Assembly: GCF_000179775.1 (NCBI RefSeq)
Contig: NZ_AEEB01000017.1
Span: 1 to 64,000 of the forward strand
Origin: Ahrensia sp. R2A130
GTDB taxonomy: Bacteria > Pseudomonadota > Alphaproteobacteria > Rhizobiales > Rhizobiaceae
DNA length: 64,000 nucleotides
Direction of reading: 5' to 3'
The position numbers and the translations under genes were made by a program. How positions within the stretch are numbered: position 1 is the first letter of the stretch; each line of letters starts with the position of its first letter. Below, piece after piece: positions 1 to 64,000 of the stretch. The notes beneath the pieces were generated by a model, which was not told the DNA's origin, did no database searches, and worked only from the letters and a program-made list of their open reading frames with translations.

Positions 1-2
1 CC

Positions 3-56
3 GGTGATATGGATGCGGTGAACACAGGTGTAATAGAGCAGCCCCGCGCCGCCTAA
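3..56 (+). other. possible C-terminal tail of an upstream gene
   Basis: One forward frame is open from base 3 to a TAA at 54-56 and would encode the last 17 residues of a protein that starts before the window, convergent with the oxidoreductase below and overlapping its stop codon. The other two forward frames close within the first 21 bases. The tail is too short to identify, and chance openness cannot be excluded. Confidence 0.2.
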
Positions 57-1390
57 ATCCTGTCCAGCATTGCGTACCATGTCAGTGCCAGCACTTTCAG
101 CGGGTTGCGGAAGGCCAAGCCGCCGGGAAATGTTGGAACTTTCAAATCCTGTAGCAGTTTGATTGTGTCGCTATTGCCGAGCCACTGTTCGGCAATGAGG
201 CGACCGGTATATTGCGCCATCATCACCCCGTGGCCGGAAAAGCCACCTGCGGTCCAAAGGCCCGGTTCAAGCTCGCGAACATAAGGCATACGCGGCATCG
301 TGATGGCGACATTGCCGCCCCAGGCATGGGTCAATTCCACGTCTGCAAGGTCGGGGTAGATCTCGGTGATTTGGCGACGTATGGCGCGCTCGATGTCACC
401 CGGAGTCGCCTTGCCGTAAGCCTCACGCCCGCCGAACAACAGGCGGTCATCAGCGGTTCTTCGGAAATAGCGCACCACGAAACGGCTGTCGTCCACGGCT
501 TCTTTGCCCGGTAGAACCGGCGAGTTATGGCCCAGTGGTGCGGTCGCCCCGATAAAGGATTGAATGGGCATCACGTGGCTGTCGAGCGCGGGATGCAGCT
601 TGGCGGCGTGGTAGCCGTTCACCGCGAGCAGGCATTTGTCAGCCACCACGGAACCGGTTGCGGTCTTCACCACTATGCGCCCGCTTTCCAACGCCACCTT
701 CGTTGCGGCGGAATTTTCATAAAGCACCGCTCCGCATTTGGCGGCGGCTCGGGCCAGCCCGATGACGATTTTCATGGGGTGCACATGGCCCGTGCCGCTG
801 TCCCGCGTGCCACCAAAATAATGGTTGCTACCAAGCGCTGAGGCCATGGCATCGCGGTCGAGATAGTCAATGTCGCTATAGCCGAAACGCTCATTCAGCA
901 CTTCGACCTCTTCGCGCGCTTCCGCCTCATAGCGCTTGCGGTGCATTGGCGTCAGTTGGCCGGGCAGGTAGTCGGTTTCATAACCGTGTTCTGCTGCCGT
1001 TTCATGCAACGAACGCTTGGCGTCTTCCGCCATATCCCACAGCGCCTTGGCGCGGTCGAAGCCAAGATCGGCTTCCAGTTCCAACACACCCGCCCGCTGG
1101 CCGGAACCCATCTGCCCACCATTGCGGCCAGACGCGCCGTCGCCGAAACGCGCTCCATCGAGCACAACGACATTGGTGCCGTTCTTGGCCAGTTCCAATG
1201 CCGCCGATAGTCCACAGAAACCACCGCCAATGATAACGACATCGCAGGAAACGTTGTCGTCTATGGCAGGGTATCTCGGACGGTCTCCGCAGCTGTTTTC
1301 GTACCAGGATACGCCCGGCGAGATGGGCGATTGGTAGGTTTCTTCGCTCACCGGTTCCGCCTTGGGAGTGTTAGCCCTGGCGTTAGACAT
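53..1390 (-). CDS. puuB: FAD-dependent oxidoreductase, gamma-glutamylputrescine oxidase-like (PuuB family)
   Basis: This 445-residue protein is a DAO-family flavoenzyme. The Rossmann FAD-binding motif GGGFCG lies at about residues 55-60, followed by the DGASGRNGGQ stretch typical of PuuB/OrdL-type oxidases and a C-terminal WTAGGFSGHGVM segment that closes the flavin site. In the family, PuuB oxidatively deaminates gamma-glutamylputrescine to the aldehyde with release of ammonia and peroxide. The start codon overlaps the 3' end of the upstream glutamine-synthetase-like gene by 8 bases, so the two are almost certainly co-transcribed and translationally coupled. The substrate is inferred from that pairing; other amine oxidases of the same fold cannot be excluded. 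Confidence 0.8.
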   Translation of the reverse strand: MSNARANTPKAEPVSEETYQSPISPGVSWYENSCGDRPRYPAIDDNVSCDVVIIGGGFCGLSAALELAKNGTNVVVLDGARFGDGASGRNGGQMGSGQRAGVLELEADLGFDRAKALWDMAEDAKRSLHETAAEHGYETDYLPGQLTPMHRKRYEAEAREEVEVLNERFGYSDIDYLDRDAMASALGSNHYFGGTRDSGTGHVHPMKIVIGLARAAAKCGAVLYENSAATKVALESGRIVVKTATGSVVADKCLLAVNGYHAAKLHPALDSHVMPIQSFIGATAPLGHNSPVLPGKEAVDDSRFVVRYFRRTADDRLLFGGREAYGKATPGDIERAIRRQITEIYPDLADVELTHAWGGNVAITMPRMPYVRELEPGLWTAGGFSGHGVMMAQYTGRLIAEQWLGNSDTIKLLQDLKVPTFPGGLAFRNPLKVLALTWYAMLDRI

Positions 1391-2780
1391 TCAGCAGCAG
1401 GAACTCCCGCTCCCATGGCGAGATCACCTTCATGAAAGTCTCGTATTCCTCGCGCTTGATGGCGCAGAACACTCCGACGAATTCTTCGCCCAACAGATCG
1501 ATCAGTTCCTCATTGCCTTCCAGCAAAGTGATGGAGCGCAGCAAGCCGCGCGGCAGATCATTGTCGCCTTCATTGGCGGTGGAGGAGACCGCTGATTGCG
1601 GCACGAGATTTTGCGTCAGGCCCAGATAGCCACAGGCGAGAGACGCGGCCATGGCAAGATATGGGTTGGCGTCTGAAGAGGGCAGGCGGTTTTCCACCCG
1701 CCTTGCCGCTGGTTCCGACGTCGGAATGCGCAGGCCGGTGGTGCGGTTATCGTAGCCCCAGCGCACGTTGACGGGGGCCGATGTGTTGGTGGTCAGCCGT
1801 CTGTAGCTGTTCACATAAGGGGCCATCAGCATCATCGCTTTGGGCAAATAATGCTGCATGCCACCAAGATAGGCGCGGAACAGATCGCTCTCGCCGCCTT
1901 CGCCATTGGTGAAGATGTTATCGCCGGTTTCGCCATCCACAATCGATTGGTGGATGTGCATCGCGGAACCCGGCTGCCCTTGAATGGGCTTGGCCATGAA
2001 GGTCGCGTACATGTCGTGTTTTAGCGCGGCCTCGCGGATGGTGCGTTTGAACAGGAAGACCTGATCGGCAAGCTCTACCGCGTCGCCATGGTTGAGGTTG
2101 ATCTCAAGTTGTGCCGCGCCCTCTTCATGGATCAGCGTGTCGATATCCAAGCCCTGCGCACCGGAGAAATCGTAAACATCGTCGATAAATTCATCGAACT
2201 CGTTCACGCCAGCAATTGAATATCCGTTGCCGGATTTGATTGCCCGACCGGAGCGGCCCACCGGCGGTTCCAGCGGAATGTTGGGGTCGGGGTTCGTTCT
2301 GACAAGATAGAATTCGATTTCCGGCGCGACCACGGGTTTCCAGCCCTTCGTCTCGTATGCGGCCAGCACCTTCTTCAACACCGTGCGCGGTGTGTAGCTG
2401 ACGGCGTTGCCCTGATAGTCGCTCATGTCGCAGATCACCTGCGCTGTTGGGTCAGTTTCCCATGGCACCGCGGACAGTGTCGATAGGTCAGGCACCAATC
2501 GCAGGTCGCCATCGTGTGGCGGGTACTCGAAATGATCGGTCTCTTCAGGCCAGTCGCCGGAGATCGTCTGCATGAAGATGGAGGACGGCAGCGCCAGCGT
2601 TCCCGTGGACAGGAATTTGGTCGACGGCATCATTTTGCCGCGTGCAACCCCTGCAATGTCGGGGGTGATGCATTCCACATCTTCGATGCCGCGCATCTGC
2701 AACCAGCGTGCAGCTTCTTCATAACTGGCGACGCCGCGCGCGGCAGCCCCCTGAAGTGGATCGGCGCTTAAGGCGGACAT
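1383..2780 (-). CDS. puuA: glutamine synthetase family protein, gamma-glutamylputrescine synthetase-like (PuuA)
   Basis: This 465-residue protein has the glutamine-synthetase beta-grasp N-terminus (DIAGVARGKMMPS) and the catalytic barrel with the metal-binding APEIEFYLV strand, SAMHIHQS and SSDANPYLAMAA. It lacks the adenylylation-loop context of housekeeping GlnA. PuuA-type members join glutamate to putrescine using ATP. It is the first gene of a two-gene operon with the PuuB-like oxidase (8-base overlap). Transcription starts in the 176-base divergent gap shared with the HerA-like gene. A second GS-like gene lies at 19261-20640 next to a putrescine importer. The amine substrate is inferred from this context. 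Confidence 0.8.
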   Translation of the reverse strand: MSALSADPLQGAAARGVASYEEAARWLQMRGIEDVECITPDIAGVARGKMMPSTKFLSTGTLALPSSIFMQTISGDWPEETDHFEYPPHDGDLRLVPDLSTLSAVPWETDPTAQVICDMSDYQGNAVSYTPRTVLKKVLAAYETKGWKPVVAPEIEFYLVRTNPDPNIPLEPPVGRSGRAIKSGNGYSIAGVNEFDEFIDDVYDFSGAQGLDIDTLIHEEGAAQLEINLNHGDAVELADQVFLFKRTIREAALKHDMYATFMAKPIQGQPGSAMHIHQSIVDGETGDNIFTNGEGGESDLFRAYLGGMQHYLPKAMMLMAPYVNSYRRLTTNTSAPVNVRWGYDNRTTGLRIPTSEPAARRVENRLPSSDANPYLAMAASLACGYLGLTQNLVPQSAVSSTANEGDNDLPRGLLRSITLLEGNEELIDLLGEEFVGVFCAIKREEYETFMKVISPWEREFLLLNV

Positions 2781-2956
2781 GGGAACCTGCAGAACTGTTA
2801 GAATATATTTCGGAACCTACCAGACAGGCGGGCCATGGCAACGCGCAATGCGGTTCTGCGATCCGCTATGGTTTCATGCCCGCCCACTCATCCTCCATTA
2901 ACCATACGTGCTTACAATCGAAGGCTTGGGGCGAAATATGATGGCAGGTTGGCGCG

Positions 2957-5086
2957 ATGAACAATGATGCATTGATGCGTAGGATTTCTGCAGCGACCGA
3001 CGCTAAAAAGAAGGCGGCGACTGCATCGGCTTCTGACCAGAGTTCAAATGAAATCCGTTCCGACGGTTTAGCACGGCGACCGGCAGAGAATATCCCAAAC
3101 CATCTGCGCCAGATGTTACAGCCCGGTGCTGCCCCCGCTGGTCAGCCCGCAGCACGCCCGCAACAGGCCGCACTGCAAGCCCGTCCAACAGCACCAGCGC
3201 CAGTCTCTAAGCCCGTTCAGCATGCACATGTCGCGGCACCAGCGATGACGACGCCACAACAACCGACTGTGCAACAACACGATGCACCGCGACCAGCAGT
3301 GCAAGCGCAGCCTGTTCAACCGTCCCAACAAATGGCCACGCCACAACAAGCGAATCCGTCTGCTGCGCCGGTTCCGCAGTCGGTAGCAGCCCTACAATCT
3401 GATAAGGGTTCAGGGCCGTTGATGAGTTTTCGTGCGCCTTCGCCTGAACAGGCTGCACCACAGGAAACGCCGCGCGAAAGCCGCATGGCGCGTGAAGATC
3501 GACCGGAAGCCTTCATCACCGATAGTGATGGCACCATGGCAACCGTTATGGGAGACACGCGCTGCGTCGATACCGTGACAGGTTTGGCTTGGGCGGTAGG
3601 GCGAATGTTGTCCATCGTTGTGGGCAAGAACCGCATCGTCGCCATGATTTGCAGCATCGAAATGCCTGATGGCGAACCCACCGAAGCGGGCCACAAGCCG
3701 TTGCGTTTCCGTGTGGAGATGCAAGGCGAAGTGCAGGACAGGGGTAACGGCGGCACCTCCTTCCAGAAGGGTATCTCGTCATACCCCGGCGCCGGATGTC
3801 CGGTTCACCAAATCAGGGCGGGCGATCTCGCTGCCATCTATGCGGCCACCGGTGATGCTAACGCAGTTGTGGGTGCGCTCAGCCAGGACGAGTCCATTCC
3901 TGCCTATGTTGATGTTCCTTCCATGCTGTCGAAACATTTTGCAGTGTTGGGCTCCACCGGTTGCGGCAAGTCGGCATCCGTCTCGCTGCTGCTGCACGCC
4001 TGTCAGGAAATGGTGCCTGACCTGCGCACCATCATTCTCGATCCACACAACGAGTATGGTCGCGCGTTTCCCGATGCTAACATTATCGAACAGCGCACCA
4101 TGGATATCCCGTTTTGGATGTTCCAGCTGGAAGAATATGTGGAGTGCCTGTTTCGCGGCAAACCCATCGTCCACGAAGAGATCGATGCCCTGCGTGAGTT
4201 CATTCCAGAGGCAAAAATCAAATTCCGCGACGGTGAAGACCGCGTAAAATTGCGACCTGATAATTCCGGTGCCGCCATCACGGCAGATACCGCAGCGCCC
4301 TACCGGATTGCTGATTTGCTTTCGATGATCGATGAGGAAATGGGCCTGCTGGAATCCGGCTACAACCGCACCGACCTCAAGTCTCTGAAAGCGCGGATCA
4401 ACTCCCACGCCACCGACCAGCGTTACGCTTTCATGTTCCGCCACCGCACCATCGAAGACATTGCGTGGCAGGTGGTGGCCAATTTCTTCAACTTCCATGA
4501 CGGACCAGCTCGTACCACCATCATTGAAATGGCTGGCATGCCGGCGGAAGTCGTGAACGCTGTTGCGTCTGTTTTGTGCCGTTTGTCGTTTGAATTGGCC
4601 ATCGCCGCCAAGGGCAACATGAAGGTGCTCGTGGTTTGTGAAGAGGCGCACAGATACGTGCCAGCCGGTCGTGATGGCTTTGAACCCACACGCCGCGCCA
4701 TCGCCCGTATCGCCAAAGAGGGCCGCAAATATGGGTCGTTTATGGCCATTGTGTCCCAGCGACCTTCTGAACTCGATCCGACGATCCTGTCCCAGTGTTC
4801 CACGGTGTTTTCTCTGCGTCTGACGAACGATTTCGACCAAGACATCATCCGTCGGGCGATCTCGTCTTCATCGGCCAGCACCATTGCCTTCATCTCGTCA
4901 CTGTCGAACCGCGAGTGCATTGCATTTGGTGAGGGCATGAGCACGGCCATGCGGATGAAGTTCCGCAATCTGCCGAAGGAATGGTTGCCGGGGGCTGAAA
5001 CGGACGTGTTCGGCAATGCCGTGCCCATCGTCACCACGCAGCAGGCAGGGCCGGTGTTCCACCAGTGGAGAATGGGCGCGGGCTAA
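2957..5086 (+). CDS. HerA-like DUF87 ATPase with long disordered N-terminus
   Basis: The protein has 709 residues. Roughly the first 190 are rich in Ala, Pro and Gln and look disordered. A beta-rich HAS-barrel-like region follows, then a RecA/FtsK-type ATPase with Walker A STGCGKSAS at about residues 333-341, Walker B LVVCEEAHRYVPA near residue 557, and a SQRPSELDPTILSQ segment near residue 597 that is characteristic of HerA/DUF87 proteins. HerA ATPases are hexameric DNA translocases that usually work with NurA-type nucleases in end resection, but no nuclease partner is encoded next to this one. It stands alone, divergent from the puuAB-like pair. Its cellular role in alphaproteobacteria is not established from sequence. 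Confidence 0.8.
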   Translation: MNNDALMRRISAATDAKKKAATASASDQSSNEIRSDGLARRPAENIPNHLRQMLQPGAAPAGQPAARPQQAALQARPTAPAPVSKPVQHAHVAAPAMTTPQQPTVQQHDAPRPAVQAQPVQPSQQMATPQQANPSAAPVPQSVAALQSDKGSGPLMSFRAPSPEQAAPQETPRESRMAREDRPEAFITDSDGTMATVMGDTRCVDTVTGLAWAVGRMLSIVVGKNRIVAMICSIEMPDGEPTEAGHKPLRFRVEMQGEVQDRGNGGTSFQKGISSYPGAGCPVHQIRAGDLAAIYAATGDANAVVGALSQDESIPAYVDVPSMLSKHFAVLGSTGCGKSASVSLLLHACQEMVPDLRTIILDPHNEYGRAFPDANIIEQRTMDIPFWMFQLEEYVECLFRGKPIVHEEIDALREFIPEAKIKFRDGEDRVKLRPDNSGAAITADTAAPYRIADLLSMIDEEMGLLESGYNRTDLKSLKARINSHATDQRYAFMFRHRTIEDIAWQVVANFFNFHDGPARTTIIEMAGMPAEVVNAVASVLCRLSFELAIAAKGNMKVLVVCEEAHRYVPAGRDGFEPTRRAIARIAKEGRKYGSFMAIVSQRPSELDPTILSQCSTVFSLRLTNDFDQDIIRRAISSSSASTIAFISSLSNRECIAFGEGMSTAMRMKFRNLPKEWLPGAETDVFGNAVPIVTTQQAGPVFHQWRMGAG

Positions 5087-5191
5087 CCGCATTTCGGGCG
5101 GCTGGAAATTTAATCTGGACCACCCCCTTGGAACCGATGCGAGGCTCCCCACATTCATCGTCTTGATACGATGAACCTCCCGGAGCCGATC

Positions 5192-5911
5192 ATGGCCGAG
5201 ACCCAGAAGAAGAAAACTCTCGCAGATTTTCCCATCACCGAACGCTGGACCCCCAAGAACCCGGACGTCTTGCAGCTGTTTTCCTTCCCGACACCCAACG
5301 GTGTGAAGGTTTCTATCGCGCTGGAAGAACTCGGCGTTCCTTACGAAGCGCACACGGTGAAGCTGAACGAAACCGAGACGTCGGAATTTTTGTCGCTCAA
5401 CCCGAACAACAAAATTCCTGCAATCATCGACCCGACCGGCGCAAATGGCGAAGCCATGGGCCTGTGGGAATCCGGTGCGATCCTCATCTATCTGGCAGAA
5501 AAGCACGGCGGTCTTCTACCCACCGATCCCGCTGCCAAGGCCGAGACGATCCAGTGGTTGATGTTCCAGATGGGCGGAGTTGGTCCCATGTTCGGCCAGT
5601 TCGGTTTCTTTCACGCTTTTGCCGGTAAAGAGATCGACGACCCACGCCCCAAAGAGCGCTACCAGAACGAAGCCAAGCGCCTGCTCAAGGTTCTCGAACA
5701 ACGCCTGCAAGGCCGCCAGTGGATCATGGACGACGATTACACCATCGCCGACATCGCCATCTTCCCGTGGATCCGTGGTGCGAAGATTTTCTACAAGGCC
5801 GAGGACGAGCTGGCGCTGAACAGCTTTCCTGCTGTTATGGCGTGGCTAGACCGCTGTGTTGCGCGTTCTGCGTCTAAGAAGGGGCTAACTGTTCCCGACC
5901 GCGACGGCTGA
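5192..5911 (+). CDS. glutathione S-transferase, Nu-class (YfcG/YghU-like)
   Basis: This is a 239-residue thioredoxin-fold transferase with a TPNGVKVSIALEELG N-terminal motif, the cis-proline region NPNNKIPAI and the WESGAILIYLAEK glutathione-binding loop, followed by an all-helical C-terminal domain. The TPNG motif is the signature of Nu-class members such as E. coli YfcG and YghU, which act mainly as disulfide-bond reductases with bound glutathione. An in-frame ATG exists 21 bases upstream (5171), but a GGAG ribosome-binding site sits six bases before the ATG at 5192, so I chose the latter. It is monocistronic by spacing. The physiological substrate is unknown. Confidence 0.88.
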   Translation: MAETQKKKTLADFPITERWTPKNPDVLQLFSFPTPNGVKVSIALEELGVPYEAHTVKLNETETSEFLSLNPNNKIPAIIDPTGANGEAMGLWESGAILIYLAEKHGGLLPTDPAAKAETIQWLMFQMGGVGPMFGQFGFFHAFAGKEIDDPRPKERYQNEAKRLLKVLEQRLQGRQWIMDDDYTIADIAIFPWIRGAKIFYKAEDELALNSFPAVMAWLDRCVARSASKKGLTVPDRDG

Positions 5912-6009
5912 CAAAAATACGTCGTCTCCCGCAAATTTTAGGGGGCCGACGGAAACCTGTTTTTCAGGCGCGGCGACGAGCATGGCGCTCCGTAATCCGG
6001 AGTTAGTTC

Positions 6010-7422
6010 ATGCTCGTCGCCTTCGCCAACCGCCCCGTAAAATCGCCTAATCTTGAGCTGGCCGATCTCATCGGTCCCCTCAGTTACGCCCTCGATCTCA
6101 CCGAAGGCCAGCCCAAGGACCACTGCATACGGTGCTGCTATATCGGTATGGCCCTTGGTCGAGCGCTGGGTCTGCCGGAGGCGGAACTGGCGGACCTGTT
6201 CTACACATTGCTGCTCAAAGACCTCGGCTGTTCCAGCAACGCTGCGCGCATCTGCGAACTGTTTCTTGCCGACGACATAGACTTCAAGCAGGGCTTCAAA
6301 ACCATCGATCCGGGCTTCAACGCAGCGCTCAGTTTTGTGTTCAAACGCACGGGCCTTAAGGCAGGCCTCAGCGAACGCATTCGTGCGCTGGTGAAAATTT
6401 GCCGCGAGGGAGAACGAACGACCCAAGATATGATATCCACCCGCTGCCACCGCGGCGCCGATATCGCCGCCAAACTGCGTTTCTCTTCTGCTGTCCAAGA
6501 GGGGATTCGGTCGCTGGATGAACATTGGAACGGTAAGGGACAACCGTTTGGTCTGACGGGTAACGACATTCCCCGCGCATCCAGCATAGCATTGCTGGCG
6601 CAGGTGGTGGATGTCTTTCACAGCGAAGGCGGTCCCGGCGGTGTGGCGACTGAACTGCACAAGCGTCGCGGCAGTTGGTTCGATCCGCAACTTGTGGACG
6701 CCTTTGACGCGTTGAATGCATCGGAAGGCTTCTGGGAAATGCTTGCCTCGCCAGACATGCCGGACTGGCTGCTCGACACCGCGCCGTCCATCGCGGGACT
6801 GCCTGTGGATGAAGAATATCTCGACGATGTGGCACAGGCTTTTTCCGATGTGGTGGACGCCAAGAGCCCCTTCACCGCCGACCACAGCAACCGCGTCACG
6901 CTCTATGCCGACATGATCTCGGAAGAGTTGGGACTGGCCGACAATCACCGCCGCTGGATACGCCGCGCAGCTTTGCTGCACGATATCGGCAAGCTGGCCG
7001 TATCCAATCAGGTGCTCGACAAGCCGGGCAAGCTGGACGAGAACGAGTGGAAAGCTGTGCGCCTGCATCCGCTGATAAGCGAGAACATTCTCAAGCGTGT
7101 GCCCGCTTTCGCCGATATGGCGCAGGTTGCCGGTGCCCACCACGAACGGTTGGACGGTAAGGGATATCCCCACGGTTTGGCGGGTGACGACATCCCGCTT
7201 GAGGCGCGCATTCTCACCGTCGCTGATGTGTTCGACGCCCTGTCGGCAGAACGTCCCTATCGGGCGGCCATGCCAATCGAGAAGGCTCTGGCCATTCTCG
7301 ATGAGGATACCGGCACCGCATTCGACGGCGAATGCGTAACGGCGCTTAAGCGCGGGTTAGAGCGGTTGTCGCAGGTCATCGAACAGCCGAAAATAGCGTC
7401 GAACCAAACGATCGCCGCCTGA
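6010..7422 (+). CDS. HD-GYP domain phosphodiesterase
   Basis: This 470-residue protein has a degenerate HD-like N-terminal half (KDHCIRCCYIGMALG near residues 37-51) and a full HD-GYP domain in the C-terminal half: the HD pair in LLHDIGK at H324-D325, then HHERLDGKGYP (about residues 377-387) and DVFDALSAERPYR. HD-GYP proteins hydrolyse cyclic di-GMP, and the doublet with an N-terminal partial HD domain is a common architecture. No receiver or membrane segment is visible, so the input is unknown. GGAG at about 6000 supports the start at 6010. A degenerate GGDEF protein at 34.9 kb is the only other cyclic-di-GMP-related gene seen here. Confidence 0.88.
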   Translation: MLVAFANRPVKSPNLELADLIGPLSYALDLTEGQPKDHCIRCCYIGMALGRALGLPEAELADLFYTLLLKDLGCSSNAARICELFLADDIDFKQGFKTIDPGFNAALSFVFKRTGLKAGLSERIRALVKICREGERTTQDMISTRCHRGADIAAKLRFSSAVQEGIRSLDEHWNGKGQPFGLTGNDIPRASSIALLAQVVDVFHSEGGPGGVATELHKRRGSWFDPQLVDAFDALNASEGFWEMLASPDMPDWLLDTAPSIAGLPVDEEYLDDVAQAFSDVVDAKSPFTADHSNRVTLYADMISEELGLADNHRRWIRRAALLHDIGKLAVSNQVLDKPGKLDENEWKAVRLHPLISENILKRVPAFADMAQVAGAHHERLDGKGYPHGLAGDDIPLEARILTVADVFDALSAERPYRAAMPIEKALAILDEDTGTAFDGECVTALKRGLERLSQVIEQPKIASNQTIAA

Positions 7423-7435
7423 TTGCCGCCTATTG

Positions 7436-8335
7436 CTATTTTCTCAACGATCGTTCCCGCAACAGCGCGTAAATACCGGCGCCCACCACCACCAGTGAAC
7501 CTATTGCCGTCGTGGTTTGCATCACTTCGCCCAGCACCAGCATTGCCAATATCGAGGCGAAGACCAACTGCAAATAGGTGAAGGGCTGGATGACACTGGC
7601 CTCCGCAATCGAATAGACGCGGGTGAGCATGTAGTGGCCCGCAGCCGACGTGCAGCACAGCATCGCCATGAACATCGCGTCCAGCGGCGTCATTGTTTGC
7701 CAGTGCCAAAGTCCGATGGGCGTAATGATGATGACCCCCACAATGCTGACCCAGAAAAACGACGTCTGCGGCCCGTCCACATGGGCGACGTGCCGTGTCA
7801 GCAGCGAATAGACGGCAAACATCATCGCGCCCACCACTGCCACCAGCGCATATGGCGAGAACACACCGAACCCCGGGCGCAGGATGATGAGCATCCCGAT
7901 GAAGCCGATCCCGATGGCCGTCCACCGCCGCCAACCGACACGTTCGCCTAATATCGGGCCGGAAAGCGCCGCGATCACCAATGGCGTGGATGCAAAAATC
8001 GCATGCGCCTCGATCAATCCCAACAACACGAAGGCCGACACCATAACGCAGATCTGAGCCACGAGGAGAACGCCGCGCAGCAGCTGCAATTTCGGCGTGC
8101 CGGAGCGGATCGTTGCGCGAAACCCATCGGCATGACGCGCGGTCAAATACACCGCCAATGCAGCGAGCACCCAGTAGCGGATCGCCGTGACCATATAGAC
8201 GTTATACGTGCCCGCCAGATGCTTCGACAGCATGTCCTGAAACGCGAAGATCAACATCGTCGCGCACATCAACCCCACGCCCAGCCGGTTGTTTTGCGGT
8301 TCGTGGAATGTGTCTTTGTTCGAAGGGGCGCTCAA
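7436..8335 (-). CDS. EamA/DMT-superfamily transporter
   Basis: This 299-residue integral membrane protein contains about ten hydrophobic segments arranged as two EamA repeats, typical of drug/metabolite transporters. The first repeat begins GVGLMCATMLIFAFQDMLSK. Such proteins export amino acids, nucleosides or other small metabolites, but the substrate cannot be read from the sequence. It is convergent with the HD-GYP gene, with only 13 bases between the stop codons, and lies 63 bases downstream of the cytochrome b gene on the same strand, so the two may share a transcript. Confidence 0.85.
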   Translation of the reverse strand: MSAPSNKDTFHEPQNNRLGVGLMCATMLIFAFQDMLSKHLAGTYNVYMVTAIRYWVLAALAVYLTARHADGFRATIRSGTPKLQLLRGVLLVAQICVMVSAFVLLGLIEAHAIFASTPLVIAALSGPILGERVGWRRWTAIGIGFIGMLIILRPGFGVFSPYALVAVVGAMMFAVYSLLTRHVAHVDGPQTSFFWVSIVGVIIITPIGLWHWQTMTPLDAMFMAMLCCTSAAGHYMLTRVYSIAEASVIQPFTYLQLVFASILAMLVLGEVMQTTTAIGSLVVVGAGIYALLRERSLRK

Positions 8336-8398
8336 GTGGGATCGTTCCGAAAGATGATCACCGCAGCGTTAGACCCGTCCGCGCCTCGCGTCCACACA

Positions 8399-8935
8399 TC
8401 ACAAATAACGGTGCAGCATCTTCGGCATCATTATTCGCAGCGCGTTGTCTCGCAGTTTGATGTGCCGCCAAATGTGGAAGCTGGCATGGGCGATGGCGAC
8501 GGCAGCAAGTGCATAAAATTCTATCGAGTGTACGATGCCGATCCAGTCATTCGCCAAGGGCTTGTCCAGCGGCACGGCGATGGGAACCACGTCACCTGCA
8601 AACAATTGCCGCGAGGCTGTGAGGCCCAGCAGAAACCCCGTCACGGCCACCGCGAACATGCCCCACACCAGCGTGAGATGCAGCCTGCGATGCAGCCGCT
8701 TGCCCCAATCCGGCAGCTTCGGCCCCGGCCTTCCCGCCAGCCCGCGCCGCAAATAATCCGCCGTCCACAACAGCGCCAGCGACACGAACACCAGGCCGAA
8801 CACCGAGTGCAATTCCACCCACCAATGCCCCCACCGCGCCACATCTCGCGGCTGCACCAATGTGAACCACGCAAACAACGGGACCATCGTCCAGTGAACG
8901 AGCTTGAGTGCGGAACGGCGTGTGAGGCGGGTCAT
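8399..8935 (-). CDS. cytochrome b561-type membrane protein
   Basis: This 178-residue protein has four predicted transmembrane helices and conserved histidines suited to bis-histidine haem ligation (KLVHWTMVP near the N-terminus, ELHSVFGL, RRLHLTLVWG, HASFHIWRH). That matches the prokaryotic cytochrome b561 / Ni-Fe hydrogenase b-type cytochrome fold, which passes electrons across the inner membrane. No periplasmic partner enzyme (hydrogenase, DMSO-reductase type or YceI) is encoded next to it. The start lies 23 bases downstream of the stop of the hydrolase-OsmC gene on the same strand, so the two are probably co-transcribed. Confidence 0.8.
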   Translation of the reverse strand: MTRLTRRSALKLVHWTMVPLFAWFTLVQPRDVARWGHWWVELHSVFGLVFVSLALLWTADYLRRGLAGRPGPKLPDWGKRLHRRLHLTLVWGMFAVAVTGFLLGLTASRQLFAGDVVPIAVPLDKPLANDWIGIVHSIEFYALAAVAIAHASFHIWRHIKLRDNALRIMMPKMLHRYL

Positions 8936-8958
8936 GGATGAGTTACGGTTGGAACGGG

Positions 8959-10191
8959 CTAATCGTTTTCCACCCGCGTCACCACATTAGAACTGGCCTC
9001 CAACGTGCGGTGTACAGGGCACTTTCCCGCTATCTCGATAAGCTTGTCGTTGAACGCGGGGGCGACGCCGCCTGCGACGGAAATCACCCGCTCGAAACTG
9101 TCGATTCGGCCACCTTTGGCTTTCGTTGCGTCATCACATTCTGTGCAGTCCGTCGCGTGGATTTTCGCATGGGACACGTTCACCGATATGCGGCCAAGCT
9201 CTATTCCCTTGCGCTCGGCATACATGCGCAACGTCATGCCGGTGCAAGCGCCCAGCGCAATTGATAGAAAATCGTAGGGCGATGGGCCAGTGTCCAAGCC
9301 ACCGTATGTTGCAGGCTCATCTGCCAAAAGCCGATGCTTGCCAGCGAAGACAGTTTGTTGAAATTTGCCCTCCAGCGTCTCGGTCACTTGTACCGTTTCA
9401 ACTGGGCCTTCTGCCTGCGGCGTGTCTTCGGGAAGATAGCGCCCGGCCCATCTGGCGATCACCTGCGCTGCAAAACGGGCGTCTTCTTTACGCGTCAAAA
9501 GATGGTCTGCATTGTCGAGCGAGACAAAGCTTTTGGGGTGTTTTGCTGCGGTGAAAATTGCGCCAGCGTTTTCGACGCCAACAGTCTGATCGATGGGTGA
9601 ATGCAGAACCATTAACGCCTTTTTCATGGTGCGCACCCGTTCCAGCAAACGTGTCGTCCGCGCATCTTCCACAAATTGCTGCTCGATGCGGAACGGGCGA
9701 CCACCGAGAGAAACCTCTGCCTCACCGTCTTCTTCGATAGTGGCGAGGTCGGCGTGGAAATTGTGCAGAACATGCTCCACGTCTGATGGCGCGCCTATGG
9801 TCGCAACCGCTTTGACTTCCGGAATATCCGCCGCCACGGCCAAGACGGCTGCGCCGCCCAGTGAGTGGCCGATCAATATCGATGGTGCGCGATGGTTCGT
9901 CCGCAAATAGTCGGCGGCGATGAGCAAATCTTGCGCGTTGGATGAAAAATTGGTGGAGGAGAATTCTCCTTTGGATGACCCTAAACCGGTGAAGTCGAAC
10001 CGCATCACCGCGATGCCGACACGGGCCAGTTCCACTGCAATGTTCTTGGCTGCCAGAATGTCCTTTGAACATGTGAAGCAGTGGGCAAATAGCGCAAACG
10101 CCCGAACTGGACCCGCAGGAATATCCAGCCGCGCCGCAAGACTATCACCCGTATGGCCTGGAAATTCGGTTCGTATGGTGGTGGCGTTCAT
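8959..10191 (-). CDS. bifunctional alpha/beta hydrolase - OsmC family protein
   Basis: The 410-residue product is a fusion. Residues about 1-260 form an alpha/beta hydrolase with nucleophile motif GHSLGG, acid in SPIDQTV and histidine in NADHLL. Residues about 270-405 form an OsmC/Ohr-like domain with the two redox cysteines in LGACTGMT and GKCPVHR. OsmC domains reduce organic hydroperoxides or bind thiol adducts. The same hydrolase-OsmC fusion is known as a family in many proteobacteria, with no settled substrate. The start at 10191 is preferred over the ATG 27 bases upstream because the protein then begins with the first conserved strand. Confidence 0.88.
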   Translation of the reverse strand: MNATTIRTEFPGHTGDSLAARLDIPAGPVRAFALFAHCFTCSKDILAAKNIAVELARVGIAVMRFDFTGLGSSKGEFSSTNFSSNAQDLLIAADYLRTNHRAPSILIGHSLGGAAVLAVAADIPEVKAVATIGAPSDVEHVLHNFHADLATIEEDGEAEVSLGGRPFRIEQQFVEDARTTRLLERVRTMKKALMVLHSPIDQTVGVENAGAIFTAAKHPKSFVSLDNADHLLTRKEDARFAAQVIARWAGRYLPEDTPQAEGPVETVQVTETLEGKFQQTVFAGKHRLLADEPATYGGLDTGPSPYDFLSIALGACTGMTLRMYAERKGIELGRISVNVSHAKIHATDCTECDDATKAKGGRIDSFERVISVAGGVAPAFNDKLIEIAGKCPVHRTLEASSNVVTRVEND

Positions 10192-10955
10192 GACGATGTT
10201 CCAGATGATGAGCGGCACGGAATCATATCGAACGTGGAAAAATATCTGAAATCAATTTGTTGTCGGTCAGCTTGAAAGTGGCAGGCTGATGACGTGGGCG
10301 GGGACGACAGCGGAGTGATGGGTTGCGGACGTGCAGAAATATCGACCCGCCTCACGACGTCCGAGCGGGGAACGAGGTGTCGCCGTTTGCCTTTGGCAAA
10401 CGAAAGCGACCCCGTAAAAAGTGAGCCAGCGGGACGAAGAAGTCTGCCGTTAGCCTGTAGTCTCAGGCGAAAAGGCATGACACCTTCGCCCCGCTCGATC
10501 CTGCTGCGAGTGTGTCTCAACACCATTCCCGTCACCTCCCCGAACATGAACCGCGATAGTTTGCGGATCATCGGCCTTGCCTTCGGCCCGCCATTGCTGA
10601 CGTTCGACGTCCGGTCCCGAAGCTGTTGTGGCAGCTCTGCCGGTGCAACATAGAGCTCCGCCCGATGCCGTTCGTTACACGGCCTGCGACGGAAGGATCG
10701 CAATCACGCAACGATCAGGACGGTCCGGACAACCGGCTCATGCGCGAAAGAACGGGCAGTATGAGGTGGGCACGGAGAGCGGGGATAAAAAATCTGCAAG
10801 TGAATTTCTATGCGTCTGTATGGCCGTACTTCGATCACCTTCGCTGTTTCTAGTGAGCGCTATGACTGAGTCCATCCACCCCCAGTATGCCGCAAAGTTT
10901 ATCGGTGGTGCGATGATGTTGCGCTGTATTTCCGCCGCCTGCAGGCTAGTGTGAT
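10192..10955. other. 764-base gap with no convincing gene
   Basis: No open frame here shows family similarity or good coding character. The longest, on the minus strand at about 10188-10703, starts inside the hydrolase promoter and is low complexity and Arg/Pro/Ser-rich. A perfect short hairpin (CGTTTGCC / GGCAAACG, loop TTT) lies at 10384-10402 without a T tract on either side. I looked for the conserved cores of RNase P RNA, SRP RNA and tmRNA and did not see them. The stretch may hold promoters for the flanking divergent genes, a decayed gene, or an unrecognised RNA. Confidence 0.5.
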
Positions 10956-11849
10956 ATGGCGTCTAAAATGCCGAACAGGTTTGCTTTGAAAGTCACATCA
11001 GGCAGCGTCATCTCAGCCATCATACACGGACTTGTGCTGATCGTTTTGACTGTTGACCCGTCGAATTCTAGGCCGGAGCCGCAAGAGCCAGAAGCCATTC
11101 AGGTCGAGCTGGTGCCGCCTGTGAAAAAGATCGACCCAAAGCCGTCGGAAAAACCGAAGCCTGTTGTTGAACAGGTGCCTGAGTCCAAGAAAACCAAGTT
11201 GGTTGAAAAGCCGAAAGTCAAACCTCCTGAGAGGCTTCGTCCAGTTTATAAGTTCGGCGAAGAGGATGCAGGCACTGAAGAACCGGTGAAAAATGAAACT
11301 CCTATCGAAGAGAAAATCGCCAAAGCCTTGCCCTCTGAGGCGGCGGCAACCCGGGACACAGAGCCGGAGCCTGCAGCAAGTAAACCGCCGGTCTCCGAAG
11401 CGGAACCGGTCCAAGCGGCCATTCTTAGACCAGCGACGCCGGTTTCCAGGCCCGTAAGACGGGCGAAGGCAGTAAGGAAGAACAAGCCGACAAGAAGCAG
11501 CCAGGGAAATCGTTCGCGATCCAAGACCAAGCGTTCTGTCGCAACCACCGCAAAGGGTAATCTAACGCGCAGCAAACGCGCGGGCAGCCTTTGCGTAACG
11601 GAGTTGCGCAATCAGTTGAACAACTCCGCCAGCCCCCGCTTTCCCGATCGCCTGCCAACCTATCGGTTGCCCAGTGGCACAGTATTGCAGGTCAACAAGG
11701 GGGCTTTTCGTGAGAACGCCCGCTGGATCAATCTGAAATTTCGGTGCGAAGTCGACAAAGCGGCAACTGTTGTCGTGTCCTTTAAGCTCGAAGTTGGCAC
11801 CCCCATTCCACGCGCCCAGTGGCGAGCCCGTGGCTTGCCCGCTTCATAG
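10956..11849 (+). CDS. TonB-like protein with C-terminal DUF930 domain
   Basis: This 297-residue protein has one N-terminal membrane anchor (about residues 15-33). A long Pro/Glu/Lys-rich periplasmic linker follows (about 40-190), with PKPSEKPKP and KPKVKPPER stretches like those of TonB, then a basic patch (about 165-205). The C-terminal globular domain (about 208-297) carries CVTELRNQL and FRCEVD, matching DUF930, a family I know from Rhizobiales. The linker suggests a periplasm-spanning function, but no ExbB/ExbD genes are adjacent, so TonB-type energy transduction is only an analogy. The function of DUF930 is unknown. Confidence 0.75.
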   Translation: MASKMPNRFALKVTSGSVISAIIHGLVLIVLTVDPSNSRPEPQEPEAIQVELVPPVKKIDPKPSEKPKPVVEQVPESKKTKLVEKPKVKPPERLRPVYKFGEEDAGTEEPVKNETPIEEKIAKALPSEAAATRDTEPEPAASKPPVSEAEPVQAAILRPATPVSRPVRRAKAVRKNKPTRSSQGNRSRSKTKRSVATTAKGNLTRSKRAGSLCVTELRNQLNNSASPRFPDRLPTYRLPSGTVLQVNKGAFRENARWINLKFRCEVDKAATVVVSFKLEVGTPIPRAQWRARGLPAS

Positions 11850-11937
11850 GCGGTTTCCCAAACCCGAGGAGCCATGCGGGTACGCGATTTGTTCCTGTTG
11901 GATGTGGCTGGAGGCTTTTCTTGTCGTTCTCAAGTGG

Positions 11938-11965
11938 AAAAGCCGCCGCGATTTCCCGCGACGGC
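11938..11965 (-). terminator. rho-independent terminator after the acetyltransferase
   Basis: On the minus strand a GC-rich stem (11942-11950 with 11957-11965, one central mismatch) is followed by TTTT. It lies ten bases beyond the acetyltransferase stop. Its sequence closely resembles two other minus-strand hairpins at 12629-12656 and 13304-13333. Confidence 0.75.
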
Positions 11966-11974
11966 CTTCTTTCG

Positions 11975-12432
11975 TTAAAGCGCTTTGGTGAACGTCACTT
12001 TGTCGTCGCCTGCTTCCCAAAAGTCTTTGATACGGGCTTCTTCGGTGTAGCCTTTCGCTGCGTAGAATTTGCGGGTGGCTGCGAATGTGTCGGTGCCGGA
12101 TGTGTCTGCAAGCAGCAGGCGGGCACCTTTTTCGTGCAACATATTTTCCAGATGCGCGGTCATCGCGCCGCCTGCGCCTTTGCCTTGGTGGGTGGGGAAA
12201 CGCAGATTGCAAGCATATTCCATGCGCCGTCTGCCAGTTGTTCCGGCACGGTGTAGCACAGGCCGATGGGGTGGCTTTCGTGTTCGCAGGTCAGCCAGAT
12301 GTCCTGCACCTCTTCGCCCGCCAGATAGTCTGCCGCCATGTCGGGCAGCATGTCGGAGGGGAAGAGTTCGGTATCATCGACGACGGTTTTCAGGGCGGCC
12401 AGATCGGCAGCCTTCATGGGTCTGATGTTCAT
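11975..12432 (-). pseudogene. GNAT acetyltransferase interrupted by a single-base frameshift
   Basis: Read in two frames, this is a roughly 152-residue GNAT acetyltransferase. The first frame runs from ATG at 12432 (MNIRPMKAADL) through the strand WNMLAICVSP. The second frame continues with THQGKGAGGAM, the acetyl-CoA pyrophosphate-binding motif of the family, to the stop at 11975. The frames meet at the four-G run at 12194-12197 (CCCC on the coding strand); one additional C would restore a single uninterrupted gene. As it stands the first frame ends a few codons later, before the catalytic core. Either the gene is broken or the run was undercalled in sequencing. The substrate is unknown. Confidence 0.8.
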
Positions 12433-12628
12433 TGTTGGTCTTTCGAAATCGGCAAAGTTCGCCGCGCGGCTATGCGCGTGCGAATGCTGTGCCATGCGTC
12501 CGGACTGTGTGGAGGGAAGCGGACGCAAAAAAGGTCTCGGACAATACCGTTGTGTGGGCTGTCCGTTGAGCAGTTATGTGCCTTCGACTGCATTTGAATA
12601 ACCTGCCGCGCAGGTTTGTGCCAGCATC

Positions 12629-12656
12629 AAAAAAACCGCCGCAGTTTCCCGCGACG
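12629..12656 (-). terminator. orphan minus-strand terminator
   Basis: A minus-strand hairpin with a GAAA loop is followed by seven T residues (A run at 12629-12635 on the plus strand). No protein gene on the minus strand ends just upstream of it, so it may close an unannotated short transcript starting somewhere between 12660 and 12770. Only the hairpin itself is supported. Confidence 0.55.
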
Positions 12657-12818
12657 CCGCATGCGAGAAAGAGTGGTCAGAATGGGATCGTGCGGGAGTG
12701 CGGGGGTAGAACTCATTTAGAGCGAATAGCCGCTTCCGGCCGAGCTGAACTCGGGTACTAACGAGCATTGAGCCTGCGTCTTATTGCGCAGTTTTATCTG
12801 TCGAACATTGTGCCGAAA

Positions 12819-13130
12819 ATGCGCACCAGCAGTTCATCAAAATTGACGGTTGCGACGATGCGTTCATTCCCTCCCGACTGGCCAACCAGTGTCAAAGATG
12901 TGCGACAATCCCCTAAAAAACCCAGCGATAGTGAAATCATTGAATTGGCTTGGTGTGACGACACCACTTTCGACAGCATTGAGTTCCAGACAGGCATGAC
13001 CGAAGCTGAGGTTATCAAGCTGATGAGAACCAATTTGAAACCCAGCAGTTTCAGACTGTGGAGAAAGCGGGTCTCAGGACGAGCTGCAAAGCATGAAGCG
13101 AAATTGGTCGCGCCGTCGATCCGCAGTTAA
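12819..13130 (+). CDS. DUF2805 (TIGR03643) family protein
   Basis: The C-terminal 75 residues match the small DUF2805/TIGR03643 family closely: SDSEIIELAWCDDTTFDSIE, then GMTEAEVIKLMRTNLKPSSF and LWRKRVSGRAAKH. The composition suggests a helical, possibly DNA-binding domain, but the family has no established function. The start is uncertain. A TTG at 12768, ATG at 12819 and ATG at 12858 are all in frame and none has a clear ribosome-binding site; the conserved part begins around residue 40 of this version. It stands alone between two minus-strand genes. Confidence 0.75.
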   Translation: MRTSSSSKLTVATMRSFPPDWPTSVKDVRQSPKKPSDSEIIELAWCDDTTFDSIEFQTGMTEAEVIKLMRTNLKPSSFRLWRKRVSGRAAKHEAKLVAPSIRS

Positions 13131-13303
13131 GTGGGTGGCTAATCCAAATTTCTTTCATCAGCCGCCCACTAGCATTTCCGACATCAAGCAAGCCCACGAT
13201 ACGGTGTATGAGTGGTAGGCTCGGTTAGCAGATGTTGGTTGCTGCATGTTTGGTGCCGAGAGCTGGTAACGGTCAAGCGAGAACTCCTTCCCATTCCTGG
13301 TAT

Positions 13304-13333
13304 AAAAAAGCCGCCGCAGTTTCCTGCGACGAC
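13304..13333 (-). terminator. terminator downstream of isocitrate lyase
   Basis: A ten-base-pair stem on the minus strand (13310-13319 with 13324-13333, one non-Watson-Crick pair), closed by a GAAA loop, is followed by six T residues. It is about 70 bases past the aceA stop codon and in the right orientation to terminate it. Confidence 0.85.
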
Positions 13334-13400
13334 TTAGCTTCAGATCGCCCCTGAAGTGTTTTTGGTGCTCGGCTTTAGCCGAGTTGGTTCCCCCTCGGCG

Positions 13401-14993
13401 TTAGCCGAACTGATTCATCGTGTTGTCCTCGCCGGATGCTTTCAGTGCAGCGTCGCCAGCAAAGTATTCCTTGTGGTCGTCGCCCATGTCGGAGCCGGCC
13501 ATGTTCTGGTGCTTCACGCAGGCGATGCCTTGACGGATTTCCTTGCGCTGCACGCCTTCGACGTAGCCCAGCATCCCAGCGTCGCCGAAATACTCTTTGG
13601 CGAGGTTGTCTGTCGAAAGCGCTGCCGTGTGGTAGGTCGGCAGGGTGATGAGGTGGTGGAACACACCGGCGCGTTTGGCGGCATCGGCCTGGAACGTGCG
13701 GATGCGGTTGTCGGCTTCGGTGGAAAGCTCGCTCGTGTCGTAGCTTTCATCCATCAGCTTGGCGCGGTCGTAGTCGGCCAGATCGCGGCCCTCTTCGGTC
13801 CATGCGTCGAAAACCTGCTGGCGGAAGTTCAGCGTCCAGTTGAAGGATGGCGAGTTGTTGTAAACGAGCTTGGCGTTGGGGTGCACCTCTTTGATGCGGT
13901 CCACCATGGACGCGATCTGCTCCACGTGGGGCTTTTCGGTTTCGATCCACAGCAGGTCTGCGCCAGCATCCAGTGATGCGATGCAGTCCATCACGCAGCG
14001 GTCGGCACCCGTGCCTTCGCGGAACTGGAACAGGTTGGATGGCAGGCGTTTGGGGCGAACCAGTTTGCCGTCGCGCTTCATGATGACGTCGTTGGGGCCG
14101 ACAGCGTCCAGCGACACTTCTTCAACGTCGAGATAGGAATTGTACTGGTCGCCAAGGTCGCCTTCTTCTTTGGACACGGCAATCTGCTTGGTGAGGCCGG
14201 CGCCCAGCGAGTCCGTGCGGGTGACGATGACACCGTCATCGACGCCGAGTTCAAGGAAGGCGTAACGCAGCGCACGAACCTTCGCGAGGAAGTCTTCGTG
14301 GGGCACCGTGACCTTGCCGTCCTGATGGCCGCACTGCTTTTCGTCCGACACCTGGTTTTCGATCTGCAGGCAGCAGGCACCGGCCTCAATCATCTGCTTG
14401 GCGAGAAGATACGTCGCTTCCGCGTTGCCGAAACCGGCATCGATGTCGGCAACGATTGGAACGACGTGTGTCTCGTGGTTCTCGATTTCCTTCTCGATGC
14501 GCTTGGCGGTGAGTTCGTCACCGGCGTCGCGGGCAGCGTCGAGTTCGCGGAACATGCCGCCAAGTTCACGGGCGTCGGCCTGTTTCAGGAAGGTGTAAAG
14601 CTCTTTGACGAGCTCCGGCACCGTGGTTTTTTCGTGCATGGACTGATCGGGCAGCGGGCCGAATTCGGAGCGCAGCGCGGCGACCATCCAACCGGACAGA
14701 TACAGGTAGCTGCCCTTGGTGGTGCCAAAGTGCTTTTTGATGGAGATCATCTTCTGTTGTGCGATGAAACCGTGCCAGCAACCCAGCGACTGGGTGTATT
14801 TCGCGGGGTCGGCATCGTATGCCGCCATGTCTTCGCGCATCACGCCTGCGGTGTATTTTGCGATATCGAGGCCGGTGCGGAAGCGGTTCTGCGCGCGCAT
14901 GCGGGCGGCGGAATCAGCATCGATATTGGCCCATGGCGCGCCGTTTTGGGTGATGAGCCCGGCGAGTTCGGATTTGTCTGATGTGTAGGTCAT
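13401..14993 (-). CDS. aceA: isocitrate lyase (large form)
   Basis: This 530-residue isocitrate lyase carries the catalytic KQCGH motif (cysteine at about residue 221) followed by DGKVTVPHEDF, and WIETEKPH further on. The length and the KQCGH variant match the large ICL form of Pseudomonas and several alphaproteobacteria rather than the 430-residue E. coli type. The enzyme cleaves isocitrate to succinate and glyoxylate, allowing growth on acetate, fatty acids or acetyl-CoA-yielding substrates. No malate synthase is in the window. Upstream on the same strand is an 83-residue small gene, and beyond it a divergent ScfR-like regulator that probably controls it. A terminator follows at 13304-13333. 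Confidence 0.95.
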   Translation of the reverse strand: MTYTSDKSELAGLITQNGAPWANIDADSAARMRAQNRFRTGLDIAKYTAGVMREDMAAYDADPAKYTQSLGCWHGFIAQQKMISIKKHFGTTKGSYLYLSGWMVAALRSEFGPLPDQSMHEKTTVPELVKELYTFLKQADARELGGMFRELDAARDAGDELTAKRIEKEIENHETHVVPIVADIDAGFGNAEATYLLAKQMIEAGACCLQIENQVSDEKQCGHQDGKVTVPHEDFLAKVRALRYAFLELGVDDGVIVTRTDSLGAGLTKQIAVSKEEGDLGDQYNSYLDVEEVSLDAVGPNDVIMKRDGKLVRPKRLPSNLFQFREGTGADRCVMDCIASLDAGADLLWIETEKPHVEQIASMVDRIKEVHPNAKLVYNNSPSFNWTLNFRQQVFDAWTEEGRDLADYDRAKLMDESYDTSELSTEADNRIRTFQADAAKRAGVFHHLITLPTYHTAALSTDNLAKEYFGDAGMLGYVEGVQRKEIRQGIACVKHQNMAGSDMGDDHKEYFAGDAALKASGEDNTMNQFG

Positions 14994-15124
14994 GGAGTTC
15001 TTTCAGGTGAAGTTCGGCTGGGAGGGGCCGGTAGGAAACGGGAGGCCGTAGCCGGTGGATGGTCCGGCTACGGCAATGTGGTTGGTGAAGCTTCGCGCTC
15101 CGTCCGGCGCAGCCGGACAGAACA
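14994..15124. promoter_or_regulatory. hairpin-rich aceA leader region
   Basis: Two perfect hairpins lie between the 83-residue gene and aceA: 11-base-pair arms at 15045-15055 and 15064-15074, and 7-base-pair arms GTCCGGC/GCCGGAC at 15102-15118. Neither has a T tract on the minus strand. They could end the small gene's transcript or act in the aceA leader. Function is inferred from position only. Confidence 0.45.
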
Positions 15125-15376
15125 TCACCCTTTGACGATGACAGGCACCATCATGTCGCCCCAGTTGCCCTCGTGGTGATGGCGGGCGGAGCGGACGAGT
15201 TCGACAGAGACGCCGGCTTCCACGGCCTGCATGACAGCGTGGTTCAGGCGGTGCAGATCGTTGGCCAGCTGGCGAATTGCGTTCTGCTGGTCGGCATCCA
15301 CAGAGCTTTCGCGCTCGGTGGAGATTTCGCTGGCGCGGGCCTTGGCGGCTTTGATGGGGGTGACTGCCTCGGTCAT
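15125..15376 (-). CDS. small hypothetical protein upstream of isocitrate lyase
   Basis: The product has 83 residues. An Ala/Lys-rich start (MTEAVTPIKAAKARA) is followed by an amphipathic helical stretch (IRQLANDLHRLNHAVMQAVE) and a His-rich, Trp-containing C-terminus (SARHHHEGNWGDMMVP). I do not recognise the family. The open frame extends further upstream, but AGGAG a few bases before the ATG at 15376 makes this start clear. It is in the same direction as aceA, 131 bases upstream, and its promoter region holds two TTGTGACAA boxes shared with the regulator side. A role linked to acetate or glyoxylate metabolism is a guess from position. Confidence 0.7.
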   Translation of the reverse strand: MTEAVTPIKAAKARASEISTERESSVDADQQNAIRQLANDLHRLNHAVMQAVEAGVSVELVRSARHHHEGNWGDMMVPVIVKG

Positions 15377-15397
15377 GGGGAGCTCCTGAGGTGTGGG

Positions 15398-15422
15398 TTG
15401 TGACAAGTTCAGTTTGTGACAA
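15398..15422. promoter_or_regulatory. two direct TTGTGACAA boxes
   Basis: TTGTGACAA occurs at 15398-15406 and again at 15414-15422, 16 bases apart, just upstream of the 83-residue gene. The reverse complement TTGTCACAA lies at 15558-15566 before the regulator gene. The arrangement suggests operator sites of the adjacent ScfR-like regulator, by analogy with RamB-type regulators of acetate metabolism. Confidence 0.5.
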
Positions 15423-15542
15423 ACCGGATTATCCGTCTGCCTTGCCCCCAACCAACACGCCACAAGCGCTGCCTGCACGGTAAAAATAGGTTTGTTGTAG
15501 TCTTTTCGAGTTGGTTTGTACGACTCTTCACGCAATGCTCTT

Positions 15543-15572
15543 GTCAGATTGTAAAAATTGTCACAATCTGAC
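15543..15572. promoter_or_regulatory. perfect 10-bp inverted repeat before the regulator gene
   Basis: GTCAGATTGT at 15543-15552 and ACAATCTGAC at 15563-15572 are exact inverted copies with a ten-base spacer, ending 22 bases before the regulator's ATG. The right arm overlaps a TTGTCACAA box. Position and symmetry point to an autoregulatory operator. Confidence 0.6.
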
Positions 15573-15594
15573 TTTGCTTTATGTGAGGTGCTGC

Positions 15595-17133
15595 ATGGCC
15601 GACACGAAAATCTTTATCGGCCCGCGCATCCGCCGCATCCGCACGGGCCTATCGCTCACGCAAACCGCAATGGCGGAGCAGCTCGGCATATCTGCCAGCT
15701 ATCTCAATCTCATCGAGCGCAACCAGCGCCCATTGACGGCACAACTCGTGATGAAGTTGGTCTCCACCTTCGATATCGATGTGACCGACCTGCAGCCCGG
15801 CAGCGAAGACGGTGGCGTTGCGGCGCTGAAGGAAGTTTTCGCCGATCCGTTGCTGTCCGGCGAATTGCCTGGCGATACGGAATTGGTGGAGCTTTCCGAT
15901 GGCGCGCCCAACGCGGCCACCGCCGTGGTCAAACTGTACCGCGCCTACCGCGAGCAGCAGGAACGGCTGTCGGATCTGTCACGCATGATGGGCGAGGGGG
16001 CAAGCGGTGAAGCTGCTGAACAGGCGCAGCTTCCCGTCGATGCGGTGAACGCAATTCTGGAATCTGTGCCGTGGTGTTTTCCGGCTCTGGAACGGCTGGC
16101 GGACGATATTCTGAAAGACATGCAAGGCGAAGACGGTTCGCCCAACCTAGGCCACGCCGAGCGCATGTTCGCGGTGCAACGGGTGATGCTGCAAAACTAC
16201 GGCATCACCACGCAGGTGTTGCCGGTGGAAACCATGCCCGTTTGGCGCAAGCGCTTTGATCGTCACACGCGGCGGCTTTTCCTGTCGGAGCGCCTTACGC
16301 CATCGCAGCGGGCGGAGCTGCTGGTGCAGGAATTGGTGACACTGCGGCACGGCAAGGAGCTCGATGCGGAACTCGACCTGCTGAAAATCACCGGCGATGA
16401 AGCCCGCCGCCTCGCCCGCTCGGAACTCGCCCGATACACGGCGTTGGCCGTGTTGATGCCTTACGACCGTTTTCTTCAAACCGCCCAACGCGTCAGCCAT
16501 GACATGAACATTCTGGCGACACGCTTTTCCGTGGTTTTCAATCAGGTCGCGCAACGGCTGGTGTCGCTGCAGGACAAGAGCGGTAACCGCCGCGCTGGAC
16601 TGTCGTTTTTCATGTTGGAGATCGACCAAGCCGGAAACGTGCTGCGGCGTCTGGGTGCCAAGGGTTTTCCCCGCGCTACGTTCGGCGGTGCCTGCCCGAA
16701 ACTCGCCGTCCACACAGCGTTTTCGCGTCCGCGCGAGGTCATGTGCGAGCGGGTGGTCAATCAGGAAGGGCAGGTGTTCCTAACTCTCTGCGCGACGGCA
16801 CCCGGCCCCCGCTCGCTGGCTGGAGAACGCCCCGCCCACACCGCCACGCTGTTGGGCATTGCTGACGCGCCAGCCACGGCAGTCCTTGCCGCCCAACAAG
16901 GGCAGGGGACGAAAGGCGGGCCTGTCGTCTTGTTGCGAGATGAGGCTGCGGGCCACGGCATCGTCCACGCCAAACAATTGGGCGACGTTCAGGTCGTCCC
17001 CCCCGTTCCCATCGGCCCCGCGTGCCGCTTATGCGAACGCAACGATTGCATCGCCCGCTCCGCCCCACCGGTCACACGTCCGCTTGGTTTGGACGATCTT
17101 GTTTCCGGCTTCGGACCGTATGGGCTCACGTAA
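15595..17133 (+). CDS. XRE-family short-chain fatty acyl transcriptional regulator (ScfR/RamB-like)
   Basis: This 512-residue regulator has an N-terminal helix-turn-helix of the XRE type (GLSLTQTAMAEQLGISASYL, about residues 19-38, ending LNLIERNQRP), a central IrrE/DUF955-like region (about 190-330) and a C-terminal domain with cysteine motif CRLCERNDC. This is the ScfR/RamB architecture, whose members sense acyl-CoA or propionyl/acetyl units and control glyoxylate-cycle and methylcitrate genes. The open frame begins further upstream, but the ATG at 15595 sits directly before the conserved start of the helix-turn-helix. It is divergent from the small gene and aceA, with repeated boxes between them, so control of aceA is likely. 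Confidence 0.85.
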   Translation: MADTKIFIGPRIRRIRTGLSLTQTAMAEQLGISASYLNLIERNQRPLTAQLVMKLVSTFDIDVTDLQPGSEDGGVAALKEVFADPLLSGELPGDTELVELSDGAPNAATAVVKLYRAYREQQERLSDLSRMMGEGASGEAAEQAQLPVDAVNAILESVPWCFPALERLADDILKDMQGEDGSPNLGHAERMFAVQRVMLQNYGITTQVLPVETMPVWRKRFDRHTRRLFLSERLTPSQRAELLVQELVTLRHGKELDAELDLLKITGDEARRLARSELARYTALAVLMPYDRFLQTAQRVSHDMNILATRFSVVFNQVAQRLVSLQDKSGNRRAGLSFFMLEIDQAGNVLRRLGAKGFPRATFGGACPKLAVHTAFSRPREVMCERVVNQEGQVFLTLCATAPGPRSLAGERPAHTATLLGIADAPATAVLAAQQGQGTKGGPVVLLRDEAAGHGIVHAKQLGDVQVVPPVPIGPACRLCERNDCIARSAPPVTRPLGLDDLVSGFGPYGLT

Positions 17134-17145
17134 GAAAGGCATCTC

Positions 17146-17934
17146 ATGGCTGAACGATTGAACGGAAAACTATGCGTCATCACCGGCGCTGCACGTGGCA
17201 TCGGCGAAGCGATTGCCCGCGCATATCTGGACGAGGGCGCTACCGTCATCGCCACGGATAAAGACGTGGCGACTGGTGCGACGTTGGCCGATGAATTGGG
17301 TTGCGAATTTCTGGAACTGGATGTGCGGGAAGAAGCTCACTGGCAAAAGCTGGCCAAGCAACACCCGCGCATCGACGTGCTGGTGAACAATGCGGGCGTA
17401 ACGGGTTTCGAAGACGCTGTGGTCGCGCACGACCCTGAAAACGCTTCGCTGGAAGAATGGCGCGCCGTCCATGCCGTCAATCTCGACGGCACGTTTATGG
17501 GGTGTCGCTATGCCATCGGCGCTATGAAAGAGGCTGGAACGGGTTCGATCATCAACATCTCGTCCCGCTCCGGCCTCGTGGGCATTCCGGCAGCCGCTGC
17601 TTATGCCTCGTCGAAGGCAGCCGTCCGCAACCACACGAAAAGCGTCGCGCTTTACTGCGCTCAACTCGGCACGCAAATCCGCTGCAACTCCATCCACCCC
17701 GCCGCTGTTTTGACACCCATGTGGGAACCGATGCTGGGGCAGGGCGAGAATCGCGGGGCGAACATGGCCGCCTTCGTCGCCGACACACCGCTGAAACGCT
17801 TCGCCCAAGCCAGCGAAGTCGCCGCCATCTGCACTATGCTCGCCTCCGACGAGGCGAGTTACATCACCGGCACTGAAATCAATATCGACGGCGGCCTGCT
17901 GGCAGGCTCAGCCGCATCGCCTTCCAGTGGGTAG
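17146..17934 (+). CDS. short-chain dehydrogenase/reductase (SDR)
   Basis: This 262-residue classical SDR has cofactor motif TGAARGIG near residue 15, NNAG near residue 84, the catalytic serine in [10 protein letters not shown] and the YASSK active-site pair, and it ends with the [10 protein letters not shown] segment found in glucose-dehydrogenase-like and 3-hydroxyacyl or cyclohexanol-type reductases. An aspartate (ATDKD) after the second strand favours NAD over NADP. It starts 12 bases after the regulator stop, so it is probably co-transcribed with it. The substrate cannot be assigned. Confidence 0.88.
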
Positions 17935-18273
17935 GCGCTCTCGAAATTTACGAGTGAGCAAAAGCAATCCGCGCACTTTGCGCGAATTGCGAGGCGGGAA
18001 AGCCCGCCCGGCGCTAGTTGCGCCGCGCCCGCGCAGCGAAGGCCACTTGTGGCCGACAGCGTGAGCACAAAAAATCCGAACACAGTGAGGTGTGACTTTT
18101 GACACGCAGTGGTCGGGTGAAACATGGTTAACGCCGTGTTAAGGGTCTGCCTGCCATGAAGTCTTCGCATTGTGCCGCAACGTGTTGTTTCGCAGGTCTG
18201 AATAACGGGCTTGGCAGAGTTTGGGGAAACGTCCGGCGGGGCCGCCGCGTTCAAAGATAGCAAGGGAATTTCG
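17935..18273. other. 339-base gap containing an intergenic repeat copy
   Basis: No gene is seen. The left part (about 17990-18070) is a copy of the dispersed repeat described separately. The right part, from about 18110, is ordinary upstream sequence of the transglycosylase gene. An upstream in-frame extension of that gene (from 18211) is not favoured because the signal peptide begins at 18274. Confidence 0.6.
17990..18070 (+). repeat. dispersed intergenic repeat, copy A
   Basis: This roughly 80-base GC-rich element contains CCCGCGCAGCGAAGGCC followed shortly by GGCCGACAGCGTGAGC, with a nested inverted repeat around GGCC-ACTTGT-GGCC. Closely similar copies lie at 30433-30511 (plus), 39803-39860 (plus, with insertions) and 19092-19139 (minus). 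All are intergenic. Confidence 0.8.
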
Positions 18274-19092
18274 ATGAAAGTTTCGATCACCGCCACCATT
18301 CTGGCGTCCGCCATGATTTTTGGAACACCGGCCGCCTACGCCGCCTGCTCCAACACATCGGCTGGTTTCAACCAGTTCAAGAAAAACTTCGCCGCCAAGG
18401 CCAAGCGCAACGGCATCGGCCGCAAGGGCGTGAAAGTGCTGATGGATGCGAAATACTCCAACAGCGTCATCAAGTTCGACCGCCGTCAGGCCAAGTTCTT
18501 CAAGTCTGCCGGTCGCTCGAAGACCAACTTCAACAGCTTCTATTCCAAGAAGACCAAAGGGCTCGCTCCCCGCGTGAAACGTGCGCTTTCCAAGAACAAG
18601 CGTCTGTTCCGTTCACTGGAGAAGAACTTCGGCGTTCAGAAGGAAGTTCTGGCCACGATTTGGGGCATGGAAACCAATTTTGGCGGCTACACCGGTAAGA
18701 TCGATACGATGAACGCGCTGGCGACATTGACTCATGATTGCCGCCGCACCGGCCTGTTTTCCAAGAACCTGCTGGCCGCGATGAAGATCTACGACAAGGG
18801 CTGGATTTCCCGCGCTGCTATGAAGGGCGCAGGCCATGGCGAACTCGGCCAGATGCAGTTCATGGCTGAAAACTACCTGAAATATGCCATCGACTATAAC
18901 AATGATGGCAAACGCGACCTCGTCCGTTCCCGCGCCGATGCGTTGGCTTCTGCGGCGAACTTTCTGGTCCGCAATGGCTGGCAGCGCATGGGTTCCTACC
19001 AGCCCGGTAGCAAGAACTTCCGCGTACTGAATTCGTGGAACGAATCCACGGCGTATCAGCAAACTATCGCTAAGTTTGCAGCTTCTCTTTAG
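18274..19092 (+). CDS. lytic murein transglycosylase (MltB/SLT_2 family), secreted
   Basis: This 272-residue protein has an N-terminal signal peptide ending near AAYA-ACS (residue 24) and an SLT_2 domain whose catalytic glutamate is E133 in WGMETNFGGYTG. RTGLFSKNLLAAM and GHGELGQMQFMAENYLKYAI match MltB-type enzymes. These cleave peptidoglycan between MurNAc and GlcNAc with formation of 1,6-anhydroMurNAc in the periplasm. AGGGAA lies just before the ATG at 18274. The Lys-rich stretch after the signal (about 36-100) is longer and more basic than in typical homologues. A minus-oriented repeat copy and a strong hairpin follow downstream. Confidence 0.87.
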   Translation: MKVSITATILASAMIFGTPAAYAACSNTSAGFNQFKKNFAAKAKRNGIGRKGVKVLMDAKYSNSVIKFDRRQAKFFKSAGRSKTNFNSFYSKKTKGLAPRVKRALSKNKRLFRSLEKNFGVQKEVLATIWGMETNFGGYTGKIDTMNALATLTHDCRRTGLFSKNLLAAMKIYDKGWISRAAMKGAGHGELGQMQFMAENYLKYAIDYNNDGKRDLVRSRADALASAANFLVRNGWQRMGSYQPGSKNFRVLNSWNESTAYQQTIAKFAASL

Positions 19093-19139
19093 CGCTCACG
19101 CTGTCGGGCTTCGCCCTTCGCTGCGCGGGCGCGCCGTAT
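19092..19139 (-). repeat. dispersed intergenic repeat, copy D (inverted)
   Basis: Read on the minus strand, CGCGCCCGCGCAGCGAAGG is followed by CCCGACAGCGTGAGCG, matching the core of the copies at 18 kb, 30 kb and 39 kb but in the opposite orientation. It directly abuts the transglycosylase stop codon. Confidence 0.7.
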
Positions 19140-19222
19140 TAACGGCGGTCGCTCTTCGCTCCGGCAGACCTTTGGTCAGCATGGTTCGCTCGCACCGCTT
19201 CTAAGCGGAAGAAAAACATTCT

Positions 19223-19259
19223 AAGACCGGTATCGAACAACTTTCGATACCGGTCTTTT
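19223..19259 (+). terminator. perfect 15-bp hairpin directly before a start codon
   Basis: AAGACCGGTATCGAA (19223-19237) and its exact inverse (19243-19257) enclose a five-base loop and run into TTTT. It has the form of a rho-independent terminator for the transglycosylase transcript, yet the ATG of the next gene begins at 19261, three bases after the stem, leaving no room for a ribosome-binding site outside the hairpin. Confidence 0.8.
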
Positions 19260-19260
19260 C

Positions 19261-20640
19261 ATGTCCGACGCCCAAAACGAACAGCTTCAAACCTTTCTCG
19301 ATGCCCATCCGGCGCTGGAAACTGTTGAACTCGTGCTGACGGACCCCAACGGCATCGCGCGGGGCAAATGGGCGCCGGTAGCCACGTTGAAGAAGGCCTT
19401 CGGGTCGGGCGTGAATTTTCCGCTCTCGCTGCACGGGCTCGATATCTGGGGCAGCGAGGTTTCCGAGACGGGACTGCACATCGAATCCGGAGACCGTGAC
19501 GGCTTTTGCGTTGCGGTGCCTGAAACGCTGGCTGCGCTTCCATGGTCCGACGGCAGGTTGGTCGAACCGCACCAAGCCACCACCGCGCAGGTGATGTTGG
19601 AAACATTGACGCCGGAGGGCGAAGGCTTCGGTGGATGCGCCCGCACCGTGCTGCGTCGGGCCGTCGAACGGCTGGCCGCAGAGGGTCTGACCGCCGTCTG
19701 CGCTGTCGAGTTGGAATTTCATCTGTTGACCACAGACGCCCGCACCGGCGCGCCGTTCACGGTGGCAGAAACGGACGCGGCCTTCGATAACACTCACATG
19801 TACGACCTCGAGGCGCTGGCGGAAAAAGCCCCGGTCTTCGCCGCCATCCGCCGCGCGGCGGATTGGGCAGGTGTGCCCATCGACACGGTGGTCAAGGAGG
19901 CGGGGCCCGGCCAATACGAGGTGAACCTGACCCACCGCGCCGACCCGCTGCGCGCCGCAGATGATGCCGTGCAGCTTCGTCGTATCGTGACGGAAGCCGC
20001 GCGCAACTACGACATGGTCGCGACCTTCATGGCCAAGCCGTTTCCCGAACATCCCGGCAACGGCATGCACGTTCACATCAGCCTGTTGAACGATGCGGGC
20101 GACAACATTTTCGCTGCTGATGACGGCCTAGATCGCCAGCGTCACGCCGTCGCAAAACTGCTGGAAACCATGGCGGAAACTACCCTGATTTTCGTCAACA
20201 CATGGAACGGTTTCCGCCGTATGGCACCGGGTTCCTACGCGCCCACCCGCGCCAACTGGGGCGACAACAACCGCTCCGTCGCACTTCGCTTGCCTGCTGC
20301 ACAGCCAGTCGCACGCCGCATCGAGCACCGCGTGGCGGGCGCGGATGCCAACCCCTATTTGCTTCTCGCCGTGCTGCTGGAAGCCATGCGGCAAGGGTTG
20401 GACGAGCGCCGCGATCCGCCACCTGCACTTACCGGAAACGCCTACGATCGCGCCACGCCCAACCGTGGACCGCGCCTGCCGTCATCCATGGCCGAGGCGT
20501 TGGATGTGTTCGAAGACAGCGCCTTTGCGAAGGCCGCACTGGGCGAAGAAATGCACCGCATCATCTGCGCCGTGAAGGCTGCGGAACTGGCGACTTTCAC
20601 AGCCCATGTCAGCGATTTCGAACGCACCACTTTCGTGTAG
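19261..20640 (+). CDS. glutamine synthetase family protein, probable gamma-glutamyl-polyamine ligase
   Basis: This 459-residue GS-fold ligase has TDPNGIARGKW in the beta-grasp domain and VELEFHLL, GNGMHVHISL, NRSVALRLPA and GADANPYLLLAVLLEAM in the catalytic barrel. It is a paralogue of the PuuA-like gene at 1383-2780 and lies 121 bases upstream of a putrescine importer, so a polyamine or related amine substrate is likely. The start is awkward: the ATG follows a terminator-like hairpin by three bases and no Shine-Dalgarno is visible, so translation may be leaderless or begin at another codon nearby. The conserved region begins at about residue 20, which leaves little room for a later start. 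Confidence 0.8.
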   Translation: MSDAQNEQLQTFLDAHPALETVELVLTDPNGIARGKWAPVATLKKAFGSGVNFPLSLHGLDIWGSEVSETGLHIESGDRDGFCVAVPETLAALPWSDGRLVEPHQATTAQVMLETLTPEGEGFGGCARTVLRRAVERLAAEGLTAVCAVELEFHLLTTDARTGAPFTVAETDAAFDNTHMYDLEALAEKAPVFAAIRRAADWAGVPIDTVVKEAGPGQYEVNLTHRADPLRAADDAVQLRRIVTEAARNYDMVATFMAKPFPEHPGNGMHVHISLLNDAGDNIFAADDGLDRQRHAVAKLLETMAETTLIFVNTWNGFRRMAPGSYAPTRANWGDNNRSVALRLPAAQPVARRIEHRVAGADANPYLLLAVLLEAMRQGLDERRDPPPALTGNAYDRATPNRGPRLPSSMAEALDVFEDSAFAKAALGEEMHRIICAVKAAELATFTAHVSDFERTTFV

Positions 20641-20761
20641 CCGGAACGAGTTCACCCCGTTGCCAATTTTGCATTTGCGTACCGAGCGCGGCCTGCCCTA
20701 GACTTTCCCCAACACGGTCCACTCAGACCAACAACGACTTCTTCGGACAAGGACTTAGCCC

Positions 20762-21853
20762 ATGCGCAATTTCGTCAAATCCCTGATTCTAGGCACCGCC
20801 GCCGTCGCTCTCACCACGGCTGCACATGCGCAGGAGCGCACGGTCAATGTCTATAACTGGTCGGACTACATCGACGAAGAAGTGCTGAAGGAATTCACCG
20901 CCGAGACCGGCATCAAGGTCGTCTACGACGTCTTCGATTCCAACGAGGTTCTGGAAACAAAACTCCTTGCTGGTGGCACGGGCTACGACGTCGTCGTGCC
21001 ATCCGCCACGTTCCTCTCCCGCCAGATTCAGGCAGGCGTCTTTCAGGAACTCGACAAGTCCAAGCTGCCCAACATGAAGAACATGTGGGACGTTGTTGAA
21101 AAGCGCACGGAGGTTTACGATCCGGGCCAGAAATACTCGATCAACTACATGTGGGGCACCACCGGCATCGGCTACAATGTGAAAGCAGCGCAGGAGCGTC
21201 TTGGTGGCCCTGTCACCGGTTGGGATGTTATTTTCGATCCTGAAAAACTGGCGAAGTTTAAAGATTGCGGCGTCCACATGCTGGATGCCCCGCAGGAAAT
21301 GGTGCCCGCCGCGCTGAACTTCCTTGGCAAGGATCCAGACAGCAAGTCTGCCGAAGACCTCGCCGCTGCTGAAGAACTGCTGGTGAAAGCGCGCGAAAAC
21401 ATCCAGAAATTCAACTCGTCGGAATATATCAACGCGCTCGCCAATGGCGATATTTGCTTGGCTGTCGGCTGGTCCGGTGATGTGTTCCAGGCCCGCGACC
21501 GCGCTGCGGAAGCCGATGCCGGTGTCGAACTCGGCTACGCTATTCCAACCGAAGGCGCGTTGATGTGGTTCGACCAGATGGCCATTCCAGCAGACGCCAA
21601 AAACGTCGAAGAAGCCCACATTTTCCTCGACTACATCATGCGTGCTGAGGTGATCGCCAAAGCGTCGAACTATGTGTTCTACGCAAACGGTAACGCGGCC
21701 TCGCAGCCGCTGCTGGAAAAAGAAATCACAGAAGATCCAGCCGTGTACCCTGACCAGGCGACGCTGGACAAACTCTATGTCACCACGCCGTGGGGCGCCC
21801 GCGAACAGCGCAACCTAACCCGCGCTTGGACCAAGGTGAAGACCGGCCAATAA
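20762..21853 (+). CDS. potF: putrescine-binding periplasmic protein (PotF-like)
   Basis: This 363-residue solute-binding protein has a signal peptide (about residues 1-23, cleavage after AHA) and the PotD/PotF hallmark VNVYNWSDYIDEEVL at the mature N-terminus, then KLLAGGTGYDVVVPSATFL and TEGALMWFDQMAIP. It delivers putrescine or a similar polyamine to the membrane complex encoded next. AAGGA precedes the start. It is the first gene of potFGHI; the ATPase gene starts 30 bases after its stop. Confidence 0.9.
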   Translation: MRNFVKSLILGTAAVALTTAAHAQERTVNVYNWSDYIDEEVLKEFTAETGIKVVYDVFDSNEVLETKLLAGGTGYDVVVPSATFLSRQIQAGVFQELDKSKLPNMKNMWDVVEKRTEVYDPGQKYSINYMWGTTGIGYNVKAAQERLGGPVTGWDVIFDPEKLAKFKDCGVHMLDAPQEMVPAALNFLGKDPDSKSAEDLAAAEELLVKARENIQKFNSSEYINALANGDICLAVGWSGDVFQARDRAAEADAGVELGYAIPTEGALMWFDQMAIPADAKNVEEAHIFLDYIMRAEVIAKASNYVFYANGNAASQPLLEKEITEDPAVYPDQATLDKLYVTTPWGAREQRNLTRAWTKVKTGQ

Positions 21854-21882
21854 GGCCGCAGTAGATAATCGGGGCGGGCCAA

Positions 21883-23037
21883 ATGGCAGCACCATCAGGC
21901 CCGCGCCGCACGTTCCAGCCTTGGCTGGCTGAAGGCTTGGAAGGCGCACCAACGCCCTTCATAGAGTTCCGCAACGTCACCAAACTCTACGGCGCGGTGA
22001 CGGCAGTGGATGACCTGTCGCTCTCCATTTACGAGCGTGAATTCTTCGCGCTTCTTGGCCCGTCCGGCTGCGGCAAAACCACTTTGATGCGGATGCTCGC
22101 AGGCTTCGAAGAAGTGAGCGAAGGCTCTATCCATCTGGAAGGGCAAGATATTGTCGGCGTGCCGCCCTACCGCCGCCCTGTAAACATGATGTTCCAGTCC
22201 TACGCGCTTTTCCCGCATATGAGCGTAGCGAAAAATATAGGCTTCGGCTTGAAGCAGGATGGTATGGCGAAAGGCGACATCGACGCCAAGGTTGCCGAGA
22301 TGTTGTCGCTGGTGAAGCTGGAAGATTACGGCAACCGCAAGCCCGACCAACTTTCCGGCGGCCAACGGCAGCGCGTGGCGCTGGCCCGTTCGCTCGCTAA
22401 ACAACCCAAGCTGCTGCTTCTCGATGAGCCGCTCGGTGCGCTCGACCGTAAGCTGCGGGAAGAAACCCAATTCGAGTTGATCGACCTGCAAGAACGCCTC
22501 GGCATCACCTTCATGATCGTCACCCACGATCAGGAAGAAGCGATGACGGTGGCCGACCGTATTGCGGTTATGGACAGTGGCAAAATCGTGCAGGTGGACC
22601 CGCCATCGGTGATCTATGAAGAGCCCAACAGCCGTTACGTTGCGGACTTTTTGGGCGACATCAATTTGCTGGAAGGCAAGGTCACGGGCATCACCAAAGG
22701 CATCGCCACGCTGGAGCGGGCGGATGGCTCGGTGGTGAAAGTCGTGACCGACAAAACACCCTCCACCGGTAGCACCGCGTGGTTCGCCGCGCGGCCTGAA
22801 AAGCTGACGATTTCACGCAAGAAAACCGGTCTGAAAAACCCGTTGGCTGGCGAGGTATGGGACATCGCCTATCTTGGTGGGCGCACGCTCTACAAGGTGA
22901 AGTTGGACGGGACTGGCGATCAGTTTGTCCGTGTCGCGGTCCTCAATTCCCACGGTGACGAAGACGAAACCCTGACTTGGGAAGAGCGTGTCTGGATCGG
23001 CTGCGACCCGTCCGCCGCGCGGCTGCTGACCCGATGA
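21883..23037 (+). CDS. potG: polyamine ABC transporter ATP-binding protein (PotG-like)
   Basis: The ATPase has 384 residues: Walker A GPSGCGKTT at residues 59-67, signature LSGGQRQRVALARS, Walker B LLLLDEPLGALD, the H-loop in IVTHDQEEA, and a C-terminal TOBE-type domain (about 290-380). It energises polyamine uptake with the PotH and PotI permeases. The spacing to potH is 16 bases. The N-terminal 25 residues before the first strand are typical of PotG-like members. Confidence 0.92.
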   Translation: MAAPSGPRRTFQPWLAEGLEGAPTPFIEFRNVTKLYGAVTAVDDLSLSIYEREFFALLGPSGCGKTTLMRMLAGFEEVSEGSIHLEGQDIVGVPPYRRPVNMMFQSYALFPHMSVAKNIGFGLKQDGMAKGDIDAKVAEMLSLVKLEDYGNRKPDQLSGGQRQRVALARSLAKQPKLLLLDEPLGALDRKLREETQFELIDLQERLGITFMIVTHDQEEAMTVADRIAVMDSGKIVQVDPPSVIYEEPNSRYVADFLGDINLLEGKVTGITKGIATLERADGSVVKVVTDKTPSTGSTAWFAARPEKLTISRKKTGLKNPLAGEVWDIAYLGGRTLYKVKLDGTGDQFVRVAVLNSHGDEDETLTWEERVWIGCDPSAARLLTR

Positions 23038-23053
23038 CCAACCCGCCGTCACC

Positions 23054-23956
23054 ATGCTGAAGCGTCTCGGTAAGTCTGCCGTCATCTGGCTGCCCTATGC
23101 TTGGCTCGCCGTGTTCTTCCTCGCGCCATTTTTGCTGGTGGCAAAGCTGTCACTTTCGGCACCCGCCATCGCAATGCCGCCCTATATTCCGGCCTTCGAT
23201 TTTGCCGATGGGATCGCTGGTTGGTGGAACGATATTCAGAAGTTTTCCATCGAGAATTTTGTCTTTCTCACCACCGATTCCCTCTATTGGAAAAGCTATC
23301 TGTCGAGCTTACAGATCGCGCTCATCTCGACATTTCTAACGCTTCTCATCGGCTACCCGCTGGCTTACGCCATGGCGCGTGCGCCACGAAATTGGCGACC
23401 CCTACTGTTGATGCTGGTGATCCTGCCGTTTTGGACATCTTTTCTCATCCGCGTTTATGCATGGATCGGCATCTTGAAAAAGGAAGGTCTGCTCAACCAG
23501 TTCTTGCTTTGGTTGGGCATCATTTCCGAACCGCTGACGATTATGAACACCGACTGGGCGGTCTATATCGGCATCGTTTACAGCTACCTGCCGTTCATGA
23601 TCCTGCCGCTTTACGCGAATTTGGAGAAGCAATCACCGGACCTGCTGGAGGCTGCCGCCGACCTTGGCGCAACGCGGGTACGCGCCTTCTGGCAGGTCAC
23701 CTGGCCGCTTTCCATGTCGGGCGTGGTGGCCGGTTGCCTGCTGGTTTTCATTCCGGCGGTGGGTGAGTTCGTTATCCCGAGCCTGCTGGGCGGTTCCGAC
23801 ACGTTGATGATCGGTCGCGTACTTTACGACGAATTCTTCTCCAACCGCGATTGGCCGGTATCGTCTGCCGTGGCGATCATTCTGCTGCTCATTTTGCTCA
23901 TCCCCATCATGCTGTTTCAGCGCAGTGAGGCCCGCGCCAGAGAGGCTGGAACATGA
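23054..23956 (+). CDS. potH: polyamine ABC transporter permease (PotH-like)
   Basis: This 300-residue inner-membrane permease has about six transmembrane helices. A first helix near residues 10-30 is followed by a periplasmic loop, and the EAA loop LLEAAADLGATRVRAFWQVT docks the ATPase. In this family PotH pairs with PotI to form the translocation pore. The gene ends at a TGA followed by an unusual repeated motif before potI. Confidence 0.92.
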   Translation: MLKRLGKSAVIWLPYAWLAVFFLAPFLLVAKLSLSAPAIAMPPYIPAFDFADGIAGWWNDIQKFSIENFVFLTTDSLYWKSYLSSLQIALISTFLTLLIGYPLAYAMARAPRNWRPLLLMLVILPFWTSFLIRVYAWIGILKKEGLLNQFLLWLGIISEPLTIMNTDWAVYIGIVYSYLPFMILPLYANLEKQSPDLLEAAADLGATRVRAFWQVTWPLSMSGVVAGCLLVFIPAVGEFVIPSLLGGSDTLMIGRVLYDEFFSNRDWPVSSAVAIILLLILLIPIMLFQRSEARAREAGT

Positions 23957-23958
23957 CC

Positions 23959-24002
23959 GCGCAGCGGAGCGAAGCAATAAATAAGAGCAGCGGAGCGAAT
24001 CG
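23959..24002 (+). repeat. CAGCGGAGCGAA motif doublet between potH and potI
   Basis: The whole 46-base potH-potI gap is made of a short motif and spacer: CAGCGGAGCGAA at 23962-23973 and again at 23988-23999, 26 bases apart. The same motif appears in the intergenic repeat at 39.8 kb, and shortened forms lie beside groEL. The GGAG of the second copy sits at the right distance to serve as the potI ribosome-binding site. Confidence 0.75.
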
Positions 24003-24818
24003 ATGAAGCGTGGTTTGACGCCCTTCAATATCACCGCGCTCGTGTTCGGCTTTTCGTTTCTCTACGTGCCGATCCTGCTGCTCATCATCTACTCGTTCAA
24101 CGAGTCGCGGCTGGTGACGGTTTGGGCGGGTTTTTCGACAAAATGGTATGCCGAAGCGCTCTCCAATGAAGCGCTCATGGGCGCAGCGTGGGTCACGGCG
24201 CGGGTGGCATTCATCTCGGCCTGCGTTGCCACGGTTCTTGGCACTTGCGCGGCACTGGCGCTGGTCCGCTTCACCCGCTTTCGAGGGCGGTTTCTATTCT
24301 CAGGCATGATCTATGCACCCCTCGTCATGCCGGAGGTCATCACAGGCCTGTCGCTGCTTTTGCTTTTCGTGGCGGTGGGCATGGACCGTGGCATCACCAC
24401 CGTAATCCTTGCCCACATCACCTTCTCCATGTGTTTCGTCGCCGTGGTGGTGCAATCGCGTCTGCTGTCCATCGACCCTTCGATGGAGGAGGCGGCGCAA
24501 GACCTCGGCGCGACACCTGCGCGGGCGTTTTTTTCCGTCACACTCCCCATCATCGCGCCTGCGGTCGCAGCCGGTTGGATGTTGGCATTCACCTTGTCGC
24601 TGGATGATCTCGTCATCGCGCAATTCAACTCTGGTCCCGGTGCTACAACGTTGCCCATGAAAATATTTTCGCAGGTGCGTTTGGGCGTGACGCCGGAGAT
24701 CAATGCGGTGTGCACATTGCTTGTCGGTGTGGTTACTGCAGGGGTCATCATCGCGTCGCTTACGATGAAACGACAAGAGGTAAAACGTCAGCGTGATTTG
24801 GCGACATCTGCTGCTTGA
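24003..24818 (+). CDS. potI: polyamine ABC transporter permease (PotI-like)
   Basis: This 271-residue permease has about six transmembrane helices and the EAA loop MEEAAQDLGATPARAFFSVT. It is the partner of PotH in the putrescine importer. The start at 24003 is supported by the GGAG carried in the repeat motif immediately upstream. It is the last gene of the pot operon; the cyclase gene begins 58 bases later and might be read through. Confidence 0.92.
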   Translation: MKRGLTPFNITALVFGFSFLYVPILLLIIYSFNESRLVTVWAGFSTKWYAEALSNEALMGAAWVTARVAFISACVATVLGTCAALALVRFTRFRGRFLFSGMIYAPLVMPEVITGLSLLLLFVAVGMDRGITTVILAHITFSMCFVAVVVQSRLLSIDPSMEEAAQDLGATPARAFFSVTLPIIAPAVAAGWMLAFTLSLDDLVIAQFNSGPGATTLPMKIFSQVRLGVTPEINAVCTLLVGVVTAGVIIASLTMKRQEVKRQRDLATSAA

Positions 24819-24876
24819 AAAGCAGACCTTATATACCACATACAATCATCGGCAAAATACGATCAAAGGCGCAGAT

Positions 24877-26155
24877 ATGGCCGGACAAACCATCATCAAT
24901 GAAATTGGCGAGTGGCTGATCGATCAGGCATTGGCGCAGCCGGATATTGTTGAAATGTTCGATGCTGCTTGTAACCGGCTTCATGCGGCAGGCGTTCCCA
25001 TAACCCGCGCGCGGCTCACGTGGCCGACGCTGCACCCGCTATTTCAGGCGGAAACCATTTTGTGGAAAATCGGCGCTGATACCGAATTCGAGCAGTTCAA
25101 GCATCAGGACGAGGCGTCCGATGCGTGGCTTGCAAGTCCCATGCGCTATATCCTCGACAACGATCTCGACATGCTGCGCCGTAATTTAACCGGCCCGAAC
25201 GAGTTGGTGGATTTCCCCATCCTCGAAGAGCTGAAAGAGATGGGCTACACGGATTATTTTCTAAAATCGACGCCCTTCAACGGTAAGACAGTGAAGCGTG
25301 GGGCGGCAGCGACAGGTATTCTCGTGACATGGTCGTGCGAAAAAGCGAACGGCTTTTCCGATGATAATCTTGAAGCGCTTGCGAAGATCCAGCGGCGTTT
25401 GGCGACAGCGGTTAAAAACGCCGTGCAACAGCGCATTGCCAACAACATTACCGAGACATATCTCGGCAAACAGGCCGGGCAACAGGTACTTGATGGTGCC
25501 ATCAAGCTCGGCGACGGGCATGAGACGCAGGCAATCGTCTGGTATGCCGATATGCGTGACAGCACCGCGCTGGCCGACACGATGAAACCGGAAGATTTCC
25601 TCGACCTCCTCAACGCCTATTTCGAATGCACCGCCGGTCCACCTATCGAACTTGGTGGCGAGGTGTTGGATTTCATAGGTGATGCGGTGCTGGCCATCTT
25701 CCCCTTCCAGACGGACGAGGAACGTGGCAACGCCATTTGTGCCGCGACTTGTGCCATGGAGCGCACCGTTGCTCTCGCAGAACAGGTGAACGCCGAGCGC
25801 AAAAAAAGAAGGCAAGGCGCAGTTCCGCTTCGGTCTCGGCATCAATTGCGGAACGTTGATGTTCGGCAATATAGGAGTGGCCTCGCGACTGTCGTTCAGC
25901 GTTATTGGTCCGACGATCAATGAGGTCGAGCGCATCGAAACCATGACCAAAACATTCGATCCGCCCATTCTGGTAACTGCGCATATCGCCGAAGTTCAGC
26001 CGGAACGCTGGACCTCGGTCGGAGCGCATTGCCTTAAAGGTGTGGCGGAACGTTGCGAGTTGTTCGCGCCGGTATCATTGGGCGACGGCAGAGCTCCTGC
26101 AAAATCACTTGCCGAGATGGAAGCTGCATCGGACAACCCGCGCACCATGAACTGA
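24877..26155 (+). pseudogene. class III adenylate/guanylate cyclase, frameshifted at an A7 run
   Basis: In one frame the gene runs from ATG 24877 (AAAGG upstream) through an N-terminal sensor-like region and into a class III cyclase domain: AIVWYADMRDSTALAD with the metal aspartates, then GGEVLDFIGDAVLAIF. At 25801-25807 there are seven A residues; with six, the frame would continue as ERKKEGKAQFRFGLGINCGT and then GNIGVASRLSFSVIGPTINE, the expected second half of the domain. As written the first frame goes out of register and stops at 25923, while the second half continues in another frame to 26155. Full length would be about 425 residues. The cause may be sequencing error, a real mutation, or slippage-dependent expression. 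Confidence 0.8.
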
Positions 26156-26156
26156 G

Positions 26157-27956
26157 CTACTGGCTCTCGATGGTCTGCTGCTTGTCTGGCGCTGGCCCGG
26201 TTTTCTCAGCCGCAGGAGCAAGAGCATTCGGCAGAGGCACAATTAACGGAGCTGCTGACGTTCCACCTACAAAAATGGTCGCTGGTTTAAGGTCCGGCGT
26301 GGTTTTGGAGCGGGCTTCGCCACGAAGTGCCAGTGTGCCTTCACCGATGTTGATCCGCCCGCCGAAATTTAGGTCTGTCTCCGCGCTGGAAAACTGACCT
26401 TCACGCACATAGGCCGTGCCGCTAACGATGAAGAGTGCAAGCCGTCCCGTGTCGAATGCGGTGCTTCCGCCGGTCGTAACATTGTTGCCGTCACCGGCAT
26501 TCAAAAGCGCCTCGGCATCCAAGCCGCGCAGTTCTCCCGGTCCAATTTCTAAAACAACATCTCCCCCAAGGCTTCCCATCATGGATTTAAGGTCCGATCC
26601 CTTCGCCTCGAGTTGAAAACTGGTGCGGCCCTTGCCGCTCAGACCGTAGGCGGTATCGGGCGATAACGCGCCAAACTCGGTTCCGGTAAGTGCCAGATTT
26701 GCGGTCACCGCCGCAAGTTTATCCGTAACTATGTCGGACGGGGTGAGCCTGATGCTGCCGGTCAGCTGCCCGGCCTGCATATCCGCCTGCGCGATATCGA
26801 TGGTCGTCCGGCCATTTTGAACCAGCACAGCGGCAGCAATATCACTGACCGGCGCATTGCCTATCGTTGCACTGGCCGCCGAGATCCGAAGATCAAGATC
26901 GATATGTTTTGCGCCGTGCGGATGACCGAAGAGGTCTGCCCAAGGCTTGTCGACGATCATGGGATTGGGAAATGCCACTTGATTGAAGCCCAGTGTGCCC
27001 GATAGCAGCGCTGCACCCTCGCGGTTCCACTGAAAGTTGAGTTGACCGTTTCCGGTCTGTCCGTCGATATCCACACTCGCATCGGCAAGGTCGGCACGGG
27101 TTCCGTTGATGTCCAACTGGCCGCTCACCCGCGCCGGTCCGATAATGTCCAGTGCCGTTCGTGGCAGGCCGAACCATTCCCGAAAACGGATTATGGAGGT
27201 CGTTTCCATCGCAAGATTGCCGGAAAAACGGGTATCGTTTTCAGCGCCGGGTCGAACCATTTCTCCATTGAAAGACAATTGCGCCGGATTGGCAGACAGT
27301 GTGAAAGCCACATCGCTGGCTTTTCCGTCACGCATGGCATTCGGATCATCGATCTGCGCTGTTATGCGGAACGGTTCGCCGTTCCAGATGGCTCCGAAAT
27401 TTGCACTTGCCGCTGATGAAGTGCGCGACCAGACGACCTCACCTTGCAAGCCGGTTAACTTGCGGGACGTTCTGGTGGTGGCATCGTCTTGAAGCGCGAT
27501 GCCGTCCACGATCATCAACCGGCCCAGAGCGACCGAGCCGGTATTCTTACCCGCAAACCATTGTCCCAATTGGCCGTCTGCCGCTTGCCAATTGCCGGTG
27601 CCTTGGCCATCGCGCACCAGCCGTAGCACAGGGCGCACAAGGGTGAGTTCCGACAGGCGTGCATCACCGAACAGCGCAGCCGACAGTGTAAGCTTGGCGT
27701 CCAGCCGGTCCATGGTGAGCAACGGCATGGCGTCGCTATTTTGCCCGATAACAACATCGCTCCAGGACACGCCGAGATAAGGACGCAGAGACACTTGGCT
27801 TGATCCGTTGAGCTGTACCGGCAGGCCCAAAACATCGGAAAGTTGAGCGGCAACCCGTGCCTTCACAGTCGGCGTCGATAGCAATTTGGGAGCGGCCACC
27901 ACAGCGACCACGATGAACAGGCAAAAGCCAATAGCGATTTTAAGCCACTTGTTCAT
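26157..27956 (-). CDS. AsmA family protein
   Basis: This 599-residue protein has one N-terminal membrane anchor (about residues 5-25, LKIAIGFCLFIVVAVVAAP), a long beta-rich periplasmic region and a C-terminal AsmA-type domain with GSGRTSFQLEAKG-like and GGRINIGEGTLALRGEARS segments. AsmA-like proteins are bridge-type lipid-transfer proteins that influence outer-membrane assembly. The open frame extends 84 bases upstream, but the ATG at 27956 directly precedes the anchor. Its stop codon lies one base past the end of the convergent cyclase gene. Confidence 0.82.
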   Translation of the reverse strand: MNKWLKIAIGFCLFIVVAVVAAPKLLSTPTVKARVAAQLSDVLGLPVQLNGSSQVSLRPYLGVSWSDVVIGQNSDAMPLLTMDRLDAKLTLSAALFGDARLSELTLVRPVLRLVRDGQGTGNWQAADGQLGQWFAGKNTGSVALGRLMIVDGIALQDDATTRTSRKLTGLQGEVVWSRTSSAASANFGAIWNGEPFRITAQIDDPNAMRDGKASDVAFTLSANPAQLSFNGEMVRPGAENDTRFSGNLAMETTSIIRFREWFGLPRTALDIIGPARVSGQLDINGTRADLADASVDIDGQTGNGQLNFQWNREGAALLSGTLGFNQVAFPNPMIVDKPWADLFGHPHGAKHIDLDLRISAASATIGNAPVSDIAAAVLVQNGRTTIDIAQADMQAGQLTGSIRLTPSDIVTDKLAAVTANLALTGTEFGALSPDTAYGLSGKGRTSFQLEAKGSDLKSMMGSLGGDVVLEIGPGELRGLDAEALLNAGDGNNVTTGGSTAFDTGRLALFIVSGTAYVREGQFSSAETDLNFGGRINIGEGTLALRGEARSKTTPDLKPATIFVGGTSAAPLIVPLPNALAPAAEKTGPAPDKQQTIESQ

Positions 27957-28188
27957 GAAGGGTGACGCCGTCTCCTGTTGTCGTTGCGCACCGGTTTGTA
28001 CGATCACGATACGCCCAATCCGCAGCTTTGAGAATATCACTCGCGATCAAAGGTTGGGAGAACGCTCCACTATTTTAAGCGAACGTTTTGCCTCTTGATT
28101 CTGGTCTTGCGAAGTTGGCAGCCCTATGGCGAAAGTGACGCTGCACCGTTGCGCCGCAAACACGCCTACAAATGGGACAGCCACCACC

Positions 28189-30120
28189 ATGACAAGCCGA
28201 ATACCTCTCTGGACACCATCACCCGACCGCATCGCGAGCGCACGTATGACGGAGTTTGCCGCGCAAAACGGATTTGGCGCGGATAATTATGATGCCTTTC
28301 ATCGCTGGTCGGTGGAGAAACAGGAAGCGTTCTGGTCTGCCCTTTGGTCATATGGTGCCGTGATCGGAGACCAGGGCGCGCGCGTTCTGGAGAACCCTGA
28401 TGCTATGCCGGGCGCGAACTATTTTCCGGACGCGAAGATCTCCTTTGCCGAAAATCTCATGCGCCGCACCGGCCCCGAACCGGCACTGATATTTCGTGGT
28501 GAAGACAAGGTCGCGATGACGTGGTCCTTCGATGATCTGCACGAGGCGGTCTCGAAACTGCAGCAGATGTTTCACGAAATGGGCATTGGCAAGGGTGACC
28601 GCATCGCTGCCATGATGCCGAACCTGCCGCATACGATTGCCTGTATGTTGGCTGCAAATTCCATCGGTGCGATCTGGTCGTCATGTTCGCCCGACTTTGG
28701 AGAGCAGGGCGTGTTGGATCGGTTCGGCCAGATTGAGCCATCCTTGTTTATCGCCTGCGACGGCTACTGGTACAATGGAAAGCCCATCGATGTGGGGGCG
28801 AAGGTCGAGTCGGTTGCTGTTCAACTGGGCTGCCCCGTTCTGCTCGTGCCGTATTTGGAAACAGGCGCATTGCCTGCGGGCAACATCCACGCTTGGCCGG
28901 ATGTGATGGAGGCTCACACCGCCAAACAGATCACATTCGAGCGGCTGCCCTTCGACCATCCGCTCTACATTCTCTTTTCATCCGGCACGACGGGCATACC
29001 CAAATGTATTGTTCACGGGCAGGGCGGCCTGTTGTTGCAGCACATCAAGGAACAAGCGCTGCATTGCGATATGCGCCGTGGCGATCGCGTGTTCTATTTC
29101 ACCACTTGTGGCTGGATGATGTGGAACTGGCTGGTCTCCGCGCTGGCGGTGGAAGCGACGGTAATGCTGTTCGACGGCTCGCCTTTTGCGCCAGGACCTG
29201 AGGTGCTGTTCGATTTCGCTGAACAGGAAGGCATCACGTTCTTCGGAACGTCTGCCAAATTTATCGACGCGCTTCGTAATCATGGCCTGCGGTCAACCGA
29301 CAGTCATGATCTGAAAAGCCTGCGCACACTGGCCTCCACCGGCTCACCTCTGGCGCCGGAAAATTTTGCCTACGCTTACGACGCCATCAAACCCGAGATG
29401 CACTTGGCCTCAATTTCCGGTGGCACTGACATCGCCGCATGTTTCGTTGGCGGTGTCCCGTGGAAGCCTGTTTTCGACGGTGAAATTCAGGGCCCGATGC
29501 TGGCGATGGACACGCAGGTTTGGGATGATGATGGCCAGTCCGTTCAAGGTGAAAAAGGCGAGTTGGTGTGCGCCCGCCCTTTCCCGTCCATGCCAGTGGG
29601 TTTCTGGAACGATCCCGACGGCTCGAAATATCACGACGCATACTTTGCCCGTTTCGATAATGTCTGGTGCCACGGTGACTTTGCAGAATGGACGTCGCGC
29701 GGAGGCATGGTCATTCACGGTCGCTCCGACGCCACGCTGAATCCCGGCGGCGTGCGCATCGGCACAGCGGAAATCTACAATCAGGTCGAGCGCATGGTGG
29801 AGATCGAAGAGGCGTTGTGTATCGGCCAGCAATGGCAATCCGACACGCGCATCGTCTTGTTCGTCCGCCTCACCGGAGGTGTGAACCTCACTGATGAGCT
29901 GCAGGCAGAAATCCGCTCGCGCATCAAAATAGGCGCATCTCCCCGCCATGTTCCAGCCGTCATCGTGCCGGTTGCTGACATTCCACGCACGAAGTCCGGC
30001 AAAATTACCGAGCTTGCCGTGCGCGATATTGTGCATGGACGTGAGGTGAAGAACCGCGAGGCGCTGGCCAATCCGGAAGCTTTGGCGCTTTTTGCGCGGA
30101 TTCCGGCGCTACAAACTTAA
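28189..30120 (+). CDS. acsA: acetoacetyl-CoA synthetase
   Basis: This 643-residue acyl-CoA synthetase of the acetoacetate type has AMP-binding loop LFSSGTTGIPKCIVHGQGG, WMMWNWLVSAL, ISGGTDIAACFVGG and the C-terminal PRTKSGKITELAVRDIVHGR with its catalytic lysine. It activates acetoacetate to acetoacetyl-CoA, as when polyhydroxybutyrate or ketone bodies are used. The frame is open to 28126, but the ATG at 28189 matches the usual family N-terminus (IPLWTPSPDRI). It may work with isocitrate lyase in acetyl-CoA-based growth; this is inference. Confidence 0.9.
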   Translation: MTSRIPLWTPSPDRIASARMTEFAAQNGFGADNYDAFHRWSVEKQEAFWSALWSYGAVIGDQGARVLENPDAMPGANYFPDAKISFAENLMRRTGPEPALIFRGEDKVAMTWSFDDLHEAVSKLQQMFHEMGIGKGDRIAAMMPNLPHTIACMLAANSIGAIWSSCSPDFGEQGVLDRFGQIEPSLFIACDGYWYNGKPIDVGAKVESVAVQLGCPVLLVPYLETGALPAGNIHAWPDVMEAHTAKQITFERLPFDHPLYILFSSGTTGIPKCIVHGQGGLLLQHIKEQALHCDMRRGDRVFYFTTCGWMMWNWLVSALAVEATVMLFDGSPFAPGPEVLFDFAEQEGITFFGTSAKFIDALRNHGLRSTDSHDLKSLRTLASTGSPLAPENFAYAYDAIKPEMHLASISGGTDIAACFVGGVPWKPVFDGEIQGPMLAMDTQVWDDDGQSVQGEKGELVCARPFPSMPVGFWNDPDGSKYHDAYFARFDNVWCHGDFAEWTSRGGMVIHGRSDATLNPGGVRIGTAEIYNQVERMVEIEEALCIGQQWQSDTRIVLFVRLTGGVNLTDELQAEIRSRIKIGASPRHVPAVIVPVADIPRTKSGKITELAVRDIVHGREVKNREALANPEALALFARIPALQT

Positions 30121-30333
30121 GGAACGGGCCTAACCGACAGGGTTAATGATTTATCTCGCAAAAGTTTACCTTGCGCCAAAACAAGCCCGTTTCGAACAAA
30201 TGCGAACGTTTCCGGCAAGGATTTAGCAAGGTTTGACGTGCATTTTAGCTTCACACCGCGCAATCAGCCAACTTGAGCTACCGCGCAACAGAGATACGAT
30301 CCGCCACTGCCCACAGCCAAATTAACTATTTTC

Positions 30334-30364
30334 AGCGCGGGCAGCGATGCCCGCGCTTTTTTTT
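30334..30364 (+). terminator. strong rho-independent terminator
   Basis: AGCGCGGGC (30334-30342) pairs with GCCCGCGCT (30349-30357) around a six-base loop, followed by eight T residues. It lies 213 bases after the acetoacetyl-CoA synthetase stop. Confidence 0.88.
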
Positions 30365-30432
30365 GTCTGCGTTTCACGCCGATCACTCTTATGTACCGGC
30401 AGGTGTGTAACGCGGTGTTTCGAGAAAGCATC

Positions 30433-30511
30433 AAGGCGAGCAAGCCCGTCCGGCGCGAGCTGCGCCGCGCCCGCGCAGCGAAGGCCGTTAGGCCGACAGC
30501 GTGAGCGCAAA
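30433..30511 (+). repeat. dispersed intergenic repeat, copy B
   Basis: This is the most regular copy: an AAGCCCGTCCGGCGC arm and GCTGCGCCGCGCCCGCGCAG, then CGAAGGCC-GTTA-GGCC and GACAGCGTGAGCGCAAA. Its right end lies a dozen bases from the histidine kinase stop codon. Confidence 0.8.
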
Positions 30512-30522
30512 CAAAAAGCGCG

Positions 30523-33500
30523 TTAGCGGTCCGCTAAAACCCGCTGCACGGGGAAATGAATTTCCACCAGCGTGCCTTCGTCGGGAGTGCTTTCAATGTG
30601 GAAGTCAGCGCGGTTCGCCTCCACCAATGCCTTGGTTAAAGGCAGACCGAGGCCCGTGCCTTTGGTTGCGCTAACGGCGGCTGATGCTGTCTGGCGGAAA
30701 GGTTGCAACGCCTGTTCCATTTCACTTGCGCTCATACCAACGCCAGTGTCGCGCACCCGCAGCACCACTTCGCCACTGTCTTCATAGACTGTCGAAACAA
30801 TCACCTGTCCGCCGGACTTGGTGAACTTGATGGAGTTGGACACGAGGTTCAACACGATTTGCCGCATGCTGCGCTGGTCGGCCACGACCTTCGGCACCAC
30901 TGTCGACAGGCTGGTGCGGATAATGATGCGGTCGGCATTTGCTTCTGCCTGAAGGATGGCGACGTTTTCAGAAACGGTGCGATTGAGATCAACCGCATCG
31001 AAGTCCATTTCCATCTTGCCGGCTTCGATTTTGGTGATGTCGAGCAGGTCGTTGACCAGGTCCAAAACGTGGGCGCCGGAGCGATTGATGTCGCGCAGAT
31101 AACCACGATAGCGGTCGTTATCAATGCGGCCCAAGCGCTCTTCGATCATCATTTCCGAAAAGCCGATAATGGCGTTCAGCGGTGTGCGAATTTCGTGGCT
31201 GATCTTGGCGAGAAACTGCGTTTTGAGTTCGTTTGCGCCTTCTGCTGCGGCCTTGGTGGTCAGCAGTTCTTCTTCGGCTTTTTTCCAATGGGTGATGTCG
31301 CGCACGACCGCGCAGCAATCGTCGCTGTGCTGCAACTGGCCCACCGTCATGAACAGCGGAACCAGCCCGCCCTGCGAGGTTTTGCCCACGACTTCACGGC
31401 CATCGTTCAGCAGACTGGCAACGCCCGTCGCGCCCATATTGGCGAGATAATCGAGTGCGGTCCGGTGGCTTTCCGGCGCCAGCAGTCGTGTGATGGATCG
31501 GTGCGCGATGGCCTCGGCATCCACGTCGAACAAAGCTTCGGCAGAACGATTGATGTCGCGCACAACGCCTTCATTCGACACGATGATGACACCGTCGGTG
31601 GAAACGTCGAGAATCGCACGCAGATCATCCGCCTGCATACCGGTGAAGTGTGGGCTGGCTTCCCGCGTCGGGCTCGTTGTGTCGGAAGTCGACGGTGTTT
31701 CGCCATCTCCGCGTAAGTTCATGCGCTGACGCGCTTCTTCTACCTGCAAGCTCAAAATGTCGCGGGCGGCCACTTCAGGTGAAAGCGGGTTTTTTGACGT
31801 TGTGGCAGCGACTTCATCTTCAACGACATCGCTGCCCCGTGCGGCAAGACGTGGGAAAGGCATCACGTTGGTGCGGTCGGCCTCGCGCGGTTCACTGCGG
31901 CTGCCACGATCATTGCTGCTTGGAGCAGGAGCAGGGCCGTTGCCCTTTCCGCCCTCATCGCCGCCCCGGTCGTCGCTATTTCCATTTCCGGGTGGCGTGT
32001 GGCGCAGGGTTAGCAGCATCGCTTTTTCGCTGTCCCACGGCACACTTTGCAGATTGCCATGGAGGTTCAAATCGTGTCCGTCGCGGTGGCGGATTGGACT
32101 GGTGCCTTTAGCATCCGCGTCAGCAAACAACGCGGCGACACCGCCACGTTCGGCGAGTTCAGGCAGGTCGGCGTAACCGGTGGTGGAGAAGAATTCATCA
32201 TTGCCGAACAGCAACTCGTCATCGCGATAGACGAGAACCGGAATCGGGAGACGTGACAGGATAGACGTGTCGACATTGGCACGATCAGTTTTCGGAACTG
32301 CTTTGGATTCACTGTCAGTCTCGGCGGATGAAGAGTTGTCCTCTTCTGTTTCCGGTTCGACATTTGGTTCAGCGATTGCGCGGTTTGCAAAGGCGGATGG
32401 CACGAAACTATCGGCAGCTGATTCCGCCTCTTCGTCATCGGTGGCCTTTGCTGCATTGTCTGTCAGGGTTTCGCCGATCTGGCGGAAATTGGACGTCTCG
32501 TCGCTGGATAGGACGCGGGTCGTCTCTGTATCGGAGGTGCTTGTTTCCGGCTCGTTGGCCTCATCAGTTTTTGTGTCTGAGGAAAACGGTTTCAGAAAAC
32601 CGATTGGCGCGGTGACATTGCTGGCGATTTCATGATCAGCGTTTGCTTCATCATTTTCACCACCTTCGTAGTCGCTGCCCAACTGGCGAAGATCGTTATC
32701 CGTCTCGTCTTCGGCATCTTCAACAAGCGTATCGTCCACCATCGCATCGGCGGTGCGGATGATGCCGAAGCCGTTGAAGCCGCGAAATGATCGTGCGGTA
32801 TCGTAAGACGGCAGGCCAGCCAGATCGACCGGAACGCGAAGATCGGTTCCGTCTACAGGCCATAGCACCGTGCGGTTGGACCAAGTGTCGCCTTTGTCCA
32901 ATAATTCGTCGATCACATCCCCATTTTCAAAGCCGAGTTTTTCGGAAACCTGCGACCATTCCATGTCGTCGATTGCTGATGCGCGGGGTCCAACAGTGTT
33001 TGCCAGTTCAGCCGAGACGGCGCTGAACGCCTTGTCCGGCCCGGTTGCCCATGTGAAACGCACAGGACGCGCAGCGGATGCAAAGCGGAAACCATCGGCT
33101 TCTTTGTCTTCGGTGTCTGGTTCTAGGTCGGTTGCGATTGAAGCGGCAACCGGTTCTGCGTCTTCGATCTCGGCTTCTGGCTGTTTTGCAGAAACCTCAT
33201 CATCAGGTTGCTCTTCTTCCGAGGCGTTCTCTTGGTCTTCATCCGATTCACTCGAAGCATCGACGAGCTCTGCATCACCTTCTTCAGCGTCGGTGTTGCT
33301 AGTCTCACCGGAGTCTGCGGGCTTTTCATCTAATTCAGGCTTAGCTGAGTCTGTGCTTGTCTCGTCAGCATCTTCAGCAACGAGCGCCATAGGCGGTGTA
33401 GGCTTGTGAACGGCACTGACCCTTTCCGGAGCAACGTCGCTTTCATTCTGAGTGTCTTCATCAGAAGCTGTCGTTTCGTCCGTCGAAACCTCTTCAGATG

Positions 33501-34494
33501 ACGATGCAACTGCTGTGGCTGCTGCAGCCGCCGCAGCAGCCGTGACGGCAGCCGCGGTAACCGCGCCGATCGAGCTTTCTTGGCTTTCGTCGCTTTCAGC
33601 AGCGTCTTCCGCTTGTGTATCTGCTGGTGCGTCATCCGTTTCGTTCGCATCAGCCTTTGGAGCTTTGTAGTACCAGCGGCCCATGCCTTGCGTCGTGGAA
33701 CGGCGGTTGGAAAATGCGCCGACGATGGGTGCGGCATCATCCTCTTCTTCCGCTGTATCGGGTGCTGCGTCTTCTTCGATGGCAGGTTCGGCCTCTGCTG
33801 CGGCAGGTGCTGCGTTCAATTCGCCGTCTCCATCACCATCAGCAACGATCAGCAGATGGCGGGCAGGGGAATCAGCCAGACGCGCCAGACCGATGGCAAT
33901 GTCGCCGCCGGGTGTGGTCAGCATGCGCTTGATGAGCCGGTCATCTTCGCTGGCCATTTCATCGGTCAGGCTGGTCAGCTGTTCGGCAGAAAGGTCCAGC
34001 ATGGCGAATTTGTCAGAGGCTGCGATGATTTCGCCTGTATTTCCGATGACCGCTGAAGCGTGACCGAAACCATCCAGACCTTCGACGGCGGCCTGCGCCA
34101 TATCGGTTTCAGCGTAGCGGCGACCGTGCATTTCATCGCTCACCACCAGCACGGCGGTCTCGCCATTGCTAAGCGTCAGCGGCGTTAGCCCGAGCGCGAC
34201 CAGTTGGGTTTTGAAGCCAAGGCGGGCGCGAACCATGGCCGCAGTCTCTTCGCGGTGGTCCAACTGGCTGGCGGCAGCCTGAATTTGCCGCATGATAGCG
34301 GGGTTTGCGTTACCTTCACCGTCCAGCAATTGCCGCAGTGATGATGCTCCCAACAGGCGTGCGCCATCGGCATTCGCCCAAAGAACATCGTGATTGTCGC
34401 GGGCGAGCAGCAGGGCAGCGCGACCGGACAGGACATACCCCCGCAGCGCGTCTTCGACGGACAGGTCGATATAGGAGAGACGGGACTGGACCAT
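30523..34494 (-). CDS. PAS-domain sensor histidine kinase with a very long acidic linker (PdhS-like)
   Basis: The protein has 1323 residues. Residues about 1-220 form PAS-like N-terminal modules. Residues about 225-720 are largely low complexity, strongly acidic (Asp, Glu, Ser, Thr) and include an alanine-rich run. Another PAS-like region lies near 735-830 and a conserved PAS domain near 960-1075. The HisKA phosphoacceptor is H1100 in KISHEIRTPLNAI, and the ATPase domain has NLVSNSIKF, RDTGVGM and GTGLGLPLTK. The kinase half resembles PdhS/PleC/DivJ-type cell-cycle kinases of Rhizobiales, which control DivK and polar development. No receiver domain or transmembrane segment is visible. No partner regulator is adjacent. 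Confidence 0.82.
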   Translation of the reverse strand: MVQSRLSYIDLSVEDALRGYVLSGRAALLLARDNHDVLWANADGARLLGASSLRQLLDGEGNANPAIMRQIQAAASQLDHREETAAMVRARLGFKTQLVALGLTPLTLSNGETAVLVVSDEMHGRRYAETDMAQAAVEGLDGFGHASAVIGNTGEIIAASDKFAMLDLSAEQLTSLTDEMASEDDRLIKRMLTTPGGDIAIGLARLADSPARHLLIVADGDGDGELNAAPAAAEAEPAIEEDAAPDTAEEEDDAAPIVGAFSNRRSTTQGMGRWYYKAPKADANETDDAPADTQAEDAAESDESQESSIGAVTAAAVTAAAAAAAATAVASSSEEVSTDETTASDEDTQNESDVAPERVSAVHKPTPPMALVAEDADETSTDSAKPELDEKPADSGETSNTDAEEGDAELVDASSESDEDQENASEEEQPDDEVSAKQPEAEIEDAEPVAASIATDLEPDTEDKEADGFRFASAARPVRFTWATGPDKAFSAVSAELANTVGPRASAIDDMEWSQVSEKLGFENGDVIDELLDKGDTWSNRTVLWPVDGTDLRVPVDLAGLPSYDTARSFRGFNGFGIIRTADAMVDDTLVEDAEDETDNDLRQLGSDYEGGENDEANADHEIASNVTAPIGFLKPFSSDTKTDEANEPETSTSDTETTRVLSSDETSNFRQIGETLTDNAAKATDDEEAESAADSFVPSAFANRAIAEPNVEPETEEDNSSSAETDSESKAVPKTDRANVDTSILSRLPIPVLVYRDDELLFGNDEFFSTTGYADLPELAERGGVAALFADADAKGTSPIRHRDGHDLNLHGNLQSVPWDSEKAMLLTLRHTPPGNGNSDDRGGDEGGKGNGPAPAPSSNDRGSRSEPREADRTNVMPFPRLAARGSDVVEDEVAATTSKNPLSPEVAARDILSLQVEEARQRMNLRGDGETPSTSDTTSPTREASPHFTGMQADDLRAILDVSTDGVIIVSNEGVVRDINRSAEALFDVDAEAIAHRSITRLLAPESHRTALDYLANMGATGVASLLNDGREVVGKTSQGGLVPLFMTVGQLQHSDDCCAVVRDITHWKKAEEELLTTKAAAEGANELKTQFLAKISHEIRTPLNAIIGFSEMMIEERLGRIDNDRYRGYLRDINRSGAHVLDLVNDLLDITKIEAGKMEMDFDAVDLNRTVSENVAILQAEANADRIIIRTSLSTVVPKVVADQRSMRQIVLNLVSNSIKFTKSGGQVIVSTVYEDSGEVVLRVRDTGVGMSASEMEQALQPFRQTASAAVSATKGTGLGLPLTKALVEANRADFHIESTPDEGTLVEIHFPVQRVLADR

Positions 34495-34788
34495 GCTTCA
34501 CACTCGTTTCCGCCGGCCTGCTGCAAACCATATGGCAAGCCAACAGCACCGGTACTCAACCTTAACGAAACGTAAATACAGCCTTTTGCGGCTCCGTTCC
34601 ACCGCTAGTGGTGCTGGAATCTGTCCTATTGTGGTTCACAGTTAATCCGGCGCGTGGTGGTTCAAGCTGCCAACCCATAGAAAAATCGCCGATTGGCGAT
34701 CTTTGACTGCCGGTTTGGTCTTGCGCGGGCACCATCCTTGCCTCTATGAAGCGGGCGTTGCGCGATCCAATCTGGTTCTTGTGACTGT
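34495..34788. other. 294-base gap upstream of the kinase and tRNA-His
   Basis: No gene is seen. It must hold the histidine kinase promoter on the minus strand and the tRNA-His promoter on the plus strand. A frame open across the tRNA on the minus strand is simply its antisense. Confidence 0.5.
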
Positions 34789-34864
34789 GCGGCTGTAGCT
34801 CAGCTGGTAGAGCGCTGGCTTGTGGAGCCAGATGTCGGGGGTTCGAGCCCCTCCAGCCGTACCA
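34789..34864 (+). tRNA. tRNA-His (GTG)
   Basis: This 76-base cloverleaf has acceptor arm GCGGCTG paired with CAGCCGT (first pair G-U), anticodon stem CTGGC/GCCAG with anticodon GTG at 34822-34824, T-arm GGGGGTTCGAGCCCC and encoded CCA. Most bacterial tRNA-His genes encode an extra G at position -1 opposite C73. Here the base before position 1 is T and position 73 is A. That is the special alphaproteobacterial form in which HisRS no longer needs G-1, and it fits the HisRS encoded at 55-57 kb. Confidence 0.96.
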
Positions 34865-34906
34865 TTCCTCGCCTTATGGCGCTGTTCTTGAAAAAACCAG
34901 GCCGAG

Positions 34907-35458
34907 TTAAAGCGTCCGCCTTGCGCGGGCGATGCTGTCCTGCGGGCCTTTATCATCGGGAATGATGGTGTCTGCAGCCATCCGAACGCCGAGGCGAACC
35001 ATGCCACTGTCCAGCGTTATGGGCGTGCGGGACACGAGATCACGCAGCCGGTCGGTAAACAGCAGGGCGTGAGCCAAAGGCGTTTCCGGCAGCACGACCG
35101 CAAGTTCTGCAATGTCGTAGCGCGCTGGAATATCAATGCCGGTGCGGCTTGCCGCTTCGCACATGGTAGCGAGCGAGCACATTACTTTTTCCACCGCTTC
35201 TTCGCCGCGATTGGCGAGCAGGTGATCGTAGCCCCGAATGCGGATCATCACGACGGAAAGCGCATGGTCGAAGCGCACTGCACGGCGAAACTCTGCTCCA
35301 TAACGCTCCAAAAACTGGGCACGGTTCGGCAATCCGGTGACGGGATCAAAAATCTCGCTCACCTTCAATTGCTCGCGTAACTGCTCCACTTCCCGTGAAA
35401 GGGAATCGTTTGTGTTGTCATTCTTCGGAATTCGGTCGGAATTCTGGGCAAACTGCAT
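34907..35458 (-). CDS. degenerate GGDEF-domain protein
   Basis: This 183-residue protein has a short N-terminal coiled segment (LSREVEQLREQLKVSE) and a GGDEF-fold domain beginning DPVTGLPNRAQFLERY. The catalytic GGDEF motif is replaced by ARYDIAE at the expected place, and no RxxD inhibitory site is evident, so it is unlikely to make cyclic di-GMP; it may bind a nucleotide or a partner. The ATG at 35458 is chosen over 35476 on the basis of the N-terminal composition, with low certainty. It stands alone between tRNA-His and xseA. Confidence 0.75.
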   Translation of the reverse strand: MQFAQNSDRIPKNDNTNDSLSREVEQLREQLKVSEIFDPVTGLPNRAQFLERYGAEFRRAVRFDHALSVVMIRIRGYDHLLANRGEEAVEKVMCSLATMCEAASRTGIDIPARYDIAELAVVLPETPLAHALLFTDRLRDLVSRTPITLDSGMVRLGVRMAADTIIPDDKGPQDSIARARRTL

Positions 35459-35606
35459 TGCTGCATCTCCTCGCATTACGTTTTGCCCGAACCCAACTGC
35501 GTGACTATGCAGCCGTAATCGTCAACCGATAATGAACTTGTGGCGAACCTGCGGCAGGGGGCTGTGGGTAACGCGCCGTTAGGCAAGCAGTTTACGTGTG
35601 CCGAAC

Positions 35607-37283
35607 TTAAAACAGGTTGCCCTGATCTGTTGCCGGTGGCTTGGCGGCCTTCTTCGGCGTTTTCGGCTTTGATACAGTAGCGGACTGGGCGACCTTGGCT
35701 GGCGGAGCTGCGTTCGTGTCTGTCACATTCGCACCGAAAGAGCCGTCGCGCATTTCGACATGAATATTGTCGCCGACAGCCACGTTCGAAGCATTGTCCA
35801 CCAGCGCACCTGCATCATCACGCAGCACAGCATAACCGCGTTGAATAACGGATTTATACGACAGGCTTTCGCGCATTCGCTCGGCCCGCTCGAAGCGCTC
35901 TTTCGCCTGCGCAAGCGAAGCCGTGGTCAAGCGGTCCACACGCGCGAAGGCTTTGTTGGAAGCATCGCGCCCTGCGCTCACACGTTGCACCAGCGGTTCG
36001 GGCCGCAATTTGTTTGCTGCTTGCGAAAGATTACGCTGCGCCATGCTGATCGGGCGGTTCAGCACGTCTGGTGACAACCGACCGGCACGATCATCGAAGC
36101 GCTGGCGTTTGCTGCGCGTTGCATTTCGCAGCGCACGCTGATGGTTCTCGATCTGTCGCGCCAGCAGTTCGCCACTCGCTGCCAACCGCTTTTCTAACAG
36201 CAGCGGGCGCAGGCCACCGGCGGCTCGTTCGTAGCTGAACGACGCCCGCTCGACCCGCTGAACGAGGTTGCGACCCAGTCCGGCAGCAGCCTCGTCAAAG
36301 GCGCGACGGGGCAGGGCGAGCAGATTGTCGAGCGATGGCAATCCGCGTGATGTGGCCCGCAGCGACGTGCGCCGTGTTTCCGCAACACGGCTTACGGCGG
36401 CGCGCAGACGGGCGGATAGATTGGCGAGATGGGCTTCCAGATCAGCCTTGATCGGCACCGCTTTTTCAGCAGCAGCCGTAGGCGTGGGCATCCGTAGATC
36501 GGCGGCATAATCCACCAGTGTCCAGTCGGTCTCATGGCCGACGGCAGAAATGACGGGAATGTCGGATGCAGCAACGGAGCGCACCAGCGCTTCATCGTTG
36601 AAACCCCAAAGGTCTTCCAGCGAACCACCGCCGCGCGCGACGATGATGAGGTCGGGCTTAGGCCAGTCGGTTCCGTCACCGAATCGGTTCAACTGATAGA
36701 CGCCATTGGCCACTTCGCGCCCGGATGTCTCGCCCTGCACCCGCACGGGCCAGACGATCACATGGACCGGATAGCGGTCCATCAACCGGTGGAGAATATC
36801 GCGTATCACGGCGCCGGTGGGGGAGGTTACCACGCCGATGACGCGGGGCATGAAGGGGATGAGCTGCTTGCGCTCGTCGGCAAACAACCCTTCCGACGCC
36901 AACGCTTTCTTGCGTTGCTCCAGCAGGGCCATCAGCGCACCGGCACCGGCGGGTTCGATGTGGTCTATGACGATCTGGTAGCTGGACCGACCCGGATAGG
37001 TGGTCAGCTTGCCTGACGCGATAACCTCCAGCCCTTCTTCGGGCTTATGGGCCAGCTTCGCGTTCTGACCCTTCCAGATAATCGCGTCGATGCGAGCGCG
37101 ATCGTCCTTCAGCGCAAAGTAGCTATGGCCGGAAGAATGTGGCCCTCGATAGCCTGAAATCTCACCGCGCACACGCACATGGCCGAACTGGTCTTCGACC
37201 GTCCGCTTCAGCTTGCCGGACAGTTCCGAGACGGAGACTTCCAGCGCGTTTGTGTCTTTTGATGCGTTCTTTGATTCGGGCAT
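35607..37283 (-). CDS. xseA: exodeoxyribonuclease VII large subunit
   Basis: This 558-residue XseA has an N-terminal OB-fold DNA-binding domain (VRVRGEISGYRGPHSSGHSY), the central nuclease domain with GVVTSPTGAVIRDI, IVARGGGSLEDLWGFNDE and ISAVGHETDWTLVDYAADLR, and a long helical Arg-rich C-terminus. With the small subunit XseB it degrades single-stranded DNA from both ends to oligonucleotides. It is longer than the E. coli protein, owing to an extended Ala/Lys/Pro tail. XseB is not nearby. It begins 3 bases after the stop codon of the upstream LysR gene. Confidence 0.94.
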   Translation of the reverse strand: MPESKNASKDTNALEVSVSELSGKLKRTVEDQFGHVRVRGEISGYRGPHSSGHSYFALKDDRARIDAIIWKGQNAKLAHKPEEGLEVIASGKLTTYPGRSSYQIVIDHIEPAGAGALMALLEQRKKALASEGLFADERKQLIPFMPRVIGVVTSPTGAVIRDILHRLMDRYPVHVIVWPVRVQGETSGREVANGVYQLNRFGDGTDWPKPDLIIVARGGGSLEDLWGFNDEALVRSVAASDIPVISAVGHETDWTLVDYAADLRMPTPTAAAEKAVPIKADLEAHLANLSARLRAAVSRVAETRRTSLRATSRGLPSLDNLLALPRRAFDEAAAGLGRNLVQRVERASFSYERAAGGLRPLLLEKRLAASGELLARQIENHQRALRNATRSKRQRFDDRAGRLSPDVLNRPISMAQRNLSQAANKLRPEPLVQRVSAGRDASNKAFARVDRLTTASLAQAKERFERAERMRESLSYKSVIQRGYAVLRDDAGALVDNASNVAVGDNIHVEMRDGSFGANVTDTNAAPPAKVAQSATVSKPKTPKKAAKPPATDQGNLF

Positions 37284-37286
37284 CCT

Positions 37287-38246
37287 TCAGCCTACCCCAA
37301 GAGACGCCCCCGGCTTAGAAAAATCGGGCATCGGTTTCGCGGCGAACGGGTCCATGGCGAATTCGATATAGCTGCCGTCGGGCCGCTGCGACATGGCGGG
37401 AAGAGATTGGATGCAGGTGCGAATGTGATCGGCCAATGCGCGCGATGAATCCGTCTTTTCCCGATGGCCATGCAACAGGCCGATTTCGCAATCGGGCAGT
37501 GGCGGGAAGCGATTGTGCGAATCCAGCACCCGCATTCCGGGGCGAAGTGCTGATTCCGGCAACACCGCAACGGCAAGTCCAGCCAACACTGCAGCGCCGA
37601 CGACCGTCGCCGAATAGCTGGCATAAAGCAGCCGGTGTTCGACGCCTGCTTTCGTCAACGCTTCCAGTGCAGACATACGCCAGATGCAATGAGGCGACCC
37701 CAACGCCAGCGGCACCACCTTTGCGGTGTGCACGATGTGGCGGGACGATGTGACCCACAGCAACCGTTCGGTGCGGATGAGCTCGGAACGCCGCGCCACT
37801 TCATTGTGAGTGACGACTGCCATGTCCAATTCGCCAGCGCCGATACGTGCGTCCAGCTGGTAGGAGTTTTCGCAGTTGACATTCACCTCCACCAGCGGAT
37901 GCGTTTGCGAAAAACCGGCCAGAATTGCGGGCAGCAACCGCTCCGCGTAATCATCTGCCGTGCCCAGATAGACCTGTCCGCGCAACGCAGTGTCGTCGAA
38001 AGCCGCCAGCGCTTCGGCGGACCGTTCAACGATGTCACGGGCGTAGGGTATCAGCCGCACGCCGTCTTCGCTGACAGTGATGCCTCGCCCCTCGCGCACG
38101 AAAAGCGGTCGCCCCACCATCTCCTCAAGCTTCTTCATCTGCATGGAAACGGCAGATTGAGTTTTCGCGACGCGGTCGCCCGCGCGGGTGAAGCTCTGGG
38201 TCTCTACCACGGCAAGGAATGTTCTTAGCTGGTCGATATCGAGCAT
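37287..38246 (-). CDS. LysR-family transcriptional regulator
   Basis: This 319-residue regulator has the winged helix-turn-helix at residues about 4-62 (LRTFLAVVETQSFTRAGDRV, then TQSAVSMQMKKLEE) and a periplasmic-binding-protein-like effector domain from about 90. It is divergent from a small DUF1127-like gene across 142 bases, which is the usual place for its operator, so that gene and the EamA transporter beyond it are candidate targets. Only three bases separate its stop from the xseA start, so xseA may be read from its promoter. The effector is unknown. Confidence 0.88.
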   Translation of the reverse strand: MLDIDQLRTFLAVVETQSFTRAGDRVAKTQSAVSMQMKKLEEMVGRPLFVREGRGITVSEDGVRLIPYARDIVERSAEALAAFDDTALRGQVYLGTADDYAERLLPAILAGFSQTHPLVEVNVNCENSYQLDARIGAGELDMAVVTHNEVARRSELIRTERLLWVTSSRHIVHTAKVVPLALGSPHCIWRMSALEALTKAGVEHRLLYASYSATVVGAAVLAGLAVAVLPESALRPGMRVLDSHNRFPPLPDCEIGLLHGHREKTDSSRALADHIRTCIQSLPAMSQRPDGSYIEFAMDPFAAKPMPDFSKPGASLGVG

Positions 38247-38388
38247 TTTGGTGCCTCACGCATTCATCACGGTTCGTGATGAATGCTATCAGAAACATTC
38301 GTTGGATTGATAGTGCTTTCGAGCGCATATCAGTCGGGTCGCCAACGACAACACGGGTTGAAAGCCCCACGCTAAAAAGGACAAGACC

Positions 38389-38676
38389 ATGACCTCTCCC
38401 TTCGCTCTCTTGCGCTCCCTGCAACTTCACATTCCGGCTCCCGCCACCGTTGCAATCAATCAGTTCGTGCGCCTTCGCACCACATGGACCGCCCGCAAGA
38501 AACACGCGGAGATCGAGGCTTTGCTCACCGCTCCTGATTTCGTGCTGCGCGATATTGGCGTGAGCCATGGCGACGTGGTGGAAGCTCTGTCGAAGCCGGT
38601 GGCTGACTCCGGTTTGCACCTGAAGGTTCTTGCTGCCAGACGGCGTTTTACCACCAGCACACGCGACCCGCTCTAG
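38389..38676 (+). CDS. small DUF1127-like protein
   Basis: This 95-residue protein has an Arg/Lys-rich helix (FVRLRTTWTARKKHAEIEALL) and the segment DFVLRDIGVSHGDVVEAL, which resembles the DUF1127 motif (RDIGLSRGDI). DUF1127 proteins of alphaproteobacteria are short and Arg-rich, and some bind RNA. The end of this one is longer than usual. AAGGA lies eight bases before the start. It faces away from the LysR gene and is followed 37 bases later by an EamA transporter. Confidence 0.65.
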   Translation: MTSPFALLRSLQLHIPAPATVAINQFVRLRTTWTARKKHAEIEALLTAPDFVLRDIGVSHGDVVEALSKPVADSGLHLKVLAARRRFTTSTRDPL

Positions 38677-38713
38677 GGCGAATTTACCGAGACTCTTCCA
38701 ATGACGTTCAAGC

Positions 38714-39664
38714 ATGACGGCTGACTCTGTCACACCTGTAGCCGACCCGAGACTGGTCGATGCCAACCCTTCTGACCGGCGGCTCACCGCTGTCGATTAT
38801 GTTCTTTACGTCGTGCTCGTCGCGTCGTGGAGCGGCAGTTGGTACGCGCTCGCGCTGCAGGTTGGTGAGGTGGCTGTTCAAACGTCTCTCTTCTGGCGCT
38901 TCGTTATTGCAGCGTCCGTGATGTGGGTTTGGACCCTCGGTACGAAACAGCGCGTGGCCTTTCCCATGCGTGCCCATCTCGCTTTTTGCGGGATGGGTTT
39001 TTTCATATTCTGCTTCAACTTCATGTTGTTCTACTACGGTTCGGCCTATCTGTTTTCCGGCCTGCTGTCGGTGGTCTTTTCTTTAGCCTCCGTCTTCAAT
39101 CTGCTGCTCATTTTCGCGCTTTCTGGCAAAGCACCTCGCGCCCGCGTGGTCGCTGGGGCGCTGCTCGGCTTCGCTGGCATCGCGCTCATGTTCGCGCCGC
39201 AGATGGAGGGGCAGGACTGGACCGGCGGCACGATGTTTGGCCTCGGCCTGTGCGTGGCAGGCACGTTGTCATTTTGCGTTGGCAGCCAGATTTCTGCAGC
39301 ACTTCAAAGAGCGAAAGTGCCGATTATTCCGACCTCCGCCTGGGGCATGAGCTATGGCGCATTGTTTGCGTTGCTGATGACACTGGCGCTTGGCAACAGC
39401 ATCACGATTATCTGGACGCCCGTTTACATCGGATCGCTCGTCTTCCTCGCGCTCGTTTCTTCCGTGCTGGCCTTCTGGTCATATCTGACACTGATCGGCC
39501 GCATCGGCGCGGGCCGCGCGAGCTACGCGACAGTGCTGTTTCCCGTATTTGCGCTGCTCATCTCCGCAGTATTCGAAGGTTACGGCTTCCCGTTGCTCGC
39601 CATCGCAGGGTTGACCTGCGTGCTGGCGGGCAACATTTTGGTGTTGGGCAGCTCGAAGAAATAA
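38714..39664 (+). CDS. EamA/DMT-superfamily transporter
   Basis: This 316-residue membrane protein has about ten hydrophobic segments in two EamA repeats (SWYALALQVGEVAVQTSLFW in the first; SYLTLIGRIGAGRASYATVL in the second). It is a probable exporter of a small metabolite, with no assignable substrate. The gene is not closely related to the EamA gene at 7.4 kb. Its position next to a LysR regulator suggests inducible expression. Confidence 0.86.
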   Translation: MTADSVTPVADPRLVDANPSDRRLTAVDYVLYVVLVASWSGSWYALALQVGEVAVQTSLFWRFVIAASVMWVWTLGTKQRVAFPMRAHLAFCGMGFFIFCFNFMLFYYGSAYLFSGLLSVVFSLASVFNLLLIFALSGKAPRARVVAGALLGFAGIALMFAPQMEGQDWTGGTMFGLGLCVAGTLSFCVGSQISAALQRAKVPIIPTSAWGMSYGALFALLMTLALGNSITIIWTPVYIGSLVFLALVSSVLAFWSYLTLIGRIGAGRASYATVLFPVFALLISAVFEGYGFPLLAIAGLTCVLAGNILVLGSSKK

Positions 39665-39710
39665 GACCTACCGCTTGGATAATAAGGCGGCGAAGAGCCG
39701 CCCGGCGTCC

Positions 39711-39780
39711 CGGCAAGCGGAGCGGCGTATAAAGCGGCAAGCGGAGCGGCGTATAAAGCGGCAAGCGGAGCGGCGTATAA
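39711..39780 (+). repeat. three tandem 24-base repeats
   Basis: Units of 24 bases beginning CGGCAAGCGGAGCGGCG and ending with TATAAAG start at 39711, 39735 and 39759; the first two are identical and the third differs only in its last two bases. The unit itself resembles the CAGCGGAGCGAAGTAACAAA motif seen a few bases further on. Confidence 0.92.
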
Positions 39781-39788
39781 ACAAGACC

Positions 39789-39860
39789 TGCCGCGCCCAC
39801 GCAGCGGAGCGAAGTAACAAACATGCAGCGAAGGCCGCTAGGCCGACAGCGTGAGTGCAG
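39789..39860 (+). repeat. dispersed intergenic repeat, copy C, with internal 24-base insertion
   Basis: Compared with copies A and B, the CGCGCCC(A)CGCAGCG and AAGGCC-GCTA-GGCCGACAGCGTGAG parts are separated by an extra 24 bases (about 39806-39829) that begin GAGCGAAGTAACAAACATG and end in a second GCAGCG. The insertion is an expansion of the repeat's own internal motif. Confidence 0.8.
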
Positions 39861-39868
39861 AAGTAAAA

Positions 39869-40810
39869 TCAGTTCCCTAGGAATTGATCGAACACGTCGC
39901 CTGTCTGTTTCTGGTACTGGCGGCTGGTATTTCCGCCCGGTTCCAGCATATCGCCAAAAATGTCGTTCAAGCCGCCACCGCTTGGTGGCGGTGTTTGGCG
40001 TGGACGGCTGGCCTGACGGCTCGGGCGCTGCTGGGTGCGTGGATCGGCCCGACGACGCTGCCGCGGCGTGCCGCCACCGCCCAAAATATCTTCAAGCAAT
40101 CCACCAAGGCCACCACCGGGGTTGGCCCGCCGCTGCTGGCGTGGTGATGGTTGGCGCCGCGAACGGGGCAATTGTGCTCGGGGGGCTGGCGCACGTTGCT
40201 GCTGGCTACCGCCGAGCAATCCGCCCAACAGACCTTCCAAAGAATTCGGCAGTGCCTGACCGGAGCGTGAGCGACCGCGTGGCTGCTTGCTGCCGCCCAA
40301 CATACCGCCTGCGACACCTTCGATCAGCGTGCCCAGCAGGCCACCACCGGCAGCCTTGCCCAGCGTGCGGCCGATGCCGCCGCCCATGTTGGAATAACCG
40401 CCGCCTGTGCCACCTTTGAGCAGCGCACCCATAACCATGGAGGCGATAGCAGGAAGCATAGACTTGATGAGGCTGGAACTGATGCCGGATGCAGCGGACG
40501 CATGAGACGCCACGCCGCGCGACACGTCTTTATTGCCGAACAGATGGCCCAAAATAGCTTGGCCTTCGCTCAACCCTTGTTCGGAAACCGCCATGCGCGG
40601 ATCGCGGGCATATTGTGCGTGCTGGCCGGAAGCGAGTGCCTGAATAAGGCCGGCTGCAGAACCTGCGGAATTCGTCTGCCGTTTCAACCCTTCCGAAAAT
40701 GCGGGAATGACCGCCCCCATCGCTTCCAGTGCCTGCTCTTCGGACAGGCCGAATTGCTGTGAAAGGGCATCAACATTCTTCTGCGTGACGAGAAGCTGTG
40801 TGAGGTTCAT
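39869..40810 (-). CDS. DUF937-domain protein with Arg/Gln/Pro-rich tail
   Basis: This 313-residue protein has an N-terminal DUF937-like helical domain (LSQQFGLSEEQALEAMGAVI, ILGHLFGNKDVSRGVA) and a glycine-rich stretch with possible membrane-active helices (SSSLIKSMLPAIASMVMGAL). A C-terminal half of repeated GGLLGG and Arg/Gln/Pro-rich segments (SRRQPSPRQQRRANP) follows. DUF937 proteins have no settled function. AAGGAGA precedes the ATG at 40810; the frame is open 39 bases further upstream without a better start. It is divergent from a small secreted protein gene. Confidence 0.75.
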   Translation of the reverse strand: MNLTQLLVTQKNVDALSQQFGLSEEQALEAMGAVIPAFSEGLKRQTNSAGSAAGLIQALASGQHAQYARDPRMAVSEQGLSEGQAILGHLFGNKDVSRGVASHASAASGISSSLIKSMLPAIASMVMGALLKGGTGGGYSNMGGGIGRTLGKAAGGGLLGTLIEGVAGGMLGGSKQPRGRSRSGQALPNSLEGLLGGLLGGSQQQRAPAPRAQLPRSRRQPSPRQQRRANPGGGLGGLLEDILGGGGTPRQRRRADPRTQQRPSRQASRPRQTPPPSGGGLNDIFGDMLEPGGNTSRQYQKQTGDVFDQFLGN

Positions 40811-40913
40811 CTGGTGTTCTCCTTGCATCGCCGTATCGCATGACGACATATTTCATTTGACCGTTTCGAGGTCGCTTAGCATGATTAACGCATCTGCAAT
40901 ATGGAGTGTTCCC

Positions 40914-41297
40914 ATGAGAACTCTACTACTCGCTCTCGCTATCTCTCTTTCGTTTGCTGGCTCTGCGCTTGCGCAAGACGCAAAGCCGGGTGCCAAAGCC
41001 GTACCTCCTGGCGTGATGGCGCAGGTGGTGCTGTCCGAACAATTGATCGCGCTAGGCACTGCGCGCAACGACGCGCACCTGTTACTCGCTGCCATGCGGC
41101 TCCGTTCAGATGTCTCCGATGAAATGCCCGCGATCGGTGGCGAGGTCACTAGCGATGAAGCCCTTGATGCGGCACTTGCAAAGGCAGTTGCTGGTAACGA
41201 CGCGCTGACCGGGGTTGCGGAAGACGTGAAGGCCAGCCGCCCTCGCGCCTTCCACCCCAACTGCTTCATGTCAGGCGGTGTACGCGTCTGCTATTGA
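40914..41297 (+). CDS. small secreted hypothetical protein
   Basis: This 127-residue protein has a clear signal peptide (MRTLLLALAISLSFAGSALA, cleavage before QDAKPG), a helical mature domain with LIALGTARNDAHLLLAAMRL, and a C-terminal segment with two cysteines (NCFMSGGVRVCY) that may form a disulfide. I do not recognise the family. GGAG lies a few bases before this start. It faces away from the DUF937 gene and converges on gshA, with a hairpin between. Confidence 0.72.
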   Translation: MRTLLLALAISLSFAGSALAQDAKPGAKAVPPGVMAQVVLSEQLIALGTARNDAHLLLAAMRLRSDVSDEMPAIGGEVTSDEALDAALAKAVAGNDALTGVAEDVKASRPRAFHPNCFMSGGVRVCY

Positions 41298-41311
41298 TGT
41301 AAACCAAAACT

Positions 41312-41340
41312 CCGATGGTCCGCCAGGCGCGGTCCATCGG
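41312..41340. terminator. hairpin between convergent genes
   Basis: CCGATGG at 41312 pairs with CCATCGG at 41334-41340, with further pairing inside, in the 50-base gap between the small secreted protein gene and gshA. There is no T tract, so termination on either strand is only plausible. Confidence 0.5.
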
Positions 41341-41347
41341 GTGGGCT

Positions 41348-42709
41348 TCAATACCCGTATTCTTCAAAAATATGGTCGATATCGCTATCCCAGTTGGAGC
41401 GGAATTGCTTGAGCAAGCGTTCGGCTTGCGTTTCCTTCAGCGCCACCACTTCGTCTAACGGGCCCAGAAAATGGGTTTCGTTAACGCCGGACTGGTTCAG
41501 GCGGTTGCGCGCGTTCAACCCGCGATGGGCTATAGCCATAGCGTCTTTGGCGACGTCGAGCACTGTGCGTTTGCCTGCCGGTGCAGCCAAGCCTTTGGCG
41601 GGCACTGCCTCGCGCATGGCGCGCACAGCGTCATAGTCGAGGTCGGCGCAGAGCGCCTCAGCCTCGTCCAGCGCTGCATCGTCATACAGCAGTCCGACCC
41701 AGAAAGCTGGCAGGGCGCAGATGCGCCGCCAAGGGCCACCATCGGCACCGCGCATTTCGATGAATTTCTTCAGCCGCACATCTGGGAACAGGGTGGAAAT
41801 GTGATTCTGCCAATCACCTTCGTTCGGCACTTCGCCTTCCAGTGCACCGTCAAGAAATTGCTGGAACGTGATGTGGGTGCAATCGCGATACACGCCATCG
41901 CGGGAGATGAAATACATCGGGCAGGACAGCGCCCAGTCGACATATTTTGCAAAGCCGAAATCAGGTTCCAGAACGAACTCGTGCAATCCGGCGCGCTGGT
42001 TGTCCGTATCGCGCCAGATATCGGAGCGCCATGACAGCAATCCGTTGGGCTTGCCGTCGGTGAAGGGAGAGTTGGCGAACAGCGCGCTGGCGACGGCCTG
42101 CAGCTTCGTGGACACCTGCATTTTGCGGCGCATGTCGTCTTCGCTGCCAAAATCGAGGTTCACCTGAATGGTGCAGGTGCGATGCATCATGTCGAGGCCC
42201 TGCGTGCCGACCTTTGGCATATAGGCGCGCATGATGTCGTAGCGGGATTTCGGCATTTGCGGCGTTTCCGCAAAGGTCCATTTCGGGCTGCCGCCAAGGC
42301 CCAGAAACCCCATGCCAAGCTCGTCGGCGACTTCCTGCACCTGCCGTAAATGCTTGTTGGATTCGCGGCACGTCTCGTGGATGGTTTCCAACGGTGCGCC
42401 CGACAGTTCGAACTGCCCGCCCGGCTCCAGCGAGATCGCGCCCATACCGTCATGGGCAACAAGGCCGATGATGTTGCCAGCATCGACAATCGGCTCCCAA
42501 CCTGTCTTGGCCTGCATACCTTCCAGCAACGCTTTGATGCCGCGATCGCCCTCATAGGGAACCGGCGAGAAATCCGACCGGTAATAGGCAAATTTCTCGT
42601 GTTCGGTGCCGATGCGCCATTCGTCTTTCGGCTTGCAGCCATCGGAGAGCGCGTGGACGAGCTGGTCGTAATTTTCCAGCGGCGTGTTGTCGGTGGTGTC
42701 GCGGGCCAT
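41348..42709 (-). CDS. gshA: glutamate-cysteine ligase (class II / plant-alphaproteobacterial type)
   Basis: This 453-residue ligase carries RIGTEHEKF near residue 37, the GGQFELSGAP signature, and HRTCTIQVNLDFGSE with TKLQAVASALFANSPF. These match the GCS2 family of alphaproteobacteria and plants rather than E. coli GshA. It joins glutamate and cysteine as the first step of glutathione synthesis. It follows rsmE on the same strand after 109 bases, an order common in Rhizobiales. The window also encodes a glutathione transferase at 5.2 kb. Confidence 0.93.
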   Translation of the reverse strand: MARDTTDNTPLENYDQLVHALSDGCKPKDEWRIGTEHEKFAYYRSDFSPVPYEGDRGIKALLEGMQAKTGWEPIVDAGNIIGLVAHDGMGAISLEPGGQFELSGAPLETIHETCRESNKHLRQVQEVADELGMGFLGLGGSPKWTFAETPQMPKSRYDIMRAYMPKVGTQGLDMMHRTCTIQVNLDFGSEDDMRRKMQVSTKLQAVASALFANSPFTDGKPNGLLSWRSDIWRDTDNQRAGLHEFVLEPDFGFAKYVDWALSCPMYFISRDGVYRDCTHITFQQFLDGALEGEVPNEGDWQNHISTLFPDVRLKKFIEMRGADGGPWRRICALPAFWVGLLYDDAALDEAEALCADLDYDAVRAMREAVPAKGLAAPAGKRTVLDVAKDAMAIAHRGLNARNRLNQSGVNETHFLGPLDEVVALKETQAERLLKQFRSNWDSDIDHIFEEYGY

Positions 42710-42818
42710 GGGTCGGCTTTCGTCGCGTGTCTTTGTTATCTAAATCGCTAGACCCGTGAAGTGAGGCAGGCAAGGGGCAATGCAGATGACAAGCTCACGT
42801 TTGCGCGTTCGTCCGCTT

Positions 42819-43556
42819 TTATATCCAGTCGCCGCGGGCAGCCTGAACCAGCGCAAGTGCTGCAACCGCCGCCGTGTCAGCGCGTAAAATACGCGGGCCG
42901 AGAGGGATGGCGTGGACGTGAGACTGTGCGTGTAGCCATTCACGTTCCTCTGGCGAAAAGCCGCCTTCAGGGCCAATAAGAACAGCGAGCGGAGCGGTAA
43001 TGGTAAGATCACGCAGAATATCCAGCGCGCCGCCGGTTCCCGCTTCCATTTCATCGCAGAAAATTACCGTGCCGCAATCGGCGACGGCATCCTGCATGGA
43101 CAGGACATCATAAACTTGGGGCAGGGCCAGCACGCCGCATTGCTGTGCGGCTTCCACCACATGCGTCTCCATGCGCTCGATGTTCACCTTCCGCATTTGG
43201 GTGTAGGCGGTCATCACAGGTTGCAGATGGCCAGCGCCCATCTCCACTGCTTTTTGAATCATATATTCGAGACGTGCCTGTTTCAGCGGCGCAAACAGCA
43301 GTCGCAAAGTTGGAAGCTCTGGCTGAACCCGCGTCTGCTCGCCCAAAACAAACGTCGCTTTCTTGCGCCCCTCACGCTGAACGGTCGCCCGCCATTCTCC
43401 ATCGCGTCCGTTGAACAGCAGCAGCGGATCACCATCGCCCATCCGTAGAACGTTCAGAACATGGTTGGCTTCCGCGCGCCCCGGTTCGATATGGCCGCCC
43501 GCGCCCAATGCCTCGGGCGTGAAAAAGCGACGTGTGGTGAAGTCGATGCGTGTCAT
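42819..43556 (-). CDS. rsmE: 16S rRNA (uracil-1498-N3)-methyltransferase
   Basis: This 245-residue SPOUT methyltransferase has an N-terminal PUA-like domain (HVLNVLRMGDGDPLLLFNG) and a C-terminal knotted domain with VLIGPEGGFSPEE and LGPRILRADTAA, the RsmE signatures. It methylates U1498 of 16S rRNA with S-adenosylmethionine. The start at 43556 is preferred to an ATG 30 bases upstream on alignment grounds. It is upstream of gshA on the same strand. Confidence 0.93.
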   Translation of the reverse strand: MTRIDFTTRRFFTPEALGAGGHIEPGRAEANHVLNVLRMGDGDPLLLFNGRDGEWRATVQREGRKKATFVLGEQTRVQPELPTLRLLFAPLKQARLEYMIQKAVEMGAGHLQPVMTAYTQMRKVNIERMETHVVEAAQQCGVLALPQVYDVLSMQDAVADCGTVIFCDEMEAGTGGALDILRDLTITAPLAVLIGPEGGFSPEEREWLHAQSHVHAIPLGPRILRADTAAVAALALVQAARGDWI

Positions 43557-43778
43557 GGCGCTGTGATGAAACGCTTCGCGCGGCAACTCAATACGCCCTT
43601 TGATCGCCCCACGAAATCTTGCCCCCTAAATCTCGTGTAACTGAAGCCTGCAAAATTTTAGCTTTTTCTTTTCGCTCCCGCATAACGGACCGCTCACCGC
43701 GCCAATGAGATTGAGATGACAAGCGCTGCCAGTTTGCTAGCGATAGACCACCCAAGGCAGGGCAACTGGAGCGGAATT

Positions 43779-44516
43779 ATGAAATTTGCAGAACGCATGT
43801 GGAACTTCGTTGATAAGAATCTGGGCGCAGACCCGGAACTGAAAATGGCACTCGGCGATGCCATCAACTCATTCCTCGATGCAGCCGAGATCGGTGATCG
43901 TGGTGCAATGCGCGAAGCACGAAGTGAGGCCCGTGAGGCGCGCGATTCTATTCGTGAAGCCCGCAAGGAATATATCGACGCCTTCAAGGCGGTGCGCGAC
44001 GATGCTAAAGAGGTTCGTAACGAGGCCAAGGAAGCCTTGAACGAAGCCCGCGCAGACGTTCGTGCCGCCCGCGATGAATTCCGCGAAGCCCGCAAATCCG
44101 GTGACGAAGACGCAATGGAAGCTGCTCGCGCCAAACTAGACGGGGCCCGCGAGGTTCGTGCCGAGGCCCGTGATGCGCTGGACGAAGCCCGTGAGATCGT
44201 CCGCGAAGCCCGCGACGACATTCGCGAAGCCCGTGATGCATGGCGCGATGGCGGCACTGAAGATCAGTCGGAAGAACCACCGGTTGATGACCCAGTTATG
44301 ATCGACTTCCCCGTGGAAGAGCCGGTCGAGGAACCAGACGACCTGCCAAGCGATCTGCCATTCGATCCCTCCTTCTTCCAGCCACCAGTGTTGACGATGG
44401 AGAATTTCGAGCCTGTTGTGCAGTTCGACCAATTCGTCCATCCGGTTGAAGTTTTCGACTCCGTCATGGATGCCAAGGGCTTCGAAGCTGAATTCGATGC
44501 GGCGGAAGTGGCCTAA
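43779..44516 (+). CDS. charged helical-repeat protein of unknown function
   Basis: The product has 245 residues. A short N-terminal domain (MKFAERMWNFVDKNLGADPE) is followed by about 125 residues made almost only of Ala, Glu, Arg and Asp, with recurring (A/R)EAR(D/K) units, which should form one long charged helix or coiled coil. The rest is Pro/Asp/Glu-rich and ends with an acidic, Phe-rich stretch. There is no signal peptide. I do not recognise the family; the helix resembles LEA-like or apolipoprotein-like repeats only in a general way. GGAG precedes the ATG at 43779, and a terminator follows at 44543. Confidence 0.75.
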   Translation: MKFAERMWNFVDKNLGADPELKMALGDAINSFLDAAEIGDRGAMREARSEAREARDSIREARKEYIDAFKAVRDDAKEVRNEAKEALNEARADVRAARDEFREARKSGDEDAMEAARAKLDGAREVRAEARDALDEAREIVREARDDIREARDAWRDGGTEDQSEEPPVDDPVMIDFPVEEPVEEPDDLPSDLPFDPSFFQPPVLTMENFEPVVQFDQFVHPVEVFDSVMDAKGFEAEFDAAEVA

Positions 44517-44542
44517 GCCGAAGCGACATGCAGAAAATCACG

Positions 44543-44574
44543 AAAGCCGGCGTTCTAATCAACGCCGGCTTTTT
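44543..44574 (+). terminator. rho-independent terminator
   Basis: AAAGCCGGCGTT (44543-44554) pairs exactly with AACGCCGGCTTT (44561-44572) around six bases and runs into T residues, 26 bases after the helical-repeat protein stop. Confidence 0.9.
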
Positions 44575-44697
44575 GTTGTCTGCGGTCCTCTGTGCTTGTG
44601 ATCTGCAAAATTCAGTTTGCCGCATCGCCTTGGCCTTTTCAAACCGGTTGTGAAAAGGGCAATGTGCAAGTGGGAACTTAAAGCAGCGAGCCGACAC

Positions 44698-45855
44698 ATG
44701 ACGCCGATCACCTCCATTGCCGACCTTCAGGAACTGGCCCGTCGTCGTGTGCCGAAGATGTTTTACGATTATGCCGATTCAGGCTCCTACACCGAAGGCA
44801 CCTACCGCGATAACACCGACGCCTTTGGTCGCCACAAATTGCGCCAGCGGGTAGCGGTGAATATCGACAACCGGTCATTGAAGACCTCCATGGTTGGCCG
44901 CGAGGTTGCCATGCCGGTAGCGCTTGCGCCTGTTGGCATGACGGGGATGCAGCATGCCGATGGTGAGATTGCCGCCGCTCTGGCAGCCGAAGCTGCGGGC
45001 GTTCCCTTTACTCTGTCCACTATGAGCGTGTGCTCCATCGAAGCCGTGGCCGAAGCGACTACGAAACCCTTCTGGTTCCAGCTTTATGTCATGCGCGACC
45101 GGGGATTTATCGAGGCGCTTATCAAGCGGGCTTACGCAGCCAATTGCGAGGCGCTGGTGTTAACGCTCGATCTGCAAATTCTGGCCCAGCGCCACAAGGA
45201 CGTTAAAAACGGCCTGTCCGCGCCACCCAAGCCAACGCTGGCCAATATTCTGAACGTTGGCACCAAACCACGCTGGTTGTGGAATATGGCGCAGACGAAA
45301 AACCGCACATTCGGCAATATTGTTGGCCACGCGCAGGGCGTTCAAGACATGAGTTCCCTGTCCGACTGGACCTCCGAACAGTTCGATCAGTCGCTCGATT
45401 GGTCGTCCATCGAATGGGTCAAGCAGCGATGGGACCGCAAGCTTATCCTCAAGGGAATCAATGATGTTGAGGATGCAAAGATTGCAGCCGATATCGGCGC
45501 AGACGCCATCATCGTATCCAACCATGGTGGGCGACAGTTGGATGGTGCGGCTGCGCCAATCGATTTGCTGGCGAAAATTGTGGATGCGGTGGGCGACCGT
45601 ATCGAGGTCCATTTGGGCAGCGGCATTCGTTCTGGTCAGGACATTTTCAAGGCAATCGCGATTGGCGCGAAATCCACTTACATCGGCCGCGCCTATATCT
45701 ACGGTTTGGGTGCCATGGGACAGGCAGGTGTAACCGCCGCACTTGATGTGATCCGCAAGGAACTCGATGTCACTATGGCCCTTTGCGGCGAGAGCAACAT
45801 CAAGGACGTGGGTCGCCACAACCTGCTGGATTTTGAGGATAGGACCAACCGTTAG
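44698..45855 (+). CDS. lldD: L-lactate dehydrogenase (FMN-dependent, LldD type)
   Basis: This 385-residue alpha-hydroxy-acid-oxidising flavoenzyme has MFYDYADSGSYTEGTYRDN at the N-terminus, LAPVGMTGMQHADGE, WFQLYVMRDRGF and the catalytic histidine H276 in SNHGGRQLDGA. It oxidises L-lactate to pyruvate at the inner membrane, passing electrons to quinones. The frame opens 81 bases upstream, but ATG 44698 gives the normal family length. It precedes glcDEF by about 100 bases, with a weak hairpin between, so the two may share control as 2-hydroxy-acid catabolic genes. Confidence 0.9.
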   Translation: MTPITSIADLQELARRRVPKMFYDYADSGSYTEGTYRDNTDAFGRHKLRQRVAVNIDNRSLKTSMVGREVAMPVALAPVGMTGMQHADGEIAAALAAEAAGVPFTLSTMSVCSIEAVAEATTKPFWFQLYVMRDRGFIEALIKRAYAANCEALVLTLDLQILAQRHKDVKNGLSAPPKPTLANILNVGTKPRWLWNMAQTKNRTFGNIVGHAQGVQDMSSLSDWTSEQFDQSLDWSSIEWVKQRWDRKLILKGINDVEDAKIAADIGADAIIVSNHGGRQLDGAAAPIDLLAKIVDAVGDRIEVHLGSGIRSGQDIFKAIAIGAKSTYIGRAYIYGLGAMGQAGVTAALDVIRKELDVTMALCGESNIKDVGRHNLLDFEDRTNR

Positions 45856-45899
45856 AGCATCCACCGCCTGCGCCAGAATTGCATCTGGTGAATGGCGGT

Positions 45900-45918
45900 C
45901 CCGACCTTTAGGGTCGGG
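45900..45918 (+). terminator. weak hairpin after lldD
   Basis: CCCGACC (45900-45906) pairs with GGTCGGG (45912-45918) in the gap between lldD and glcD. The tail is only CTTG, so partial termination or transcript processing is more likely than full termination. Confidence 0.5.
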
Positions 45919-45952
45919 CTTGTAACTTGCTGATACCAAACCAAGGTTTTCC

Positions 45953-47449
45953 ATGTCCGGTCTCGTCATGCCTGCCCTCGACCAAAAGGTGCTCGCGCGC
46001 CGTGCGGCCATCGTCAAATCGCTGCAGGCCATCGTACCGGGCGAAGGTGTCGTGGCGGATGAAAGCGGCATGCGGGTTTTTGAGTCCGATGGTCTCACCG
46101 CCTACCGCGCATTGCCGCTGATCGTGGTGCTGCCGGAGACGGTGGATCAGGTGGCGCAGGTGCTGAAATATTGCCACGGCGAGGGCATCAAGGTCGTGCC
46201 GCGCGGTTCCGGTACATCGCTTTCCGGCGGCGCGTTGCCACTGGAGGACGGCGTGCTGCTGGTAATGAGCCGCTTCAATCGGATTTTGGATATCGACTAC
46301 GACAACCGCTGCGCCGTGGTGCAGCCGGGTGTCACCAATCTTGGTATCACCCACGCCGTGCAGGGCGAAGGCTTCTACTACGCGCCCGATCCGTCTTCGC
46401 AGATCGCCTGCTCCATCGGCGGTAACGTGGCGGAAAACTCCGGCGGTGTTCACTGCCTGAAATACGGCCTGACCTCCAACAATGTATTGGGCATCGAGAT
46501 GGTCACCATCGAGGGCGAACTCATCCGCCTTGGCGGCAAACATCTAGAAGCCGATCAATATGATCTGCTCGGCGTCATCACCGGTTCGGAAGGTCTGCTC
46601 GGCGTCGTTACCGAAGTGACCGTCCGCATTCTGCAATCGCCCGAAACCGCCCGTGCGCTGCTGATCGGCTTCCCGACATCGGAAGAGGGCGGCCAGTGCG
46701 TGGCCGATATCATCTCCGCCGGTATCATTCCCGGCGGCATGGAAATGATGGACTCGCTCGCCATTCAGGCCGCCGAGGATTTCGTCCACGCGGGCTACCC
46801 ACTGGATGTGGAGGCGCTGCTGATCGTCGAGTTGGACGGACCTGAAGCCGAGGTCGACTACCTCATCGGGCGCGTCGAAGAGATCGCATCCAAGAATGGC
46901 TCCACCACATTGCGCGTGTCGAATACCGAAGAAGAGCGCATGTCATTCTGGGCGGGCCGCAAGGCTGCGTTCCCCGCCGTGGGTCGCATTTCGCCGGACT
47001 ATTATTGTATGGATGGCACGATCCCCCGCAAGGAATTGCCCACAGTGCTGGCGCGGATGCGTGAGCTTTCCGACCACTACAATCTGCGCGTCGCCAACGT
47101 GTTTCACGCGGGCGACGGCAATTTGCATCCGCTCATTCTCTACGATGCGAACGTGCCGGGCGAATTGGAAAAGACCGAGGAATTCGGTGCTGAAATTCTC
47201 AAACTCTGCGTCGAAGTCGGCGGCGTTCTTACCGGCGAACACGGCGTCGGTGTCGAGAAGCGCGACCTGATGGAGCATATGTTCACCGAGGATGATCTCA
47301 AGCAGCAGCAGCGCGTGAAATGCGCCTTCGATGCCGACCATCTGCTCAACCCCGGCAAAGTGTTTCCGCAGCTTCACCGTTGTGCCGAACTTGGCCGGAT
47401 GCACGTCCATAAAGGCAAGACCGCCTTTCCAGATCTGCCGAGATTCTGA
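45953..47449 (+). CDS. glcD: glycolate oxidase subunit GlcD
   Basis: This 498-residue FAD-linked oxidase has a PCMH-type FAD-binding domain (VPRGSGTSLSGGALP, GGNVAENSGGVHCLKYG) and a C-terminal substrate domain with ANVFHAGDGNLHPL and GEHGVGVEKRDL. GlcD, with GlcE and GlcF, oxidises glycolate to glyoxylate at the membrane. The gene overlaps glcE by one base, showing translational coupling. An alternative is a D-lactate dehydrogenase of the same family, but the presence of both E and F favours glycolate oxidase. Confidence 0.93.
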   Translation: MSGLVMPALDQKVLARRAAIVKSLQAIVPGEGVVADESGMRVFESDGLTAYRALPLIVVLPETVDQVAQVLKYCHGEGIKVVPRGSGTSLSGGALPLEDGVLLVMSRFNRILDIDYDNRCAVVQPGVTNLGITHAVQGEGFYYAPDPSSQIACSIGGNVAENSGGVHCLKYGLTSNNVLGIEMVTIEGELIRLGGKHLEADQYDLLGVITGSEGLLGVVTEVTVRILQSPETARALLIGFPTSEEGGQCVADIISAGIIPGGMEMMDSLAIQAAEDFVHAGYPLDVEALLIVELDGPEAEVDYLIGRVEEIASKNGSTTLRVSNTEEERMSFWAGRKAAFPAVGRISPDYYCMDGTIPRKELPTVLARMRELSDHYNLRVANVFHAGDGNLHPLILYDANVPGELEKTEEFGAEILKLCVEVGGVLTGEHGVGVEKRDLMEHMFTEDDLKQQQRVKCAFDADHLLNPGKVFPQLHRCAELGRMHVHKGKTAFPDLPRF

Positions 47450-48654
47450 TGACCACGGATACGATGGACGCGGACCTTCATCCCAAAACCGCAGAAGATG
47501 TTCTGGCGGCAGTCCAGTGGGCTGCGGGCGAGCAGATTCCGATGGAAATCATCGGCCAAGGCACCAAACGTGCCATGGGTCGCCCCATGCAGACGGCGCA
47601 TACGCTCGAGCTGTCCGGCATGTCCGGCGTTACACTTTTCGAACCTGAAGAGCTGGTGATGACTGCGAAGGCCGGAACTCCTCTGGCCGAAATTCACGCG
47701 CTGCTCGCCAAGCATGATCAGGAATTGCAATTCGAACCGGCAGACCTCGGCCCATTGCTTGGCAACGCCACAGGGCAGGGCACGTTGGGCGGAATGGTGA
47801 ACACCAATTTCGCAGGCCCGCGCCGCCTCAAAGCAGGCTCCGCCCGTGACCACATTCTCGGCATAGCCGCCGTCTCGGGCCGCGGCGAAGTTTTCAAGTC
47901 CGGCGGGCGCGTGGTGAAGAATGTCACCGGCTACGACCTCTCCAAAGGCGTCACCGGCGCATGGGGAACGCTGGCCGTGCTTACCGACATCACCATGAAA
48001 GTTTTGCCCCGTGCGGAAACCGAAAAAACGGTTGCCTTCGAAGGCCTGTCCGATGCGGACGCCAGCTCGGCCATGGCAACGGCTATGGGCTCCGATTGCG
48101 AGGTTTCCAGCGCGGCCCATATGCCCGCACATGGAGGCGAACCCGCCCGCACATTGTTGCGCGTGGAAGGGTTCGAAGCCTCCGTCGCATACCGTGTCGA
48201 GAAACTCGCCAAGCTGCTGGCCGTTCACGGAAACGCCGATATTTCGGATGTCGATGCATCCCGCAAAATATGGGCAGATCTACGCGATGTGGCACCTTTC
48301 ATTGGCGACACATCGCTGCCCGTCTGGCGCATTTCCTGCACGCCGTCGCACGGCCACGTCATCGCGGCAGCTATCGCTAACGAGACATCCATCTCGTGTT
48401 TTTACGATTGGCAGGGCGGCTTGATCTGGATGCAGATGGAAGATGGAGAGCCCATGGCCGATCTTGTTCGCGGCGCGGTAAATACCAATGGCGGCGGCCA
48501 CGCTACACTCATCCGCGCTACCGCCGAACAGCGCTTGGCAACGCCGGTTTTCCACCCGCAGCCCGGCCCGCTCGCAGCACTATCCCGCCGCTACCGCGAG
48601 AATTTTGATCCACACGGGGTGCTGAACCCCGGTCGTATAAGCGTGGAGGGCTAA
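47449..48654 (+). CDS. glcE: glycolate oxidase subunit GlcE
   Basis: This 401-residue FAD-binding subunit has EIIGQGTKRAMGRP near the N-terminus, LGNATGQGTLGGMVNTNFAGP and GGRVVKNVTGYDLSKG, matching GlcE. It lacks the iron-sulfur motifs and is the second FAD-type subunit of the complex. It starts one base inside the glcD stop codon and is followed four bases later by glcF. Confidence 0.92.
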   Translation: MTTDTMDADLHPKTAEDVLAAVQWAAGEQIPMEIIGQGTKRAMGRPMQTAHTLELSGMSGVTLFEPEELVMTAKAGTPLAEIHALLAKHDQELQFEPADLGPLLGNATGQGTLGGMVNTNFAGPRRLKAGSARDHILGIAAVSGRGEVFKSGGRVVKNVTGYDLSKGVTGAWGTLAVLTDITMKVLPRAETEKTVAFEGLSDADASSAMATAMGSDCEVSSAAHMPAHGGEPARTLLRVEGFEASVAYRVEKLAKLLAVHGNADISDVDASRKIWADLRDVAPFIGDTSLPVWRISCTPSHGHVIAAAIANETSISCFYDWQGGLIWMQMEDGEPMADLVRGAVNTNGGGHATLIRATAEQRLATPVFHPQPGPLAALSRRYRENFDPHGVLNPGRISVEG

Positions 48655-48658
48655 TCAG

Positions 48659-49987
48659 GTGCAAACACATTTCTCCCTCGCGCAACTGGCCGATCCGGCG
48701 ATCAAGGAGGCGGACTCGATCCTTCGCTCCTGCGTCCATTGTGGTTTCTGCACTGCGACGTGTCCGACCTATGTGACGCTGGGCAATGAGCTCGATAGCC
48801 CGCGCGGGCGCATTTATCTCATCAAGGATATGCTGGAAAACGACCGGCCTGCCGACGAGCAGGTGGTCACACATATCGACCGTTGCCTTTCGTGCCTGTC
48901 CTGCATGACGACCTGTCCGTCCGGCGTGCATTATATGCATCTGGTGGACCACGCCCGCGTGCATATCGAAAAGACCGGCAAGCGGCCTTTCGTCCAACAG
49001 CGTATTCGTGATCTGTTGGCGCAGGTGCTGCCCTATCGCGAGCGGTTTGCGGCAGCGACCTTTGCTGCGAAATTCGGCAAACCGTTTGCTGGCCTCTTCG
49101 GCATGGCATCTGCATTGAAGCCGCTGGAGGCCATGTTGAAGCTGGCCCCCGCTTCAACGAAGCGTACCGACAAGTTTACCAAGCCCGGTACCTTTAACGC
49201 CACCGGCGAAAAGCATGGCCGCGTTGCGCTTCTCACTGGCTGCGCCCAACCTGTTTTGGATGGCAACATCAACGAAGCCACCATCGAATTGCTCACCCGT
49301 GCTGGCGTCGAAGTGGTTTTGCCAGAAGGTGAGGCGTGTTGCGGTTCGCTCGTCCACCACATGGGCCGCGAAGACCAGGCCCACGGCTTTGCCAAACATA
49401 TGATAGACGTGTGGACCCGCGAAATGCAGAAGGGTTTGGATGCTATCGTCATCACCACCTCCGGCTGCGGCACGACGATCAAGGATTACGGCCATATGTT
49501 CCGCAACGATGCGGACTATGCTGACAAGGCCGCTGCCGTTTCGGCCATCGCGCTGGACGTGACCGAGTATTGCGCCGAGCTGGATTTGGGCGAACCGCAG
49601 CGGCAGATGGATATGACCGTTGCCTACCATTCCGCCTGTTCGCTGCAACATGGCCAGCAGGTCAAGCGCGCGCCACGCCAATTGCTGGAAGCGGCAGGCT
49701 TCATGGTGAAAGACCCGCCGGAAGGCCATCTATGCTGCGGTTCTGCTGGTACCTACAACATTCTCCAACCTGAGATCGCGGCCAAGCTGCGCGACCGCAA
49801 GGTCGCGAATGTCGAAAGCACGAACCCAGACGTGATCGCGGCTGGCAACATCGGCTGTCTGACGCAGATCGGCACCGGCACAGACATTCCAACCGTTCAC
49901 ACGGTGAAACTGCTCAACTGGGCCTATGGCGGTGACATGCCGCCGGAACTGGCTTCCAGATCAGACGCGCGGCAAGCCGCAGAGTAG
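48659..49987 (+). CDS. glcF: glycolate oxidase iron-sulfur subunit GlcF
   Basis: This 442-residue protein has two ferredoxin-type clusters near the N-terminus (SCVHCGFCTATCP and CLSCLSCMTTCPSGVHY) and two cysteine-rich CCG domains (GEACCGSLVHHMG and HLCCGSAGTYN). It passes electrons from the GlcDE flavins to the quinone pool. The start codon is GTG (48659), four bases after glcE. A terminator follows at 50012. Confidence 0.94.
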   Translation: MQTHFSLAQLADPAIKEADSILRSCVHCGFCTATCPTYVTLGNELDSPRGRIYLIKDMLENDRPADEQVVTHIDRCLSCLSCMTTCPSGVHYMHLVDHARVHIEKTGKRPFVQQRIRDLLAQVLPYRERFAAATFAAKFGKPFAGLFGMASALKPLEAMLKLAPASTKRTDKFTKPGTFNATGEKHGRVALLTGCAQPVLDGNINEATIELLTRAGVEVVLPEGEACCGSLVHHMGREDQAHGFAKHMIDVWTREMQKGLDAIVITTSGCGTTIKDYGHMFRNDADYADKAAAVSAIALDVTEYCAELDLGEPQRQMDMTVAYHSACSLQHGQQVKRAPRQLLEAAGFMVKDPPEGHLCCGSAGTYNILQPEIAAKLRDRKVANVESTNPDVIAAGNIGCLTQIGTGTDIPTVHTVKLLNWAYGGDMPPELASRSDARQAAE

Positions 49988-50011
49988 CGCCTTCGACAGC
50001 GAACAAACAAT

Positions 50012-50044
50012 AGGGCCGGTTTCCAATGGAAACCGGCCCTTTTG
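50012..50044. terminator. terminator after glcF
   Basis: A perfect 13-base-pair stem (AGGGCCGGTTTCC, 50012-50024, with its inverse 50028-50040) is followed by TTTTG on the plus strand. It lies between convergent glcF and the outer-membrane protein gene and may serve both. Confidence 0.88.
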
Positions 50045-50066
50045 TTTTCAATTCTGGTGCCTGCGA

Positions 50067-50741
50067 TTAGAACAGTTTGTAGGTCACCCCGAAGATCACC
50101 TGATTGCTTATGATGTTGGTTTCCAGCGAACCGCCGCCCGTAAGGTCTGCATCAACCTGACCGTAGGTCGATTTGCCTTCAACGAAGAGCGACCAGTTGT
50201 CTGTCAGTTTGTAATCGACACCCACTAGCGCCTGCGCTGCAAAGCCTGTGACCTGATATTCTGAAGTCGAGTTGCCGCCTGCAAAATCAACTTCGACGTG
50301 CGGTATGGCGAGGCCCAAGCCGATACCGGCATAGGGCGTGAAACCGTTGTCCATCTGGTGACGGTATAGCGCATTAGCCGTCAGGAAGTTAATGCCGTCG
50401 GTGAACTCAAGCTTGGTGAAACCGGCAGGAACTGGATCAGCAATGACTTTGGCATGAGTGAAGTCGATGGCGATACCGACCGATGGCATCTGCTCGAGCC
50501 ACCATGTTGCGCGAACGCCGTAATAGGGCGGCATTTCAAAGGATGCACCGTCCCAACCAACGTTTCGGCGGGTCAAAGGCTGGCCTGCTGCGGAGCGGGT
50601 TTTCACTGTGGAATGGGGCGAGAAATTCGCGCCGCCATAGACCGAAATTGTAGCTTCCGCCTGCGCTGCAACCGTGGTCAGCGCTGTAGAGGCTACAAGC
50701 GCTGCTGCGCCAATGATGAGGGTCTTGATCATACTATCCAT
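50067..50741 (-). CDS. outer-membrane beta-barrel protein
   Basis: The product has 224 residues with an N-terminal signal peptide (MIKTLIIGAAALVASTALTT, cleavage near AQA-EATIS). A beta-barrel pattern of alternating hydrophobic residues follows, including SVYGGANFSPHS, YAGIGLGLAIPHVEVDF and a C-terminal strand ending VTYKLF, the typical terminal phenylalanine recognised by BamA. It resembles the OmpW / opacity-protein class of eight-stranded barrels. The start may be the second ATG (50732), directly before the signal peptide. Function beyond barrel formation is not known. Confidence 0.8.
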   Translation of the reverse strand: MDSMIKTLIIGAAALVASTALTTVAAQAEATISVYGGANFSPHSTVKTRSAAGQPLTRRNVGWDGASFEMPPYYGVRATWWLEQMPSVGIAIDFTHAKVIADPVPAGFTKLEFTDGINFLTANALYRHQMDNGFTPYAGIGLGLAIPHVEVDFAGGNSTSEYQVTGFAAQALVGVDYKLTDNWSLFVEGKSTYGQVDADLTGGGSLETNIISNQVIFGVTYKLF

Positions 50742-50837
50742 TTCCGCGGTAAACGTGCCATCACCTGACGCCGTTCAATCTATGGTCACGCTGTAGCGCG
50801 ATTCCGCCTGCGCTGTCGATCAACTGGACAGTGCAAA

Positions 50838-50872
50838 CGGCCTTCCCGCATGACATTGTTGCGAAAAGGCCG
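50838..50872 (-). terminator. possible terminator after the L,D-transpeptidase gene
   Basis: CGGCCTT (50838-50844) and AAGGCCG (50866-50872) form a stem with further inner pairing and a short TTT on the minus strand, about 40 bases after the transpeptidase stop. The stem is short for its loop, so this is tentative. Confidence 0.45.
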
Positions 50873-50914
50873 CAGGCGTTGTTGCGAGACGACCGCATGC
50901 GCTGTTGCCGGTTT

Positions 50915-51733
50915 TTACAGCACCTTCACGCGCGCACCCACTGGAACGCGCTCGTAAAGGTCCATCACGTCTTCGTTCCGCATACGAATGCAGCCCGATG
51001 ACACCGCTTTACCGATAGACCACGCCTGATTGGTGCCGTGAATGCGGTAGATAGAAGAACCGAGATAAAGCGCACGTGCGCCCATCGGGTTGTTCGGACC
51101 ACCTTCCATGAAGGCCGGCAGATCGCGCCCGGATTCGCGCTTAACGCGGGCAATCATTTCTTTCGGCGGTGTCCAGGACGGCCATTCCATCTTGCGCGTC
51201 ACCTTGTGAGAACCAGCCCATTCGAAGCCCGGCTTGCCCACACCAACCGCGTAGCGACGTGCCGAACCATCGCGACCGACAAGAAACAGTCTGCGCTGAA
51301 CCGTATCAACGATAATCGTGCCGGGCTTTTCCGTACCGCTCCAGGACACTCGCGTTGGCAGCAATGCCGGGTCGATGCCTGCGTGGCTTGTCATGGGCTG
51401 CGTCGTGCGAAGCGAAGCTGTGGTGACGCCAGTGCGCGCAACGTTGGATGGTCTTGGCGCAGTGCTGCGCGCTTTGCGAATCTGTCTTTGGCGTTTTGCG
51501 CGGGTCCGCTGCGAAAGCGCACGGCGACGTGCATCACGACTGGCGCGGCTGCGCGGGGCCAGCTGCAATGTCCAAGGCGCTGAAAGGTCGGAGCTCAATG
51601 TCAGCGGCGGTGGTGTTGCATAGCGTTGGCCTGCGGTGGCTTCGCTGCTTGCAGCTTCGACGGCCAACAGCATGGCGCTGCCGCTGAAAGCTACGCCAAG
51701 CAGCGTCAATGATTTCGTGATGGAGAAGGGCAT
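50915..51733 (-). CDS. L,D-transpeptidase (YkuD), secreted
   Basis: The protein has 272 residues: signal peptide (about 1-27), an Arg-rich linker (about 50-110) and a YkuD domain with IHGTNQAWSIGKAVSSGCIRM, in which C248 is the catalytic nucleophile. It forms 3-3 peptidoglycan cross-links or attaches outer-membrane proteins to peptidoglycan, as Rhizobiales enzymes of this family are known to do. The ATG at 51733 begins directly with the signal peptide. It is separate from its neighbours by about 170 bases on each side. Confidence 0.9.
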   Translation of the reverse strand: MPFSITKSLTLLGVAFSGSAMLLAVEAASSEATAGQRYATPPPLTLSSDLSAPWTLQLAPRSRASRDARRRALSQRTRAKRQRQIRKARSTAPRPSNVARTGVTTASLRTTQPMTSHAGIDPALLPTRVSWSGTEKPGTIIVDTVQRRLFLVGRDGSARRYAVGVGKPGFEWAGSHKVTRKMEWPSWTPPKEMIARVKRESGRDLPAFMEGGPNNPMGARALYLGSSIYRIHGTNQAWSIGKAVSSGCIRMRNEDVMDLYERVPVGARVKVL

Positions 51734-51921
51734 GGAGACGTCCTCGTTACATGTTCGGCTCGTGGTTCAGCCTTCAACATGCAGAGGAGTTCGCGACTCA
51801 AATATGAATCGAATTGTTCAGACGGTCGAAACCACCTGTTTACTTTTGCCTAGGGTGAAGAGCGCCCTAAAAGCTGTGGTTAACGCCCCAAAACAGCAAG
51901 CCGGTGTTAACCAAAACAGCG

Positions 51922-52665
51922 CTAACGGCGCGAAATATTGCGGATCGCGCGGCGTAAAAGCACTGGCAAAAGTGGCTCCACACTGGCCTTTGATTTGCCT
52001 GGCCGCAGCAGCGGATCGTACAACATGGCCATTATCAGTCGGTCGAAACGGCGAAAGCGGCGAAGCCTCGATGTATCGTTGAACATGCTGAAGCGAAGCG
52101 TTGCATCATCATTGAGCGGGCCGAGACCTTGCAAAATTTCCTCCCGCAAACACCGTTCAAACGTCGCCTGACCACGATCCGTCACCACGATGGCGTCTGA
52201 GCTTTCGATGCCGGAGGAGTTGTATTCCGCAACGACAAGGCACTGGCTGGTGGCTGGTGGCCTTCCGCCTTTTAGCACCTTGGTGGCGGTTGAACGAAAA
52301 CTGCGCTTAGGCGTCAGGTGCACGATAAAATTGGCGTGGGACCGGTTCGTCGTGACGCTCAACCGCAAGCCCGGAATAAGGCCCGGCAGGCTGGACGCAA
52401 AATTCGCCACCGCCTGTCTCCGCGAAGGGGCGCGTGAAGCGTCGATATACATCAGCACCCGCTTGTCATATTTGCGAACGATGGCTGGGTTCAGCAGCCC
52501 GTAATATTCAGACCCGAAAACGGTGCGCCGAAAACCGTCGATCACCTGCGCGTTTGTGTAGGGCGCGCCGGGGTAGGGTCGCTGTTCGGCCTGCGCTACA
52601 CTGCCGAACGTAAGCAGCGAAAACGCGACGAGTGCTGCAAATGCGTATCGCACAGTCCCCTTCAT
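51922..52665 (-). CDS. DUF2927 family secreted protein
   Basis: This 247-residue protein has a signal peptide (MKGTVRYAFAALVAFSLLTF, cleavage near AQA-EQRPY) and a mature region with FRRTVFGSEYY and the C-terminal AMLYDPLLRPGKSKASVEPLL motif typical of DUF2927. The family may be a metalloprotease-like fold, but its function is not established. The ATG at 52665 is taken because it begins the signal peptide; an earlier ATG lies 36 bases upstream. Confidence 0.8.
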   Translation of the reverse strand: MKGTVRYAFAALVAFSLLTFGSVAQAEQRPYPGAPYTNAQVIDGFRRTVFGSEYYGLLNPAIVRKYDKRVLMYIDASRAPSRRQAVANFASSLPGLIPGLRLSVTTNRSHANFIVHLTPKRSFRSTATKVLKGGRPPATSQCLVVAEYNSSGIESSDAIVVTDRGQATFERCLREEILQGLGPLNDDATLRFSMFNDTSRLRRFRRFDRLIMAMLYDPLLRPGKSKASVEPLLPVLLRRAIRNISRR

Positions 52666-52773
52666 CGTTCCGCCCTTACATGCATATCGCTGACTGCTCA
52701 CCGTGCCACTCTAGCCCGCGCCAGCGACAAATGTGTAACATCCTTAAAACGCCCCGCCGACCGGAACCGATCT

Positions 52774-53424
52774 ATGACCAATAACGACACCCTTCCAAAA
52801 GGCCTCATCCGCAGCCCGTCTGACGGCAAGGTGCGCTGTAACTGGCACGACGACAAGGACGATTATCGCACCTATCACGATCGTGAATGGGGCCGTCCAC
52901 AGGACGACGACATCAAGCTGTTCGAAAAGATCTGTCTGGAAGGTTTCCAGTCCGGCCTGTCATGGCTGACGATCCTGCGAAAGCGTGAGAATTTTCGCGC
53001 AGGCTTTGCCGGCTTCGACTACGCCAAAGTGGCGAAATTCGATGATGCGGACATCGAACGGTTGGTGAACGACGCGGGCATCGTGCGCCATCGTGGCAAG
53101 ATCGTCTCCACCATCAACAACGCCGCACGTGCGTTGGAAATGGAAGCAATGGAAGGCAGCCTAGGCGCGTTTTTCTGGAGCTATTGTCCCGACACGCGCC
53201 CCGCCACCATAGACGCCGACGCAGCATTCACGCCCCACACTGTGGAGTCGACGGCCCTATCCAAAGAGTTGAAAAAGCGCGGTTGGAGTTTCGTCGGTCC
53301 CACGACGTGCTACGCCTTCATGCAAGCCATGGGCATGGTCAACGACCATATCGAAGGGTGCGAGTATCGCGATGTCGTGGAGGCGGAACGGCAGGCGTTC
53401 GTGGTGCCGGGTTCAGCCGCCTAG
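52774..53424 (+). CDS. tag: DNA-3-methyladenine glycosylase I
   Basis: This 216-residue glycosylase has [20 protein letters not shown] at the N-terminus and the C-terminal HIEGCEYRD, which together provide the Cys/His zinc site of Tag. [16 protein letters not shown] and [20 protein letters not shown] are further signatures. It removes 3-methyladenine from DNA in base-excision repair. Its last 12 bases overlap the 3' end of hisG on the opposite strand. Confidence 0.94.
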
Positions 53425-54117
53425 GCTTGCCAGCACCTTCGCCACTACATCATCGCGCGCAGCTTTTGCTGCATGACCCCAGTCAGCCCGCTTGCTTTCG
53501 ATCAAAGTGGCCTGACTTTTCAAAATCACACCGTCATCCAACACTTTCAGATTGTTCGCGCGAATGGTGGAGCCGGTGCTTGTGATATCGACAATCGCGT
53601 CTGCGCTGCCCGCTGCCGGTGCACCTTCGGTTGCGCCCAGGCTTTCCACAATACGATAGACGCCGATTCCGTGTTGGCCGAACCAGTTCTGGGTCAGCTG
53701 CCAGTATTTCGTCGCCACCCGCAGGCGTCGGCCCGTGCGCTGGCGGTAGTGTGCGGCCACATCATCAAGGTCGGCCATCGTGTCCACGTCGATCCAAGCA
53801 TCCGGCACGGCGACCACCACATCGGCATGGCCGAAGCCCAGCGGCGCGACGAAGGACACTGCCTCATCCACGCCCGCGATTTTTTCCCGCGCGAGGTCTT
53901 CGCCCGTTACCCCCAGATGCACGGAACCAGCGGCGAGTTCGCCTGCGATTTCCGACGCTGAAAGGAACGCGATCTCGATGTCATCGCGGCCTTCCACGGT
54001 GGTCTGGTAAGAGCGTTCATCGGCGGGCGGTACGATGGTCAGCCCGGCTTTGGCGAACACGTCCATCGTATCCTGCTTCAAGCGGCCTTTGGACGGAATG
54101 GCGATTATTAGGCTCAT
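53413..54117 (-). CDS. hisG: ATP phosphoribosyltransferase, short form
   Basis: This 234-residue HisG has [11 protein letters not shown] at the N-terminus, the [21 protein letters not shown]-binding segment, and no regulatory C-terminal domain. The short form works only in complex with HisZ, encoded immediately upstream; together they catalyse the first step of histidine synthesis. The ATG at 54117 overlaps the hisZ stop codon (ATGA), and the operon order is hisS-hisZ-hisG. The open frame extends upstream inside hisZ but is not the start. Confidence 0.94.
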
Positions 54118-55181
54118 GCCGCGTCCTCCAGCCGGTCCAATGCGATGGAAAAACCGACGGCTGGGACGGTAGCGTCTGCGCCGAGCAGGCTGCACAGCCC
54201 GTCATAGCGGCCACCGCCACCGATCAACACGCCGCCACGTGAGGCTTCGAAAACCATGCCGGTGTAGTAACCTAGATTGCGCCCCAGCGAGGCGCGGTAG
54301 GTTAAGGTGGTGCCAGTGTCGCTGAGTTGTGCGGCGCGATCTGCAAAGGCGGATAGCGTGTCGCCAAAGTCGAGATTGTTCTTGGCACCGAATGCAGAAA
54401 GCTGATCTTTGGCTTCGCCCAACGGGCAACGCAGATTGAGGAACCCGCGCAATACGGAAAGCTGATCGGCCTCCAGCGAGAACCCGGCGATGGCGGCGCG
54501 CTCGATCATGCGGCGGGCGATGTCTTCCGGCGAGCGGCCCGCTTTGGGCGACAGGTTGGCGGCGGCCATGCGCTCGCGCACCAGCGCCTCGAGGGCGGCT
54601 TTATTGCCATCGCGGGCGAGGCGGTCTTCGTCGTTCTTGTTGCGGACGGGTGTTGCCGCGCTCAATTTATCCAACAGCGCAGCCAGTTGGTTCGGCGCGC
54701 CGAAGCTGCGGAGCAGGCGGTCGCCGACACCGGCGGGCAGGCCCAAACCTTCCACCACCACGGCGAATAGCGCCTGGTCGCCCAGTTCCACTTCATCCGC
54801 TGCGCGGCCCGCAGCGTCTAGCGCGGCCAGCATGTCGCGCAGGGCGTCGGCATCAGCGGCGGTGGTGTCGGTGCGGCCCAAATCTTCCATGCCCACTTGG
54901 CGGAATTCTGCAGCGCTGCCCCGTGATTGGCGAAACACCGTGCCGCCATAAGAGCAGCGCCGTGCGGCCTCGTCGGAGGCGACGAAATTCATGCAGATCG
55001 GAATCGTAAATTCCGGTCGCAGGCACAGCGTTTCGCCGGAACCTGATTCCGTTATGAAGATGCGGCGGCGCATGTCTTCGCCTGCCGTTTCCAAAAACGG
55101 ATCAGCAGGTTGAAGAATTGCGACATCGACGGGCGACGCGACGGCGGCCAGATGGTCCGAAAGGGCGGTGAAGAGAGGCAC
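54114..55181 (-). CDS. hisZ: ATP phosphoribosyltransferase regulatory subunit
   Basis: This 355-residue HisRS-like protein begins with GTG at 55181, two bases after the hisS stop. It has [20 protein letters not shown], a motif-2-like [11 protein letters not shown] segment and [18 protein letters not shown] near the C-terminus. It lacks the anticodon-binding domain of true HisRS, as expected for HisZ, which allosterically regulates short HisG. The frame opens upstream to 55301, but the GTG gives the correct family N-terminus and operon spacing. Confidence 0.92.
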
Positions 55182-55183
55182 GG

Positions 55184-56911
55184 TTAGGTCGCCGCAGCTT
55201 CTGCTTCGCGCTCGGCCTTTTGCTCTGCCAGCACGGCTTTCACGGTGTCCACCAAGTCCTCGCGCTTTACGGTGCGCTGGGCGGGGCGGGCGGCGCGCCA
55301 TTCGGCGTTGTCGGTGATTTCTTCTGAAAGTCGCAGGCCTTCCACGAGGTCTTTGACCTGCACCTCGCCAGCTTCGCGTTCCTGCGAACCCTGAATGATC
55401 GCGATGGGGCTGCCGCGACGGTCTGCGTATTGTAGCTGCTTGCCGAACTGTTTCGGGTTGCCTTGATACATCTCGGCGCGAATGCCCGCTTGCCGCAGCT
55501 CCTGCACCATCTTCTGATAGCCCGCGAGCGCATCGGCATCGCGGTCCATCACGCCGACGATCACGGGTGCCAGCACCTCGTCCTCGTTCAGCTTGCCGAG
55601 GTTCTTCAACGCCGTCATCAAGCGCGACACGCCGATGGAAAAGCCGGTCGCCGGAATGTCCTGACCGGTGAACCGTTTGATAAGCCCATCATAACGACCG
55701 CCACCAGCGACGGAGCCGAACACGACCTCCTCGCCCTTCTCGTTCTTCACAGGGAAGGTGAGTTCACATTCGAAGACGGTGCCGGTGTAATATTCGAGAC
55801 CACGGACGCATGTGAGATCAACAGCTATTTTTTCGCTACCGTACCCAACCTCTCGTAACATCAAAATTGTATCGAATAGATTTTCGTAGCCTCTCTTCAA
55901 CTCGCTGCGAAACCGCTCATCAATCTCAGAATAGTCCAAATCTCTCAACGATTCGGACCCTGAGAAATTTGCACCGAAAGAAGTAATTACCTGAGGCAGT
56001 AGGAGGAGGCTTTCTTCAAAAAATTCATCTGGAGTTAGAGCTTCAGGCTCATCAACTGGAAGCCAATCAAGTTTGTATGAAAAGCCAACATTCTCGTCGT
56101 CCTCAACAACTACTCTTTGCAGCGAAAAAACCTTGTCAGGGCGTTTTTTTTCAGTGAAGGCTTTCTGCCAAGTTAGGAGATTAGAAAATTTTTCAATTTG
56201 TGAGCTCGTCAATTTGACGCCGTCAGTCCAATCGCCACTATCGTCTCTTCGTCCGGCCCCTAGTAGCTTCTGTACTTCTACTTCCCCAAGCCGGTCCAGC
56301 TTATCTAAGGCTCGGAGGACTCCCAATCGTCGCCCTTCATCTTCAGGATTCGATAGACCAATTACATTTAGGATGGCGTCAATTAGAATTCGACTGTTTA
56401 CCTTGACTACATACTGACCTTTTAGGCCCAACGCCTCCATCGTGTCCGCCATCATCATGCACATTTCAGCATCGGCGCTCGCGTTCGGAGCGCCTACGAT
56501 ATCGGCATCGAATTGCGTGAACTGGCGGAAGCGGCCGGGGCCGGGCTTTTCGTTGCGGAACACCCAGCCGGCGCGATAGGTGCGGTAGGGCGTTTGCAGA
56601 TCGTTGATGTTTTGGGCGAAGTGGCGGGCGAGCGGCGCGGTGAGATCGTAGCGCAGGCTCATCCATTTTTCGTCATCATCCTGCAGCGAAAACACGCCCG
56701 CGTTGGGACGGTCGGTGTCCGGCAGGAATTTGCCCAGCGCGTCGGTATATTCGAAAAATGGCGTCTCCACGGGGTCGAAACCGTAGAGTTCATAGACGCC
56801 CTTTATCTTCGCCATCATGGCGTCGGTGGCGCGAATATCGGCAGCGCTGCGGTCGCCAAAGCCACGCGGCTGCTGCGCCTTGAGACGCTGCGGTTTTTTC
56901 GGTTTCGCCAT
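55184..56911 (-). CDS. hisS: histidyl-tRNA synthetase with an unusual AT-rich, enlarged middle region
   Basis: The protein has 575 residues: motif 1/2 region with [15 protein letters not shown] and [20 protein letters not shown], HisA motif [14 protein letters not shown], motif 3 [10 protein letters not shown], and a C-terminal anticodon-binding domain (about 460-560). The [12 protein letters not shown] form of motif 2 fits the alphaproteobacterial HisRS class that charges tRNA-His without G-1. From memory, homologues are about 500 residues; the extra length lies between about residues 150 and 370. That part is coded by DNA far more AT-rich than both flanks (roughly 37-43% G+C in sampled rows against 62-72%) and has unfamiliar sequence ([12 protein letters not shown]-like and [14 protein letters not shown]). 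The ends are typical and the frame is intact. It is first in hisS-hisZ-hisG. Confidence 0.92.
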
Positions 56912-57000
56912 GGGAAAATCGTCCGGCAGGAGGGCAGGAATTTCGCGCTCTGCCTAAAGCCTTTGTGCCTCGGTTACAACTTGCCCACTGTACCGGACTT

Positions 57001-57474
57001 TCACCAATGTGTCGTGCCGGGCGCGCCTTTGACCGGGCCTTCGATATTCGGCGTCACCCAGCCGCCGTAGAAATTGCCGGGCTGGGGAATAACGTCCACC
57101 CCCGCCACAGTGCAGCGGTCCATCGGTTTGGCATAGATCGCGATCAGCCCCGCGATGGGGGCGAAGGTGGGCGTGGGATTGCGGTAGGTCCATGCGGCGG
57201 TTTCCACCACGCGGTCGCCCACCACGATGTCGAAATAGGCGGCTTGCCCCTTCCACTCGCACAGGCTGCGGCGCGGGTTGGCCACCAACACGCCATCGGC
57301 AAAGCTGGCGACAGGCAGATAATACGTCGGCGGGTGGTAGGTTTCCAATGCGCGCCAGTTTTGGCTCGAATCCGCGATCACCTTGCCACCGAACTCCACC
57401 GTCAGGCGTTTGTCGAAAGCCTCGCAAATGGCTGGGCGGGGGAAATCGAGCACGTTCTCGGTGGGCAGTGTCAT
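57001..57474 (-). CDS. DUF427 domain protein
   Basis: This 157-residue protein matches DUF427 throughout: VEFGGKVIADSSQNWRALET, HPPTYYLPVASF, SLCEWKGQAAYFDIVVGD and the C-terminal GNFYGGWVTPNIEGPVKGAPG. The family adopts a compact beta-rich fold with unknown activity. The ATG at 57474 gives the normal family length. It stands alone between hisS and the csbD-like gene; a hairpin that terminates the latter lies just upstream. Confidence 0.86.
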   Translation of the reverse strand: MTLPTENVLDFPRPAICEAFDKRLTVEFGGKVIADSSQNWRALETYHPPTYYLPVASFADGVLVANPRRSLCEWKGQAAYFDIVVGDRVVETAAWTYRNPTPTFAPIAGLIAIYAKPMDRCTVAGVDVIPQPGNFYGGWVTPNIEGPVKGAPGTTHW

Positions 57475-57490
57475 GGTCGTCTCCGAATGC

Positions 57491-57525
57491 AAAAGGGCCG
57501 CTTTCACCATATGTGAAAGCGGCCC
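57491..57525 (-). terminator. terminator after the CsbD-like gene
   Basis: GGGCCGCTTTCAC (57495-57507) pairs perfectly with GTGAAAGCGGCCC (57513-57525), and TTTT follows on the minus strand. It is 24 bases after the CsbD-like stop codon and just before the DUF427 start. Confidence 0.9.
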
Positions 57526-57548
57526 CTTCGGTACAATGTGTGCGGTGC

Positions 57549-57716
57549 TTAGAGCTTGTCTTTAACGTCGCCCCAGGTTTTCTGAACCTCACCTTCGGCT
57601 TGGTCCACTTGGCCCTCGGCCTCGGTTTCCTTGTCACCGGTCACTTTGCCCACGGCTTCCTTGATGGTGCCGACGATTTTTTTGCCCATGCCTTCGGACT
57701 GGTCTGTATTGGCCAT
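57549..57716 (-). CDS. CsbD-like stress protein
   Basis: This 55-residue acidic, Lys-rich protein has the CsbD signature: [19 protein letters not shown] followed by [20 protein letters not shown]. CsbD-type proteins are small, largely helical and often induced by general stress or nutrient limitation; the molecular function is unclear. GGAGA lies about ten bases before the ATG, and a perfect terminator follows. It was not among the longer open frames but is well supported by the motif and signals. Confidence 0.92.
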
Positions 57717-57880
57717 TTCATGTCTCCTGCTTGGTTACGTTCATCAAGACAACGGCTTGTCCACAGAGAGGTTCCGTATGCGTCAACCTGTCATGGAAGC
57801 GTCATGTTTGTGTCTGCCAACTGTCATCCGGGGCTGGTGAAGGACAACCTGAACGCAGCACCCCATTTGGGAGAATGAAC

Positions 57881-59116
57881 ATGAAGCGCCTTTTGACCAC
57901 CGCCATACTCGGCAGCCTCGCCTCCGCCGCCTTCCTGCCAGCAACGGCCTTTGCCGATGGCCATTCCAACGCCTCCATCCAACTCGGCCCGCGCCCGTTC
58001 TGGCTTGTGGACCAGATGGACGACAGCGAGTTGAAGACCAAACTGCAGGCCTGCAAGGCTGGGCCTTTCACGAAGTCGGACTGGTCGATCGGCCACCGCG
58101 GCGCACCGCTGCTGTTTCCCGAACACACGAAAGAAAGCTACACGGCTGCCGCCCGCATGGGTGCCGGTATCGTGGAATGTGACGTGACGTTCACCAAGGA
58201 CAAGGAATTGGTTTGCCGTCACGCGCAGAACGATCTGCACACCACTACCAACATTCTGGCCACGCCATTGGCCGCGCAATGCACTGCAGGCTTCACCGCA
58301 GCTTCCGGCGACACGAAAGCCGCCGCTGAATGCCGCGCGAGCGACATCACACTGGCCGACTTCCGCACGCTGGGCGGCAAGATGGATGCAGCCGATAGCA
58401 GCGCCACCACGGTGGAAGCCTATATGGACGGCACCGCTGGTTTCCGCACCGATCTATATGCAGGTTCCGGCACGTTGATGACCCATGCGGAATCAATCGA
58501 ACTGTTCAAAGGGCTGGGCGTAAAATTCACGCCGGAACTGAAATCACCATCGGTGGACATGCCCATGGACGGTTTCAGCCAGGCCGATTACGCGCAAAAA
58601 ATGATTGACGAGTATAAGGCCGCCGGTGTTCCGGCTTCCGATGTGTGGGCGCAGAGCTTCAATCTGGAAGACGTTCTCTATTGGATCGAAAACGAGCCGG
58701 ACTTCGGCAAGCAGGCCGTCTATCTCGATGATAGCTACGACATCGAAGGCTGGTCGCCGGAAGATGAGTCCACCTGGGATAACACCATGGCCAGCCTGAA
58801 GGAGCGCGGCGTCAACTACATAGCCCCGCCAATGTGGGTGCTGGTGAAGGTGACGGATGGCAAACTTGTGCCTTCGCTCTACGCCACCAAGGCGAGAGAA
58901 GCAGGCCTGCAGATCATCACCTGGACCGCAGAACGCTCCGGTCTGCTGACCGGTGGTGGCGGCTGGTACTTCCAGACATCGAACGACATCACCAAGAACG
59001 AAGGTGACGTCTATGAGCTGATGGATGTGCTGAATAAAGACGTCGGCGTGGTTGGTCTGTTCTCCGACTGGCCAGCAACGACGACGTTTTATGCGAATTG
59101 CATGGGCTTGAAATAG
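57881..59116 (+). CDS. glycerophosphodiester phosphodiesterase, secreted
   Basis: This 411-residue protein has a signal peptide ([20 protein letters not shown], cleavage near AFA-DGH) and a GDPD domain beginning [19 protein letters not shown], with catalytic histidines and glutamate, then [12 protein letters not shown] with its metal ligands and [14 protein letters not shown]. It hydrolyses glycerophosphodiesters in the periplasm to glycerol-3-phosphate. GGAGA fits the ATG at 57881 better than the ATG at 57875. The length and insertions match the larger periplasmic type. A terminator follows at 59147. Confidence 0.9.
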
Positions 59117-59146
59117 CGTCCTGATGCAAGGGTCACAACTCGAAAG

Positions 59147-59175
59147 GGCCGCGTCTGAAGGGACGCGGTCTTTTT
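59147..59175 (+). terminator. terminator after the glycerophosphodiesterase gene
   Basis: GGCCGCGTC (59147-59155) pairs with GACGCGGTC (59162-59170, one G-U pair), followed by TTTTT. It lies 30 bases after the stop codon, between convergent genes. Confidence 0.85.
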
Positions 59176-59702
59176 CATCTATGGACGAATTGACGGACGT
59201 CGATCTTGCGGAAATGAGTTTGGAACATGAGCCACAATCCGCACACCGCAATGATCGCGACCAGCCCATAGTTGATCCACGGATAGCTCTCGCCAAAGGT
59301 TAGCCTGCCGAGTAACCGGTTGGGCATAAGCGTGAACGCCCCTGCAACCATTATGCCGGCTGCGTACAGGCCTTGCAGTGCATCGCGATGTCGCTCGATG
59401 GCTGCCGGTGTGCGTTTGCCAAATCTGATCGAGTAAACGCCGATCGCAATCGAAGACAATGTGTAGATCGAAAGCAGATGGATCGGGCTAAATCCGCCAT
59501 CCATAATCTCGACTATCCAGAACGAACTGATAGCAACAACGGCCATCAGCACGACCCAGCAGCGCCCCCAAAGTTTGTGACGGCCATCCCCCTTACGCCG
59601 CCACAAAACGAACGCGCCGATAATGGCAGCCAGCAGAACGGCAATGAGATGGATCCATATCGGAAGCGTCATTTCGCCGATCAATTCGAGTCGTCGCTCC
59701 AT
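59175..59702 (-). CDS. DUF2306-type membrane protein
   Basis: This 175-residue protein has about five hydrophobic segments (PIWIHLIAVLLAAIIGAFVL, VVLMAVVAISSFWIVEI, IHLLSIYTLSSIAIGVYS, GIMVAGAFTLMPNRLL, GLVAIIAVCGLWLMFQ) and the HRDALQGLYAAGIMVAG region seen in DUF2306 proteins. Function is unknown. The start at 59702 is chosen because upstream sequence in the same frame is translated from duplicated groEL downstream DNA and is unlikely to be real. Confidence 0.7.
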   Translation of the reverse strand: MERRLELIGEMTLPIWIHLIAVLLAAIIGAFVLWRRKGDGRHKLWGRCWVVLMAVVAISSFWIVEIMDGGFSPIHLLSIYTLSSIAIGVYSIRFGKRTPAAIERHRDALQGLYAAGIMVAGAFTLMPNRLLGRLTFGESYPWINYGLVAIIAVCGLWLMFQTHFRKIDVRQFVHR

Positions 59703-59862
59703 GTCTTCCCCTGAATTTCCAATAAAGATCGAAAGACTAACCGCAGAAATGTTCGGCAGCAAAGAAGGCGCTTCTACAGGTAAACGGTGCCGCCCATGCC
59801 ACCCATTCCGCCCGCGCAGCGAAGCAGAGCAACAAAAAATCATGGACCATACAGCCCAAACG

Positions 59863-59893
59863 CAAAGAGGCCGCCCGGTTATGGGCGGCCTCT
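59863..59893 (-). terminator. duplicated groEL-type terminator
   Basis: AGAGGCCGCCC (59866-59876) pairs with its inverse at 59883-59893; TTT follows on the minus strand. It is identical to the hairpin at 60008-60035, 142 bases away. Confidence 0.75.
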
Positions 59894-60004
59894 GAACTTC
59901 GGTAGGCAACAGTGGCGTGATTTACATCATGCCGCCCATGCCACCCATTCCGCCCGCGCAGCGCAGCGAAGCAACAAAAAGTCATGGGCCATACAGCCCA
60001 AACG

Positions 60005-60035
60005 CAAAGAGGCCGCCCGGTTATGGGCGGCCTCT
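60005..60035 (-). terminator. groEL terminator
   Basis: An 11-base-pair stem (60008-60018 with 60025-60035), followed by TTT on the minus strand, lies about 30 bases after the groEL stop. It is the functional-looking member of the duplicated pair. Confidence 0.85.
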
Positions 60036-60064
60036 GAACTTCGGTAGGCAACAAGTGGCGTGAT

Positions 60065-61741
<1,677 letters not shown>

Positions 61742-61795
61742 TCATGGCGTCTGGAAAATTTCAGTTATTTGAAGTGCGAAAAAGGGTGACGGCGA

Positions 61796-62092
61796 TTAGC
61801 CGATAATTCCCATAATGTCGGACTCTTTCATGATCAGCAGGTCTTCGCCGCCGATCTTCACTTCTGTTCCGGACCATTTGCCGAAGAGCACGCGGTCGCC
61901 GGCTTTGACGTCCAGCGGGACGAGCTTGCCAGCTTCGTCGCGGGCGCCGGAACCCACCGAGACGATTTCGCCTTCAGCTGGTTTTTCCTGTGCAGCGTCT
62001 GGAATAATGATGCCGCCGGCCGTTTTCGTATCGGCTTCCACGCGGCGCACTACGACGCGGTCGTGGAGCGGGCGAAATTTCGTTTTTGCCAT
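61796..62092 (-). CDS. groES: co-chaperonin GroES
   Basis: This 98-residue co-chaperonin has [20 protein letters not shown], the mobile-loop [16 protein letters not shown] and [16 protein letters not shown]. It caps the GroEL chamber in an ATP-dependent cycle. It is first in the groESL operon, with a CIRCE operator overlapping its promoter. Confidence 0.97.
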
Positions 62093-62493
62093 GTTGTAGC
62101 AATCCTGTATTTCGTGGCGTCCTCCGGTTGAAGGTCGCCTGTTCTGTCGAAGATGGATGGATCGTTAGCACTCCCCTAAGATGAGTGCCAACGGACCCGG
62201 TTGAGATAGTGAGGCGGTCCGCCGTCGTCAAGAAGCGCTCGGAATTTTTCGACTCCTGGACGCTCTCAACTTGCCTTCAAAGCACCGTGTCGTGGTTACC
62301 AAAGCCTTCCTCAATACCCGGATGTTTAACCACTTCTCGAAACCGGGCGGAAACCCGGCGTGTGCATTATGGGTCTTCGACGGCAACGCCATCGGTGCGT
62401 CCAGCAACAAGTCTATCACGGGGATGTGAGGGCGGGGACGGATCGGACGAGCAGGGTGGCTGCCAGTTAGAATTAAGAAAGCGGAGCATGAAG
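62093..62493. other. 401-base divergent regulatory gap
   Basis: The left part holds the CIRCE and groESL promoter. From about 62192 to 62493 no gene or clear RNA structure is visible; it must contain the promoter of the Tad-like gene that begins at 62494. Confidence 0.5.
62165..62191. promoter_or_regulatory. CIRCE operator (HrcA site) overlapping the groESL promoter
   Basis: TTAGCACTC (62165-62173), a nine-base spacer, and GAGTGCCAA (62183-62191) match the CIRCE consensus TTAGCACTC-N9-GAGTGCTAA with one change. On the minus strand TTGGCA inside the element can serve as a -35, with CTAACG 17 bases on as a -10, so HrcA binding would block transcription. Confidence 0.93.
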
Positions 62494-64000
62494 ATGTCCA
62501 TCTCTACCCACAAAGCTAAATCGTTGGTGCAGCGCAGCCGGGCAGTGCTGTCGAACACGGTAAAACGGTTCCGTGATGATGAACGTGGCAACGTCTTCGT
62601 CTTCACGGCGCTTTCTTTGCCGGTGATGTTGATGGCCATTGGTGCTGGTGCAGATTATGCTGAACTTTACCGTGCCCGCGTAAATTTTCAGAGCGCTGTG
62701 GACGCGGGTGCGATCGCTGCTGCTAAAAACCTTGCTGCCACCGGTCAGGTGCAGACATCCAAGGACATCGGTGAAGAAGTCTTCCGTTCCAACCTTTCCC
62801 ATCTGGGTGAAAAGGCTGTTCGTGAGGGCCAGATCAATTTTGACATGGGTGATGGCGATTGTGCAGTGCAGGGTGTCATCACCACTGCCACGCTTCCCCA
62901 CGATCGTTTCTTCAGCCTGTCCTTTGTCGATCAATCCCAGCAAAAAGGGTTTGGTGCCAACAAAATCGTCAAGGGTCAGGAAGAGTTTATTCTCAGTGCG
63001 TCGTCCACGGTGGAGTGTGGTAACGATACGATCGAGATCGCACTCGTGCTCGACAATTCCGGTTCTATGCGCTGGAACGGCAAGATTGGTACTTTGAGAC
63101 AGGCGTCAAACAGCCTTGTCGAAACGCTGCACACCACCATGGGTTCAGCCAACAAGGCTATCCAGTTCTCGGTTGTGCCATTCGCGGCCACCGTGAATGT
63201 CGGCACCAACAACCGCAACGAACCATGGATGGACACGCAGGGCCGTTCCAGCACCCACTGGGAAATGATTGATCCGTCTACATCTACTGATTTCTCGTTC
63301 TCGGGCGGCCGTTATCTTCAGTCCAACGGGCAGGCGCTCAGCCGATTCACGCTTTATGATAGCTTGCCGAACACAAGCTGGCAGGGCTGTGTCGAACAGC
63401 GCCCACATCCTTACCACACACAGGATGATACGCCGTCGATCTCTAACCCGGATACGCTGATCGTGCCGTCCTTCGCGCCGGATACACCGGACAACTGGGA
63501 TAATGATTACAACAAGCGATTGAGCAACATCGTGGTTGGTGCGGATCCCCATTGCACGCGCTTCCAGGGTAGCAAAAACGGGCGTCGCACCATTCGCTAT
63601 TGCAACCGTTGGAGCGATAATCGCCGCGGCCGCGAGCATTACACCAATCCTTCCTACCGCCCACACTGGGACGACCGGATTGAATACAACCGTGGCAATC
63701 TGATCCGCCCGACCAACACCCAGCAGGTGTGGGAAGACTACCAGCGCATCGACGAGAAGGATTTCCAGAACAACTATCTGGATGATGCGCATAATTTCGA
63801 CGATAAAAATGGTGCTGATCACGTCAAGTCCGAAGCGAACACCGGCTACGCCAGTGGCAACCAGTACAAGCGTCAGGAGTGGATCAATAAATATTTCACC
63901 GATGACGGCGGCAATCGTCCAAGTGTTGGTAACAGCAACCCGCTGGGTATGGGCGCAGGTCCAAACAGCATGTGTTCTTCTGTTTCGGTCTCGGATCTGA
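62494..64000 (+). CDS. TadE/TadG-like pilus protein with von Willebrand domain (partial, continues past window)
   Basis: At least 502 residues are present and the frame is open at base 64000. An N-terminal TadE-like segment (RFRDDERGNVFVFTALSLPV, then a hydrophobic helix, then GADYAELYRARVNFQSAVDAGA) is followed by a von Willebrand domain with MIDAS motif ALVLDNSGSMRW and FSVVPFAATVNVG. Residues about 350-480 are rich in Asn, Asp, Arg and Tyr and appear to be a long insertion in the domain. Tad-type proteins with this layout help assemble Flp pili or act at the cell surface. GGAG fits the ATG at 62494 better than 62488. Confidence 0.82.
   Translation, partial: MSISTHKAKSLVQRSRAVLSNTVKRFRDDERGNVFVFTALSLPVMLMAIGAGADYAELYRARVNFQSAVDAGAIAAAKNLAATGQVQTSKDIGEEVFRSNLSHLGEKAVREGQINFDMGDGDCAVQGVITTATLPHDRFFSLSFVDQSQQKGFGANKIVKGQEEFILSASSTVECGNDTIEIALVLDNSGSMRWNGKIGTLRQASNSLVETLHTTMGSANKAIQFSVVPFAATVNVGTNNRNEPWMDTQGRSSTHWEMIDPSTSTDFSFSGGRYLQSNGQALSRFTLYDSLPNTSWQGCVEQRPHPYHTQDDTPSISNPDTLIVPSFAPDTPDNWDNDYNKRLSNIVVGADPHCTRFQGSKNGRRTIRYCNRWSDNRRGREHYTNPSYRPHWDDRIEYNRGNLIRPTNTQQVWEDYQRIDEKDFQNNYLDDAHNFDDKNGADHVKSEANTGYASGNQYKRQEWINKYFTDDGGNRPSVGNSNPLGMGAGPNSMCSSVSVSDL

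Follow-up and report, generated by a model that had tools for sequence, protein, structure and literature searches.

Histidyl-tRNA synthetase of Ahrensia sp. R2A130 carries an AT-rich insertion domain of a kind that is probably exchanged between species of Hyphomicrobiales

The DNA analyzed here (hereafter, the window) comprises positions 1 to 64,000 of contig NZ_AEEB01000017.1 of Ahrensia sp. R2A130. Its reverse strand carries an ORF with an intact reading frame (55184..56911) that encodes a 575 amino acid histidine--tRNA ligase (HisRS) and corresponds to hisS. The whole protein scores 359.5 bits against the NCBIfam model TIGR00442 (cut-off 286.75), as an ordinary hisS equivalog does, and harbors the Pfam domains tRNA-synt_His and, at its C-terminus, HGTP_anticodon, together with class II motif 2 and the HisRS signature RGLEYYTG. 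Its role, as predicted from these features, is the charging of tRNA-His, and hisS is the only HisRS match in this genome. The ORFs that follow are taken to be hisZ and hisG on the basis of their position, hisS-hisZ-hisG being the annotated gene order in relatives. As listed, the hisZ ORF (54114..55301, reverse strand) overlaps hisS, and its true start probably lies near 55180.

Analysis of base composition along hisS revealed that GC content per 150-bp window falls from approximately 0.58-0.65 to 0.41-0.51 between ~55775 and ~56450, with recovery on both sides. A two-change-point fit to GC3 delimited a segment of codons 163-374 (55790..56425), with 2-lnL intervals of codons 160-165 for the left change point and 365-384 for the right one; the gain in lnL was 36.8 on a coarse grid, compared with a maximum of 8.4 in 40 codon shuffles. 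In addition, positions 55826-56425 are the poorest 600 bp of the 64 kb (43.8% GC; next poorest, 49.8%; mean, 58.1%; sd, 2.8). A sequence-only reading of this DNA had described an AT-rich middle of hisS, sharply bounded and without a frame break, and the GC3 steps at codons 163 and 374 bear this description out.

The AT-rich segment (GC3 0.39), referred to below as the cassette, corresponds to the HisRS insertion domain. Like all parts of hisS it lies on the reverse strand, between a native 5' part (56426..56911, residues 1-162, GC3 0.77) that holds motifs 1 and 2, and a native 3' part (55184..55789, residues 375-575, GC3 0.76) that comprises the C part of the active site and the anticodon-binding domain. 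Two portions can be distinguished within the cassette: a frame (56207..56425, residues 163-235), which can be aligned to other HisRS proteins and holds invariant residues, and a variable head (55877..56206, residues 236-345), recognized by the domain model, the head search and the head families described below. Between conserved anchors, the insertion segment of the window measures 205 amino acids, against a median of 160 (range 113-220) in 109 genes, a sample that includes the window's own gene and six duplicates. The earlier estimate of an excess of about 70 residues thus agrees with a comparison to the default form of the domain (mostly 127-147 amino acids) and is too high with respect to the median, where the gap is 45. 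In a set of 200 genes (192 distinct, with six genes missed by the motif search regained by alignment), the window cassette ranks third among the 192 in GC3 shift.

A segment that is AT-rich, in frame and sharp-edged might be a mobile element residing within hisS, either an intein or a palindromic insert such as those described in Rickettsia. We regard this as highly unlikely, as Pfam and NCBIfam scans detected no such domain, a search for a second DNA copy in the window's own genome returned only chance matches no longer than 31 nt, and there are no inverted repeats of at least 14 nt within 55500-56700, a stretch with two families of imperfect 14-nt direct repeats. Moreover, the domain is replaced rather than interrupted, with frame residues lying inside the AT-rich part. 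Silent copies of the variable part were not found in this genome (94.9% complete) by either protein or DNA searches. An assembly chimera, conceivable in a genome of 59 contigs, is scarcely credible, considering the intact frame with all invariant residues, a genome contamination of 0.12%, and the presence of the same pattern in records labelled complete.

In a 53-sequence alignment, twelve frame residues are invariant: N172, R174, D178, R200, D203, D206, L217, G220, R221, T229, G231, and L234. The sequence-only reading had placed an enlarged insertion domain here. An AlphaFold2 model of the domain has a mean pLDDT of 82, with values of 52-86 in blocks of ten along the head, its first residues aside, and the head is modelled as a helix, a beta hairpin, a helix and the start of a further helix. 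The top chains retrieved with VIA-align were HisRS and HisRS-like proteins, and the domain model aligns to the equivalent region of human HisRS (4x5o; Z 12.0, rmsd 2.7, 146 of 233 residues) and to the Nostoc protein (3net; Z 10.4). The part unmatched to human HisRS is probably much of the head. A Foldseek search with the domain model retrieved nothing at E <= 0.001, and a full-length model was poor (mean pLDDT 68), its fold match being uninformative for the head. The window domain therefore resembles the known HisRS insertion domain (TIGR00442; solved in human, Nostoc and others) in its fold match and conserved frame residues, but differs from it in having a head for which the family sample holds no relative by sequence; Hyphomicrobiales differ further in that the whole domain varies between close species.

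We next compared the window enzyme with its relatives. A hisS match is present in 14 of the 15 genomes of its genus, its own genome counted. Across 12 other genus genes (locus L020 was missed), identity to the window is 77-89% over residues 1-160 and 46-67% over residues 161-230; residues 231-345 can hardly be aligned, with 26 to 111 residues standing there instead, and over residues 371-560 identity is again 77-85% (68% in genome G014). For the cassette frame part, relatives show about 45-67% identity. A middle of the window's kind is not common to close relatives: of the 13 other genomes of the genus in which hisS was matched, G013 alone gave a full-length match, and the variable head had no match at E <= 0.001 in the 198 other family genomes drawn. 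The hisS of G013 is the same as in a public MAG with the title 'Rhizobiaceae group bacterium' (L047 = L002). Since it shares residues 161-230 with the window at 67% identity, part of the divergence of the window could be vertical, and differences at four-fold sites between the two show no clear step (middle, 21/32; flanks, 70/153). Counting the window, 6 of 13 genus genes have a GC3 offset between middle and flanks of -12 or lower, and seven do not.

Three other loci of this genus (L003, L004, and L006) also have AT-rich middles, each unlike that of the window. Genomes G012 and G013 share 168 of 170 residues in the N-terminal part of HisRS and have near-identical tRNA-His genes, yet their middles differ. 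It should be noted that the 0.9-Mb genome G014, placed in the window's genus, has a hisS (L030) that is AT-rich throughout, with a short domain.

Beyond the genus, we gathered 103 distinct HisRS genes, most of them from 80 named records, after dropping L020 (motif not found) and six exact duplicates. These 80 loci are those that match the window best, which skews the sample towards its relatives; a few titles point to other groups (Rhodobacteraceae, Arenimonas, Marinicella). Pairs of close species whose flanks have 94-95% DNA and 97-98% protein identity share only about 55-64% identity in the middle. Differences at four-fold sites were profiled per ten residues in 19 independent pairs of close species, all with flanks of at least 88% DNA identity, with L068 as the reference and without the near-identical Stappia pair L052/L053, in which both members have the same domain. 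The difference is 0.07-0.32 up to residue 180, 0.50-0.81 over residues 181-350 except in two thin bins (2/7 and 9/9), and 0.11-0.41 after residue 350. Pooled over 27 pairs, it amounts to 1273/5007 in the flanks and 663/1292 in the middle. The neighboring hisZ, used as a control in 18 of the 19 pairs (one pair is missing), shows no step (1073/3556 = 0.30; 0.21-0.40 per 25 residues). As the step lies in synonymous sites of conserved codons, selection on amino acids alone does not explain it, and the simplest reading of these alignments is that the middle would have an older common ancestor than the flanks.

The clearest example corresponds to Shinella zoogloeoides Teo12 (NZ_CP131131) and Shinella sp. 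PSBB067 (NZ_CP069303), which have different hisS domains in genes that are 90-99% identical per 100 bp outside of it. The left edge is abrupt, identity ending after GGCGTGCTGGAGG, and the right edge lies within about five codons, with near-complete identity again from GATCGACCCGTCGGTCGTGCGCGG. GC3 of the three hisS parts is 88.9 / 35.8 / 90.0 in Teo12 and 87.2 / 92.2 / 91.4 in PSBB067, the domain of the latter being a default form that resembles the Sinorhizobium meliloti domain; two S. meliloti strains and Sinorhizobium sp. K101 have one default domain in common. Among 32 ORF pairs in the 46 kb around the Shinella hisS, which include apparent wrong-frame shadow ORFs, only hisS combines a 100-codon window of <50% identity with a GC3 minimum of <0.3; in one shadow-like ORF (40790-44024), identity likewise drops to 0.27 over a 100-codon window, with a GC3 minimum of 0.42. 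Between otherwise near-identical genes, a bounded domain has thus been exchanged. For the window's own hisS there is no relative close enough for a comparison of this type, and we infer transfer into it from its composition and from the order-wide pattern.

With respect to record type, 18 hisS matches fall on plasmid records, that of Teo12 among them. The hisS of S. meliloti Ak57 (L307, CP090106.1) is in frame only to approximately residue 388, either because of an error in sequencing or because this copy is broken, in a record labelled pSymB yet 3.7 Mb in size.

The comparison of domain forms was extended by a further sixty hisS stretches, which come from twelve genera with several species each and from one single genome. 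The domain exists in two states with intermediates: a conserved default form, and many longer, mostly AT-rich forms that cannot be aligned with one another. The default form has host-like GC3 and, in several genera, a divergence similar to that of the flanks; the longer forms occur sporadically, with GC3 offsets of -15 to -39 in the further sixty stretches. Domain length and GC3 offset are correlated (Spearman -0.69, 192 genes), and in hosts with GC3 of 80-90% the median domain GC3 is 64% for long forms (at least 155 amino acids; n = 39) and 85% for short forms (<142 amino acids; n = 27). The two properties are not perfectly tied, as AT-shifted genes of default length exist (L158, -29; L188, -28; L214, -19; L211, -18) and one pair of 128 amino acid forms shows values of 0.40 vs. 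0.19.

An offset of -12 or lower was found in 82 of the 163 genes taken as from the order, in a sample biased to the window's relatives. Beyond the order, offsets lie between -8 and +9 in 19 genes that share this HisRS type and between -13 and +12 in nine genes of another HisRS type; seven Rhodobacterales genes on plasmid records, with domains of 135-142 residues, have offsets of -3 or higher. Given that four genes from the order of the alphaproteobacterial genome G422 have offsets of -3 to -14, the cassette pattern may not be wholly confined to the window's order.

A total of 162 variable heads, about 12 to 119 residues long, form 89 families, of which 61, the window head's included, are singletons. 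Median GC3 offsets are -3 to +2 for the four largest families and -18 for heads in families of three or fewer. The ratio dN/dS in the heads is 0.18-0.30 in the three of nine long-form pairs for which it could be computed, the others being saturated, and has a median of 0.61, compared with 0.35 in the flanks, in 220 short-form pairs. No sign of positive selection by point mutation was detected in the heads by dN/dS in these 3 long-form and 220 short-form pairs, a result that fits weakly better with functional alleles being moved whole.

These data bear on the possibility that the domain has diverged rapidly in place, a weakly constrained region gathering substitutions, indels and AT-rich codons without any transfer. 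In its favor, a GC3 dip is common (median offset -18 in the 109 genes), the wide range of head lengths is evidently tolerated, and short-form heads have the higher dN/dS noted above. Nevertheless, synonymous sites at conserved codons jump at the domain edges, the Shinella switch is abrupt, and the window segment lies below every other 600-bp stretch of the window in GC content. In addition, default-form middles keep host GC3 and evolve at about the pace of the flanks in several genera, which indicates that the region is not intrinsically hypermutable. We consider in-place divergence improbable.

Phylogenetic analyses point in the same direction. In AU tests with 90 genes, the trees obtained from the N flank, the C flank and both flanks combined are all rejected by the middle (174 alignable nt), as is the middle tree by either flank (p < 0.001 in all cases). 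The N and C flanks likewise reject one another's trees, by a smaller likelihood margin per site, and the N flank rejects the combined tree (p = 0.005); some recombination involving the flanks, or error in the trees, is likely. The nearest neighbor by flank is also the nearest by middle in 11 of 103 genes. Together with the step in 19 pairs and the Shinella breakpoint, the conflict between domain and flank trees supports the intragenic replacement by recombination that the sequence-only reading had proposed. That reading had also allowed for slow local divergence, which would have left one tree for all segments and an AT-rich middle shared by close relatives; the trees conflict and the relatives differ. 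What does need revision is its picture of hisS as a mosaic produced by one event: the AT-rich middle is present, and a single-event framing is too narrow for a segment that varies across the order.

A search for the origin of the window cassette gave a less direct result. With the window domain as the query, 291 of 297 order genomes, its own included, gave matches; among the matches listed, the window itself aside, these cover only the first ~75-117 residues of the domain at ~43-60% identity, and many order genomes have a second domain match beyond those listed. No donor was found among the order genomes (matches listed) or the 198 other family genomes. Viral contigs had no match to the variable head or to the whole protein, and phage records had none to the window's domain. 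In one genome (G311, 6% contamination), two hisS-like domains were seen among the matches listed, on contigs 5 and 6. A gene of Stappia and one of Agrobacterium share 73% of the middle, with flanks at 79% DNA identity. Among 12,954 gene pairs, the middle is significantly more diverged than the flanks in 244 after Bonferroni correction and significantly less diverged in none, although two pairs reach p < 0.001. No recent donor-recipient pair was thus caught; one would expect fresh transfers to be missed with a very large pool of cassettes, yet their lack also limits the evidence.

Taking these results together, we propose that the middle of hisS is a swappable, hypervariable insertion-domain cassette that has probably been replaced repeatedly by homologous recombination in Hyphomicrobiales, the order of the window. 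In this model, the conserved N- and C-terminal parts would be kept while the domain between them is replaced, with crossovers in the conserved edge blocks, which lie around the RVNNRK motif at the left edge and around RGLEYYTG at the right one. Each cassette would bring the few invariant frame residues that keep the enzyme working, plus a head of its own, and the non-default cassettes, mostly AT-rich and unadapted to host codons, would come from a large pool circulating between species. As neither inverted repeats, second own-genome copies nor viral relatives were found, we infer homologous recombination within the edge blocks as the mechanism. In the literature searched, with most subscription journals outside it, we found no account of an insertion domain of HisRS that is hypervariable or exchanged.

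We also analyzed the substrate of the enzyme, as the sequence-only reading had noted a tRNA-His without G-1 and linked the unusual domain to tRNA recognition. The first observation was confirmed. The window tRNA-His (GTG anticodon; 34789..34864, forward strand), identified with ARAGORN and by its sequence, has a T at position -1, a G1:U72 pair and A73. In relatives, tRNA-His was located with the window's tRNA-His as the query. Among the 13 other genomes of the genus in which the gene was detected, 12 have the same acceptor stem as the window and G014 departs from it by one base pair; this query found no tRNA-His in G010, and a G at -1 is absent from all 22 tRNA-His genes shown. The motif 2 loop of the window enzyme (RNEKPGPGR) has a glycine, whose placement against the E. 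coli loop we take to be correct, and EKPGPGR is invariant in 53 sequences. Some Alphaproteobacteria are reported to lack G-1 and C73, Caulobacter using A73, U72 and the anticodon (PMC9976931), and by a rule given in PMC3937112 Gly replaces Gln in the motif 2 loop of alphaproteobacterial HisRS; Ardell and Andersson, Wang et al., and Yuan et al. are the authors tied to this work (PMC9976931, PMC3937112).

It is conceivable that a new domain was gained together with an altered tRNA-His, and the window tRNA-His does have the alphaproteobacterial form described in PMC9976931. We judge this very unlikely, and the earlier suggestion about tRNA recognition is unsupported: domains differ freely among genomes in which the acceptor stem is the same (12 of 13) and G-1 is uniformly absent. 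With an acceptor stem that is nearly constant, cassette exchange does not track tRNA identity. The T at -1, U72, A73 and the motif 2 Gly are those of the known alphaproteobacterial system; there, a single ancient joint change is described (PMC9976931, PMC3937112), whereas here a domain is exchanged repeatedly in the descendants.

If exchange by recombination is accepted, its cause has to be considered. One explanation is that exchange is real and selectively neutral, the domain merely tolerating replacement and the AT-rich alleles coming from AT-rich donors, and we assign it a probability somewhat short of even. The twelve invariant frame residues in 53 genes and the near-constant acceptor stem suggest that all cassettes do the same job, as neutrality would have it. 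On grounds of plausibility, 61 singletons in 162 heads and 82 AT-rich genes in 163 go beyond what unaided drift is expected to produce in a gene that is essential, and, by a similar argument, no other of the 32 Shinella ORF pairs in 46 kb shows the combination found in hisS.

As a selective cause, we favor escape from an antagonist, with neutrality as the main rival. The antagonist, which could be a contact or diffusible toxin, a protein made by a phage, or a small molecule such as a natural product, would bind the default head, and changed heads would escape it. Many alleles, a constant tRNA interface and the import of whole domains make the target of an antagonist the simplest driver that we see, and the diversity may be kept, we tentatively suggest, because the default head is its putative binding site. 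The insertion domain of Hyphomicrobiales could then possibly act as a serotype-like resistance locus against a widespread antagonist, with catalysis and tRNA recognition unchanged. We know of no natural inhibitor directed at HisRS. Synthetase alleles resistant to inhibitors do exist, as for mupirocin and IleRS or agrocin 84 and LeuRS; an altered synthetase as the means of escape is the likeness, for HisRS a proposed one, and the HisRS diversity is of a serotype kind, unlike a single resistant allele. A second parallel is HsdS, the specificity subunit of type I restriction systems, in which target-recognition domains with many alleles are exchanged between conserved blocks. In both, variable domains are swapped between conserved blocks of one gene, but HisRS is an essential housekeeping enzyme and no silent copies were found in the window's own genome. 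If the antagonist reading were true, HisRS would, as far as we know, be without precedent among essential aminoacyl-tRNA synthetases in behaving as surface antigens or restriction specificity genes do.

Aminoacyl-tRNA synthetases are textbook conserved enzymes, used as phylogenetic markers and drug targets, and repeated replacement of a domain is unexpected in so basic an enzyme. An exchangeable hypervariable domain would mislead phylogenies based on hisS and would suggest that part of a synthetase can be exchanged while tRNA identity stays as it is. The variability of HisRS may also point to an agent acting on this enzyme in soil, plant-associated and marine bacteria, and the two Shinella strains represent a ready natural experiment.

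Two observations on gene copies and location should be mentioned. The genome G422 has two full-length hisS genes (L253 and L315) that are about 60% identical, one of which is possibly a spare or resistant copy. Finally, in several Rhodobacterales (L323-L326 and L330) hisS-hisZ-hisG is found on plasmid records, adjoining slyX and dnaE.
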